From Styela clava (taxonomy: Eukaryota > Chordata > Ascidiacea > Stolidobranchia > Styelidae), in NCBI RefSeq assembly GCF_964204865.1, contig NC_135254.1:16125001-16189000 (forward strand): a stretch of 64,000 nucleotides of DNA, written 5' to 3'. Below are positions 1 through 64,000 of this stretch, piece by piece. The position numbers were made by a program, and so were the translations under genes. How positions within the stretch are numbered: position 1 is the stretch's first letter; every line of letters starts with the position of its first letter. The notes under the pieces were generated by a model. It saw only the letters and a program-made list of their open reading frames with translations, searched no databases and had not been told where the DNA came from.

Positions 1-433
1 CAATCTGTTTCAATATTTCCCTAAATTCTTCCTGGTCACTGAAACTCGAACTACAGAATCTAGAATAAAAAATAAACTATGAATATTAAAATAAAATGAA
101 TGATTTGACTTGGTTTCATTTATTAGATTTAATGTTGCTTTGCTATTACCTGTATAACGTTTTTGAATTTGAAAATCCTGTATCTTTGTCAGATGGTTTG
201 ACATTTTCTATGATGTGATTTTGCAATAGCTTGTTGAGAACCTTCTTCGACTGCTTCGTCGTTGCTTTTTCAAACCGCGGCATGTCTCTTAAGACTCCAA
301 GCATGGCGGTGGTAGCCGATGATCCGGTGAAAGTATTTCGATATGTTTTCAGAAAACGATAGTGTGTTTTAACGCAGATTTTCGATGTAAAGTTGTACTG
401 AATTTCGTTCCACATTTCGGTGTATTGAAACAT
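1..433 (-). CDS. DEP-domain protein, 5' end (DEPDC1-like), partial
   Basis: Two exons of a gene running off the left edge. Exon 1 is 433-150, starting at an ATG in a good context (AACAAAATG) and ending at a donor AG|GTAATA. Exon 2 is 59-1, after an acceptor TTCTAG, and the frame stays open across the join. Residues ~5-95 read as a DEP domain: an N-terminal MWNEI motif, a middle FLKTYRNTFTGSSA segment and KVLNKLLQNHIIENV before an LYR end, in the order seen in DEPDC1/DEPDC7 proteins. DEP domains are membrane- or partner-docking modules; DEPDC1 homologues also carry a RhoGAP-like domain, which would lie outside the window. An in-frame stop upstream of the ATG supports this start. The DEPDC1 rather than DEPDC7 assignment rests on motif resemblance only. 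Confidence 0.72.
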
Positions 434-2640
434 TTTGTTCCGTTCGCTATTGAAGACGTTACTTGCTATCGTTTCGTCAACACTGTTGAGTCTTCCGTGA
501 AACGCTGGTTATATAGAATGGAAGACCGTGCTCAATTAAACATTGACGTACTCGAATATCAAAATATTGTGGGGAGGCAGCCAATTATATTCTATAAAAT
601 AAATTATTTTTCTCGTAATTGGAGCAGGATCGTCATCGCTTCGACGGCCTATCGTTATGTGTGCAGGTGGCAACATTTTTTTGCAACTAGAACATTTTAG
701 AAGATTTTGCCATATCTATCTGATTAAAAATTATATATACATATATTTTATTCAGGTGGCAATATTAATCTACACTGCATTGTAGGCCTGTTGCACATTT
801 TCTTACGTCTAACGTCATACGTATATTTACGATCCAAAATAACCCTCTACGTATTATGCTAATTTACATACAACATTCCAATTAGAAAAAGCGTGTCTCC
901 CTCCAATTTTATATTCATATGAGTTGTTTCTAGTCTGGGAACAGGCGTTTTCTATCACGTAATGCAATTTAGAAAATTCGAATTGAGACAAATAAAAAAA
1001 ACATATATCTATATTTAAAATGTTCAGCGGCTATTATCTCCAAAGCTACAAAAATTAAGAAAAAATAAATGCATTAATATATCTGGGTAACACCATGCAT
1101 TTGTTGAGAAATAATTGTTACAAAACATTTGTTGTAAAACAAGATTATCAGTGGCTTTGTTTACTTTAAAATATCGTCAGGCTAATAATAAAAGTGCGTG
1201 AGTCATTTTTATCGGGTTTGAGTAAAACTTCCCAAAGATATTGTCATGCCATTAAGAGTAAATAATTTTCCATGGTTAAATTTTTTAGGCGTAGCGGGTT
1301 TTCAATTTTTTTGAATGACGCCTGCATATTGCGACATAATGGAGTACTGTGACTTGCGCAAAAATGTGTCTACAACTTGAGAACGTACGCAATTTTGCGT
1401 GACGTGATTAGTTTTCAGCAACATTAGTTTATGGCTTTAGTTTAGGGCTCCGTGAGAGAAACCTAGGGGCTCCGCGAGCTATTCGAGTACTTACTATTAA
1501 AATTGCTAAAATGAAAGATTACTATTCTGAAAAATCATCAAATACGTATTAAACTGCCAACTATAGATAGATTGCAATAGTATTTTCCCGATCTTGGGAT
1601 TTGTCAGATTTGAGTCTTTCAGTTTTCAAGATTATTTTTATCAAGATATAGCCAATACAAAATCCCAAGGTTGTCGTTAGAATCTCAATACAATTTGCAA
1701 TGTACAAATTACCTTGACAGATACGGATATATTTAAAAATCCCTTGTTTGCTGGTATAAATGTGTCTGAATCTGAAATATCTGAATCTGAATCAATGTAA
1801 CCTGTGGTTGCGTCGACTTATATGTATAAAATCATTAACACTCAAAATTACTTCAGCAATCTGCAGATTCAGAAACAATGAAACAAAGTTCTTGTGGACT
1901 ACTGTATATTCTGAACAACGCTGTTATAATAAGATATTAGAAACAATGTCGTTCTGCCCTTATAAGATTCCGGTAATTTGATGAAGTCGTTTGTGGCCGT
2001 CCCCATTAATCATAACTGATTGTGTGGATATGTGATAGATTTCAGGGTTAAACGAATTCGACAAATTTGAAATCTTCTCGCAACACTAAATTCGTCCTTT
2101 CGCAGGGTTTCACTCAATTTATTTAAGATATCACCGTTTAAAAAATCTTAAGATCTGGACGAAATACAGAAGATTTATATTAACTTTTTTCCCAATAAAA
2201 ATCTGATCCATATACTTATCTTATATATCGTCACATACCGAAAAATACCACCAAAGTTTTTGATTTACAGTGGGTTTTTAATCTTTTGTGAGTGTTATCT
2301 TTCGTTTCAGATTTTAGTTTCCATATTATATAATGCGCTTTTCAATCTAGAAATTTGAGCGTCAGATTAACCTCTATATTTTTAGCATGTCGTTGCCGAT
2401 GAATATAATATACTAACTTGTTGTTGACGCTAAACTCACAATTCCGCACGAGTACTGAAAAGTAATTATCGTCGTCCTCGTGGAACAATAGACGCGTATG
2501 CCAAGGACAATTTGTGATTGGGGGAGAATAAACCCCGACATAAAGATGTTTGCGGCCTAAAAACACGTCACACGTTACGAAAACAATCGGCAATATTAAC
2601 AAAATGCAATCTCGCAAGTTATAAGCGTCTTTTTCAGTCT
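434..2640. other. AT-rich intergenic stretch, no gene seen
   Basis: No coding exon, RNA gene or bounded element was recognised. Short open frames here lack any domain signature. A short motif near 1445 (GGGCTCCGTGAGAGAAAC) recurs in altered form near 30605, suggesting old repeat debris. The first few hundred bases should hold the promoter of the DEP gene. Confidence 0.5.
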
Positions 2641-2689
2641 TTCAAAAATATTAGAAGGAAGGGGGTTCGATCCCGAATTTATGGTTTCA

Positions 2690-2885
2690 TTATCTTTGAA
2701 CCCGCGAACATTTGCAGCCTGCACATTTGCACTCGCGGACATTTGAACCCATGTACATTTGCACCCACGGACATTTGAACCCGCATACATTCGCACCCGC
2801 GTACTTTTACACCCACGTACAATTACACCCACAGACATTTGCACCCATGAACATCTATATCCATGAGCATTTGCATTCGTGTTAG
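2690..2885. repeat. 16-bp minisatellite, copy 1
   Basis: About 12 head-to-tail units of a 16-bp motif close to CCCACGGACATTTGAA, each diverged by several bases. The array begins just after GGTTTCATTATCTTTG. The same unit, with a related left boundary, recurs at 28985-29165 (inverted) and 41515-41700, so it is a dispersed family and not a single local expansion. Open reading frames over it are artefacts of the period. Confidence 0.85.
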
Positions 2886-3012
2886 TTCGGTCCCGCGCAA
2901 AGTTTCTCCTCGCATCAATGCCCTTTTTTCCTCGCTGACAATTCCGAACTGTTTCTTTAGGACGTTGCCGCTGCGAATATGACAAGTCCTTTTGCGAAAA
3001 TAAGTTGGAAAC

Positions 3013-3640
3013 ATGGTGCTTACATTATCCAAGACCTCAGGAGAAAACGACTTATTGATCTCCAGAGGCCGCAAATATTGTAAGCGAAATGATAGGGTTT
3101 CAGATGCTATTCATTGGACATGCCGTCAGCTTAGGAAATTTCGATGTAAATCGACTGTTGTTACAATCGGTGAAAATGTAATAAAAGAACTAGGATATCA
3201 CAGTCATTCTGGCTACAGCATTAAGACAGAAGTTGGGATCATTCGTGCAACATTAAAAGAAGCAGCATCAACACCATCAAATACATCGACAAGATATATT
3301 TTAGGTGAAGTATTGAATAACAGATCAGCAGATGTACTCATGCGCTTGCCAAGCAAGTCGACTCTGGAGGCAGATATACGAAGAGTAAGGCGACAGAAAA
3401 ATTGTTTTTAAACGAATTCTACAAGTACTAGCTTCAATATTCCGAGCGAATGTTTAGATATCAGTTTGCATGACACTGGCCCAGAGGATCGTCATCGGAT
3501 AGTTGCTATTGGAGATCGATCACTACTTGCACATCTAGACAAATATATCTAGACAAATATCTTGGCGACGGTACATTTGATGTGGTGCCCAATATTTTCT
3601 TCCAGTTATATACAATTCACTTTAAAGTGAGGGCATCTTA
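3013..3640 (+). pseudogene. FLYWCH / MULE transposase N-terminal remnant
   Basis: An open frame at 3013-3411 carries a FLYWCH-type zinc-finger pattern (a basic segment after LLISRGRKY, then IHWTCRQ, FRCKST and a GYHSHSG histidine pair). A helical region with a DVLMRLPSKSTLEADIRRVRR segment follows. After a frameshift near 3411 the reading continues to a stretch with LGDGTFDVVPNIFFQLYTIH at about 3565-3625, a hallmark of the catalytic core start in Mutator-like transposases. A direct duplication of ATCTAGACAAATAT around 3533-3562 adds an in-frame stop. The rest of the catalytic domain is missing. The MULE superfamily makes ~9-bp target duplications, which matters for the foldback element 2 kb downstream. 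Confidence 0.75.
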
Positions 3641-3749
3641 TCCTCCCTGACGAAAATTTCCCATAAGACTTCATTATTTCACGTTTTCCAAATATGGCAC
3701 AAGATGGCGTCTATGAACTTGTTTAACATTAAGGAAGTTAGTTGATTGC

Positions 3750-4390
3750 CGGCCATGGAATGACATTGTGCTATCCTATGTCGAATTTTGGGACTTTGAT
3801 TTTGGCAAATTTCTTTCAACCACCACTGAAAATTATTCATGCAAAAATGCCTATAAAATAATAATAATGAAACAGTTTGTCCCCCCAAACATGTACAAGT
3901 CCCTTTGGCAAGAATCTTTTAATATTCCTAGTGTACAGTGGAATAAATATTTCATAAATTCATATTCATCAACTATTGAAACAAAGATGAGATCTTTTCA
4001 AATGAAACTGTTTTTTATAAAGCTATAGTACTGAATAATATTTTATATGGATTTGGGCTAGTGGAAACAAACTTGTGTGAATTTTGTAAATTATATATCG
4101 AAACTCTTTTGCATTTATTTTATTATTGTGAGATAACTAGTAAATTTTGGTCTGAGATAGACCAATGGATTGTTTTCAAGACAGATAACTTAAATTTTGA
4201 TCTTTCCATCAAAGAATATTTTATGGAATTTGATGACATTTCAGAAATACAATTTATCATTTGTGTATTATTGGCTGCCCGCTTTTTTATATATAGATGC
4301 CGGATCCAGAAGCGAAAACCAATTTTTGATGTTTTTTATAAATTTAATCGTGACAACGAGAAATATATAGCAATAAAAAAATGGTAAAAT
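3750..4390 (+). pseudogene. L1/Tx1-like LINE ORF2 C-terminal remnant
   Basis: The reading frame resembles the C-terminal part of L1-clade ORF2. A tryptophan/phenylalanine-rich segment is followed by a zinc-knuckle-like pattern, CEFCKLYIETLLHLFYYC (C-x2-C-x8-H-x4-C), then a FW pair, and it ends at a TAA at 4385. A single frameshift in a T-run near 4010-4020 breaks the frame; both parts are otherwise collinear. No reverse transcriptase or endonuclease remains, so this is a 5'-truncated, dead copy. Confidence 0.7.
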
Positions 4391-4477
4391 CCTGATACAC
4401 AAAAGAAAATTGCATTTATTCATATAAAAATCGATCGAGTGATTTTTTGCTGTTAAATTACATGTTACTGTTTTTCT

Positions 4478-4770
4478 TTTCTTATTTGCTAATTGATTGT
4501 CTTATATAGTATATATATACATAAAATGTGACATTTTTCTGTTTTCCTATAACATTATTAGACTACAATTGCAAACATTGTGAGAAATTACCTTTTATAC
4601 CTATATTGCTGATTTAAAAACTGTTTTTTTTTAATATTCTATTTGCTGAATGATTGCCCTGCTACGATATATACATATAATGTGAAATTTTCTCTAATTT
4701 TTTCAGTTTTCTTGTAACATAATTAGATTGCGATTGCAAACATTGTGATCAATTTTATGACTGTATTACC
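4478..4770 (+). repeat. Tandemly duplicated ~150-bp segment in the LINE 3' tail
   Basis: Two diverged copies lie head to tail, about 4483-4596 and 4640-4758. Both run from a TATTTGCT(A/G)A(A/T)TGATTG start, through an ATATATACATA stretch and AATGTGA, to a GATTGCAAACATTGTG end. They follow the stop codon of the L1-like fragment, so they probably belong to its 3' UTR. Confidence 0.6.
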
Positions 4771-4949
4771 AATATTGTTTATTTCAATATAAGTTTATCT
4801 TCTAATTAATTGTATAGTATAGAGGACTTGCACGGGTCACGTGACTTTGTTTACTGGACTGCAAAAAAAACAAAAACGTTCATTTGACTCCTGTCAGTTG
4901 CGAGTCGGATTATACGTTTCCGTTTTTTTTTTATTTTGGCTGTTGAAAA

Positions 4950-5130
4950 TGGTTATTTCGTATTGTTCCGTTGGTTGTACGTATAGTATAGACAACGAAA
5001 TGGATCTACAATCATATTCCACTGTTTTCAAAAAATCCGGAACGTCGCGCAATGTGAATATCATCTATTGATTGGCAGGATTGATTGGTGTCAAGTCCAG
5101 AAGTCATCTCGCTTGTGTTTCACTGTAATC
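4950..5130 (+). pseudogene. THAP-domain remnant
   Basis: The frame from the ATG at 4950 begins MVISYCSVGCTY, matching the start of the THAP zinc finger (C-x-x-GC). About 40 codons on, in another frame, lies RIDWCQVQKSSRLCF, resembling the W...P..S..C..HF half of the domain. The parts are in different frames and the central region is poorly conserved, so this is a decayed copy. THAP domains occur both in host factors and in P-element- and ISL2EU-type transposases; no transposase core is visible here. Confidence 0.45.
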
Positions 5131-5591
5131 AGTAATCTGTAGTTTATTTTCTCACCATACTAAATGCACACTTAATATACAAATTGTAATAAATAAATAA
5201 AAGGCATTTCAGGGTGAGGGGAGCCGCGAGAAACCAAATTTGGTTATCGAGCAGCGGCACCCATAAACAAGTCTAACAAGGAAATAACAACAAAAAAAAG
5301 TCGAACTGTGTATATACAGTATCATATATACGTTAATTTGAAAATAAATATAAATACATCAAGGCATTCCAACCAGGTATGCCCAGTAATAGGGCGTTTC
5401 AACAACAACAAAACAAGAAACGACTCCGTGCACCAATAATCTAAGTAGCCATGACGATAGCTGCGTTGAGGTAAAGTCACAATGGTACCATTGTGAGGTG
5501 ATTGTGGTCGTATGTAGAACATTGTATGGTGCAGGGCTACAGTTGTTTAGGTATCAATGGTAACAATGAAGTTTCACGAACAGGAAGCCTA

Positions 5592-5600
5592 CCAGTAGTA
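5592..5600. repeat. 9-bp target-site duplication, left
   Basis: CCAGTAGTA, identical to 10107-10115, directly abutting the terminal inverted repeat of the foldback element. Confidence 0.9.
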
Positions 5601-5849
5601 ACCTAGGTAAGGCTAGCGGACACTTCCAGCAGACAGTTACCAATTTTTCCAAATTTGAACCCGCCATGTTCCACGACAGTTGTCGCGAATTCACTTAATT
5701 GCGGCTACATTGATGCAAAAAATTAGACGATTAACCCTTTTAGAAACTAACGACAGGCCTGAAACATAATAAAAAACAAAAATGATTGAAACAACACATT
5801 TTTTCCTCGGTAAAATGAATTATTGCTCAGAAGCTCATTTATCGAAAAA

Positions 5850-6880
5850 ATCTAAAATTTAACTGAGTTGAAGCGTAATTTATGCAAGAAATAATTTTTT
5901 CTCATGCAATTCATTAATACCGGGTATTTGATGAAGATATATGAATCATATATTAAATTTTAAAAAAATTCCACCATGCGGAAAGTTGAGAAATACCCCC
6001 CAATTTAAGGAAAATTATTAGAAAATCGTCAATATAACTCAGTTAAAAGCGTAATTTGTGCAGAAAATAATATTTTCTCATCAAATTCATTAATACAGTG
6101 TATTTGATGGACAAATATAAAATACATATTAAAATTAAAAAATAATCCACCGTGCGGAAAGTAGGGAAATTCCCTTCAATTGAAGAAAAAAATATAAGAA
6201 ATCGTCAATTTGACTCAGTTAAAGCGTAATTTAGGTAAGAAGGAATTTTTTCTCATTTAATTCATTAATGCAGTGAGTTTGGTGGACAAATATAAAATAC
6301 ATATTAAAATTTAAAAAAAATCCACCGTGAGGAAAGTAGGGAAATTCCCCTCAATTGAAGAAAAAAATATAAGAAATGGTCAATTTGACTCAGTTAAAGC
6401 GTAATTTAGGTAAGAAGGAATTTTTTCTCATCCAATTCATTAATGCAGTGTGTTTGGGGGACAAATATAAAATACATATTGAAATTTAAAAAAAATCCAC
6501 CGTGCGGAAAGTAGGAAAATCCCCCCAAATGAAGAAAAAAATATAGGAAATAGTCAATTTGACTCAGTTAAAGCGTAATTTAGGTAAGAAGGAATGTTTT
6601 CTCATTCAATTCATTAATGCGGTGTATTTGGTGGACAAATATAAAATACATATTGAAATTTAAAAAAATCCACCGTGCGGAAAGTAGGGAAATTCCCCCC
6701 AATTGAAGAAAAAAATATAAGAATCCGTCAATTTAACTCAGTTAAAGCGTAATTTAGGTAAGAAAGAATGTTTTCTCATCCAATTCATTAATGCAGTTTG
6801 TTTGGTGGACAAATATAAAATACATATTAAAATTTTAAAAATATCCACCATGCGGAAAGTGGGGAAATTCGGTACTCTCG
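5850..6880. repeat. Left arm tandem array, ~175-bp unit, ~6 copies
   Basis: Each unit holds a CCACCGTGCGGAAAGTAGGG box, an AACTCAGTTAAAGCGTAATT-type box and a TTCATTAATGCAGTG box. The first box occurs near 5974, 6148, 6324, 6499, 6672 and 6846, giving a period of about 174-176 bp. Confidence 0.9.
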
Positions 6881-7189
6881 AAATATGGACACAAAGATGA
6901 CGCACAACCTGAATATAAAAGGTGTACCAGTATAGGTTCAGATTTAGAATCTAGTCTAGATTGTACGCTTTCGGGAGCGCAGGAAATAACCCATTTATTT
7001 AAAAAATATTTATCTCCATCAAATACACTGTTATAATAAATTGGATGAGAAAAAAATATTTTTTGCATAAATGGGTTATTTCCTGCGCTCCCGAAAGCGT
7101 ACAATCTAGACTAGATTCTAAATCTGAACCTATCCTGGGACACCTTTTATATTCAGGTTGTGCGTCATCTTTGTGTCCATATTTCGAGA

Positions 7190-9830
7190 GAACCGAATTT
7201 CCCTACTTTCCGCATGGTGGATTTTTTTAAATTTTAATATGTATTTTATATTTGTTCACAAAACACACTGCATTAATGAATTGGATGAGAAAAAATTCCT
7301 TCTTACCTAAATTACGCTTTAACTGAGTCAAATTGACGATTTCTTATATTTTTTTTTTCAATTGAGGGGAATTTCCCTACTTTCCGCACGGTGGATTATT
7401 TTTAAATTTCAATATGTATTTTATATTTGTCCACCAAATACACTGTATTAATGAATTGGATGAGAAAATATTATTTCCTGCATAAATTACGCTTTTAACT
7501 GAGTTATATTGACGATTTCCTAAAAATTTTCCTTAAATTGGGGGGAATTTCCCTACTTTCCGCATGGTGGATTTTTTTTAAATTTTAATATGTATTTTAT
7601 ATTTGTCCACCAAACACACTGCATTAATGAATTGGATGAAAAAAAATTCCTTCTTACCTAAACTACGCTTTAACTGAGTCAAATTGACGATTTCTTAAAT
7701 TTTTCTCTTCAATTGAGGGGAATTTGCCTACTTTCCGCAAGGTGGATTTTTTTCAAATTTTAATATATATTTCATATATCTTCATCGAATACACTGTATT
7801 AATAAATTGAATGAGAAAAAAATATTTTTTGCATAAATGGGTTATTTCCTGCGCTCCCGAAAGCGTACAATCTAGACTAGATTCTAAATCTGAACCTATC
7901 CTGGTACACCTTTTATATTCAGGTTGTGCGTCATCTTTGTATCCATATTTCGAGGGAACCGAATTTCCCTACTTTCCGCATGGTGGATTTTTTTTAAATT
8001 TCAATATGTATTTTATATTTGTCCACAAAACACACTGCATTAATGAATTGGATGAGAAAACATTCCTTCTTACCTAAATTACGCTTTAACTGAGTTAAAT
8101 TGACGGATTCTTATATTTTTTTTTCTTCAATTGGGGGGAATTTCTCTACTTTCCGCACGGTGGAATTTTTTTTTAATTTTGATATGTATTTTATGTTTGT
8201 CCACCAAACACACTGCATCAATGAATTGGATGAGAAAACATTACTTCTTACCTAAATTACGCTTTAACAGAGTTAAATTGACGATTTCTTATATTTTTTT
8301 CTTTAATTGGGGGGAATTTCCCTACTTTCCGCATGGTGAATATTTTTTAAATTTAAATATGTATTTTATATTTGTCCACCGAACGCACTGCATTAATGAA
8401 TTGTATGAGAAAAAATTCCTTCTTACCTAAATTACGCTTTAACTGAGTCAAATTGACGATTTCTTATATATTTTTTTTAATTGAGGGGAATTTCCCTACT
8501 TTCCGCAAGGTGGATTTTTTTTAAATTTTAATATGTATTTTATATTTGACTACCAAACACACTACATTAATGAATTGGATGAGAAAAAATTCTTTCTTAC
8601 CTAAATTACGCTTTAACTGGGTCAAATTGATGATTTCTTATATTTTTTTCTTTAATTGGGGGGAATTTCCCTACTTTCCGCATGGTGAATTTTTTTTAAA
8701 TTTCAATATGTATTTTATTTTTTTCCACCGAACACACTGCATAATGAATTGGATGAGAAAAAATTCCTTCTTACATAAATTACGCTTTAACTGAGTTAAA
8801 TAGACGATTTCCTAAATATTTTCATCAAATTGAGGGGAATTTCCCTACATTCCGCATAGTGGATTTTTTTTAAATTTCAATTTGTATTTAATATTTGTCC
8901 ACCAAACACACTGCATTAATGAATTGGATGAGAAAAAATTCCTTGTTACCTAAATTACGCTTTAACTGAGTGAAATAGACGATTTGTTAAATATTTTCAT
9001 CAAATTGGAGGGAATTTCCCTACTTTCCGCACGGCGGATTTTTTTTAAATTTTAATATGTATTTTATATTCGTCCAACAAACACACTGCATTAATGAATT
9101 CGATGAGAAAAAAATTCCTTCTTACCTAAATTACGAAGTAACTGAGTCAAATTGACGATTTCTTATATTTTTTTCTTAAATTGGGGGGAATTTCCCTACT
9201 TTCCGCAGGGTGGTTTTTTTTTAAATTTTAATATGTATTTTATATTTGTCCACCAAACACACTGCATTAATGAATTGTATGGGAAAAAATTCCTTCTTAC
9301 CTAAATTACGCTTTAACTGAGTCAAATTGACGATTTCTTTTTTTTTTCTTTAATTGAGGGGAATTTCCCTACTTTCCTCATGGTGGATTTTTTTTAAATT
9401 TCAATATATATTTTATATTTGACCACCAAACACACTGCATTAATGAATTGGATGAGAAAAAATTCCTTCTTACCTAAATTACGCTTTAACTGAGTCAAAT
9501 TGACGATTTCTTATATTTTTTTCTTCAATTAGGGGGATTTCCCTACTTTCCGCACGGTGGATTTTTTTCAAATTTTAATAGGTATTTTATATTTGTCCAC
9601 CAAATAAACTGCATTAATGAATTGGATGAGAAAATATTATTTACTGCATAAATTACGCTTTTAACTGAGTTAGTTTGACGATTTCTTAAAAAAATTTCCT
9701 TAATTTGGGGGGTATTTCCCAACTTTCCGCATGGTGGAATTTTTTTTAAATTTAATATATGTTTATATATCTTCATCAAATACACGGTATTAATGAATTG
9801 CATGAGAAAAAATTATTTCTTGCATAAATT
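7190..9830. repeat. Right arm tandem array, ~175-bp unit, ~15 copies, inverted
   Basis: This is the reverse-oriented array of the same unit. The CCCTACTTTCCGCAYGGTGG-type box recurs near 7192, 7370, 7548, 7727, 7965, 8142, 8318, 8493, 8667, 8840, 9016, 9193, 9363, 9540 and 9715. The larger step between 7727 and 7965 is due to a ~130-bp insert (about 7835-7965) identical to the one at the palindrome centre. The arm lengths are unequal (6 vs 15 units), which implies array expansion or contraction after insertion. Confidence 0.9.
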
Positions 9831-10106
9831 ACGCTTCAACTCAGTTAAATTTTAGATTTTTTCGATAAATGAGCTTCTGAGCAATAATTCATTTTACCGA
9901 GGAAAAAATGTGTTGTTTCAATCATTTTTGTTTTTTATTATGTTTCAGGCCTGTCGTTAGTTTCTAAAAGGGTTAATCGTCTAATTTTTTGCATCAATGT
10001 AGCCGCAATTAAGTGAATTCGCGACAACTGTCGTGGAACATGGCGGGTTCGAATTTGGAAAAATTGGTAACTGTCCGCTGGAAGTGTCCGCTAGCTTTAC
10101 CTAGGT

Positions 10107-10115
10107 CCAGTAGTA
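10107..10115. repeat. 9-bp target-site duplication, right
   Basis: CCAGTAGTA, the partner of 5592-5600. Confidence 0.9.
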
Positions 10116-10860
10116 TGGTATGCATGCAACGGTAGTACCGGTAGTCATAAATAATTTAACCTTTTATGGTAAGAAGAAAATTGAACTTCAGTGTGTAACT
10201 GGAAGGCACATGATCAATGAATAAATGGTATCCTACGAGATCAAGGTAGGATAAAATTTCATGTGGAACTAACCACTTCATACAGAACATGGAAAAAGCA
10301 AAGGTAGGTAGATTGATAAGAATCTAATGTCAGTCAATTTATGACATAACGAGGCCAAATGCACAAAGATAAAAAAAAAAATTTACAATCGAATATGGTT
10401 TAACAACAATGATGTCACTAAGGGTGCCAGAGACCAAGATCCCAGTAACTCAGATCAGGCTCAAATATTACCAATATATAACTGACTATATTACATGACA
10501 TCACAGTGCATGAACTATGCATGGTCTCCTCTCACATGATATCCTCTCATTCACACAGTGGGTCAATCAGAGATGAATCAAATATGTAAAAAGAAACAAT
10601 TCATAGTAGTAAATAGGTAATAAAGAGGTCACGGTGAGAAAAGACAATATGAGCTTTGCATTGGAAGCATGACTGATTGTAAATGCATATAGCAGGACAA
10701 TTGTCATTTAATAAAAGAATGATACCTAAAATATTTGCTTTCAAAAGCTCGCCCCTTGATATATTGGGTGAAATTAAAAATACAGTAAATACTTCTTGCA
10801 AGGCTGGGTCCATGTAACATACATGGGTAAAAATATTTGTTTGATTACACGATAAATTCC
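10116..10860. other. Intergenic stretch, nothing recognised
   Basis: AT-rich sequence between the foldback element and the retrotransposon 3' end. No domain-bearing frame, tRNA or bounded repeat was seen. Confidence 0.5.
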
Positions 10861-10944
10861 AAAATTATATATTTCAGGTACTCTGGATCACTGGATCAAG
10901 TCGACAGTGAAGCTGGCAATGGCGAAGAAAGGTCAGGATTCACT

Positions 10945-13444
10945 TTAATCGGATGAGAAGACAGCAGAATGGTAAAGGGAAAGCATGATTTTTTTGTATT
11001 TAAATTTAAAGGTTTCATAAGATGAATGACGAAGGCTTTGACCTATGCTATTCCAAATTACAACTCCCCTGTATTTCAAGAAGTTTTGGCATTTGCTTGA
11101 TGAAAATCGAGGGACAAATAAATTGGATTTAGTCGAAGAGCGTGTATTATGCTCATGCACGTTACTAAGCATGACGAAATAGTCAGCAAAAGCTGGGGGC
11201 AATTGGTTGTTGTTAAATTGGTGCATAAGTTTAGAAATCTCTAGTTTATAGATGTCTGACAATTTTAAAACCCTGGTCTTGTGGTATAGGATATTCAGGT
11301 TAGAACGAATAGATACCCTACAGAGAATTCTGACAGCCCTATTTTGTAAAATCTCTAATTTATTCAAGTTTGTATTGGTAGCGGAACCCCATGTAGCTGA
11401 GACATGGTGGATATGAGATTGAAAAAGAGCTAAATATACTGTTCGCAGAGTCAAGTCGTTTACATAATGCCTTAACTTCCCTAGGATCCCGACTGATCTT
11501 GACAATTTCTTACGCAATTCATTAGTATGAAAGTTCCATTTTAATTGATTGTCAATAGTGAGGCCAAGGTATTTATAAGAGTGAACAATTTCAAGAGGGA
11601 TACCTGTAATTTTGATTGAGATGTTCGCATGTCTGGCTAGAGATTTGTGGCCGAATAACATGACTTTGGATTTTTGTATATTCACGGTAAGTTTATTGGA
11701 AATCATCCAATCATATACTTTATTCATTTCAGTGTTCACCTTGTCCTGGAGAATACTCGGATCTTTTGCACTGTAGAGCAGGCAAGCATCATCAGCAAAC
11801 AATTTGCTCAAAAAATTGGAGTAGTTTGACAGATCATTTATGTAAATTAAGAAACCAAGAGGACCTAACACACTACCTTGAGGAATTCCGTGATGAATGG
11901 GCAACATCGGAGACTGCTGAGAATCCACCTCCACATATTGGAATCGACCCGAAAGGTAATTGCTTAATAGTTTGCCTGTAGCACCTCGAAAGCCATAGTG
12001 TCTCAGTTTTTGGGAAAGAATACTATGGTTGACAGTGTCAAAGGCTTTTTTTAAATTGAGAAAAATACAGCAGACAAATTCGCCTTTGTCAATTTTATCG
12101 TAAATGAATGATGTTAGATCTAAAATAGCATGATTGGTGGAATTATTGGTTTGAAATACAAATTGACGTTTATTGATCATGTTGAATTTTGTACAAAAAT
12201 TGATCAATCTGCTATGTAGTAGTTTTTCTAAGATAATGGCAATAGAGGAGAGGATTGAGATTGGTCGGTAATTTGAAGGATCATTATGCTTACCACTTGA
12301 AAATTGGTTTCACTCTAGCAACTTTTAAAGAGGAAGGGAAAATACCCAATTTGAATGAAAAATTGAAAAAATGACTCAGCACTGGTGATAGGATATTAGC
12401 AACTATTTTTAGGAAGTGTGATAGAATACCATCAGGCCCAATTGCTTTTCCATTTTTTAGATTCAATATCATTTGAAGGACCTCTGCAGGAGTAGTAACT
12501 TCAAGAAAGAAAGAGCTTTGCAGAGGAGCACCCAAGAAGTACGCGAATGATTTTGAGCTATGAGGTAGTTTATCTGCAAGCTTCTTCCCCACTGTTGAGA
12601 AAAATTTATTGAATTCGCTAGCCACCATGACAGGGTCTCTGACTGTAGTACCATTATCGAGTTTCAATTCTGAGATGGGGGTATCATCTCTGGACTTGAT
12701 TTTAATAATTTCATTTATAGTCTTCCAAGTGTGTTTTACATCACCTCGGTTGTTTTTGAGGATTTTATGGTAATACAATTGTTTCGATTTTCTCTGCAAA
12801 TGATTTAAGATATTTTTATATTTTTTAAAGTAAAGACGCTCAAGTAAATTTCCTTTTAAAAAATATTTTTTGAACATTTGATTTTTGTGTTTGATGGACT
12901 TGTGAATCTCCCTAGTTATCCAAGGCTTCAAGTACAATTTATTTTCTCGACGTGATGCAAGTCGAAGTGGGGCATGTTTGTTGATTAACCATTTCAATTG
13001 GCCAAGAAAAGAATCGAAAGATAAATTAAAATTTTCTTTACAGAGAGCGGTATCAATGTAGTTGTTACACATTGACTCGACCTCAGATCTGAAAGAGTCG
13101 CTACAAAATTTTGTCAAATCTCGCTTCATCCGAGTTTTTGTCTTGGAAGAAACATTTAAACCAGAGATTGTACAAATTACAGGAAAATGGTCAGTAATAT
13201 CACTAAGCAAAATAAATGATGAAGAGACATTACCTATGTTATTTGTATAGATATGATCTATGAGGGTGTGGGTGGATGATGTGACTCTAGTTGGTTTTGT
13301 AATCACAGGCAATACGAAATAGGACATAAGCATGTCCAAATATTTGGCAGTGGGATTGTCATGGGTGTAATGTAGTGTAGTGATCCTTGCCACTGTTTGC
13401 GGACAGCAATTCGTTGATGGTGAGTGATGATGTGCCGTTATCAA
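10945..13444 (-). pseudogene. Non-LTR retrotransposon (Jockey/CR1-like), 5'-truncated
   Basis: The upstream part (13444-12290) starts inside the AP-type endonuclease: its last motif LIDHIYTNN...ITDHFPV is present, but the catalytic N-terminus is missing. It continues into the reverse transcriptase up to VKPIF. A single frameshift near 12296 passes reading to the second part (12207-10945 and bases just upstream). That part carries FLNLKKAFDTVNH, GIPQGSVLGPL and the FADD catalytic box, followed by the KLTVN..KS..MLFG and YLGL segments of the thumb. The C-terminal tail includes WNSI, as in Jockey/CR1-group elements. Truncation at ~13450 fits aborted reverse transcription. Apart from the one frameshift, the copy is quite well preserved, suggesting recent activity of the family. 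Confidence 0.88.
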
Positions 13445-13529
13445 TTTCTTTAAATATTCATAAGCTCCCTCATTTCAATGGAAAGCAGATGACAAACTAC
13501 TGTTATTGGTAGGCCTAGGCTACTTGCAG

Positions 13530-13640
13530 ACTTGACCGAAGATCGTATCCGATAGCACGCTTCAATGCACATTGCACATACTTGACGAGACGAAAACGAG
13601 CGGATGTGTGCTGCTTTCGAGGCATAGCACGAATGGTCCA
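13530..13640. repeat. Left copy of a ~110-bp direct repeat flanking the tandem array
   Basis: The segment from CCGAAGATCGTATCCGATAG to GCACGAATGGT recurs in the same orientation at about 18148-18250, on the far side of the A1-A2 array. A related piece occurs inverted near 21150-21200. Confidence 0.75.
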
Positions 13641-15214
13641 TTGGACCTTTCCCCGACATCAAAACATCCGTATTCTCAACCAATCACAAGCGAGCAGATG
13701 TAAACAAACATTCTCCCCTGAAAAGTCGCTCAGAAAACTTTGGACGCGTTCCGCACAGGTTTCTGGCAGTTTAGGCAGATCTTTGTTCTTTTTTTCGCTT
13801 TTTGTTTTCTTCAAGGAGCCGCGATAATTAGAAAGCTGTAATACTGTATGTCACTTGTTGCAAATCACGTTTACAAAATCTGTAGTAACTGTGGTGTGTA
13901 ATATATACTTATTTTGCATTTATCACTGTCATATAAATTGCAACTTGTTCATAATCATCTGATAACTTTAGAACCGAACAAAGTGGTGGGTGTTTGCCCA
14001 TTTGACTATATAACAATGAGGCAACGTTAGTGCTCAGCAAGCGCAATTCTTCCATATTATTAGGAGATGAAACCAGACAGCTTTAATAAAACAACTCAGC
14101 AGTAAAATCATTGAGATACATTATGTCTGTCAATGGAATTGTGAAATGAATTTAATTTCATTATTTTGACGTTCCATTGTTGTGCCTAAAAGCATAAATC
14201 TGGTGTGTATTTTTGTCCTATACAACACAATATCTGGAAAACTGTATAATTTGTAGTAATTTTCTTGGATTTACTTGCTTGTTCCTTCATCATATGTTTT
14301 TTATAATCTGTTTTATTCTATTTCTACACTGAATGAATAAACTATATTGTAAAACCTATCTTTCAATAGTATATTTGCACCCATCAGGCTGAGCTAATAA
14401 ATCTGTGTTTCTATGATAGGACATAAACTTAAGTGCCTTCACTGTGCTTAGGCCTAGCATGTACAAATTGCATCAGAGACTTGGTGACTATCCAGCGACA
14501 CCACTATTTGAAGATGATGTGTTGGCAGAGACTCCTGAACTTATCTATAGCACTTGGCTTTGAACTCCAGCGTTGAACCAAGTTTGATGATTGAACGAAC
14601 TATTATGAATGTATCTAAAAAAAATATTCATCTGTTCATAGTTACAGATTGCTGTAGTTTGTGCAAAGTTCCTAGAAAATGTATTTAAAAGACTTTTGAA
14701 ATTGCCCCTGCATTTCATTTGTTTCTATACTAAACCCACAAATTCAGTTCTAACTTGGACGCTAACTATTAGTCTATGAACCATGGGATACGGTACCGGT
14801 AGTCACGCAGGTCTTTTAGTCTTCTGACATTCTTCAACCATATAAGTTTAAATATCACCTTTCAATGAAAAGTTTTGTATCCTTCTCCAGCTGATGGAAA
14901 GAAAAGTTCTTGGAGAATCAAGTCCATAGAAAAGTCATCTCTGAACGATTCCATTTTTGTATGTTAAATAGGCTTTTGGAACTAAGTCAGGTACGGTAAC
15001 GGCAATGTGAAGGCGGAATAACGTTAATAATAGATCACTTGACAATATGTTATAACTTCTGAAGCACGAAAATACCGCCATCACCAGTGAAATGCCATTC
15101 GAAGGCCTTCAAAACGAGCAACGTACCACTCTATCGCCCTACGCAAGCCTGAATATTTGCAATGTTTGTCTGAGCGACCAAAATTAAAACAATAAAGGTC
15201 GGGGAAAGGACCAA
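13641..15214. mobile_element. GGACC-ended element, copy A1
   Basis: Bounded by TTGGACCTTTCCCCGAC at the left and its near-reverse complement GTCGGGGAAAGGACCAA at the right. The interior is non-coding. Blocks at 13940-14040, 14360-14500 and 14780-15170 recur with high similarity about 2.65-2.95 kb downstream in copy A2. The end sequence is shared with shorter elements at 26688, 30693 and 53960, defining a family. No transposase is present, so it is non-autonomous. Confidence 0.7.
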
Positions 15215-18115
15215 TCCCCGACATGAAAACATCCGTATTTTCAACCAATCACAATCGAGCAGATGTAAACAAACATTCTCCGCTGAAAAGTCGCTCAGAC
15301 AACTTTGGACGCGTTCCGCTCAGGTTGCTGGCGGTTTAGGCAGATATTTGTCCTTTTTTTTCGCTTTTTTTTCTTCACAGGGCTGCGAGAATTAGAAAGC
15401 TGTAATACTGTATGTTACTTGTTGCAAATCACGTTCACGAAATCTATATATCTATACTATACTAAAGGGCTGTCCCGTTGCAGGCACCTTACAGGTTACG
15501 GTACTGTTATTTCGAACCAAAAAATAGTGGACAATCATGCTGATGCAATCAAGGGTACCGGTAGCCTACCGTATGTTAGAAAAAAAAGAATTTGTTTTTG
15601 ATACGATGTTGCATTTTTATTAAACAGAATCTATTAGTGAATTATTTTGGTAGACTAACTATGTGTAAACGCTGTGCATATGATATTTGCCGGTCTGACA
15701 ACCTGTACAATACACCTGCTGTTCAAATGGAGTAGGATTTGTGCCTTTTCCGAAGCCACATATTGACTGCCAAAAAGAAATGAGGTGGATAAAAGAATGC
15801 AACAGGCCTCGCAGTATATTCAATCTAGGAAAAATCACCAGAAATACCTTCGTACCAAGGTAGGCCAACTTAAATATTGTTTTCGATACCTATGATATAT
15901 TCAATATGTTAATTCTTATATGAAATAAATTTTCATACAAGCAATGCGTTCCATCATGCATTTTCATGGAGGCGATGGACCAACTGATGAATACCCTGCC
16001 CCTATATCAGATTCTTGTCGCCCAACATAAAAGCACCATCGAATTGTGAGGTAAGGATTACTTATACCATAATTTAACTTTGGATCATAATTTCACAGGA
16101 TCTGTCACCAGATACTTCATTTGATACAGAGACATGTGAATCTGACGAAAGTGAGAAAGGATTGTCAGGGATCCAACCAGATCTGCCCTCAGACTCTTTA
16201 GTTGAAACTACCTCAAGTGCCGCTGACGAAAAAGACAGCGCTTTGTCAGACAGCAGAAAAATGTAGGCAAGCGTCATCATCATTTTATTTTAGTTCTCTG
16301 GCATAAAACAACACAAAAAGTCAAACAAAATGCAGAGAAAAGTGGAAGTCGAGCATAACTTAAAATAGATTTCAAAAAGTACGCGACTACCTACCAGAAA
16401 AAGAAATAATATTAATAAAAGGGCACGAAAGAATTAACAAGATTCAGAATCGGAACTACAACTGCAAAGTCACACCAAGCTGCTCCTGATACCAGAAGTT
16501 GGCCATGCACTTGGTAGTATTTGTAGTGTGTGATAAATATCCTTATTTTGTTAGGTTGTTTAGCATTTATCACTGTCATATAAATCACAACTTGTTCATA
16601 ATCACCTGGTAAATCTTAGAACCGAACCAAGTGGTGGGTGTTTGGCCATCTGACTATGGGCTGACTATATAACAATGAGGTAGTGCCCAGTGAGAGCAAT
16701 TCTTCCATATTTATTATCAGGGGATGAAACCAGGCAGCTTTAATAAAATAACTCAGACGCTCCATTGCTTTCATGTTTTTTGTTTGTTGTGCCCAAAAGC
16801 ATATATCTAGCGTGTATTTTTATCCTATACAACACAATACCTGCAAAACTGTATAATTTGTAGTAATTTTCTTGGATTTACTTGCTTGTTCCTTCATTAT
16901 ATATTTTTTATAATCTGTTATATTCTATTTCTACACTGAATGAATAAACTATATTGTAAAACCTATCAAATACCCGACTGTTTTGGTTGAACCGGTATGA
17001 TTGGAACTCTGGCTTGATCTAACTTTGTGGGATTAGCACCAACTACAAACGACAACTGTTGGATCTATTTTGTTCCCTCCATATAGGTTGTTACCAATGC
17101 TGGGGAAGGCTTGTACACGCTTGGCTCAGCGGAAAATCTTTTAATCCTCTCAATTTCATCTGTTGGATAGTCTTGGTTAGTCCATTTAAACCATGGTTAT
17201 CACTATAACATTATTGGTCTTGTAATTTTATGTGGTATGTAATCGATCATAATACCTCAATAAACCTGTTGAATCTAATATTTCAATAGTATATTTGCAC
17301 CCATCTTACTGAGCTAATAAATCTGTGTTTCTATGATACGACATAAACTCAAGTGCCTTCACTGTGCTTAGGCCTAGCATGTACAAATTGCATCAGAGAC
17401 TTGGTGACTATTCAGCGACACCACTATTCGAGGATGATGTGGTGGCAGAGACTCCTGAACTTATCTAACGCACTTGGCTTTGAAATCTAGCGTTGAACCA
17501 AGATGGACGACTGAAACATCATGAATGTACCGGTATCTGAAAAAAATATTCACCTGTTCAGAATTACAGATTTTTGTAGTTTGTGCAATGTTTCCAAGAA
17601 TGTATCTAAAAGACTTTTTAAACTGCCCCTGCATTTCATTTGCTCCTATACTAAACCCACCAACTCAGCCCTAACGCTATCTATCAGTCTATGAACTAGG
17701 TATGGGATATGGTACCGGTACCGTACCGGTAGTCACGCAGGTCTCCCAGTTCCATCACCACCCTCTGAGATTCTTCAACCATATAAGTTTAAATATCACC
17801 TTTCAATGAAAAGTTTTGTATCCTTCTCTTGCTGGGGGAAAGAAAAGTTCTTGGAAAACCAAGTCATAGAAAAGTCATCTCTGAGTGATTCCATTTTTGT
17901 ATGTTAAATGAGCTTTTAGAACTAAGTTAGGTACGTTAACAGCAATGTGAAGGCGGAATAACGTTAATAATAGATCACTTGACAATATGTTATAACTTTA
18001 GCACGAAAATACCGCTATCACCAGTGAAATGCCATTCGAAGGCCTTTAAAACGAGCAACGTACCAGTCTATCGCCCTACACAAGCCTGAATATTTGCATT
18101 GTTTGTCTGAGCAAT
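15211..18115. mobile_element. GGACC-ended element, copy A2 (interrupted)
   Basis: Head-to-tail second copy, starting at CCAATCCCCGACATG with a degraded left end. It matches A1 from 15215 to ~15440 and again from ~16510 to ~18110. Between these, ~1.07 kb absent from A1 carries a THAP pseudogene. The right end lacks the GGGGAAAGG terminus and passes instead into the inverted flank sequence near 18110. Confidence 0.65.
15662..16266 (+). pseudogene. THAP-domain gene remnant (THAP/DDE-transposon type)
   Basis: Three exon-like pieces are visible. At 15662-15859 the sequence reads CKRCAYDICRSDNLY, then after a 1-base frameshift GFVPFPKP...EMRWIKECNRP and ITRNTF. This is the N-terminal half of a THAP finger of the kind that continues with CSKHF. 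At about 15958-16030, HFHGGDGPTDEYPAPI matches the region just after that finger. At 16099-16266, after a TTTCACAG acceptor, an open acidic/serine-rich exon of 55 codons ends in TAG. The frames do not join cleanly, so it is probably dead. THAP fingers of this type often precede an HTH and DDE transposase domain (ISL2EU-like); neither is present here. Confidence 0.6.
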
Positions 18116-18147
18116 GACATTAAACAACATGATGCGCAACTCCGGCA

Positions 18148-18250
18148 TTTTTGTCCGAAGATCGTATTCGATAGCACGCTCCAATGCACATACTTGACGA
18201 GACGAAAACGAGCGGATGTGTGCTGCTTTCAAGGCGTAGCACGAATGGTG
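18148..18250. repeat. Right copy of the ~110-bp direct repeat flanking the array
   Basis: Partner of 13530-13640, in direct orientation. Just upstream, 18110-18135 is the reverse complement of the sequence flanking the piggyBac-type MITE at 21266, with a single uninterrupted TTAA: a paralogous empty site. Confidence 0.75.
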
Positions 18251-18861
18251 TTCGTGACTGCTTTGACAGTTGTTGTCGATTTTAATGATATTTTTGAAAG
18301 TTGGGGTAAAAAGAAATCGGTAAAAGGTAAGGTGAATACTATTGTTGTATATCACACCCGGGCATCGCACTGTTAAGTACTTGTGGGAAAGCCAGCCTTT
18401 GTCAAATACTACGAAGTTATTAATTCAGTACGGTACGTAGTTGCCCATTTGCCGAAATTACATATTTACTTACCCCTTATGGTTTCAAATAGTTCATGCA
18501 CCTCCAGTTAGATTTTTTTAATCAGTGAGGATATATACTCATTGTTGATTGCTGCTCATTGTAACATACTATTACGCATTCACTTTTATTTGCGTATTGA
18601 ATCAAAGTGTTAACAAGTTCACCTAACATTTCACTCATACCGGTCTATATTGTATAGTCTGATTTCTCAAGTATTTGGAGCAACGAATGCTTGTAATTTT
18701 CTGACTAAACCCTTTTATTAGTTGGTTTATATACCAAATTCAGTAAAATATTTTTTAAATAAAACATGAGATATTGGATTTATTAGCTTTTCCATTCTGA
18801 ATCATATAGACTGCTTTATTTATTCTTACCGAAAATTAATAAATCTCCTCTCTTTCTTCAG

Positions 18862-18925
18862 ATGTGAAAGTTGTGGACAAACCTGTCTAAGCATTGTGAG
18901 ACTCTTGCAGCACAAGAGGCAATAG
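18862..18925 (+). pseudogene. Single C2H2 zinc-finger exon fragment
   Basis: After a good acceptor (TCTTTCTTCAG) one frame reads CESCGQTCLSIVRLLQHKRQ and then stops at TAG. The C-x2-C-x12-H spacing is that of a C2H2 finger, but the second histidine is missing. A plausible donor (AAAAG|GTAAGG) exists near 18325, but its phase does not lead into this frame. The fragment is short, so it could be chance. Confidence 0.3.
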
Positions 18926-19448
18926 CAGAAATAGTAAGTATATCAATCAAGAAATTAAGCCGACATAAAGCAAAACTTTCAACTATTCGTCTAATCTCAA
19001 TTTCCTATTATTTATTCACAGGACAACTATAGCAGACGGGGAGATATCAGAAGTCTGGCGACATATCAGTGACAGTGTGATTCCAAGAAATATAATGCAA
19101 TTGAAAATAGAAAATTGCAATAGAAAAACAACCTATGGAGGCATGCAAACCCATTTGACCCTCCGGTAGAGTTGTGTATGGCCCCCACATCCTGCAGGGC
19201 TTGAGGAAAATAACTAAAAATTCCAAAGCGTAAGAATGCATAAGCGGTCTTATTTGTAAAAAGGCACAAAACACGCCAGACATACTTAAAACAGCTTTGG
19301 AAATGAGGATTACGGGTACCTCACTGCACCTGTGTTATATTTGGTTCATCAACTTTTGGTAGTACTATAGAAGAAATTCCGGAAGGGGTATAATCATCAT
19401 TCATGATAAAATACTATCATATATTTTTTGAACAACTTCAATCTAGAC

Positions 19449-20633
19449 CAGGGATCTCAAACTCGCGGCCAGAGAACTTCCAGTGCGGCCCTCGAACGCT
19501 TAACAATAATTGTAATAGTATTTTTAAAGTTTTTTTTTTTATCTAAATGTAATAGATTTTTCAAACCTTCTAAAGTGAAATTGATTATTCACACAGAAAA
19601 CAATTTACTGAAAGTAGTTTTGGAATATTAATTTTTTTGTCCACATTTTGACCCAATTAAGAATACACATCAAGCTAGCAAAAGAATACTTGAATAAAAC
19701 ACTTGAGTAATTAAATTAAACGCAAAGTACATGAAGAAGGTGGCATTTTCGAAGAAAATGGGAGTTGTAACATTTCTGCTCTTCACAAAATTCTGAAGCA
19801 CATTGTTTAATTTGTCATATTTCCGTCAATACAATCAAAAAACACAATAAGCTCAGCAGTCAATATGACAAATTCGAAGACCAACTTCGAACAGAAAATT
19901 TCCATGTGTTTGTATATTAATATAATTATACAACGACTTAGTTACTAAAAATCAATATCAATAATAATTCGAGCAATCCTATGCCACGCAATGTAGTGCG
20001 AAATGTCTTGTCGAAAAAATCTGTCATTTGTTTTTTTACTGATCTATACATGAAATGATAAAAATAACTTTTTTGCATTACTGGAATTAATTAAACATTC
20101 GTAAAGATCCAGATAAACCCATGATCATGTGGCCTCGTTAGTTAGAGTTGGTACTATAAAATCATTTCAGACTGACCTTAGTATGCTGGTGACACAAAAA
20201 AAGATGCCAAACGCCAGGACAAATGTAATTATTAAAACATTGAGTTTATACTGTAGTATTTTGTTAATTTTAGGTTCATATATTTAGATTAAGTTATTTT
20301 TAGTGTATGTATTATTCTTTCCTTATTCAAAGCTTGTTCAAAAATGATTTTGATGGTTTTACATAGAATTTTACGATTTTTTATAATAAATACTGTAACT
20401 TGCAAATGTTGCAATAATAGTGGAATGCAAATATTAATATGTAATTGCATTTGAAATTGAAGAAAATAATAAAACTTAATCCAACTGTTTAGTTGCATCA
20501 CAATATATGTCACAAACTAAAACTATCTTAAAAATATCTTTTAAGTATACATTATCAAAAACTGTTTGCGGCTCTTTTTACAATTTTCAAAATGCAATGC
20601 GGCTCTCGAAAACCCATGAGTTTGACACCACTG
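19449..20633. mobile_element. hAT-type MITE, 1185 bp
   Basis: The left end is CAGGGATCTCAAACTCGCGG. The right end is the reverse complement of CAGTGGTGTCAAACTCATGG. Both ends carry GGCC/GGCTC and CTCGAA boxes inside, as is common for hAT TIRs. The flanks are ATCTAGAC (19441-19448) and ATCTATTC (20634-20641), an 8-bp target duplication with two mismatches. There is no transposase frame inside. Confidence 0.8.
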
Positions 20634-20641
20634 ATCTATTC

Positions 20642-21130
20642 TAGACGATTCAAGCATTGCTTTGGGAAATTATATCACTTCAATTAAATTGAAATAATCT
20701 CGCTATATTAAATACAAAATCGTTGCTATCATAAAGGTAAACCAATTCAGCCACTTGAAATATATTGGCCTTCACAAAGCAATGGAGGCAAAATTGAGAG
20801 TTCATGAGCTATGAACATTTGTTCTTTTCTTTGTCTTGAACTTTCCATACTCCACAGCCCCTATTAATTTTTTTTAATTTTAATTACCATGTGATGGTCA
20901 TACATATCTTTAACTTGTATTTTCTGTCATGATGTATTATCTCAATGTGCCAAACTATTAATTAGTGTGCATATTTTGCTTCCAGATGACATAAATGTAT
21001 TGTCATGTTTATTACCTCAGCTTGGAGTATTGACAAGAAAAAGGTGCCAGTAAATTAGGTAAAAAAATTTTCAACTCATTGTTATAATCAGAATTCACAA
21101 TCAATAGGAATTATAAACAGCCAACAATCA
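20642..21130. other. Intergenic stretch, nothing recognised
   Basis: AT-rich, without a domain-bearing frame or bounded repeat. Confidence 0.45.
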
Positions 21131-21265
21131 GTGAGAATTATATGCGAAATGGAAAACGGACGCGAAAGGCGACGAGAAATATGTGCATTGGAGCGTATCA
21201 TGAAATACAATGTTTTGCCTGTAGTCTTATGGAGTGACGTCAGAGTTGCCTATCATGTTGTTTAA

Positions 21266-21938
21266 CCCTTTCCGTGCGGTGGGCACGTATACGTACCCAC
21301 GACAAAACTCGCTAGTTTGCGGCGGGTACGTTGATGTACTCCACTGTTTTATTTAGCAATCGGTCGCAAACTGTTGGTCTAGTTTTTCCGGGTTTTAGTT
21401 TATTGATAAGAAGCCTTCTTCGAGATTAACATAAGCGACGGTAAATCTCGCTTTCGTTTACCATGGGAGTTTTATTTGCGGCGGAACGAGGGAGTGTTTT
21501 TGATTTATGCAAATTTCGGTGTTTTTTGGGTGGTAATAGAAGACATATTATCCCTTCCATCTACCAAAGTATTTTGAGTTAGATAACGAAATTGCTACAG
21601 TAATATTATGCTATTGTTTGCCAACCAAGAAGCGGTAACAGTAAAGGATTTAGCGAATATTTCTATTTTTTATCACGGCTTGAAGTTTCAACACCCAAGA
21701 AAAAAAATGTCTTTTTTCTATCCTGTTTGTGACTCAGACCACCCCTTCTGAAAAAAAAAAAAATTTTTCAATCGCCAATTGCAAGCTCTTTAAATAAGCT
21801 TTCCAACGAGCCGTCAGTGGGCAGCAGAGGATCATTACTTTTTCGTTAGTCGATCGATTAGTTGTGGGGGTACAAATGCATAAAGTCGGCGTAGCAAATA
21901 CGATTATTTAATAAAAAATAAAAATCGCATGGAAAGGG
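21266..21938. mobile_element. piggyBac-type MITE, 673 bp
   Basis: Flanked on both sides by TTAA (21262-21265 and 21939-21942). The termini are CCCTTTCCGTGCGG at the left and, reading inward from the right, CCCTTTCCATGCGA. A TTAA target and TIRs starting with CCC are diagnostic of the piggyBac superfamily. The flanks join at 18110-18135 (inverted) without the element and with one TTAA. The interior is non-coding, so it is non-autonomous. Confidence 0.9.
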
Positions 21939-21942
21939 TTAA

Positions 21943-21990
21943 TGTCATTGGTCTGAGCGACCAAAATCATAACAATAAAGGTCAAAGGTC
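21943..21990. repeat. Right-end fragment of a GGACC-family element
   Basis: The sequence GTCTGAGCGACCAAAATC, followed by AATAAAGGTCAAAGGTCGG and GGAAAGGTCC, matches the right end of copy A1 (15165-15214). With the left end at 26688 it shows that the family's full inverted repeat extends to GGACCTTTCCCCGACCTTTG. Confidence 0.6.
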
Positions 21991-22069
21991 GGGGAAAGGT
22001 CCAAAGGTCTTTTCGCATTTTCTACGGCTACGTTTTAAAAGTCCTACGAAGAAGGGAATCCACAGATAA

Positions 22070-22830
22070 CTCTCTGTAGTCGAGTTGTCTTCCTCTCGAG
22101 CATCGACAGCATAACTTCGCAGAGCGCTTGCTCAACTGTTGAATCAGTCGAGCGAATGCGAGAGAGAGAGAGAGAAAATATTTTTTTTTTCGTCAAACTA
22201 GGAAACATGATGATACAACAACAAATAATAATAAAAAACACATTATGCAGTTTTCGGTATGTGACTGGTTGATAACGATACGACCATACCGGTATACGGT
22301 CGAGTTTAGACTACGGGTGACCACTAAACTAAAGTGATCATAGACTACGAAACTCACATTCATGAATATATATGTGTTACTGTTTCCTGCTACGTATGAA
22401 GGTTTTAATATATTCAAAAGTACGTACTCAAAACATTCAATATCAATAACTTTCAAAAATTAAAACGCACACAGTCCTATAAGTCAACAGTATAACTTTG
22501 CTATTGGTACCGTTACCAATCAATCAATCATTTATTCGTCGTCACAAAAACATCAAATGCACAAAAAAATGACACCGTACTCCAGTTTCGTCTGTAGACT
22601 GTATCTGTATTCATATAACTTGAGCAAAATCATTTATACACATAAAAATTATTTCTTGAGAATATTAATGTATTTTTCTCAACATTGGAGCCCTAAAAAT
22701 ATCGAAATTACATTGTTATAGGCTTAAAACGTCGCCGTAGAAAAGGCGGAAAGACGGACAACCCACCAGACCCATCTGTAGTCGAGTTGTCTCTGGTGAG
22801 TTGTCCGTGTAGTCGAGTTGTCCGCTTCCC
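22070..22830. other. Gene-free stretch with recurring GTAGTCGAGTTGTC motif
   Basis: The motif occurs at about 22075, 22777 and 22808, the last two within a short tandem of CGAGTTGTC / GGACAACC units. A (GA)n run lies at 22160-22175. No gene was seen. Confidence 0.5.
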
Positions 22831-23067
22831 TTGGTGGCCTACTGTTTTCATTGGAGTTTCTGTGTCTGTGTGTCTAGTGGCACATAAAAATTGCTAACAC
22901 CTTAGGTACCGGAAGGACTGGAGGAGGCATTTTATCCTTTGTGAAATTTTCTTACAGTAAATATATAGATTTCAAGATTTTAGTGTTTTGACTATCTGAC
23001 CATATTCAGAACATTTCAGTTTTTTGAATATTTGATTGTTAACTTGTAATTTCCGAATCACAGTGAA

Positions 23068-23577
23068 ATGCAGACTTTTAATCTTAAGCCATTATTTCCT
23101 GACCAAAGTGTTCAAATTTCACTGTTTCAAAATGTCACAAACGCAAAGGAACTAAAAGAATTAACAACTGAAGGAATTTTACAAGGATGTTTAATTGATG
23201 GTTCTTTGATATTAGATTCATTTCATATATTGACAGCAGTCAATAAAGCGTTGTATTATCAGAAATTAGGACGTATGAAAACAAAGTCTCTATATTCGGA
23301 AATATTGTTTAATTTATCACCCACAAATAAAATTAATGAAAGTTTGAAGACATTTGGTATCAATGAAATGACAAAGAAGATAATTGCAGTAGTTTTGAAG
23401 GATGACTTGAATTCCAAAGTAATTCCAGAATCTGTAAATGGTGAAATTGTTGGTTTGGAAAACTTGGAAAAAATTATTGATGTAGAGAGAATAAAGAAAA
23501 TTTATCGTCTCGAACAAAATGAAGAAGTAACTGTTGAAGCTGTTGTTACTAGAATGGCTACTAAAGATGTGAAATGA
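23068..23577 (+). CDS. TPRKB: TPRKB / Cgi121-like KEOPS subunit
   Basis: A single exon of 169 codons, close to the ~175 of vertebrate TPRKB. The KEOPS/EKC complex makes the threonylcarbamoyl group of t6A37 in tRNAs; TPRKB binds and stabilises the kinase-like subunit PRPK/Bud32. Family landmarks are in order: LFPDQSVQISLFQNV near the start, ILQGCLIDGSLILDSFHI (residues ~39-56), a strongly conserved KLGRMKTKSLYSEILFNLSP (~72-90), and RLEQNEE leading to a C-terminal TRMATKDVK. The ATG follows a pyrimidine/CAG context (AATCACAGTGAAATG), so an upstream non-coding splice is possible. The copy is intact, with no introns or frameshifts. KLHL12 lies 606 bp downstream in the same orientation. Confidence 0.93.
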   Translation: MQTFNLKPLFPDQSVQISLFQNVTNAKELKELTTEGILQGCLIDGSLILDSFHILTAVNKALYYQKLGRMKTKSLYSEILFNLSPTNKINESLKTFGINEMTKKIIAVVLKDDLNSKVIPESVNGEIVGLENLEKIIDVERIKKIYRLEQNEEVTVEAVVTRMATKDVK

Positions 23578-24119
23578 TCGATGTTGTTTACCCACAGATT
23601 CCAGGATTCAGTTGGTCAATACTTGGTACCATACCAAAATGTAATACTCTGTTGAAATAGCATTCTTTGTGCTGCTTCTCATTGAAGAATGGTATCAATA
23701 GAAATATTGGTCAACGAATCTAATGACCATGCTGAGTTTAGATCAATTTCACAATTATTTTGTCTCCGCAAGATTTTTCGTGATAATTTGTTACTAGTAC
23801 TTGAAATACATGTTGGCAGAACGCTCTACTCTGGATCAGATTCCTCAGCAATTCTTTCAGTTTTCTTTTCTATTTAAGATACTGTCGTTGCTAGTGTTAA
23901 TTCCATATGGCGAACAATTAGTTTTCTAGTGCATGCATATAAATAGTCGAAATTTGTTGTAGTTGATTTCACAATATTTTATCGTCATTAAACATTGACA
24001 ACAACATCTGCTTAATCCTTATTTAATTCAACATCATGTGCGTTAGAATTTAAAGACCTAATTGATTGCTTAAGGGATTGCATAATGTAATCTTCTCAAA
24101 ATATCTTTGGTAACAAAAT

Positions 24120-24153
24120 TTTCACAACTTTTTTATTTTATCCTGCCAGGCAA
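24120..24153 (+). promoter_or_regulatory. Probable splice acceptor in the KLHL12 5' UTR
   Basis: The T-rich tract ACTTTTTTATTTTATCCTGC ends in CAG|GCAATATT just ahead of the start codon. It would serve either a cis-spliced 5' UTR intron or spliced-leader trans-splicing; the sequence cannot tell which. Confidence 0.45.
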
Positions 24154-24183
24154 TATTATTAATTTATTATTTCAATTCTAAAA

Positions 24184-25923
24184 ATGTCCAGCAGTGACAA
24201 TGAAGATGTTTTACCAGCGTCAGATACAACTGAAAGGGTGGTGTTGGTTAGTGGACATGCCAACAATATTCTTGATTCCATGAACGAATTACGATCTGAA
24301 AATGTTCTTTGTGATGTCACAATAAAGTGTCAAGATGTTGAACTGCCAGCTCATCGAGTTGTTCTAGCTGCATCATCTTCTTATTTTCGAGCTATGTTTA
24401 CAACTGGGATGAGAGAAAAGGACCAATCCGTTGTTGAAATTAAAGGGATGTCAAGTAACACAGTTATCATTTTATTGAATTTTGTATACACTGAATCAGT
24501 AAAAGTCACAACAAATAATGTTCAAGACCTTCTTCCTGCAGCTTGTCTTTTACAGTTAAAAGGTGTGGAACAAGCATGTTGCGCATTTTTGAAATCACAA
24601 CTGGATCCTGTTAATTGTTTGAGTATAAAATCTTTCGCGAGTACACATCAATGTTTAGATCTTGCCAAGTGTGCCGAGGAGTTCACTTTAAAGCATTTTA
24701 AGGAAGTTATAGAAAATGAAGAATTTTTAGAATTGAATGAATCAGACGTTATTGAATTGCTTGAATCATCAGAACTTGAAATCGACTCAGAAGAAGATGT
24801 ATATGAAGCGTTAATGTACTGGATAACACATAATAGAGAAGAAAGAGGCCCCAAGTTATCAAATATGCTCGAATATGTAAGATTACCATTATTGTCTGCG
24901 CAGTTCATAACAGATGTACTTGATGAACAGGAATTGATAAAATCAAACTTGCGATGTCGAGATTTACTTGATGCTGCGAAAAAGTTTCATTTGCGTCCGG
25001 AACTCCGGGCTGAGATGCAAGGTATAGCAAATCAGCCAAGATATGGCACTTCTGAAGTTTTAATCGTTCTTGGAGGTTTTGGAAGTCAACAAGCACCGAT
25101 TCCGACTGTTGAAAAATACAATCCAAAAACTGGGGAATGGGGTACAATTGCTTCATTCACAAAGCGTAGGCGATATGTTTCTGCAGTAACTATTGACAAT
25201 AGGATTTACGTAATTGGAGGATATGATTCACATTTACGACTTAATACTGTCGAATGTCTTGAATACTCTTCTGATGATGATGGAATATGGTATTCAGTTG
25301 CCCCTATGCACATGAAACGTGGACTGGCTGGTGCTACAGTTTTAGGAAACTTGATTTATGTAGCTGGTGGTTTTGATGGCTCTTCCCGGCATTCTTGCGC
25401 AGAAAGATATGATCCACGTATAGATGAATGGACAATGCTGCCAGATATGGCTTGTGCAAGGGAAGGTGCAGGATTGGTAACTGCAAGAGATTGCATCTAT
25501 TGTGTAGGCGGATATGATGGTGTTGATATACTCAGTTCTGTTGAGTTGTATGATCCGAAAGTTGGTAAATGGATAATGGTTTCACGGATGAATACAAAAC
25601 GTTCTGGTGCAGGTGTTGCATACCTAAATCATGTTATATATGTACTGGGTGGTTTTAATGGAAACTTTCATTTGGACACTGTGGAGGCTTATAATGTTCA
25701 TACAGACTGTTGGACAGAAGTACAGCAAATGACAGTGCCTCGATGTTATGTTAATGCATGTGTGCTCAGAGGTAAGCTCCATGCAGTAGCTGGCTATGAT
25801 GGACATTACCTTTTGAATTCAATTGAACAATATGATCCAGAAAAGGATGACTGGAAAGTTGTTACACACATGAGTACACATAGATGTGATGCAGGCATTA
25901 CTGTTATAAAAGAAAAGACTTGA
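24184..25923 (+). CDS. KLHL12: Kelch-like protein 12, CUL3 adaptor
   Basis: An intact single-exon frame of 579 codons (vertebrate KLHL12 is ~568). Order: a short acidic N-terminus (1-20), BTB domain ~25-135 ([30 protein letters not shown]), BACK ~140-250, then six kelch blades ~290-579 with the repeating GG pairs ([37 protein letters not shown]). The last blade lacks one glycine, as in its orthologues. The SQQ motif after the first GGFG and the HLRPEL linker are KLHL12 hallmarks. The protein recruits substrates to CUL3: SEC31 monoubiquitination for large COPII coats, and Dishevelled in Wnt signalling. A strong acceptor (TTTTATCCTGCCAG) 31 bp before the ATG suggests a 5' UTR intron or a trans-spliced leader. 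Lack of coding introns is notable. Confidence 0.96.
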
Positions 25924-26256
25924 GCTATCATCTTCTGTTACCTTAACAATTTTTCATGAAATTCGTTCAAAAAAATTACTCAACTTGTACCAGATTTATG
26001 AAAAACTTAATTCTGCAATAGAGTTTATTTTCGTTTTTATATTTTAACTTATAGGTGATTCATTTGGTTAAGTCTGAAACAATGCTACATACATTTTTGA
26101 AAACGGAGTTCATTTTCTTATTCAGAAAACCATATTTTTTTCTCCTTCATCAAATCATAGACAGGTTTAGACAACGACAGCATCATACTTATGCCAAGTT
26201 GACTTTATCATTTCATTTGTGCAATAGAATCGACAGTGATGTGTACAAGCCTCAAA

Positions 26257-26264
26257 GTCTAGGA
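26257..26264. repeat. 8-bp TSD, left (GTCTAGGA)
   Basis: Identical to 30572-30579; abuts CAGTGGTTCCCAACC. Confidence 0.85.
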
Positions 26265-26687
26265 CAGTGGTTCCCAACCTTTCGTGAGCCCCTCTAAAAT
26301 TAAACGTGTTGGATTGTATTATGTTTTTCCGATCTTTTATTGAATGCAGAAGCAAACCTAGTATAATCAATGAGAATCTTGCGCTTGGGACCGTCTTTGA
26401 TACAGCCAGACGAATGTCACTGTCAACATCAGGACGGTTTCTAGATTTTGATTGGATGGTAACAAGATCAAAAGCAGATTCGCACAGTCAAGTCGCGGCA
26501 GACGGAATTAGCAGTGAAGAACCTTTATTGCTAAGTAGTGGGTAGGAATCTGATATGTTACTTCATAGCTGCATTCAATAGCGGGCTTTTACCCCTACAG
26601 AAGCCCGAACTTGTCCAATGTTGCCTCATTGTCAAATCTAACTCGCCCGGTACTGGTAGCCAAGAAACCGATGTCAGCTTCACCGAA

Positions 26688-27862
26688 TGGATCTTTCCCC
26701 GACCTTTGACCCCGGAAAATTCTTCCTGTACTTTACCATTTCAAAATTTTCGGTGCTTATTCTAAAAGTGGTTTCGCGAGTTGTTGCCTGTAAAATGGGT
26801 TTTTTGTATCAAACTATTATTCTAATTCATACCATTCAACAATTTGTTTTATAAAAGTACCGGTAATGAATTTTAGCCTAGTCATATATATTCCCTTAAC
26901 CAATTTTCCTACCTCTGTATCATACCGCCCTAATTAATTTTAATTATGATTACCGGTACTGTTATTGATTAATAGTATTTAAAATAATTTGGACGTTATT
27001 TGGCTTGTTGTGGCTTCTATTTGATGAGTGAAGCAGGTCTAGCCCACCTTTTCATACATCCAACTTGGCAATTCTGATTGGGCAATTTGGCATTAGGTGA
27101 CTCCAATTATAATCAGCTTGACGATATCTTTTGAGGAATACTTTTCTATCCACAATACATTAACTCTTGTTGACTAATTCGGTATCCAATTTGGCAATCC
27201 TGATAAAATTATTAATTTGGTGTGGCAAAAGAATTTATTCATTTTTTTTTATTTGTTTGTATATTTTCCTTCCTTTTTACTTTCAAGTCTCGCTTTTTTC
27301 GCTTCCGACAGTATCATGTCTCGATGATTGTGTGTGTGCGTGCGTGCCTTAATTAGTTTTTTTTTACTTTTTGGTGAGCGAACACGTACTACTTCTTTTA
27401 TCAATACCTTTCCATCTAAAATCTGTACGTTTCAAACCTTACTCTAGGTTTTGTTCGCTTTCCCGATTCTATAATCAGTTACTTTTACTTTTGTTTTTAT
27501 CTATTTTTTTTTATCGTCTATTGCTGATTATGGAGTCGAAATAAACTTATACTTATACTATTACAGCTATTTCTATACTAATTTTTGATTACTGTAATTA
27601 AACTGAAACTCCTAGGAAGACAAAGTGATCATTGACTCATTTGATTCATATTTGAATTTCAGAAAAAACAACTAAAACTAACGAATATAATTCAAAAACG
27701 CGAAAATGAAGTAATGTTCACGACCACGCCTGAAAATCTGTCTGAGTGAGAAATGTGTCTGAGCGGATGCGAAAGGGGGCATTGTTACGTTTATTTTCGT
27801 ATCTTGCTGATTGGCCAATGTCTCGAGTTAAAAAAGAAAGTCTATGCCCGGGAAAACATCCA
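26688..27862. mobile_element. GGACC-family element, copy B1 with internal insertion
   Basis: Left end TGGATCTTTCCCCGACC, degenerate right end CCCGGGAAAACATCCA. It matches B3 (53960-54453) from 26688 to ~26890 and from ~27560 to 27862. The ~670 bp between is extra and includes a tail (27430-27560) resembling the one at 34205-34345. Confidence 0.65.
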
Positions 27863-28549
27863 AGCGACCGTTTTGACTGATAATTAATTTTATCTATAAT
27901 CTACGCAAGGAGTAAATTACATTTTTTACGTAACAGAATTTATCGTGAGACACGTTTAGACTAAATTTTATTATATCCTAAAAATTCTACTGAACAGCTA
28001 CTCGTTTAACCGTAAATATATACTACTACGGGTTTAAGGAGCCTACAATTCAATTATAATTAGACAAATGGAAACACGCAGAAAAGATGATACTGAATGG
28101 AGGGGTTCAATAGCGCAGTAAATATTCGAATATATTGCAATGCAATAAGGAAATTAAATTCATATTCTATTCGAGAGATTCGTTCACTGCCTAATTTTTG
28201 TAAGAACGTATCTTCTTCTTTAAAATTTCACAAACCATGCGAAAATATTCACTTCGATGTTTGGAAGTACATATTTGTGCGAACAATTATTCTCGAAAAT
28301 GAACATTACGAAGAACTAGGATTAGTGATGCCCATTTAGAAAATGTTCCAATCTTGTCGTCGTAAAGCTATCAAGCGTAATACAGCAACACGACAGTGTC
28401 ACATTCAATGTCATTGTAATAATTTTCCAATAGGACGACTGAGTTGAGTTCACGAATTGTTGCAGTTTTCGCGCGCTGTTCCGTTTTTAACTTTAAAAAA
28501 ATATATGCGATCCGCAAAAGACTAGCAATCCTAAATTTTGTCCCGTGAG

Positions 28550-29613
28550 CAGGGGCGTGCCGAACTTTTCTGCTGCCCGGGGCGAGTTTTTGATAATGCT
28601 GCCCCTTATACCTAACCTCAAAAATAATTCGGGGGATAAACAGATTATAGATGTCATTATACATAAGAATAAATGAATTAAAGGTCAAGTAAAATAGAAA
28701 CGTTCGTTGTATTAAATAAATATTTAAACTAGACATCCAACGTACATGTATAAGATCAAACTCATTCATTAACAAAAAGCAAGTCACTTATTTCTATGTC
28801 CAATCGCTACTTTTCTGGTAACAAATGTCTGAACGACAGCCTCCTTCCCCTCGCTCTTCGGGAATTTATTTTCGATGCTAATCAAAGACAAACTTGACAG
28901 GCGCTAATTTGACATCAAAAACCTCGAATATTTGTCATCTGTTTTAACTCTGGGAAAGATCGTTCGCATAAAGACTGGTATCAATGAGTGTAAATGTTTG
29001 CGGGTTCAATTGTACTTTGGTGCAAATGTACATGGGTCCAAATATCCATGGGTTCAAATGTTCATGGATGCAGACATGCAGTCTGTATGTGGGTGGTAAA
29101 ATCTCCGTCGGTACAAAAGTATGCAAATGCAATTGTCCTGGGTGAAAATGTAAATGGTGCAAAGATAATGGAACCCAATGATTATACTGTGTTCTCATGT
29201 ATTTTAATTGCATTAATCATAAATTAGTACAAAAATAGCTGTGATAGAAAAGACTAAAATAATTTACCGGTACTTTCAAATAACAGGGTTGAATATTTTG
29301 GATTAAAATCATTGTTTGAAACATATAAACTAGTTTAAGGCGCTTACTCGCGAAACCACCCTAAAATGAGCTCCAAAAGTGTTGCAATTGTGAAATTAGA
29401 ATAGGAAGAATTTTTCTAGAGTCAATGGTCGGAAAAACATCCATCGTTGACTCTCCATCATCACAGTCAGTCACACATAATATCAGCTTTTGATTTAATA
29501 CACATCGGGGAAAACATGTATAACAACGCCTACTCTACAGCATGGTTTTGCTGCCCCCTACAACGTGCTGCCCGGGGCGGCTGCCCCTTCCGCCCCCTCT
29601 AGGCACGCCACTG
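28550..29613. mobile_element. Nested hAT-type MITE, 1064 bp
   Basis: Left end CAGGGGCGTGCCGAAC, right end GGCACGCCACTG; both sides carry TGCCCGGGGCG boxes in inverted orientation. The flanks are CCCGTGAG (28542-28549) and CCCGCGAG (29614-29621), an 8-bp TSD with one mismatch. The 16-bp minisatellite lies within it. It interrupts another hAT-like element, whose right end TTGCCGACCCCTG is at ~29634-29646. Confidence 0.8.
28985..29165. repeat. 16-bp minisatellite, copy 2 (inverted)
   Basis: Diverged units of the GGTTCAAATGTCCATG type, in the opposite orientation to the copy at 2690. On the reverse strand it starts from GGTTCCATTATCTTTGCACC, matching the left boundary of copy 1. Confidence 0.75.
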
Positions 29614-29906
29614 CCCGCGAGCAACATAAAATTTGCCGACCCCTGGGCCGTAGCCGATAGTTGGTCACGACTTCTTCCACATCAGAGATTCAGAGTGCAC
29701 GAATCCAAAACAAATGACTGATTAATTTATGGACTGGTGATCGGACTGAAGGCCGTGGTAGGATGAGGAATCAGGGATGAATTTTACCGAAGACCGTTAT
29801 ATATCTTATAGTTTGGTGCATGTCATCAGGCTGTAGGGACGAACGAGCTGTACAAAAATAATTAATATAAGTTTAAGAAAATTAACTTTGTTTTCATTAT
29901 TTTAAT

Positions 29907-30146
29907 GTGAAATGGGGTGAATTTAAGGAGTTAAATGTTATAAGGCAAGAGTACACGGCGGTTTTTGAGAGGGCAATTCTGGATTCTTTCATTACCGACC
30001 TCTTGACTTATATGGTGGAAAGGGGATTTTCTGCCGTGGTACTATTGCTATTAAAACAACGAAATCGCCTTTCCATCAGTAAACGGGGTAATTTTAGATA
30101 TAATATTAAACTCGCTGAAGAACACCAAGCTTATCCATCTCATTAA
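29907..30146 (+). pseudogene. hAT transposase C-terminal remnant (ZBED5/Charlie-like)
   Basis: The last ~45 codons read GFSAVVLLLLKQRNRLSISK...EEHQAYPSH and stop. This matches the end of ZBED5-type hAT transposases, where a GFS, a RNRL block and a terminal HQA.xSH are conserved. The catalytic core is missing upstream. A hAT-type right terminus follows at ~30297. Confidence 0.6.
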
Positions 30147-30692
30147 AAAACACTATAAACTATGAGTTGTCTTCCTATTTGGTCTGTAATATATTCGTTC
30201 CTGGCTTTACATTTTTTTGTAGTGCTGGGGGGCGATGAAGTTGTATAAACTATTGTAGGGGGGCGATGGTACAAAAAGTTTGGGAACCATCGGTTTAGAT
30301 GGACGTAATGATTCATTGCATACGAGCAATGCAAGCATTGAGCTCATTCAAATTCCATTATGATCAAACAATTCACGCACAAAAAAGTGAATACACCCTG
30401 CGATCGCAATTAACCTATTCAGGAAATGAAACTGCGGTGAACGCCAGAACGAAGAATTTTATTTTAAAATGAAAATATGCAATCGAAGTCGCTTGATCAA
30501 TTAACATCCTAGTGCCGTGGGCCCCCTTGGACTGCTTCTTGGGGGCCCACCGGCCCCGTTGAGAACCACTGGTCTAGGACATGGTTTTCAAAGTGCTCCA
30601 GGGCTCAGTGAGAGAAACGGGATCCGCGTTTTCCAGCGTCAATATAATTTATCTGTAAAATTTAGATTTACTTCCAGCATGTATTAATCCTA

Positions 30693-31193
30693 TGGACCTT
30701 TCCCCAACCTTTGACCCCCGAATATTTTTTTTTATACTTTACCCAACGACTAACATACCGACTTTACCATTGCAAAATTTTCGGGGCTATTTTAAGAGTG
30801 CTTTTGCGAGTTGGCGCTTGTAAAATGGGGTATGTGTTTCGAATTATCATTATGATTCATCACATACAACAATCTGTTTTTTAAAAGTACCGGTAAAGAA
30901 TTTTAGCCTAGTGTATCACAGCTATTTCTACACTATTTTTTTATTACTGCAATTAAATTAAAACTCCTAGGAAGACAGAGTGATCATTGAATTATCTGAT
31001 TTATATTTAAGTTAAAAACTAACGAATAGGGTTCAAAAACGAGGTAATGTTTAGGACCACGCTTGAAAATCTGTCTGAGTGAGAAAAGTGTCTGAACGGA
31101 CGCGAAAAGGGAGCTTTGTTACGTCACTTCTTGCATCTTGCTGATTGGCCAATGTCACGAAGTAAACAAAGAAGTTGATCATTGTTTTACCCC
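30693..31193. mobile_element. GGACC-family element, copy B2
   Basis: About 500 bp, starting TATGGACCTTTCCCCAACC. It is collinear with B3: the ATTTTCGGGGCTATT, CACAGCTATTTCTACAC, GACAGAGTGATCATTGAATT and TGATTGGCCAATGTCACGAA blocks are all shared. The right end is decayed (TGTTTTACCCC). Confidence 0.7.
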
Positions 31194-31199
31194 TTACGA

Positions 31200-31830
31200 T
31201 GGATGAATGGCTAAAATTGTAAAGGTAAGTGAAAGCAAGTCAACTGGTAGTGACCCAGATTTTGTGCGGCTCCGTAAATGACAGTCAACCTCTTCACGGT
31301 CTCCATTACACTAACCTGCTTACACCTGCTCCTGGACAGTGGTTATCAACCGATTAGGTGGGGCGGGATCCGAATGTATCTTCCTAGAGACTCGGGTAAC
31401 GCCTGTATCAATACTGTATATAGAAAAGCAAACCTAACAATGGCAAAACAAAATGATCTTTGAAGTGTAGCGAGTTTAATAATAGTGGCCACGGGTATGT
31501 GGATGAGTGTGAATAGGTAAGTGTTGGCGCATGACCCCAATTCCTGATAAATAAAACATATATATATAACTGATAAAAAATATCATTCGATTTTTTGTAA
31601 TAAACTGGAAAACGATAGGAAAATATCCGAAAGTAGTAGAATAAACGTAAGTAGTCTTAGATTCGTTCCTGTTTAGATAAATTAGTAGGCTATATCCATA
31701 TCTATATATCGATATTATATCAGATTTTTTCAAAAAGTAAAGGCATCATTATGGTGAAACTGTTCAATTAATTTAAATTAGTATATTTTGTTAAGTTAAA
31801 AGGATAGGGTTTTTCAAATTTAGAATAGGA
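31200..31830. other. Gene-free stretch
   Basis: Only a hAT-like left end (CAGTGGTTATCAACCG, ~31337) was noticed, with no partner found. No coding exon was seen. Confidence 0.4.
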
Positions 31831-31839
31831 TTTACATAT

Positions 31840-32095
31840 TTACCCCGGGGGAGACGATAGAGTTAAGACGGTCTAACTTTATGGCGAACCACGGCCTCTC
31901 GTCCGGTTATCATTCCAAGTCGGGTATGGGATTACAGTAGTTATTTTTTGTTTTCGGACTTGATAGTGGAGAAAGCCGTAACCGACCAGCGGTTACGTGA
32001 ACCACCCTACGGCGGCCAAGAGGAGCAATCCTTTCGCACATAACTATCCCCGCATGGGATTTGAACCTGCCAACCCACGCAGAGTAATATTTTAT
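31840..32095 (-). repeat. Possible tRNA-derived SINE
   Basis: On the minus strand a GGTTCAAATCC B-box (32067-32057) lies in a GC-richer ~250-bp block ending in CCCCCGGGG before an AT-rich tail. The B-box fits a pol III promoter, but no clear A-box or tRNA fold was found, so the assignment is weak. Confidence 0.3.
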
Positions 32096-32387
32096 CTCGC
32101 TCCGTGTTTCTTGTCTTTGCCGTTCTTTGTTAGTTAGAAATTTGGTTTCATCACATATACTTGTATTAAGGTTTTAGGTTATCTGATATTTGAATCAATT
32201 TGATTGTGCAACTTCACAAAAAACGAACATTTGGCATTCAATACATTGTGTGCTTGTTGACCTCTGAAGTAGATCAGATCGGAGTTACACTCTGTTGACG
32301 TGTGTTCAATAACACGGGAGTGTGGACACGCAGATAGGGCCACTCTCTCCCTATAACAGTAAAAGTTAGCAATTACAAATTTCAGGG

Positions 32388-32471
32388 TATGTGTACCAAG
32401 ATGGCGCACAACCTGACCATAGCATGTGTACCAGATTAGGAATTAAGTTGTGCGTCATCTTGGTACACATA
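32388..32471. repeat. Hairpin with shared 47-bp module
   Basis: Arms 32388-32412 (TATGTGTACCAAGATGGCGC...) and 32447-32471 are inverted repeats of 25 bp with one mismatch. The first 47 bases match a module found in the foldback centre and in the MITE at 43608. A C-tract of ~15 and a hAT-like right end CTGGCTACGCCACTG follow. Confidence 0.75.
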
Positions 32472-32581
32472 CTTCCGAAGCGCCAGCTTCAGACCCCCCC
32501 CCCCCCCCTTTGGAAATTCCTGGCTACGCCACTGCCCTATGGGGTTATCCCCAGACACCTGGAATTTACAACTAAAATTTT

Positions 32582-34135
32582 TTGGATATGGTGGAATACA
32601 CCGCATCCCTAGATACAGTATTGAGAGATCATCTTGATGCCGCAACTGTTTCGAAAGGGACATCTAAGGATATCCAAAATGATTTGCTCGACTCAATGTG
32701 TAAAATTTATTTACAACATTTGGCTCTGGAAATTGAGAATTGCCAGTTCCATTCGATTCAGTCTGACGAGACAACTGACATCACGTGCGTTTCCCAACTG
32801 GCTGTGATTTTTCGGTTTGTGAAAGATGGTAAACCTACCGAGAGATTTCACAGCTTTGTACCAATCGTTGATCGCACGGCTTGCGGGATATCGGCTGTAC
32901 TGGAAGAAGTGTTACAGGCTTACAACGCGAAGTCAAAATTGATAGCTCAAACTTATGACGGCGCGGCAGTCATGAGTGAGTCGAAACATGGTGTTCAAGT
33001 TTATATAAAAGAAGATTTTCCTCATGCGCATTTTTTACATTGTTATGCACACCAATTTAACCTCGTTATTAAAAATATGTGTCTTGATACCCCTCTCGTC
33101 CGTATATTTTTTGCAAATGTTTCGGGGTTTTCTTCATTTTTTTCCGTTTCGCCGAAGCGCTCTGACCTCCTTCGCCAGATATGTAGCCGCCGTCTCCCAG
33201 CTTGTGCACCAACACGTTGGAACTTCCAATAACGCGTGGTGCAGGGCGTGTCCGAAATTAGGTCTGAGCTCATTGAGTGTTTCAATGGCATTCAGAGCTC
33301 TCCGGTTTGGGACGAACGCTCTGTGAGGGAGGCGGCAGGTCTAAAGCGTCTGCTAGAAGATGGTGAGTTTTCATTTTTTCTCGCTTTTCTCTCCACGATA
33401 TTCTATCACGTGGATGTATTATACGGCGCATTGCAGTCAAGGCTAATGGATGGAGCGTCTGTGCAGTCGTGTATTTCAGACTTCTGCGATGCTGTATCTC
33501 GTATCCGGGAAACAATAAAATACGACGACACATGGAGTGCTTCTTTACGCCGCGGGCAAACAACGCAGCGTTTGATTTTGTCTGCAAAGGAATGCTGTGA
33601 CATTCTGGTGAATCAAATAGGCGATCGTCTGCGCACTAAACACCTTGCCGCGTTCTCTTTGATGAACCCCAAAAATTTTTCAAAATTTGCACGTCAATTT
33701 CCCATCCATTTGTTGGCTACTGTCTCCAAATTTTACCCCATGATAAACGTGGGTAAATTGGAAAATGAATTGCGATGTATATACACCAATCAAACTTTTT
33801 TGAACATCACATCAACTTGCGCGCTCTCTATGGGTTCCTCATAGATAACACTCTAGTAACTACTTTTGCGGCGTCTGCAAAATTTCTGGACATCATTTTG
33901 ACGACGCCTATTTCTTCCGCCGACGCAGAGCAAACATTCCAGCACGCTGAAGCGTATTAAAACGTATCTCAGAAACACAATGAAGCAAGATAGATTAAAT
34001 TCCTTGGCTGTTTTATCCATTCACAGAGACGTTATTTCTGGGATGCATGACTTTAATCAGCGCGTTATTGAGCATTTTGCTTCCAAGAAACCGCGGCGTG
34101 TTGCATATATATATGTTCAAGCAGTAGAAGTCTAG
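32582..34135 (+). pseudogene. hAT transposase (DUF4371 / ZMYM-like), broken
   Basis: The first part (32582-33229) has SIQSDETTDITCVSQLA, an RNase-H-type catalytic start, then AQTYDGAAVMS and FLHCYAHQFNLVI, the usual C/H-A-H-x-L-N-L-V box of hAT enzymes. An in-frame TAA at 33230 interrupts it just after RWNFQ. The second part (33233-33843) continues to the insertion region. A frameshift near 33835 leads to TTPISSADAEQTF and a C-terminal RIKTYLRNTM...LAVLSIHRD block in a third frame, the hAT dimerisation domain. The N-terminal zinc finger is missing. One stop and at least two frame changes make it inactive. Confidence 0.85.
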
Positions 34136-34139
34136 CAGC

Positions 34140-36470
34140 ACATATATATATCTATGAGTGAGCGACGCATGTCCTTATCTTTGCATAACTTTCCTTTCTT
34201 CATAGTAACGTTTTAAACCTTATTTTAGGTTTTGTCTGCTTTCCCGAAGTTTCTGTTAATATGTCATTGTATTTATCTGGGTAAATATTGCCTTTCCTTT
34301 TGAAAGAGGTTTCAAAATAAACTATGTCTATATTTATTAATCCCTTGACTTGGACCGGTTTTAAAGACACTTCTTATCGTTAAAAATTGTCGCTTTTGCC
34401 GGTTGGTTGTTACCGATGGAATGGTTTTTATACTCATAAAATGATGGGAGAACTTACAGCGCTCATCCTGTCCCCGTAGATGGGGGTGACTTGGTCGCGC
34501 AGTAGCTTGCCCCGGTTGTCAAAATGACCACGCGCCGCCACTGCTAAAACTACTGCTACGTAATCTCTCTACATATCTTAAAAATACGCGCGATTTCTAT
34601 ATTGTCTACTATACTTATCCTTCTCGGATTCCTTTGAAGACCCCTTCGGAGAATGATGGCAACCCATAAACAGCTAATTTAATCGCCTGGAATCGAAAAT
34701 GCCTGAACAAACAAAGTACGCTTATATCGTCTGTTATCCACTAACAAGTTGCTGTCACTCGTGTAATCAAAGAAAAAGGTGGGCTGAAATTCTTTGTACT
34801 ATATAGTTTATAAACCAAGTTCGCTCGCTATGCGTCCAGTGGAAAGTCATGCCTTTTCAGAACTGCAAATAAACAAACGAGATAGCGATCAGAGACCGCT
34901 GACTTATCGATCTAGCGGCGTGTATCCTTCGCTCTGAATCAATAGCGACACCGCGTGTCCCATCACAAATTAATTAATAACTGGCTAATTATATGACATA
35001 ATTCATCCAAAATCAACAGGCTTCTGGTCCGAGATATGATGAATGCACATGCAGATTCAACCTCGCTTTCGTGAGATATCGCGTAACATACGAAAAACAT
35101 ACGCTATTATCATTTCATGACGATAATTTATTACTGCCTAAATGTAGCATGCAAGCAATTATTCGGCTTTCACCTATCATCGTGAAAACTACTAAATGGT
35201 AGAGATGCTGAAGTGATTGTTCGGCCCGCACGAGTTAGGCCCTATTTCAGTTTTTATAATTCATATATATATCAGTATACCGTATGGTACAATTGTTCTT
35301 CGTACTTTCTATTCCAGATATTTGCCCTAATATGCTATGTTATATAGTCAATGTATCTGCTAAATTGCCAATATTCGGTACTTCTGTACTTTTAGTCAAT
35401 TTATACCTGAAAAACAGTTTTATCACATAAATATATTTATAGACTATATGGTACCGGTAGGCTACCTTACAGTTTCCCGTTTACCGGCAATGAACAATTG
35501 TAACTACTTTTTTATTATTATAAAATCCACAGTGTTAATTTGATTTATTACCCCTAACCTTTTCTATCAATGCAATCCACACTGTAAACACGTGGTTATC
35601 TAGAATCTAATAGAGTAAATTTCGGAACAGTACTTTCTTAAGTGATTCCGTTGAAATGGGGAATTCCCCATCAATATAACCTTTACTATATAATCTCTGG
35701 TAAGCGGTGTTAGTTATTTCATACGGTACTCACCGTCAATATCAGTTGTTTCGAAACTCTAGAATTCTAACTTTTCGAATTAGATATTAGAACCTCGGGT
35801 GTCGTTGCTCGATAACCAGCTTTGGTACCCCGCGACTTCCTTTCTCCAGTAAAACTGTGTAAATTATCATTTTCTCGTAAACTGTGCTTGTGATTTTTTT
35901 TTACTGGTTGCAAAAAATAAACTTGACTTGACTTTCAGTCCGATATTTTCCCGACTGTGCGACCAACGGGGAATACATTTGAATTAGAAAGAATCGGGTT
36001 TATGATTAAATATATTTGGAACAAGATGAAGAAATTACACAAATTTTGTACAATATTTACACGAGTACCAAAGAAAGGGTAACTACGAAGGAGTGTAAAG
36101 TCGGTGTTTCTAACACAAGTCAAAAATAAAAAATTCACAATGGCGAAACAGACGTGTTAGACACAATATAATTAGTATACATGCAAAAATAATTTAAATT
36201 AATATTCACACAAGCTTATTTACAAATGCCATGCGGCATACAACATTACAATATTAAGCATTATCATTTGAATTACTCTTAGACGACCTCATTGCGCGGG
36301 TCGTAAGCACACTGCTTTGCGTTATGCCATACATACTAAGAGGTAGTGTGTTTGTGGGCATAAACGGAGTGGGCTATACATCCGCGCAACAAAACAAATC
36401 CTACAGAGCAAACGTTTTTTTACGCATGTTAGTGTTCCCTGAGTTTAGTTTACAATGTATATGGTATGCC
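34140..36470. other. Gene-free stretch with repeat tails
   Basis: No coding exon was seen. A tail at ~34205-34345 (TTAAACCTTATTTTAGGTTTT ... AAATAAACTATG) resembles 27430-27560. Another AAAAAATAAACTTGACTTG end lies at ~35905. Such AATAAAC-plus-short-repeat ends are typical of LINE/SINE 3' termini. Confidence 0.45.
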
Positions 36471-36479
36471 AAAACTAGA

Positions 36480-39400
36480 CTATGTTAAGTAAGGTTCTAT
36501 GCATTTTTCAAACACTGTGATGTTTTTGTGCCAGAGAAGATGTCCTACATCCGCGAAAGTACAGGTAAGAAGAGATTTCGCCTTGTCTAACGTACGAAGT
36601 CCGAATACGTCTTCTTTGTAAATCTGAAAAATTCGAATAAAAAAACGTTACATAAGCGACGATGGAATTCAATTCTTAATTAGTTAACAATTATATTCTG
36701 AACTTGATGAATTGGCCTGGCGAATCGGTTCAAAGTATCATTGTGTCGTTTTGCAAAAAAAATCGCCAAAAGGAAGTTTCGGTGACAGAATGACTTCGGC
36801 GTCGCCTAGTGCTGATATAATCTGCCTTACAGAGATGAAAAAAAATCCAGTTTGAATGTCCACAGGACCAAGAAGTGTGGTGAAAAGTATTATCGCGATT
36901 GTGCTCATCGAAACAACATAGTAACAGAGCTATTGCAAGACGGTTATTAATTTTCCAGATGGAAATGACTTGTAAATTGCTCTCAAGAAAAATAAATGAA
37001 TCACAAAATTACCTTTAGTTTTCTCATTGGAATAACGTATTCCTGTTCGTCATAGAATCCAAACTGAGCGCTCTGCCAGGGTGAAATTACACCATCATCT
37101 GGACCGCCTACCAAAACCACAGTTTTTAGTTTAGAAAAATTGGTTCGCCACGATTCCTTAAATCTGCTCTTCTCGGGCTTGGTTTCGTTGTTGAGTTGCG
37201 CAAGAAAGTCGCTGTACGTCTGATACTTGTCGAATTCGTGTGGATCTAAATAATAAATGTGTTTGTCAGGTGGGCTTCTTAACTAAATGTATGGCTCTAT
37301 CCCAGAACCTGGCAATTGCAATTCGCTATGTATGGTGGGCCATAGAATGAGCCCTATCCAATAACTCATTTTGAAAAAAAAACAATAAAAATTTCTATTT
37401 GATTAGTATATTTTGTTTTAAATATCTTGAAGACAACCACATATATTATTCTTATCGGTACCCTTCAAAGTGATGTATGCTATTATGTAAAAATCATGAC
37501 TATGAATAACACAAACCATAATTGATATTTTGCATATAACTATGTAGACATACATTATGCAATAATTACGATTGACCATTCGTTATGTATATTTTTCTTG
37601 ATAACTGTGTAACTGTGAATAGAGTGGAACTAACCTTTCCAATAATTTCCAATGGACCATTCCTGTCCGTAAGCAGTATAGAATAATTTATATAATTCTT
37701 CCTTCAGATAGTGGGGAAATAACCAACTGAAAACATATGTATCTGAAAAAAAATGATAACTTGTCATTCAAAACTTAGTCCAGCTTGCTTGAATTTGGGT
37801 AATGATTAGGTAAAAGTCAGCTGAGTTTGGTTTTGGGTTCGGAATGCAGAAAACAGTGTTAAAATCTTGTTAAATATATTATGTCATCAGTGGTGTTAAC
37901 GCTACAAGAATCGATATTCTCATGTATTTTGGTATTCTTTTTTCCCTTTATGGGAACGCGCATGTAAACTAATGTTTATACATACCGCCATATTGCCCAT
38001 TTAAAGGCGATGACAGTGCTATAAACGAACGTACATTATGATTATCGGTTGTCTGAATGATTCCACGAGCTACCAATCCTCCTGTAAAAAATGAAGTTTT
38101 CATTAACATTAAATAGTGTGACTACAATTATCACACACAAGCTTGCTAATATAGATTATGTGTGCGGGTTTGAGAATGATAACTTTTAGAAATGGTTAGC
38201 TAGAGTTAACATACGCGCAGAAGTGGCATTTGCATAAAATCAGAAGTTTATATCAAAGGCCGTATTTTGCCCAAAACATCAATAATATTAAAGGCCACAT
38301 CGCTCCAGTTCACAAGATATATTATTTTCAGTGGTTGGTTGTTGGTATTCAGTTTGATGGTACAAAAAGAAATCATTTGTAAAAAATGATAACGCAATCT
38401 CGGATGAACAAAGAAATATTGCGTCACTTATGTTGCGTAATACGATCGATTAAGATTTAGGAAAACGCTATCGCTAACAAAGCTGTTGGCAAAACCACTT
38501 GTGCAAATGGGTCGTCCTTTCTCAAATCATGAGATAAGCGACGCAACAGGGATTAGACACGCTTTGTTGGTACGCAGTTTACTTTCGGTCAACAGAACGA
38601 GTGCGTGACTTCTAATTGGTGGCTTTATTCCAGAAGAAAGTCAGTGAACTTTTGTACAACGATCACGCGGCGGCGATTGGGTGTTATTATCGGTCAATCT
38701 ACAGCTGGTTTAGCAGACGTCGCAAAATTATCATCAATTAACTAATATTGCTTTCCGTGATAGATGGGAGTTAATCAATATACGGGGTTGCCAATTCCTG
38801 TCTGCAATTGTAAGCGAATCATCTTTAATATATTCAAGTATTTGACACTTGAGTTATAACATATGAACATCAACGATTGGCAATGTTATTACTGGAATAA
38901 CGCAAAAGTAAATGGTTAAAGTGGTAAAGCTCATTGAGATATAGTCTACTTTAAATTATGAGACTGAGTTTGTTTAATGTTATTAATGTTAATTTAATGT
39001 TATTTTAAATTTACAAGTGCTCATCTTATTAATATCGTGATAAAAGCGAAAGTTTGAACTAATGGATATAATCCGAAAACGCTTTCTCTCATAACACAGT
39101 ACTGTCTATGCAATTAGTTTCAAATAATCCGACACAAACACTGATCGTCATCATGCCTTCCAGCAATTACCATAAGAGAAAATTTTCTTGGAAGTGACAA
39201 ACGTTAAATATCTACATGTACCCATGCATTGAATGTGAAAAACTTGAAATAATTATGATATTGTTATTCTACGAATCGGTAACAGTGACGTAGCTGCGAG
39301 CTACGAAAGCACCAAACAAAACGGACTTACCTTGTGAATATCCGATGACGTGAACACCATCCTTAGCGGCTTTCATTATAGGCAACGTAACATTTCTTAT

Positions 39401-39762
39401 GGCTTCAACTTGATGCCACAGTGGCTTGAAACTCTTGTAGTAATCGAAAAGATCTATCGCGTGAACGGGTGTCCCAGGATGAGCCTTTGAAACAGTAGAA
39501 ATTAGGTAAATTTCTTCGCAATGATACATCGTAGAAATAACCTTTGTTTACTACAAACTCTACGGTCAGGCATCATATTACCGATGAGTATTAGATGTTA
39601 TTATTATCGTATCACGCTTACCTTTTTGATATAGTATTGGAGGTCTTTTAAATCCGATGCACTGTCCAAAATGCCATGTATAATGATGACGGGACGATAC
39701 CCAAATGAACTACCAATCGCTTGCAAAATTGCCAATAATGCACAAAAATAATGGTGTTTCAT
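36480..39762 (-). CDS. PPT2: Palmitoyl-protein thioesterase 2-like, 6 exons
   Basis: Exons 39762-39622, 39484-39331, 38081-37986, 37742-37635, 37245-37013 and 36623-36480 join in frame with GT-AG borders to 291 codons (vertebrate PPT2 is 302). PPT2 is a lysosomal alpha/beta-hydrolase that cleaves acyl-CoA-type thioesters. Seen: a signal peptide (1-21, [13 protein letters not shown]), [12 protein letters not shown] with the oxyanion strand (23-34), the nucleophile elbow GYSQGG with Ser97, [11 protein letters not shown]-like text after it, [16 protein letters not shown] with the acidic residue at 216/217, and GHLLWH with His272. The C-terminus CIEPYLT matches the family end. All three catalytic positions are present, so the enzyme should be active. 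Introns range from ~100 bp to ~1.25 kb. Confidence 0.95.
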
Positions 39763-41500
39763 TTCCTATAGCTTATATCTGAATGCACGCAAAAATGAAT
39801 GAAGTAATACAGACTTACAAATAGGCCGATAACAAACCGGTATATAATTAATCAATAAAACAGTAAGGTATGACCGACTAGGCTACACTTCGCCGAATGT
39901 ATGAGTTGACACAGGCAAAGTAACCAAACTAATTAGGCTGATTCTGTCCTACAGCACACTCTACTCTGGGAATTGGATGAACTGAACACAAAAATCATCA
40001 ACAATCATTGGTATTAATAATTGAATCAAGGAATGATATTCATAGTACAAGCTTTCGATTGGAAAGGCCATGAACATGGATCCATGAGATCTTAGACCAG
40101 TAGACAACCAAACTGTACCTAATTAAGCTCAATTCTGTAATTGCAGTTCAACTCACTCATAAAATGACAAAATCTAAAATGCAGCAGCAGTCTACATTAT
40201 TTGTGCATCAACACTGCCTTCATAAAAATCGTTAAAATGGAGAAAACGAGCCAACGAAAATTCCATAGAACGAGCCTCCGCCTTTACGCATCTGATTCCA
40301 TATGTCAACTCTCTGCATTGTTACGTATAATGCGTGACCGGCAGTTACCTTTATAACGCGCTGTTACGTCACGCGTTAATAACTTGTTGAGTAACACAGC
40401 TGTTACTCAGAAACTGTCGCTTCCTAAATGGTTGCCGCCGCTGGTCTATTTTTTCGCGGTGCAAATGGTTTTTATAGCGAAATACTTATCTTTTCTGCAT
40501 GATAAAATCCCTGTCATCGACCTGATAATATTCGAATTTACCTCTTCAGCGTGGAATACTAGTAATGATAAGAACCAAAAGCCTGTAAAAACAGAGCAAT
40601 AAATCAGGGATGACGAACCTTTTTGTTAAATGCGTCGCACATTTTTTATCGTGCTTTAAGAAGAATGTAGGCCATACATTAACTACATTGACGTGTTCTA
40701 GTCTACACTTATTTGGGTCATAATTGTGACGTTACCGGTCGGTTAGCCTACTGCCTTTCAAGTTCAATTTGCAAAAATTCCATGTAGAACCCGTTCGAAT
40801 TTGATATTTTTTACATTTAAAAAGAAAGCCAAATAAACTTGATATTACTCGTTTATTTCCGTCAATCGAGTTTGCTAGTATATTCGATGAAACACCATTC
40901 TTGAAACACTTGTTTAGATTACGCCTTTATTGACGTGGCGACCAGTATCATCTTTGGAAGAAGTGTTTCAAGATTCCATATTTAAGGTTGGAGTCAAAAT
41001 AACCATTTGCTGTGCTTGCCTACAAACTATGATTGACTCAATGTGCAATAAAAAGTAAGCACTAGGCACCGATAGATACGATCTGCTGCTCACATGACAA
41101 ATATTGTCACGCCCGTGGTGAATCGAACAAGATTAGAAGGAAATCGACTTGATGCAAAACCGGAAATTTCGCTGAGTATGGAAATTAAAATTCAATAAGT
41201 TAACAATTTGAAATCATATGTGTCTCGTGGGACAGATCTGGATAATATTCATCTGCTTTGCAATTCACCCACCACGCAGAACGAAAGACGCCTCACTGCG
41301 AGATTTGCGTTGTGACTTCAATATCAGGAGTTGGAGTTTAAAAAGGTTTATGGCTGTTTTATGTGTGTATTTTGGGAATACATTTTTCTACTTGAGTATT
41401 ATAACGAATTCAGCGCTTTGAAACATCTGTTTTAGGTAATACTGTAGTCGCAGCGACAAACAACAAAATAATTGTGAAATCCCACATGAATTGTGAAATC
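39763..41500. other. Intergenic, upstream of PPT2
   Basis: This should hold the PPT2 promoter. A hAT-like left end (CAGGGATGACGAACC, ~40608) has no partner in view. Short frames at 40384-40602 and 41218-41421 show no domain. Confidence 0.4.
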
Positions 41501-41514
41501 CCATATGTAAATTC

Positions 41515-41700
41515 TGGTTCCATTACATTTGAACCCACGTACATTTGAACCCATGGCAATTGCACCTGCATACTATTGCACCTATGGAAATTTTTTTGTT
41601 GTACGGATAGTTGAACCCATACTAACCCTAACACATGGGTTTCAGCACCCGCATATTGATTGAACTTGGGGATATAGACATGGGTTCAAATGTACAGTCA
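41515..41700. repeat. 16-bp minisatellite, copy 3 (degenerate)
   Basis: Begins after TCTGGTTCCATTACATTTG, as in copies 1 and 2, with a few clean units (GAACCCACGTACATTT) that then decay. It ends with an inverted unit, GGGTTCAAATGTAC, near 41683. Confidence 0.7.
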
Positions 41701-42224
41701 CCGTAAATTCTGATAGCTAGCACAAATTATACAATCAATACTGTATTGGAGAAAAAGATGGATTGGATAATAATGATCGTCATAATATATATATATATGT
41801 GTGTGTGGACTGGAAACAAACATACATATAGGTATTTTATATTATAAAGAACGCAGGCGTCGGGATACTCGAGTTCTTTACTCCGTTTGGTCAGCTTCCA
41901 ATGAGTCCATAGATTTCGAGTTGTTCACATGAAATAACACGATTGCAATTTGAACTTTCAACCTGAAAATAACAAAACTAGAACGCAGAATATTAAGTTT
42001 GTTACAAATATCATACCAATACCTAGTGGATTTAATATTTGTTTTTCAATAAAATTATTTTAATTTAGAAGTCAATACACCAAGTTTTATGATTCACAGT
42101 AAAAGGGCTTCATGAGAAAATATTTGGATTGGCCCTTCTATAGTAAAATTTTCATTAAATGTAGTTAAACGACATCTCAAGATCAGCAATGTAGTTGTGC
42201 TCGCATGCTAGTGCTTCGTTGTAT

Positions 42225-42450
42225 TTTTGGATGCGGATTGGACCTATGGATCGTTTTGTATTTTTAATTTTCTTGTTATCGCCATTCCTATTAACTACAG
42301 GACCAATTGCTTCAAAAATTTTAGTGGTGAAAGATTGTTGTCAGTAGAAGGCTATTACTTTTATTTATTTCAAAACTTCCTGCGGGCTCTGTGGGATTCG
42401 CTTTTCTATCTGAAGTTTTGTGGGGTGACGTCAACAATATTTAAAAATTA
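42225..42450 (+). repeat. Dispersed repeat Q, copy 1
   Basis: Shares the ACCTATGGATCGTTTTGT, GACCAATTGCTT, GTGGTGAAAGATTG and GAAGGCTATTACTTTTATTT blocks with copies at 45770, 53140, 56270, 56590, 63340 and 63560. Confidence 0.65.
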
Positions 42451-42489
42451 ATTGTAGCGGTTCCGCGACCTCTGGTAAACGTATTTAGT

Positions 42490-43018
42490 AGGGCTGGGAA
42501 TAGTTGATCGGTTAACCGACTTTAGATGGTTTTAACGGTCAAGATTTATTTTAACCGTTAACTGACATCTCAGGTACAAATCATCTTCATAATGTATAAT
42601 TTCTCCAAAAATGATTACTTCATCGCCAATTTTCTCCTGTGGCGTTCAAATCAAAAGAATATCACTAACTGTATTGGTAAGGATTCAATATATGTGACTA
42701 ATAATTGAAGTACCAAGATTCCTGATTGTATATTATACGGAATAGTAGAATTTGCACATCGAACACTCACAATTTGCCACATAAATGACATTTAATAACG
42801 GAATCGGGTTTTACTAAAATACTTCCACATGTTCTAACCACGCTGAATATCTCTTGCGGCAGAGCGATCATGTAACTATCTGAATAATTTTGCGCGATAC
42901 CGAAATTGCATTGTAACCATTGTGACGTAATAAGCTAAAATTATAAAATATTACGTGAAACGTCATACTGCGGTTAACCGGTTGATTTTAACCGTGTTTT
43001 CCCTAAAATTCCCATCCC
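42490..43018. mobile_element. hAT-like MITE, 529 bp
   Basis: Ends AGGGCTGGGAATAGTTG and ...ATTCCCATCCC, with GGTTAACCG boxes inverted inside each end. The flanks TATTTAGT (42482-42489 and 43019-43026) are identical 8-bp repeats. There is no coding capacity. Confidence 0.8.
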
Positions 43019-43215
43019 TATTTAGTGCTTAGCGAAAGTCGGAGGGTTTTTATGGGATAGGGTAGAAGACTATAGTACCAGACTCCGATCATTTGGTATT
43101 TCAATTCACATCGAAACCGGAAGCATGAATTATCGTCACAGGACCTGGAAAAGCTATAACAATCCCAGTAACGTTACCGGTACTCTTGTACAGGCACTGG
43201 TGAGTTACCGTAGCT

Positions 43216-44815
43216 CAGTGGTTCTTAAAAACTTTTTTGAGCACGACCCAAATGTGTGACCCAATCTTAAACATCGCAAAAAATGCATTTTTTAATGTTA
43301 GTACACTTTGACTCAAAAACAAACAACCATTTAATAGAAACAGTCCACTGACTCGGTGTGATTGGTGAAACTTGAATTTACCCTTTCATTATATCTTCAA
43401 TACACGGCTCTATTTAAATGAGCGCAATGCGCAAGTCGTCAATAGAATCGAGGCGAGCCTTAGTTTTAAAAATCATCAGTGCCGAAAATTCATCCTCACA
43501 CAGATGCGTGGCCGCGAATGGTAGTAGAACTATTTACTCGCCACATGTGCACACACTGCTTTGTTCAGTAAATGGGGCCTTGCGCTGAAGCCACATTTCC
43601 TCTAGATCAGGGGTCGGCGACCCCTGGCACGCGTGCCAATTGTGGCACGCGAGAGGATTTCTCATGGCACACCAAGCGATTTGAGCCATATTCAGATATT
43701 TATTTTCGTAATGCGACAAACTTTATTCTCCCTGAATCACAACAATTATTTCACGACAACGATAATAAATACTTTACTTTTGCCCAGAATTGAAATTCGC
43801 TGAGAGTTATTATACAATCAATCGAAACTAAATACAATTGCCCATTAGGTATGTTTATCTCATATTTACAACAAAAGATTGAGTGGTATTTCAGACTAAT
43901 AATGTTTATATTTTGACGCAAGAACACGTAACCGCGAGTTACGTTGGACACAAAATTATATCAATATGGAAGAAAGTTTTAGATTCTCGTAGCTGTCATG
44001 AATTGAATATTTTACTGGACAGAAAAGTTGGTATACGCTGAAAAAGTCGGCCTTTTTAACGAACGCGTAATCGCGGCGACTGTTTCATGAAGGAATGGAA
44101 ATTTTCGATTTTGAAACAACCCCATTTGAAAATCCTGACTGCGCGTCTGGCTGATTTTCATCATTTCACCGTGAGCTACAAGTAGCCCTAACAAAAACGA
44201 TGAAATAAAGGCGCTTCGTAGTATGTGCACCAAGATGGCGGACACCGGAACGTAAAATGTGTACCAGGTTTGGGTTAGGGCAAAATGAATTTGTTTCTCA
44301 TATACGCTTACTCTTCAAATCAGGTAGTTGGCTATGCAAACCATACACATAAACATGTTTGGCACGCGAAGGTGCTCATTATTCATAAACTGGCACGCCG
44401 GGATCAAAAGGTTGCCGACCCCTGCTCTAGATCTTGAAACATCTCATGTTGAGAGATGAGCTTCTTTTTGGCCTTGTCTATTAGGATTCACATTACCAGA
44501 GAAGGCATCCATTTTTGATGATTTTGCTTCAGTAAGATGACATTGCGCGCGGTCAACACATCGACTAGCATGGCTACCGACAGCATAACACAAGACGCGT
44601 AACTAGTACACATATATAAATTGTGATGCAACAATGCGTTCAAGACAATTTTGCCATAAATGACGTTTATTATTTCATTATTTTTAAATACCAAAGTTAG
44701 ATTGAACCAGCTGAAAGATTCGACCCCACCTCTGAGATCGCCCTTGTAGTGACGACTCTGGCGCGGCCCATTTTGGACATTCCATGGGTCGCGACTCATA
44801 CTTTAAGAACCACTG
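43216..44815. mobile_element. hAT-type element, 1600 bp, hosting a nested MITE
   Basis: Ends CAGTGGTTCTTAAAAAC and ...TTTAAGAACCACTG. The flanks CCGTAGCT at 43208-43215 and 44816-44823 are identical. Another hAT element (43608-44424) sits inside, so the host element is only ~780 bp without it. No intact transposase frame. Confidence 0.88.
43608..44424. mobile_element. Nested hAT-type MITE, 817 bp
   Basis: Ends CAGGGGTCGGCGACCCCTGG and ...GGTTGCCGACCCCTG. The flanks CTCTAGAT at 43600-43607 and 44425-44432 are identical. Near its right end it holds the 47-bp module (44222-44267) also found in the foldback centre and in the hairpin at 32388. Confidence 0.9.
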
Positions 44816-44829
44816 CCGTAGCTGTTTCA

Positions 44830-46170
44830 CAGATCCAGCTTCGTTCAGGATGCCGTATGATTTTCGGAGTGTAAATGGTAAAATATTCCGTTCTGGCCTT
44901 CGTTCCGTATATTTCAGATTTTCTCTCTTGTTCTTCTTGCCTTTATATATTCGAACAGTTTCTTTGATTGCAAAAGACCACAGATTTCAGTAATATTATG
45001 TAATCTCACCTATCCCATGTCATACCGAAAAGATATTTTGTGTGGGCGATACGGAAGTCTCTGTGAGTGAGTACATCGACAAATTTAGATGACATAAATA
45101 TTTTAGAATGTTTTCTGTGCATTCACAACAGTGTATGTAAATTGAAAGGTCAGCACAGTCTGATATATATACCGTATATGACATTATTGATGTACAGCGT
45201 ATATCAATACCATGAATATTCAATGGAATTTCCTGTCAATGACAAAACAATTGTTATATTCACGCAGTGGTTTCCCAATGAATTTCGACACATAACATAA
45301 TACTCGGCAACATATGCAACAAATAGTCATTCAAGCTTTCAGTGCTGCACGTTATCACCACCGAGAAGGAAGAGCCTATTATAGTATGACTACACTAGCC
45401 CACTGCACAAAGTTAACATCCGACAATCATATGATCAAATGTGAACCGGCTTCATGCTTGCGTATCACTGCTTCCTCCCACATATCTTCCGTGTTTGTGT
45501 CACAAAAGTTTCAGTGCGTAGGCAGCCAGGTGCTGTCAGTGTCCAGCGCTTTAGAAGAACGAATAACATTGAGTTGTTGATATCAGTCGTATGAAAAAGC
45601 ATGAGAGAATCAGGTTCAATGTGCATACGCGAACACAATACAGTATTTATTTCGCTACTGATCTAGATTGGTACAAAGGCAAACTTGACAAGGTTTGGAA
45701 AATCAAAATACTTGTAGTAAATATACTTTATACAAAAAGATCTAAGTATTGATTGATAATGTTTATTGGACACGTAGTGGACATGACGATCGTTTTGTTG
45801 TTATGTTGTTCTTGTTCATTGACACGTTTTAAAGAAATCGCTTTTCTCTTTGATTATTGGACCAATTGCTTTGAAATTTTCAGTGGTTAAAGATGGAATT
45901 TTTCTCCAGAAGGCTATTACCCTTATTTTTTGCTATGACGTCATCTAAATTATGTGGCGTTACGTGTCCATATAATTAAGCATAGCTCTCTTGTTTTATA
46001 ATGTATTCAACTACAAGTGTTACGAATTTTGTGATTATTATTTACCGCTATAGAAATCAAAAATCTCGTCCAAATACACAATATTTGTTGGAAATGTTCA
46101 AACCTGGTTTCATCTTATTATACAGATAATATGTTACCAATTTTCTGATAAACGAACGGAGAATAAAGGT
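44830..46170. other. Intergenic; contains repeat Q copy 2
   Basis: Repeat Q copy at about 45735-45985, ending GTGTCCATATAATTAAGCAT-like, which is the end sequence of the family. Otherwise no gene was recognised; frames at 45067 and 45314 have no domain. Confidence 0.45.
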
Positions 46171-46176
46171 ACAGCA

Positions 46177-47244
46177 ATGAGGTATTTTATGATATTTTTT
46201 ATTACGCTCTTTACTTTGTCAAGTGTAGATGCAAATGAGCTGCCTTTTGTGTCGTGGACGATGGATAATCATACGGAATCCAAATTGCTTCCAAACTTTA
46301 ATGAAGATCCTAGATGGATTGGAGAACTCGTGGATACATCAAAAAACAATTCGTCATTTGATTTGTTTGTTCCCGGAGTTAGTGGGAATGCGATTAATAT
46401 CCAGAACAGAACATTCCAGATTGCTAGGAATCTAACAAAAAATGATTGTGTAGCAAACCCTGAGAGATGTGAAACTGGAATAACTTTGACGTTTTGGATA
46501 TTTTTACGTTATTGGAAGAATTACTCTTCTCAAAATGTCATTTCCATCGGATCTGGCGATACAGAAAATGTTACTAGTCTTGTTCAATTAAGGATAGAAA
46601 ATAAAACTTTAATTTTCTGTGTTCTATTTACCAATGATGACCAATCACATTGTGTTACATCTGCACACGACGTTATGAGTATTAAGAACAAATGGACATA
46701 CATTGGCTTGATGTGGAATGCAACAAAGAATACGTCGACAATTTTTGTTATAAATTCATCACTTCCAGTTAAACTTCCCAATGAGTCAATTTCAACCAGA
46801 AATTCTTTATACAAAACTTCATGCCTTGGTAAATTTGAAATAGGAGGTAAAAATGGTCTTTGGTTTTACCTCGATTCTTTAAAAGTTTTTTACAGTGCCC
46901 TTAATGATAAGGCGATAATGGCACAATACGTGGGATATGGGTACCCACACGAACATGACAATCCTGTGACGAGTCAATCGCAGAATATTTATACCCGCTC
47001 CATACTCTTAGCAACACTCATTCCACTGGCAGTTGTTGCGGTATTTTTAGGTTTATGCTGCTATTTCTTTCGTATACGTCGAACTAAAAATTCTTTTCGA
47101 AGCTATATACGTCAAACCAGTACAAAGATTGAAGACCGTAGGAACAGTCGTGCTGTTTATAGCGACGTGGGAGACGAACATACCGACCTAGATTCTGAAG
47201 GAGAATTGGAAAAACTCCACAATCGGCTAATAAATAGCGTTTGA
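46177..47244 (+). CDS. LamG-like type I membrane protein
   Basis: An intact intronless frame of 355 codons. Residues 1-19 form a signal peptide (MRYFMIFFITLFTLSSVDA). The ectodomain (~20-270) has the concanavalin-like jellyroll pattern of the Laminin_G_3 type: VSWTMDN near the start, a GVSGNAINI strand, the C-x4-P-x2-C pair in NDCVANPERCETGITLTFW, then WTYIGLMWN and GKFEIGGKNG. Many N-x-S/T sites suggest heavy glycosylation. Residues ~275-298 form one membrane helix, followed by RIRR and a 57-residue acidic tail with a tyrosine at AVYSDV. The ATG context (CAGCAATGAG) is acceptable. Such proteins are usually annotated only as hypothetical; a surface recognition or adhesion role is inference. 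Confidence 0.8.
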   Translation: MRYFMIFFITLFTLSSVDANELPFVSWTMDNHTESKLLPNFNEDPRWIGELVDTSKNNSSFDLFVPGVSGNAINIQNRTFQIARNLTKNDCVANPERCETGITLTFWIFLRYWKNYSSQNVISIGSGDTENVTSLVQLRIENKTLIFCVLFTNDDQSHCVTSAHDVMSIKNKWTYIGLMWNATKNTSTIFVINSSLPVKLPNESISTRNSLYKTSCLGKFEIGGKNGLWFYLDSLKVFYSALNDKAIMAQYVGYGYPHEHDNPVTSQSQNIYTRSILLATLIPLAVVAVFLGLCCYFFRIRRTKNSFRSYIRQTSTKIEDRRNSRAVYSDVGDEHTDLDSEGELEKLHNRLINSV

Positions 47245-49120
47245 AACTTTGAATGGATGCAGAATTTTCACGATGTCCACGGCGACATATTGTCGACTTG
47301 TTTAACCATGCCGGATCCGAAATTTACCTTGAAATACTTCAATCTCATTCAAATAGCTCGAACATAAATCACAGTTCGACTTAGATTTCTGTGCATTTAT
47401 ACTATTTCATGAAAATATTGTTTGTTTTCCGAGAGCTAAATAATTATGCGAATCAGTTTATCTCAAAGCAAATTCATTTTAATAACGGCATATTCTAAAC
47501 TTTGCAAGCAACAAATCTATCTGGAATGTCATAACAATTGTTGATAAGCGGTGGTGGTTGGTAAGGAACCAAGGTAATATCCAATATTTCATTTATGAGG
47601 ATGATAATGATATCTCAATACAAAATTATTCATCGCTTGTTGCTGCCATCGAAATATCGACAAAAAATTTTTGATTGAATGCTGTTTTTCACAACAGTTC
47701 TATTGTTTCCTATTTGACGTCACAACTTTTTGCTATTGAATTGCGATGACTGAATAAATTATTATGAACTTCTACTAATTTATTGAAAAGTCGAATATAT
47801 CTTATATGTTTATTTATTGATTTACTTTCTTAGTTCAATTGAATATACACGTATGGTCCACTTTTTTTTATTATCATTCAAATTTCATTGTAAATCCACT
47901 AATATTGCACAAATTAATTACGTTTAAATTGCAACTTTTATCTAAAGTAGAAGATAAAATACAAAATATACACTTTGTCATTATCTTAAATTTGGGCGGC
48001 GTCTCGTGGGTCCATCATGAAATGAAAGAACCGGAAAGCTGCTAAACCTTGAGGTAACTATAATCCAAGCAATTCAACTGGTGAAACGCACAAATAAAAG
48101 TCGACATTTGTTAGTTAAACTCGAAGAGTTTCGATAACCAGTTATTGGAATTACTGTTGACAAAGGGCTATGAATATGACAGTGAGTAAGTTGCGCTTGT
48201 TTTTCGGAATATAACTAATAATCTTTTTCCAATTAAGTGAAATTGCTTTGACAAGCTGTTTGATATACACTATAGCATTGAGAAAACTTTCTAGGAGGCC
48301 TGCAGTATGAAGCCGTGACAGAGCATAATAATGTTATCATATAAGGTATTACAATTTTTAAGGCGAAATAGTCCAGAAACAGCACAGTAGTTTATTATAT
48401 AAGTTAGTAATAAATTATCATTCTCCATCTGAAATATCAAGCTGGCTAAAAATCATCGATTGCGTTGAATTCGCATAAATATTTGAATTACAACAATACA
48501 GAAATTGATTTTCATATTATGTTGAAAATTGATTTGCATTTTATTTTCCTTATTCAGCAACTATATTAAACCCCTAAGAAATGTGCGGTGCGTCTTAAAT
48601 GATCCACTGCCGACGCCTGGTACTTTTTTTTGCTGCATATATTAATCTGTGTTGAAAAGTTTGACTAATTTGATAAAGTGTTGAAGTCTGCACAGAAAGA
48701 AATGTCTAAAATTTTCTACAATTGTTGTTTTTCACAATTCTGTAGATAAATCAACTTCATAAAATTTGTTTTCAAAATGAGTTGGTTCTTCAGCATCGGC
48801 AGATGACAATCTGTAACAAAAATTGTTATTCTTTGTGTCACAACGGCATGTAACTGTTGAACAAATACTTTGCCAATACGAACATTTCAAGAGCATACAT
48901 ATTTGCGAAGTATTATATAAAGTGCTTAACTTATATGTATCTGATTTTCTAAAAAAATCATACATAATATATTTGACAAACATCTTTTGCCAAACGACTT
49001 GGTATTAATTGATGGGTTTGCTATCAGCTGTTCAGACTCGTGTTGCCAATACCTAGTTCAAATTGAGCAACAGGTATTTCATTCGCTGTTGGGTCAAAAT
49101 ATCATTCTGAAATGAAGTAT
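47245..49120. other. Intergenic, nothing recognised
   Basis: An AATAAA-type signal near 47754 could end the LamG transcript. No coding exon or bounded element was seen in the rest. Confidence 0.45.
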
Positions 49121-49130
49121 GCTGAATTAT

Positions 49131-52100
49131 TTAGACGAAATGCTCGATCTGCGATTCTACGTACCGCTGCTCTTTCATATCACTCTGTTCTGCAGTCATG
49201 TGTTGTCCAGCGTAAAAAGCTTCCGCTTCTTCAAGCGTCTCTAACATTTTCATTCCCGTAGTTTCAGGAAAAGTAAGAGACAATATACCGGCTATTACAC
49301 CAAACGCGCCAAAGATACTGTTTGGTAGCCACGTCACCCATACCTTAAAATAAATATTTCTTGCTGATTTCCATTTTAAATGAAAAAAACGATTATATGA
49401 AATATTATTTTATGTTGTTGACAATTAATATATTACCTGGGTAGCTATAACGAACGGTGTCAGAATACCACCGATTCTTGCTGCCATTGAACCAATGCCG
49501 ATTCCATTTGACCTGGAATATAAATTTGTAATAACACTGCACCAGCAAAAAGTGAAAGAATTTGTAAAATGATTCTTACATCGCAATTAACTACGCATTT
49601 TTACTATACTCATTAGGTTAACGTTGAGAATTCTTTGTGGGTATATTAGGAAAAATAGTTATAACAAGTATATCCGGAAGAAATTCATCAATACCTTTTC
49701 ATTTGTCGTAATAGAGTCATATTCAATTTCAAAAGCGGTCTAATAAATAATAGCAGTTACCCAAAAGACTTTTATTTGGTAATTTATTGTTTATGTTCAT
49801 CTTTCTCTAACAAATTTCAGCAAAGAAAGAAGAAGAAGTATATTAGGTATATATTGCTTACCTTACCACTGTAGGAAATAGTTCAGTCGTAAAATTATAA
49901 ATGATTGCGTAGGACCCAGAAATTCCCATCTTACCCAAAAATGCGAATGCCACTCCAAGAGTTATAAGAGCTAAAAAGCAAAAGAATAAATAAAAATACA
50001 TCAACAACATTGGAGATGCGACGATGGTGACACAGGAACAGTAATTAATTAATATGTATTTCAATTAAAAGTAGATGAATGTATCAATATTAGGAAATAA
50101 AATAAGTCCGAAGAAGCTTAGTGCTTGCACTAACAGAATACTAAGGACAGTCGGACAGCCTTTACAGAGGAGTGTTATCTCATTGTTATTTATTGTCAAC
50201 CACTCGACATACAATCATATATATATGCCAATAAGTAAAAGCTGTTCATTCACATTTAATTATGCAAAACTTATTTTAAATCTACGACGTAGGCGAAGTT
50301 CTACTATTAGTCTCTAAATTTTGAAACTTGCGCTACTCAGAATAAATAGTACCTTGATCATCGCCTGCGTATTCATTTACAATAGTGCTGGCTATCAATG
50401 TGGTTCCTGATACCAACAACATAATTGCAAGGAGTACTTTTCTGCCGACAAAATCCATAAATATAATACAAAGGCCGTAGCTGATGATTTCCATACATCC
50501 GCCTAAAAAAAGAAAATTTTATTTCGAATTTCTTTAGCTCTTTAAAGATACCATCCACATTTTTAGTCAGTTAGAATGCTAGTATAGACTGCTTACCTAT
50601 GACATTGTTGATAAATATATTTCCACTCAACGAACCGACATTTAATGAAAGTCCATAGTATACGAGACTGTTGACAAACCTGTTAAAAATAAATCGTAGA
50701 ATCACCCTACGAATAAAAGATATTTCGTTGTCCCATAGTGGCTATAAATTTGGAAGAAGAATGAAACATAAAAGCGAAAATTGTACTTACCAGTTGAACA
50801 TAACTTTGAAGGTCGTTAGTCGAATTCCAGGAGCTCGAAATAAATCTGACGAAGAATAAGATCTGGTTTCGTTATTCTCATCCTCCTGCGATTTTTCCTT
50901 TCAAAAAAGAAAAGTGGAGCAATTTTTGACACTTGAAAAAATATGAGATCGTTCGACGGTGTTATTATATATAGTCATACCACAAAATGATTGAATAAAG
51001 AACAAAAACATCGCAGAAAACCAATGTAAAAATACGTCTGCGAAATGATGGAATGAAAAAAAAAACATCGCAGAAAACCAATGTATAAAATACGTGTGCA
51101 AAATGATGGAATAAAAAAAATATCGCAGAAAACCAATGTATATAATACGTCTGCAGAATGATGAAAAAAAAAACATCGCAAAAACCCGGAGTAAAAATGC
51201 GTCTGATGCCTGTTCTCAATCGGTCCGTCTCATTAAATACGGCAGTAAAGTGAATTGGCATGAAAACCATACACCGACGAAATGTTCGTAAATCAAAATT
51301 CGTCAATAGTAATACCAAAGTTGTTATGTAAAGTGAACTCGCTTGAACGGGGTAGTAAATGTAAACTTGGCATGGGTTCGATTTAATGTACAATGACCTA
51401 TGAAAAACGCTTTACACAAAGACATACAGATTAATTAATTCATTCTTACAACGTTCTCATTTCCCAGTTTTTCTGCCTCAAGCCATATGTCTTCCGTCAA
51501 GTCGACTTTGTTGAACTTCGCCATTGTCATTGAAATCTTATGATTAAGATAATATTGGATTCATTGTAAACAAATATTTTACCAATACGTTAGGTAAATT
51601 TGAAATCTGACAATATTGAACTAATCCTAAAATAGCCAATAACTTTGATTATAGAAAATGTTATAAGATGTTCTGCATATTCATTACTGATGAGTTGATT
51701 GATTGCTTCTACACCAAATCTTAATGTAACAGATGAACGAAAAAATATGATTTTTAAGTGACAAAGAAAACTTTACTTTTTTAGCTTGTTTGTCTTTTCC
51801 CACACTGAACAGCCACCTTGGTGATTCTGGAATCAAAATCAAGAAAATCCCGAAAGGTAAAGATAGTACGATGCAAGCCCACTAAATAAAAAATACAAGA
51901 GAACAAAAATTAATTGTCATATGAATGAAGCATTTTGTGCCTCTCCAATGTTCCGTGCCTTTTTCTGCATATCATACAATACTTTATATAAGATTTTACC
52001 TGCATATCACGCCAGTCCCTCCATCCATAAGCGACGCCAGACAAGAGCATGTAGCCAACAGCAAAACTGACTTGAAAGCTGATTCCGACGAGTGTTCTCC

Positions 52101-54787
52101 ACTTTGTTCCAATTAACTCCATAACTGCGTCAAAAAGTAATTGGTTATTACAAATGCATTGTAGGTTAACAATTTGCAAATAAGAGCTTTTATCGCATTG
52201 TATATGTCGTACATTCTTATAGAAAATAGGTTGAAAATATACTTGCCGATTACGAAACATGATATTGTCATTCCATACCCAAAGAAAGCGATGATTAATC
52301 GAAATAAAGCATATGCCCAGTACACGGGAGATAATACGGCACCAAGCATTCCCACTGCACAGCCCACCGAACAAACAATCATAGTTGGCTTTCTTCCGAC
52401 CCTAAAAATAGTAAACTCTCAAATATATGGACACGAAGATCAATAGGAAATGTGCCCACGAATTAACATAAAACTTCAAAATTTTGGGACATAGGAATAG
52501 GGTCCTAGCAACTTTTTCCATTTTTAAAGTACTGGTTGGTCCTAAAAACAACAATTTAGCAAAATGATATGTAAAATTTATTTACCTGTCAGACAAGTTT
52601 CCAAAAATGATTGATCCGAACAGCAGTCCAAGCATGTAAATAGAAGTAGCAGCATAACTATAGATGACTTTATCACAAACTAAATCCATCTAAAAAAACA
52701 TTATTCATTGTGCAAATATATAAAGCTTGTAAAACATATCATTTATAAAAAAAAAATTAGAAAACACACATAAAAAACGTAAACCCAAACCTCTGTAACA
52801 ACTGTTTCCGTAAACAATGATCTGTCATAATAATACCCATCTGCATCTACGCACGATACAGTGTTGTTCACTCCTTCTAAGCATTCAAAACTATCGTTTC
52901 CATGCGTGTAGCATTCCTCAACGTCATAACTGTACCTGTTTTTTTATGTTGAAAGGTATATTCAAATTTTTTTGATGATGAATTGGCCTTGACAAAAAGG
53001 CTGCCTCGGCAATGAAACCTATTTAGATCCGACTGAAATGATACTCTGATCATGCAAAAATTATGTCATTAAGTAACCAGTAACATCTGATTAACTTCTG
53101 GATATTGTTTTTCAAAAATCTTTACGTATCTTTCATTGGGCACATAGTGGACCTATGGATCGTTTTGTTATTATGTTGTTGCTGTTGTTGGTATTTTTCT
53201 TCGTATCGTTATGAAAATTTGCTTTTCTCTTTAACTAACTGCACCAATTGCTTTGAAATTTCAGTGATGAAAGACTGTATTTTTCGCTTGGAGACTATTT
53301 TTTTTTTTTAATTTCCCATTAATTCTGTGAGATTTTCTACCCGAAATTTCGCTGTATAAATTTCATTCCTGGGAACAATTTTATTCCGGCAAGCGTGGCG
53401 ACTTCCATTTTGATTTAGCCAACTCCTGCTACGAGAAAGCAGGAAATTTTTCCATGCCGATACCGGAATGTAGACTAGGTACGATAAGTTATTTCATGTT
53501 CATATATTTGAGCATTGATCTTTTGTTTTCATTTATTGTGATTATCTCAAGTTAGGACAAGTTTGATTTTTGTCCCACCTAGGTATCAATCTAGGTATCA
53601 ATTACCTACTAAGATGAAAAGGAAAAGGGAAATAACTTAACCTATTTTTGTGATGGTACTATAACAGGTTAGTACCGAATTGCAAATTATTAGTATCACA
53701 TAAACTCAAGTATCATTACCGTCTACAAGTATCATATTTGCCGTCACCATCGACTGGAGTTGTCAATGCCAATATTTCAGATTCATTCAGACTGTTGTAC
53801 ACACTTTTGTTGTCAAATGGTGGTACGTTGCATCTGTTGCAATAAACATGAATAATAATTAATATACGTAATACTATTGTATACTATGTTTACCACATAT
53901 TGCAGGAATCGTAATATCCCTTTTTAATTGAATTGTATGAGTATAAACTCAGACTCTAATGAACTTTTCCCCGAACTTTGACCCCCGAAAAATTCTCCCT
54001 ATACTTTACCATTGCAAAATTTTCGGTCCTATTCTAAGAGTGCTTTTGCGACTTGGCGCCTGTAAAATGGGGTATGAATTTCAAACCATCATTTTGATTC
54101 ATCGCATACAACAATCTGTTTTTCAAAAGTAACGGTAAGGAATTTTAGCCTATTTTATCACAGCTATTCCTACACTAGTTTTTTATTACTGCAATTAAAT
54201 TGAAACTCTTAGGATGACAGAGTGATCATTGAATTATCTGATTTATATTTAAGTTTCCGAAACCCAACTGAAAACTAACGAATAGAGTTCAAAAACGCAA
54301 TAACGAGGTAATGTTTACGACCACGCTTGAAAATCTGTCTGAGTGAGAAAAATGTCTTAGCGGGTGCGAAAAGGGAGCATTGTTACGTCACTTTTTGCTG
54401 ATTGGCCAATGTCACGAAGTAAACAAGGAAGTCGATGCTCGGGGAAAGGTCCATAGCTACCGACACATGTCTCTCCTTTGTGTCGGAAAAAAGCGAGGTT
54501 ATCAACGGGTTTATAGCCAGTCAGAGACGACAATAATGGTTCGATAGACACGGTCAAACATGTTAATGTTACGAAACATTAGCCAATAGCTGATGTGTAG
54601 ACTGTGAACTGTAAGTGCAATAGGCATAAATCTGTATTTACCTGTAGTCTGGTTGATATGACATAAAAACAGGCCCGATAGAATTTAATCCGGAGGGTAT
54701 GCCAGAGTAATAAACCATCAATATCACCAGAATTTGGTATGTTCCCAGGTATCCAACTTTGGACAGTATGTAGTCGAAGTCAATCAT
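49131..54787 (-). CDS. SLC22-family organic ion transporter, 14 exons
   Basis: Exons: 54787-54642, 53833-53720, 52935-52791, 52689-52586, 52401-52247, 52124-52000, 51881-51777, 51536-51450, 50897-50791, 50679-50597, 50502-50353, 49970-49862, 49512-49437, 49343-49131. They sum to 1719 bp, 572 aa, with every phase matching. SLC22 proteins are 12-helix MFS carriers of organic cations, anions or zwitterions in the plasma membrane. Seen: the FDYIL..VG-type N-terminus, a large cysteine-containing loop (~45-135) with N-glycosylation sites, MDLVCDK, the MFS motif LSDRVGRKP (~166-175), ESPRW (282-286), WFVNSLVYYGLSLN, GKMGISGSYAIIYNFTTELFPTVVR (453-477) and the tail FPETTG. Which SLC22 branch, and its substrate, cannot be told. 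One intron (52246-52125) uses a GC donor. Confidence 0.93.
51000..51215. repeat. ~60-bp minisatellite in an SLC22 intron, 4 units
   Basis: Units of the form ACATCGCAGAAAACCAATGT..AAATACGTCTGC.AAATGATGGAAT..AAAAA repeat about four times between exons 8 and 9. Several overlapping open frames on the minus strand are products of this repeat. Confidence 0.85.
53140..53330 (+). repeat. Dispersed repeat Q, copy 3
   Basis: Lies in the SLC22 intron between exons 2 and 3, with the shared CCTATGGATCGTTTTGTTAT and CACCAATTGCTTTGAAAT blocks. Confidence 0.65.
53960..54453. mobile_element. GGACC-family element, copy B3 (best preserved)
   Basis: Left TGAACTTTTCCCCGAACTTTG, right TCGGGGAAAGGTCCA. This ~494-bp copy lies in the SLC22 intron between exons 1 and 2 and serves as the reference for B1 and B2. 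No coding capacity; the target duplication is unclear. Confidence 0.78.
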
Positions 54788-54799
54788 GGCTAATCGAAT

Positions 54800-56060
54800 C
54801 TTTTGCAGATATTTTAAACGGTTTATCAGCAATATTGACAAAACATAAAACTGAAAAAGCATCTCAAAATAAAACTTGGTCCAGATATATAGGCTACAAC
54901 GCAACAGCATTTCAATTTTTCTGAAATATCGTGCCTATTTTTTAATACTTTTCATTCTTTTATGAGAATTTGTCACAGGAAAATTTACATAGGATCATTT
55001 GGAACGGAAGAAGTAAATTCGAGAATGTCCAATTAAAAAATCTTGTGTTCTACCGTCCATCCTAGCCAACTCGGCGCAAGAAGTAATGTAATACAAATCA
55101 GATTGGCAAAACACGATTTAGTGATGAAGACTTCGACACAACAGGCGTTTTCTAAAAAAAAACGTTGATTAATATTTTTGGCACGCAAGATAACGTAATT
55201 ATGGGCTTATATTCAACTACCTTATTATACTCGCCTGACCTCGCAACTTTTCTTAGTGCAAAAGTGACAACTTTATATGAAATGTAGAATGATGATCTTG
55301 CTACGCTATTTAGGCAAACTGCTTCAGATTCAATTCATGCAAGTATGTTCTCATTCTCTGCTATATATGACATACTCATATTAAAAAACCAAAATGGTCT
55401 ATTAAGTCGTCTTCGGCAATATAAAGCAAATGTATTTGCTTTAGCTAATTATTACACAGGTTGAGATATGTTTAACCAGTGACAAGATACATTGTGTACT
55501 TACGACGTGTGTACTGATTATTCTCTGTGAATCAGCATTATTGTGGTCGAGATGAAAACCAATAATCGTTGAATAAATCTTCTGTCAAGCGATGTTAAAA
55601 AGTGAATGCAAACAAACAAGCAAGATTTGTATACAACATGTAATATATTTTTTCAAATATATTCATTTCATGAATGATATAATATAAACAGAGTTTTGCA
55701 GCTTTATTTCGTTGAATTACAATTTTTTCGCAATAGTTACATGTTGCTCTATTTTGTTCACATTTGATTGCATTGACCTTATATTTGACGAAGCTAATAT
55801 TTCGAATAGTTTAGGTATGTGTTTGCTGTTTGTTTTTGCCTGTGTTTATTTAATATTAAATTAGTTGTCAATCTTCGAGCCATTGTCTTTTTAACCTGTC
55901 AGCTGCGTGTTGTTTCAGCTAGCCGGTGGGTTTCATTGTTGGACACGAAGAGATCATATGAACGCTTGTGCATTACTGTTTACGCTGTTCATGGGAGATT
56001 CGTAGTGAATTAGTGTAAAAGTATGAATCAAGTAATATGCTGCAATGATGTTTTGATCTG
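54800..56060. other. Intergenic, upstream of SLC22
   Basis: This should include the SLC22 promoter and any 5' UTR exon. No coding exon was recognised. Confidence 0.4.
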
Positions 56061-56067
56061 AAGTTGA

Positions 56068-56720
56068 ACAAGAGAGCTACGCCCAAATATATGAACACGT
56101 CTGTTCGCAGTACAGTACGGTTTACCGTACCGTCAGATCACAGTCTACAAATATATTCACACCAAGCGAAGTAGTACAGTCGGACACAAAATGGCGTCCG
56201 ATGCCGCAGAACGTTCAGTGACGTCATAGCAAATAAAAACGAATATCACCGAGCTAACAGAAATATTTGGAATAAATAAAAGTAATAGCCTTCTGAAAAA
56301 AAATTTCATCTTTAACCACTAAATATTTCAAAGCAATTGGTCCAGTAATCAAAGAGAAAAGCGTTTTTTTTAATATTTCCACTAGGTGTCCATAAAGTGT
56401 CAAAGAACAACATAACAACAAAACGATCGTTATGTCCACTAAACGTGTCCAATAATATAATGTTGCTCATTGATTTCACTAATTGCGTTAGGTAACTGAC
56501 ATAATTCAAATCGAGGTGTTAATTGGATGTAGCAGGACTATTGAGTCGGATTCGCAAATCTCAAAAATATGAGTATGTGTGAGTATGAACTATTGAACCG
56601 ATTGCTTTGAAATGTTCGGTGGTTGAAGATTGTATTTTTCGCCAAAAGACTATTGCTTTTATTTAATCCCAAATTTTCTTTGAATCCTGTGAGATCTGAT
56701 ATTTCGCTGTAATATATTTC
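56068..56720. repeat. Dispersed repeat Q, copies 4 and 5
   Basis: An inverted copy runs from an AGAGAGCTACGCCCAAATAT-type end (56074) to ~56475, with AATAAATAAAAGTAATAGCC and CAAAGCAATTGGTCCAGTAA blocks. A partial direct copy lies at ~56578-56720 (CCGATTGCTTTGAAATGTTC). Confidence 0.65.
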
Positions 56721-56724
56721 GTTC

Positions 56725-57640
56725 ATGAGAACACAGTTTTTAATATACAATTCAAGTCCGGTAATCTAACCTCTTAAATTCAATAGCAATGGCATTCAAT
56801 GTAAACGCGCAAATACGTTAGAAAGTCCCGAGGAATGCAATTTAGGAAGAACGCAAAAATTGCACATGATATTGTGTTTTTCATCTTCAATGCGTACGGT
56901 TTTGTTTCCGTTGGTAAATAAGCATAACGCGATATTTTTGCAATACACACTATCGATAATAGTTCTTATCTGTCGCGGAGCTCCCGAAACAAAATTTATG
57001 TTAATTTTATTTATAGTGTGTACGATATCATTTCGATTTTTAAATTACCCTAACGCGCACCGAGAATTTAAACTTGAAAAAAATTTTCGTTGTCCCAAAA
57101 ATCGAAATCCCACTGTCGATTGATGTTCACTTTACGTTGGAAGGGTACATTTACGAGCAGAGATAAGTCGGTCAGTCGCACAAGAGATAAAAACAAGGGT
57201 CGAATTGTCGAACTTTCAATTTCCAGTTTTAGTATTTCTCTGTTGACAGTCGGAAATTTGGACTGCGGACTTACTTTTGCTTATTTTCAACGCCTCGTTG
57301 CCGATGTTCGTCTAACAGCGCATGAGCCTGGATGAAAAATGGTCACATATGTGCCGTTATCTGTGTATAGTTTTTACATTATAATCAGAAGTGAAAGAAA
57401 AGAAATGTAACCAAAGGCGAGATAAAAAAAGGTAAAAGGGTCAAGCTAAGAAGGCAATGAACAAGCTGCTATTGAAGCGAAGCAAATAGCAACAACTCCT
57501 ATTCAAAGTTACTGTCAATCTGCGGTCATAAAGAATAGAAGAATTTTCTGTTCCTAAAATAATGTCATTCAAAAACTAATCTCCGCACATATTAATATTT
57601 TTAAAATCAATTTCGGATAATGCTCAAATAAAAAAATTCA
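56725..57640. other. Intergenic, nothing recognised
   Basis: Frames at 56860 and 57090 show no domain. No bounded repeat was seen. Confidence 0.4.
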
Positions 57641-57643
57641 TAA

Positions 57644-60032
57644 TTAGCAAATAGGCCCATTGTGAAAATTCTTGTTAACATGCGGAAATAACGAAATTAA
57701 AGAGTCTTTGTTTTGGTTAACCCAGTCGTAAAACGACTGTATTTCTGGATGTAGAATCATTGTAGTAGACAAATTGTTGCGCTGAACTGATCTCGTTAGA
57801 TAATCGAAATAATTTGCCATATCCTCCGCTCCAGTTACATCAAATACCTTCAAGAAGTCTTCTGGTGACAACTGGAAAATTTTAGACTGTTATAAATACC
57901 GGTATATTTTCCGTTAAATGCATGTAGATAATAAAAAAAGACGAGACGAAAACCAAAATGTGTAATATATAAGCCAATTGCAGATTATAAAATATATTAA
58001 TATGCGATGTATAAGCTGTATTAATGTCTACTATTAAATATGTTGCGACTCAAGTGTCATCGTCAACAGCAGGGTATATCAATTCGATTTCTTACTCACT
58101 TTTCCATCTCGTATAATTATCGGATATGTTGTTTCTGTCATTTGTGTGGCATATTCATGCAACGTCATCCTATCACCTGATAAAGCCACAGTTTTGCCGA
58201 CCCAATGAGTCGAGTTTTCAAACAAACTTTTTACACAAACTCCTACATCCCTCATTGACATCATGTCCATTGCAATGTGGCCGATGGGTGCCTCTGAAAT
58301 GCGAAATTCGCGTTGCAATGGTAGACTTCAATTGCCGCTTTAGGAATTCAAAACTAAAAATTCTGTGCTAACCTATTTTGTGAATGCTTGGATTCTCTGT
58401 TCTCATCGGTTTCATAAATCCATTTGTGAAATCTTCATATAAAAATGGAACATATAAAATTGTCTTTTTTAGTTTTATTTTGTCCATGTAATCAGAAATA
58501 TGTGCTTTTGCATCACAGACATCAGAACGAAGTCCAATAGCCGCATTTACATGAACTAATGAACTGTAGATAACATGTGGAATGTCTAGATTCAGACATA
58601 CATCAGCTATCAAACGCCCCCTTTTGACTTCATCCTGAATAAATGGTTTATAATATTGTAAAATATATATGTTTTTAAAAAAAACAGCTACAATTTTAAC
58701 AAAATTAGTGATTTTAATCATATCCGTAACATAAGTTTATGTTGCCAAAATACCCTAAGCAGACTATAGGTTTTTAAATCCTATAGGAGTTCAATTTTAA
58801 AATGAAGATTATTTATAGTAAAATGATGCTATTCGTTCAACCAGTATTCCAAACTAAGAAGGATTTGTTGGTTTATGCATATATTTTTACACATTACCAA
58901 ACTATTTTCTTCAATGGAATGGTGCAGGTTAAGTCATACACTGGTAACAGTAGTAATAATACAGTTAGCATATATAGTTGAATATCAATTATTTGGATTT
59001 ATCGATTGACACTGTCTCGTGCTTTGCAGACTTTTCCACAATGAATACCTACATTTAAAGGTTGATGCGACTTGTAATTGAGTTCTGTAATCACAAATAC
59101 GCCATATACACCTTTTACTGCTTCGTTCACCAACACGGAATCACTGAAATCGATACCGGTAACAATGTCATCGATCTTCCACGCAGCAAATTTTTCTTCA
59201 AAAAAAAACCAAAAAATATGAATTAAAAAATTCAGTCATGGTTAAGCAATGCTGTAGGCTAGTCAGAGAGCTGCATATCTTGGTCTTCCCTGACACAATT
59301 TCAAAGTACATATAGTTTCCAAACACGTTTGAACACATTTAAAATGAAATTTAAATGAATATTTTAAAATGACCTATTTTTCGTAGGCTACTATAAAATT
59401 CATATCCCTGCCAATTCGCCTACTGGACGTTACTCAAATTCGAATGAGAAACCTAAACAATGATCAATTGATCATACCGGTGACTAGGAACTTATGTTTT
59501 ACGAAGAGTGCTTTCTGGTAAAATGACATTACATGCATGTTTTATTACAGCTTTGATCCTCTAAGAGTCTAAGCCGGTTTTCAAATCTAATCGTTTTCAA
59601 GAATACTTGCGCATTTTTTGTATATTGCATAAAATTTTAAACAATATGATGGAGTCTGGAGATGAATGGAGATTGGAGAATATAATGTAATTATAGGAAA
59701 AATAGCCTATGATACGAAACAAATTTTTAGTTATATTTATGTCCCCTTCGACGAAATCCTCAGTACGCCACTGATCACGATAAATAAAATTTACCCGGTC
59801 GTAGCCTCCCAAATTTAAATTAATAAATAAGCATTTGCTTTACAGTCTTTAAGAATCTTTTCTCACCTTTCTGTACCGATGTTACTAGTTTTGTGGAGAA
59901 TGATTCATGTGATTGAAGTACATCAATAACTGATTTAGCATGATTCAAATAAGTTTGACGCCACCATTCAACTATTTCAGTCCCGTCATTGTCTTCCGAT
60001 AAAGCAAGAATCACTACAATCGTATTTTTCAT
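57644..60032 (-). CDS. NmrA-like family protein, 5 exons
   Basis: Exons 60032-59867, 59195-59053, 58634-58373, 58293-58100 and 57871-57644 join in frame to 330 codons (NMRAL1 is ~299). NmrA-like proteins are NAD(P)-binding, mostly non-catalytic Rossmann-fold redox sensors. Seen: a first strand NTIVVILALS, then DDIVTGIDFSDSVLVNEAVKGVYGVFVIT (equivalent of the GD..D..S...A..G...VF.VT motif), RLIADVCLNLDIPHVIYSSL (~110-130), ILYVPFLYEDFTNGF, the APIGHIAMDMMSMRDVG substrate-side motif (~191-207) and SPEDFLKVFDVTGAEDMANYFDY near the C-terminus. The glycine-rich GxxGxxG loop expected after strand 1 is missing. The second exon donor is AAT|GTAGGT; the alternative one base set later breaks the frame. 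Confidence 0.87.
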
Positions 60033-60039
60033 AGTTTTA

Positions 60040-61380
60040 ATTCTTTATATCCTAATCTTTATCAACAGAGCAGATATTGTGCTTAGAGGTAGTTTCAGTT
60101 ACCTATTTACGCTTAAGGAAGGAAGTGGAAAATGATCACTGTCTTTGAGATGCCTAAACTAATCTACTCCTTCAGAAGTTGTGAGTTGAAGCACTATGTG
60201 CATTACTATAAGCTAAATGCTGGATACTGGATACTAAGTGATGTTCCGCAAATACCTCTCGAGTACCTACCGACTTTCATAACCTATATATATTTGATTT
60301 ATTACATGATTCGTAAACTTTTTTCTCTAAAAAATATTTGAAATTACATCTTTTGCGAAAAAAATATATTCTATCTTGAGATCTAACATTTGTTGCCAAA
60401 GCTTGTAATCCTGCTTTCCGTCACACTTCGTTCTAATTGTGACATAACAAAAGCGAAAATAGGCGTATAAAAACATCACGTTTACAAGGGCAAACTAACA
60501 AAAGAAGCGAACGAATTGTAAAAAGAGCTAATGTTCTCATAACAATTGCTCGATAAACATCTTATTGTCGATAGGAAACGTGATAAGTACATTCGAATAA
60601 ATGAAACAGACGTCTCATGAGCGTAGAACGCAAACCGCTAAGCCTATCAATCTACTTGAAAGAGATGTGGTCTCCATCTTACTTGAACTATTCAAGAATT
60701 TTCTTTTGTAATAAAACAAGAATCTAATCGATAACGAAGCAATGTATTACAGTAATTACACGATCAAAAATTTAACGTTGATAGTCACCACTCACCAGCA
60801 ACTTTTTTTTTATTTGCTATAGCTGAAATTCAGTAGGAATGATTTTCGAAATTTATCCATTGTTAATTGCAATCACCCAAAATACATAGAGGCGGGTATA
60901 ATATTTTTTGGTGATGACTTACTTGAAACATACATTATCTGTACATTATACTATTCCACGCTATCACCAAATATTTTTGTTTCGTATGCTTTGCATAACA
61001 TTAATATTAGTGTTCAAAATTTAAGAAGTTATAGTGAATTATTCAACAATATACGGTTTGGCGTTTTGAATTGCGTTTATTAGCAAGTTATGCTATATGT
61101 TTACATTTCGTTGCGTTAATAAAGCAATGTGCACATATACTTTAGGACCATCGTATACATTCGAATATCTTCGAACTTTGACTGGCCATTACAATCCAGC
61201 TACTTTTTATACGATTTCTAGTATGATGTAAACATTTGAGCGTTTTTGATTGAAATCTCATATTGTCAAACGTATATTTGTACATAAATTTAAAAAAAAA
61301 ATAGAATAATAATGGCAGCTCTCATTTGATTTATGAATATTATGATACAAAACGAGGTGCAACAATATTTGTAGTTGAAG
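60040..61380. other. Intergenic, nothing recognised
   Basis: This should hold the NmrA-like promoter. No exon or bounded element was seen. Confidence 0.4.
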
Positions 61381-61414
61381 AAACAAATCACGAAGTCTTG
61401 CATACATTTCATAC

Positions 61415-62551
61415 TTCTAAAACCGCTCCGGTGTTTTCAATAGTAACAGCATCTCTTTTCCGAGTCTTCGTTATCAACACTACATTTATTTGGAAAAAAA
61501 ATCTTTAATTAATTGTAATAATGCCTTAAAATATGATTACAGAATAGAGCAAAATAGTATGCTTTTGTAAGTATATTTATATTCATGCTTCGAAATAATG
61601 CTCAATCTACCAAAACAGGGATTCCCCGGTACAACCGAGTAGCGAAATGGAAAGTAAAGGTATTACAGTGGTCCCCAATCTTTTCGGTGCAACGGACACT
61701 TGTAAAATAAAGTTGTGGATCCTTTTATGTGCAACCACTTGTAGTATATTTTGCACAGATAAACCACTGGAATTTGGCGGATGATATTGACATGAGGTTT
61801 GGTCTAACAGAAATCTCGTACAAATAAGCTACTCAAGAAATAACTGTATCCAATTTTTGAAGTAAATAACCATGTTCGTTTACGTCATCAATATCGTGTG
61901 ATACATAATATCCTGATTTACAGAGTTATCCTTGTTTTGTCGTTTTTGCAAGCTGGATTCTTTCCTTTTACTATTTTGTTTTCATTTTATGAATGAAAGC
62001 GCATACCCTCAAAATGTTTTTGGGAACGCCAGCTTGGGGTCGCCGTTCTTAGGCAAAAGTGTTTACCAGGGGATGTATGTGTTGATACTGTATTAGAAAA
62101 CTGGTATTTAAGGCCAGACCATTTAAGTCATGTGAGGGACTGCTTGCAGTAGGACGCATCTCTCAAAAAGGGAACACCTATAAAATTATTACCTTCATCA
62201 ATAACCTTCTTTTCATCTTCTTTGTCAGTCTTGTTATCTGTATATGGTGCCATTGGTGGCTCAGCCACTAGTTTGACGTGTGTGAACCTTTGACAAACGT
62301 AAGAAAATTCATGTGACAAAAATCAGTAAGTTCAATAGCATTTCGTAACCATTCGAACAAAATGCTAGACACTAAATGAGCCTTAAACCACGACTCATTT
62401 TTAATTCTTGTTTATTATGAGAAAAGCATGTACATGAGTGTACGAAGTCAAATATTGAATAGAAATGTCTAACCATACAAGGCAATGAAGTTTAGCGGAA
62501 CATTATCTAGGGAAGAAAAACCTAGCAATCTTTGAAATTTTTATTATTATT

Positions 62552-62583
<32 letters not shown>

Positions 62584-62693
62584 GATATACTACTCACTTT
62601 CTTCTGTGAACGAGTGCAGTCGCCAACAATATGCTAAGTATGAAGAAGATGAGGGCCGATGTCATCAAGTAAGTACCGAGATTGACGTTAGGA
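61415..62693 (-). CDS. Single-pass membrane protein, C-terminal exons (partial)
   Basis: An exon from ~62693 (acceptor TTTTGCAG) to ~62604 (donor AA|GTGAGT) encodes a short linker and a clear membrane helix, LMTSALIFFILSILLATALV, followed by HRRK. It splices in phase to an exon starting at ~62291 (acceptor GTCAAAG) that reads FTHVKLVAEPPMAPYTDN and a lysine/glutamate-rich stretch. That exon ends either at an in-frame stop at 62128 or at a donor GAAG|GTAATAA (~62180). A candidate last exon (~61485 to the TGA near 61415) after TAAATGTAG continues in phase and ends in VLEV, a possible PDZ ligand. The topology is type I, with the ectodomain to the right, outside or unrecognised. Family unknown; the last exon is tentative. 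Confidence 0.5.
62554..62584. repeat. T-tract and ~22-bp G homopolymer
   Basis: A run of Ts passes into about 22 uninterrupted Gs inside the intron of the membrane-protein gene. It may form a G-quadruplex or mark an unreliable base-call or assembly region. Confidence 0.8.
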
Positions 62694-63229
62694 ACTGCAA
62701 AATGAAATAAAACAATTATGATGAGTTGTAATTAAGGGAAAGATGAATTCTAAAGATGAAGTCTCAATGTCCTCCAATTGATCGCGGATTAAAGCTTTTT
62801 CAATGGTTAGCTTTTTGTGTGTTAACTTGAGATAGTGGTAACCGGAGAAGATGCCAATGACCACCAATATATGAAGTTATCTTGTCGAATTCTTTTTATC
62901 CCAAAACTAATATGAAAAACTGTATCATAAAAAACGTGATTTTGTATGTGATATATCTACAGTTCCAACACGTTTCAATAAAATTGCTTTCAGATTTTAT
63001 TTGTGAATATATACCGTAATAATACTTGTTTTACTAATACTTGTCACATATGATAAAATGAAGAGAGCGATGCTCGAATATGTGGACACGAAATCCAAAA
63101 CGAAAAGGTACGGGTATCAGATATGCAATCTGTCGCAGTACACCACCGGTACCGCAGTTTTCAAGACTTCGCATAACCACGAACGCGGAACCTCCACAAA
63201 GTGCGCAATTTTTATGACGTCATCGCACA

Positions 63230-63700
63230 CAAAACAAGTAAGCTACGCTCTAATATATGGACACGTAGCGCCACCTATCGGTAAATTCAGATGGCGTCAT
63301 CGCACTCGAAAAAACGAATCCCATGCTGCTCACCGGAATATTTGAAATAAATAAAAGTAATAGCCTTCTAGGGAAAAATTCCATCTTCAACCACTGAAAA
63401 TTTCAAATCAAATGGTCCAGTAATCAATGAGAAAAGCGTTTTTTTCGTAGCGATAACAAGAAGAATTTGAATAACAAGAAGAGTGCCAGCATAAAATGCA
63501 AAACGATCGTTATGTCCGGTTACGTTTCCAAAAAAACGAATCCCATGGAGCCCCCAAAAATGTTTGAAATAAATAAAAGTAAGGCTTCTAGTGACAAATA
63601 CAATCTCCAAACAATGAAAATTTCAAAGCTACTGGTCCGGTAGTGAATGAGAAAAGCAATTTTTTCACAAGAAGAAGAAGAAAGCGATACATATTCACAC
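63230..63700. repeat. Dispersed repeat Q, copies 6 and 7
   Basis: Two inverted copies lie in tandem (about 63240-63450 and 63540-63665). Each has AATAAATAAAAGTAA, GCCTTCTAG and TTTCAAA...TGGTCC blocks. The first begins with a GTAAGCTACGCTCTAATATA-type end followed by TGGACACGT. Confidence 0.65.
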
Positions 63701-64000
63701 TTTGTGTCTGATAACGCAAACGTCATATTTAGTAAAGTATCTCACTACGCATGCTACATTAATATTACACGCTTTACATAAATCTTATACAGAACTTTTG
63801 AAACACCGAATATAACGCTAGCCGTCAGCTGCAATGTAGCCTACATTTCGCTGCAGTTGTCTGACGTCTAAAAAAACGGATTCGTTAATAGATACGAACC
63901 TCCTGAATCCTATCACTGGTTAAAGTTACTGCAAAATTGATTGATTATTAGTATTGGGCGCTAAAATAATAAGTAATATTATGATAAATAGGTCAGACTG

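What the first reader, a model, noticed from the sequence alone, without database searches (positions are those of the whole stretch)
5592..10115. 4.5-kb foldback transposon with tandem-repeat arms and a perfect 9-bp TSD
Sequence shows CCAGTAGTA on both sides, mirror-image ends ACCTAGGTAARGCTAGCGG, ~250 bp of unique TIR and then opposed arrays of a ~175-bp unit (about 6 against 15). The 9-bp TSD points to the Mutator superfamily, in which foldback forms with satellite-like arms are rarely reported in animals. The copy may be young, as the TSD is exact and the outer TIRs differ by few bases.
Basis: partly seen in the sequence, partly recalled or inferred. Interest (0 to 1): 0.85.

Follow-up and report, generated by a model that had tools for sequence, protein, structure and literature searches.

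The report
Foldback jumping-gene family, probably Mutator-type
The window holds one intact copy of a mobile DNA family whose two ends carry long mirror-image stacks of a 175-letter repeat; it resembles known foldback transposons of flies, mosquitoes and nematodes, and the enzyme that moves it was not found.

Summary
Window 5601-10106 is a 4,506-bp element with an exact 9-bp target duplication; its ends match at 340 of 345 positions, and opposed arrays of a 175-bp unit (5.8 against 14.5 copies) meet almost without a core. It belongs to a family: 51 exact terminal 17-mers, 0 for the reversed control. Of 23 pairs read at both ends, 17 have an exact 9-bp duplication, 5 an exact 8-bp one, 1 differs by one base. 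This mixture and the composite arms fit animal Mutator-like elements (Muta1, Tm1, Tetris). Membership is inferred: no transposase was found in any copy, and none of 82 MULE-domain hits lies within 17 kb of 64 family ends. Copies are non-autonomous with several cores: 3.9 kb, about 1.5 kb, or none (the window copy and one other). A MITE-like spacer sits in both arms. It is a new member of a known kind; 'rarely reported in animals' is overstated.

The parts
5592..5600 (.). left target-site duplication CCAGTAGTA
10107..10115 (.). right target-site duplication CCAGTAGTA
5601..5855 (+). left terminal inverted repeat, unique part; begins with the 8-bp palindrome ACCTAGGT
   Evidence: first 250 bp 98.8% identical to the right end
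9852..10106 (-). right terminal inverted repeat, unique part
5856..6870 (+). left arm, 5.8 copies of the 175-bp unit
6871..6990 (+). left copy of the MITE-like spacer (about 120 bp; limits approximate)
7017..7048 (.). 32-base loop at which the two arms meet; no core sequence in this copy
7073..7194 (-). right spacer copy 1 (limits approximate)
7195..7838 (-). right arm, inner block, 3.7 units
7839..7960 (-). right spacer copy 2 (limits approximate)
7961..9851 (-). right arm, outer block, 10.8 units

Best explanation
This is a core-less, non-autonomous copy of a foldback DNA transposon family, most likely moved in trans by a Mutator-like (MULE) transposase. Shown: defined ends, 8- or 9-bp duplication of the target, dispersed copies at different sites, shared ends with different interiors, no long reading frame of its own in any copy read. 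Inferred: the transposase binds the ~250-bp end and cuts beside the terminal palindrome ACCTAGGT, and the staggered target cut gives 8 or 9 bp. The 175-bp arrays may carry extra binding sites, as reported for Galileo and suggested for Tetris. Arms lengthen and shorten by unequal exchange or slippage between units. A MITE-like sequence that got into one array was copied into both arms. Loss of the core by recombination or foldback repair between opposed arms leaves pure palindromes such as the window copy.
For: Exact TSDs in 22 of 23 pairs: 17 of 9 bp, 5 of 8 bp. 14 of 14 fully read copies have opposed 175-bp arrays inside shared ends, of unequal length. No frame of 150 aa or more in those 14; the long frames met in a fifteenth, the 18-kb copy C2:790831 (1013, 971 and 335 aa), I judge by eye to be LINE frames inserted in its core. 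Different cores under one end type: the 3.9-kb core, whole or in part, at 21 loci including the query at 94-100% (a lower bound), a ~1.5-kb core, whole or in part, in 3 copies, none in the window copy and in C16:18266286, of which only the middle 1.4 kb was read. Unit 23-mer: 100 of the 100 listed places (of 510 in all) lie inside end-bounded members, + in left arms and - in right arms (compared by eye). TSDs of 8 or 9 bp, composite ends with a palindromic terminal motif and mixed interiors are described for the active MULE Muta1 (PMC5225508, passages). The genome holds MULE transposases (82 hits at E<=0.001).
Against: No MULE domain was found with these ends: the 82 hits at E<=0.001 lie at least 17.7 kb from all 64 ends compared (51 exact, 13 with one mismatch), and the nearest of all is on the outer side; the 41 weaker hits (E up to 10) lie at least 27 kb away. 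One weak hit (C9:14163434, E 0.07) is 5.5 kb from a 2-mismatch site, on its outer side. In 30 of 82 MULE loci read with about 1.5 kb on each side, no family end or unit was found; the only matches were part of the spacer (L030) and a short stretch shared by one C18 core and L048. TSD length alone does not exclude Merlin (8-9 bp, recalled) or, for the 8-bp cases, hAT or P-type elements. The core piece resembling a Ulp1 protease is weak (Pfam E 0.067, below cut-off).
Confidence: 0.75

Rival explanations
1. The same anatomy, but moved by a transposase of another superfamily with 8-9 bp duplications (Merlin, hAT, P-type as in Galileo, or KDZ/Zisupton).
For: 5 of 23 pairs have 8 bp. Galileo shows that P-type elements can build foldback arms with ~210-bp tandem units (PMC3573991, passages). 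No MULE gene was found with these ends.
Against: 17 of 23 have exactly 9 bp, while hAT is 8 (recalled) and Galileo 7. KDZ gave 0 hits, but its control was silent too, so that says little. P, hAT and Merlin profiles were not searched.
Confidence: 0.18
2. The 3.9-kb core is the wreck of the family's own former gene, a lineage carrying a Ulp1-like protease, rather than captured host DNA.
For: A short frame with a Ulp1-like Cys-Gly motif (motif recalled) stands at 19 loci at 96-100% and at C6:8510216 at 90%. A piece of the same frame (residues 6-46, short of the Cys-Gly motif, 46% alike, one stop) stands at C3:3918745, about 0.9 kb inside a diverged family end at C3:3919815. Plant MULEs with Ulp1 domains are known (recalled).
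Against: Pfam score 13.4 against a cut-off of 20.7. The same stretch has one 74% relative at C13:4767016-4768802 without family ends or arrays in the 9.5 kb read, which also fits capture of host DNA. No transposase piece was recognised beside it.
Confidence: 0.35
3. Assembly artefact at a palindrome.
For: Long inverted arrays are hard to assemble; arm lengths here rest on the assembly alone.
Against: The two arms differ in length, 14 of 14 read copies show the same architecture at other sites, and TSDs are exact in 22 of 23 pairs.
Confidence: 0.01
4. The arms are ordinary satellite DNA that a simple transposon happened to carry, and free arrays exist elsewhere.
For: Unit size (175 bp) is satellite-like; Tetris units seeded satellites in Drosophila virilis (PMC4079207, passages).
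Against: 100 of 100 listed unit places (of 510) lie inside end-bounded members. The other 410 were not listed; 264 of the 510 fall in the 14 read copies, so part of the 510 remains unplaced.
Confidence: 0.05

Closest known systems
Tetris (Drosophila virilis; PMC4079207: passages and one section seen)
   Same: Foldback ends with an external unique domain, then ~220-bp tandem units, variable middle domain without coding capacity, 8-10 bp TSDs, no autonomous copy found, assigned to Mutator by TSD length.
   Different: Arms here reach about 6 kb (against TIRs up to 1,735 bp), unit 175 bp, arrays interrupted by a MITE-like spacer, no free satellite arrays seen in the part of the hits that was listed.
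Muta1 and its derivatives (Aedes aegypti MULE; PMC5225508: passages seen)
   Same: TSDs of either 8 or 9 bp, palindromic terminal motif, subterminal tandem repeats, non-autonomous derivatives with different interiors; called a type 2 foldback element.
   Different: Muta1 has 145-bp ends with a 12-bp repeat, a 10-bp imperfect terminal palindrome and a known transposase.
Tm1 (root-knot nematodes; PMC3169594: passages and part 1 of the discussion seen)
   Same: Composite ends of variable length, mostly 9-bp TSDs (8-10), non-autonomous classes with unrelated interiors.
   Different: ~14-bp repeat motif; one element encodes a Phantom-type MULE transposase.
Galileo (Drosophila; PMC3573991: passages seen)
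   Same: Long ends expanded by ~210-bp tandem units, core-less two-TIR copies, arms that vary independently.
   Different: P superfamily, 7-bp TSD.
Drosophila FB/NOF and sea-urchin TU elements (recalled; a sea-urchin foldback is only mentioned in a passage of PMC4079207)
   Same: Foldback arms with repeats, TSDs of 8-9 bp (recalled).
   Different: Not compared by sequence here.
Rehavkus (PMC6446971: passages seen)
   Same: 9-bp TSD, ends of 26-400 bp, minisatellite beside one end.
   Different: Encodes a transposase with a PHD finger; minisatellite before the 3' TIR.

Membership tests
Cut-and-paste TIR DNA transposon | terminal inverted repeats flanked by a short target duplication of a fixed length class | tested here: met
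   22 of 23 pairs exact 8 or 9 bp
Foldback (FB-like) elements | long composite inverted ends with internal tandem repeats and variable or no core | tested here: met
   14 of 14 fully read copies; core-less: the window copy and C16:18266286 (middle 1.4 kb read)
Mutator (MULE) superfamily | TSD of 8-11 bp, mostly 9 | tested here: met
   17 of 23 are 9 bp, 5 of 23 are 8 bp
Mutator (MULE) superfamily | long terminal inverted repeats | tested here: met
   about 250-bp unique ends plus arrays
Mutator (MULE) superfamily | MULE DDE transposase in the autonomous member | tested here: inconclusive
   82 MULE hits, the nearest 17.7 kb from 64 family ends and outside; 41 weaker hits at least 27 kb away. 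Contigs C7, C11, C12 and C15 appear in none of the own-genome listings, so part of the genome may not be held
P superfamily (Galileo type) | 7-8 bp TSD and THAP/P transposase | tested here: inconclusive
   7-bp TSD in none of 23, 8 bp in 5; transposase not searched
KDZ/Zisupton | KDZ transposase | tested here: inconclusive
   0 hits, but the control genomes were silent too
Rehavkus | transposase with PHD finger | not tested
   no profile searched

The most novel reading that the evidence does not exclude
A foldback family in which the arms, not the core, are the unit of evolution. A MITE-like sequence trapped at one phase of one array was copied, junctions nearly intact, into both mirror-image arms, and opposed arms repeatedly delete the core to give self-complementary elements that remain mobile. 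Arms would then act as a shared, recombining repeat pool that outlives any core or transposase gene.
Probability: 0.35. Interest if true: 0.55.

Novelty: new member of a known kind. Interest (0 to 1): 0.35.

Why it matters
With 23 paired copies, 22 of them with exact target duplications, forms from 13-kb cored to core-less, a spacer that marks copying between arms, and diverged relatives with related ends, this family is a better-stocked case than Tetris (three structurally complete copies) for asking how foldback arms arise and spread. It does not change the classification of transposons.

Tried and rejected
Autonomous copy: the longest pair (18 kb, C2:790831-808833) proved to be a cored member with frames of 1013, 971 and 335 aa inserted, by eye a LINE (no profile was run on them). 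The pair C8:705963-714474, chosen for 2-mismatch ends, gave no arms and no recognisable gene in its middle 3 kb and may be a chance pair: at two mismatches 97 hits stood against 50 in the control. MULE family M1 has another end sequence. KDZ: nothing rang, control silent.

Young arms by conversion within a copy: rejected. Of 429 units, 303 have their nearest neighbour in another copy, 106 in the same arm and 20 in the opposite arm of the same copy; mean identity is 0.873 same arm, 0.870 opposite arm, 0.868 other copies. The unit shows no clear derivation from the end.

Host: no COX1 in the held genome (control rang in 8 of 14), so the species was left open. 'Animal' is inferred from a BTB-BACK-Kelch gene and a CGI-121 gene in the window. 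No Rfam family reached its threshold in the window.

Empty site: the window's two flanks, joined at one duplication, were sent twice and not answered; the last genome search went to the unit pattern instead, so the empty-site test was not done.

Full report
What is there. [quoted passage not shown] The ends are complementary at 340 of 345 positions. Inside a unique end of about 250 bp lie opposed arrays of a 175-bp unit, 5.8 on the left and 14.5 on the right. The arms meet at a 32-base loop.

A family. The end has 40 scored matches in the 376.6-Mb genome (71 candidates, 40 scored), 93-99% identical to the window's left end apart from itself. The terminal 17-mer occurs 51 times, control 0. Fourteen paired copies including the window's were read in full, 4.5 to 13.8 kb long, and the ends of nine more pairs were read. 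Target duplications: 17 of 23 exact 9 bp, 5 of 23 exact 8 bp, 1 of 23 (C14:19383712) differing by one base in a T run. In three of the 17 (C2:790831, C3:2308681, C10:19255945) the scripts reported nothing because the terminus is mutated; they were read from flanks printed. Two random window 9-mers agree at most about 2 times in 10,000 (an upper bound that includes drawing the same site twice).

Anatomy across copies. 14 of 14 read copies have left arms of forward units and right arms of reverse units, of unequal length, the longest about 6 kb. No reading frame of 150 aa or more occurs in them. Cores fall into types. A 3.9-kb core stands, whole or in part, at 21 loci at 94-100% including the query itself (40 of 1052 candidates scored, so a lower bound). 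A ~1.5-kb core stands, whole or in part, in 3 copies and contains an abundant ~460-bp repeat. The window copy and C16:18266286 have none; of the latter only the middle 1.4 kb was read, and its arms meet at a different junction, which suggests at least two losses of the core. The 18-kb copy carries LINE-like frames in its core. Two loci on C8 and C9 match the 3.9-kb core with identical scores and coordinates while their cores end about 1.4 and 5.1 kb from the right end, which suggests arm length changing around a nearly constant core; their sequences were not compared.

The spacer. A sequence starting GGTACTCTCGAAATATGG was found 52 times in the 14 copies with up to 6 mismatches in a 52-base pattern, 24 forward and 28 reverse, following the arm in which it lies; both arms carry it in 11 of 14 copies. 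These are lower bounds, since one search shows a few further gaps of the same size. Its 5' junction is nearly the same throughout. Part of it is 74-84% like a short inverted repeat beside a MULE gene (L030), so I read it as a trapped MITE-like sequence. In 8 of the 10 read copies with the 3.9-kb core one spacer runs directly into the core, so it may have begun at the array-core border. Presence in both arms needs copying between arms at some time, or origin before the two ends became alike. But units are hardly more alike within a copy than between copies, so such exchange is neither frequent nor recent.

Age. The two ends of one copy are 94.8-99.6% alike in the 14 read copies, 98.8% in the window copy. 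Among these the window copy's left end is nearest to C2:16173099 (96.4%) and C10:22044532 (95.6%), both with the 1.5-kb core. Units average about 87%. The arms are thus older than the recent spread of ends and cores.

What moves it. Inferred: a Mutator-like transposase. For: 9-bp duplications with an 8-bp minority, long composite ends, a terminal palindrome ACCTAGGT, mixed interiors; these are described for the MULE Muta1, and most of them for Tm1 and Tetris (passages). Against: no transposase in the family. The 82 MULE hits of this genome lie at least 17.7 kb from 64 family ends, and 41 weaker ones at least 27 kb; against 33 further 2-mismatch sites and 15 places the nearest on the inner side is 23.3 kb away, at a site of chance quality. 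Diverged relatives of the end exist: of 31 matches to the C3 end, the others are 65-94% alike over 50-212 bases, including members of this family at 65-66%. C3:3919815 carries a related end followed by no 175-bp array within the 376 element bases read, and a piece of the core's Ulp1-like frame lies about 0.9 kb inside it (46% over 41 residues, one stop, not covering the Cys-Gly motif). In 200 bases at its left side no end and no duplication were found. This is the best place to look for the parent.

The core's origin. A stretch of the 3.9-kb core (1803-3711) is 74-76% like a single locus at C13:4767016-4768802 that shows no family ends or arrays in the 9.5 kb read; another stretch (978-1614) is about 73% like a separate dispersed repeat. 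Capture of host DNA and decay of the family's own genes both remain possible; the Ulp1-like piece is below Pfam's cut-off.

Placement and novelty. It is a foldback element by tested features and probably a Mutator-type one by indirect features. Tetris is nearly the same kind of thing. 

Noticed in passing
window 10945-13474 (-): Reverse-transcriptase frames of a LINE in two adjoining frames just right of the element (RVT_1 E 9.9e-27 for 10948-12309), by eye similar to the LINE in the 18-kb family copy.
   Followed up: no
window 32576-33844 (+): Two adjoining frames; the first matches DUF4371 (E 1.8e-10), by recall a hAT-transposase-related domain; the second was not tested.
   Followed up: no
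window 2695-2875 and 50983-51186: Short tandem arrays with 16/32/48-bp and 55-bp periods.
   Followed up: no
L035 (C14:13916081): A MULE-domain locus enclosed by inverted repeats of at least 1.39 kb that are 99.6% alike and hold short internal tandem duplications: another long-armed MULE in the same genome; no family end or unit was found in it.
   Followed up: partly
L014:2977-3437 (core of C2:16173099): An abundant ~460-bp repeat (3355 first-look candidates, 40 scored) sits inside the 1.5-kb core.
   Followed up: partly
L081 (C6:4525041-4526058): A dispersed palindromic repeat of about 1 kb whose arms are about 75-77% like part of the 3.9-kb core.
   Followed up: partly
own-genome listings: Contigs C7, C11, C12 and C15 appear in none of them, so part of the genome may not be held.
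   Followed up: no
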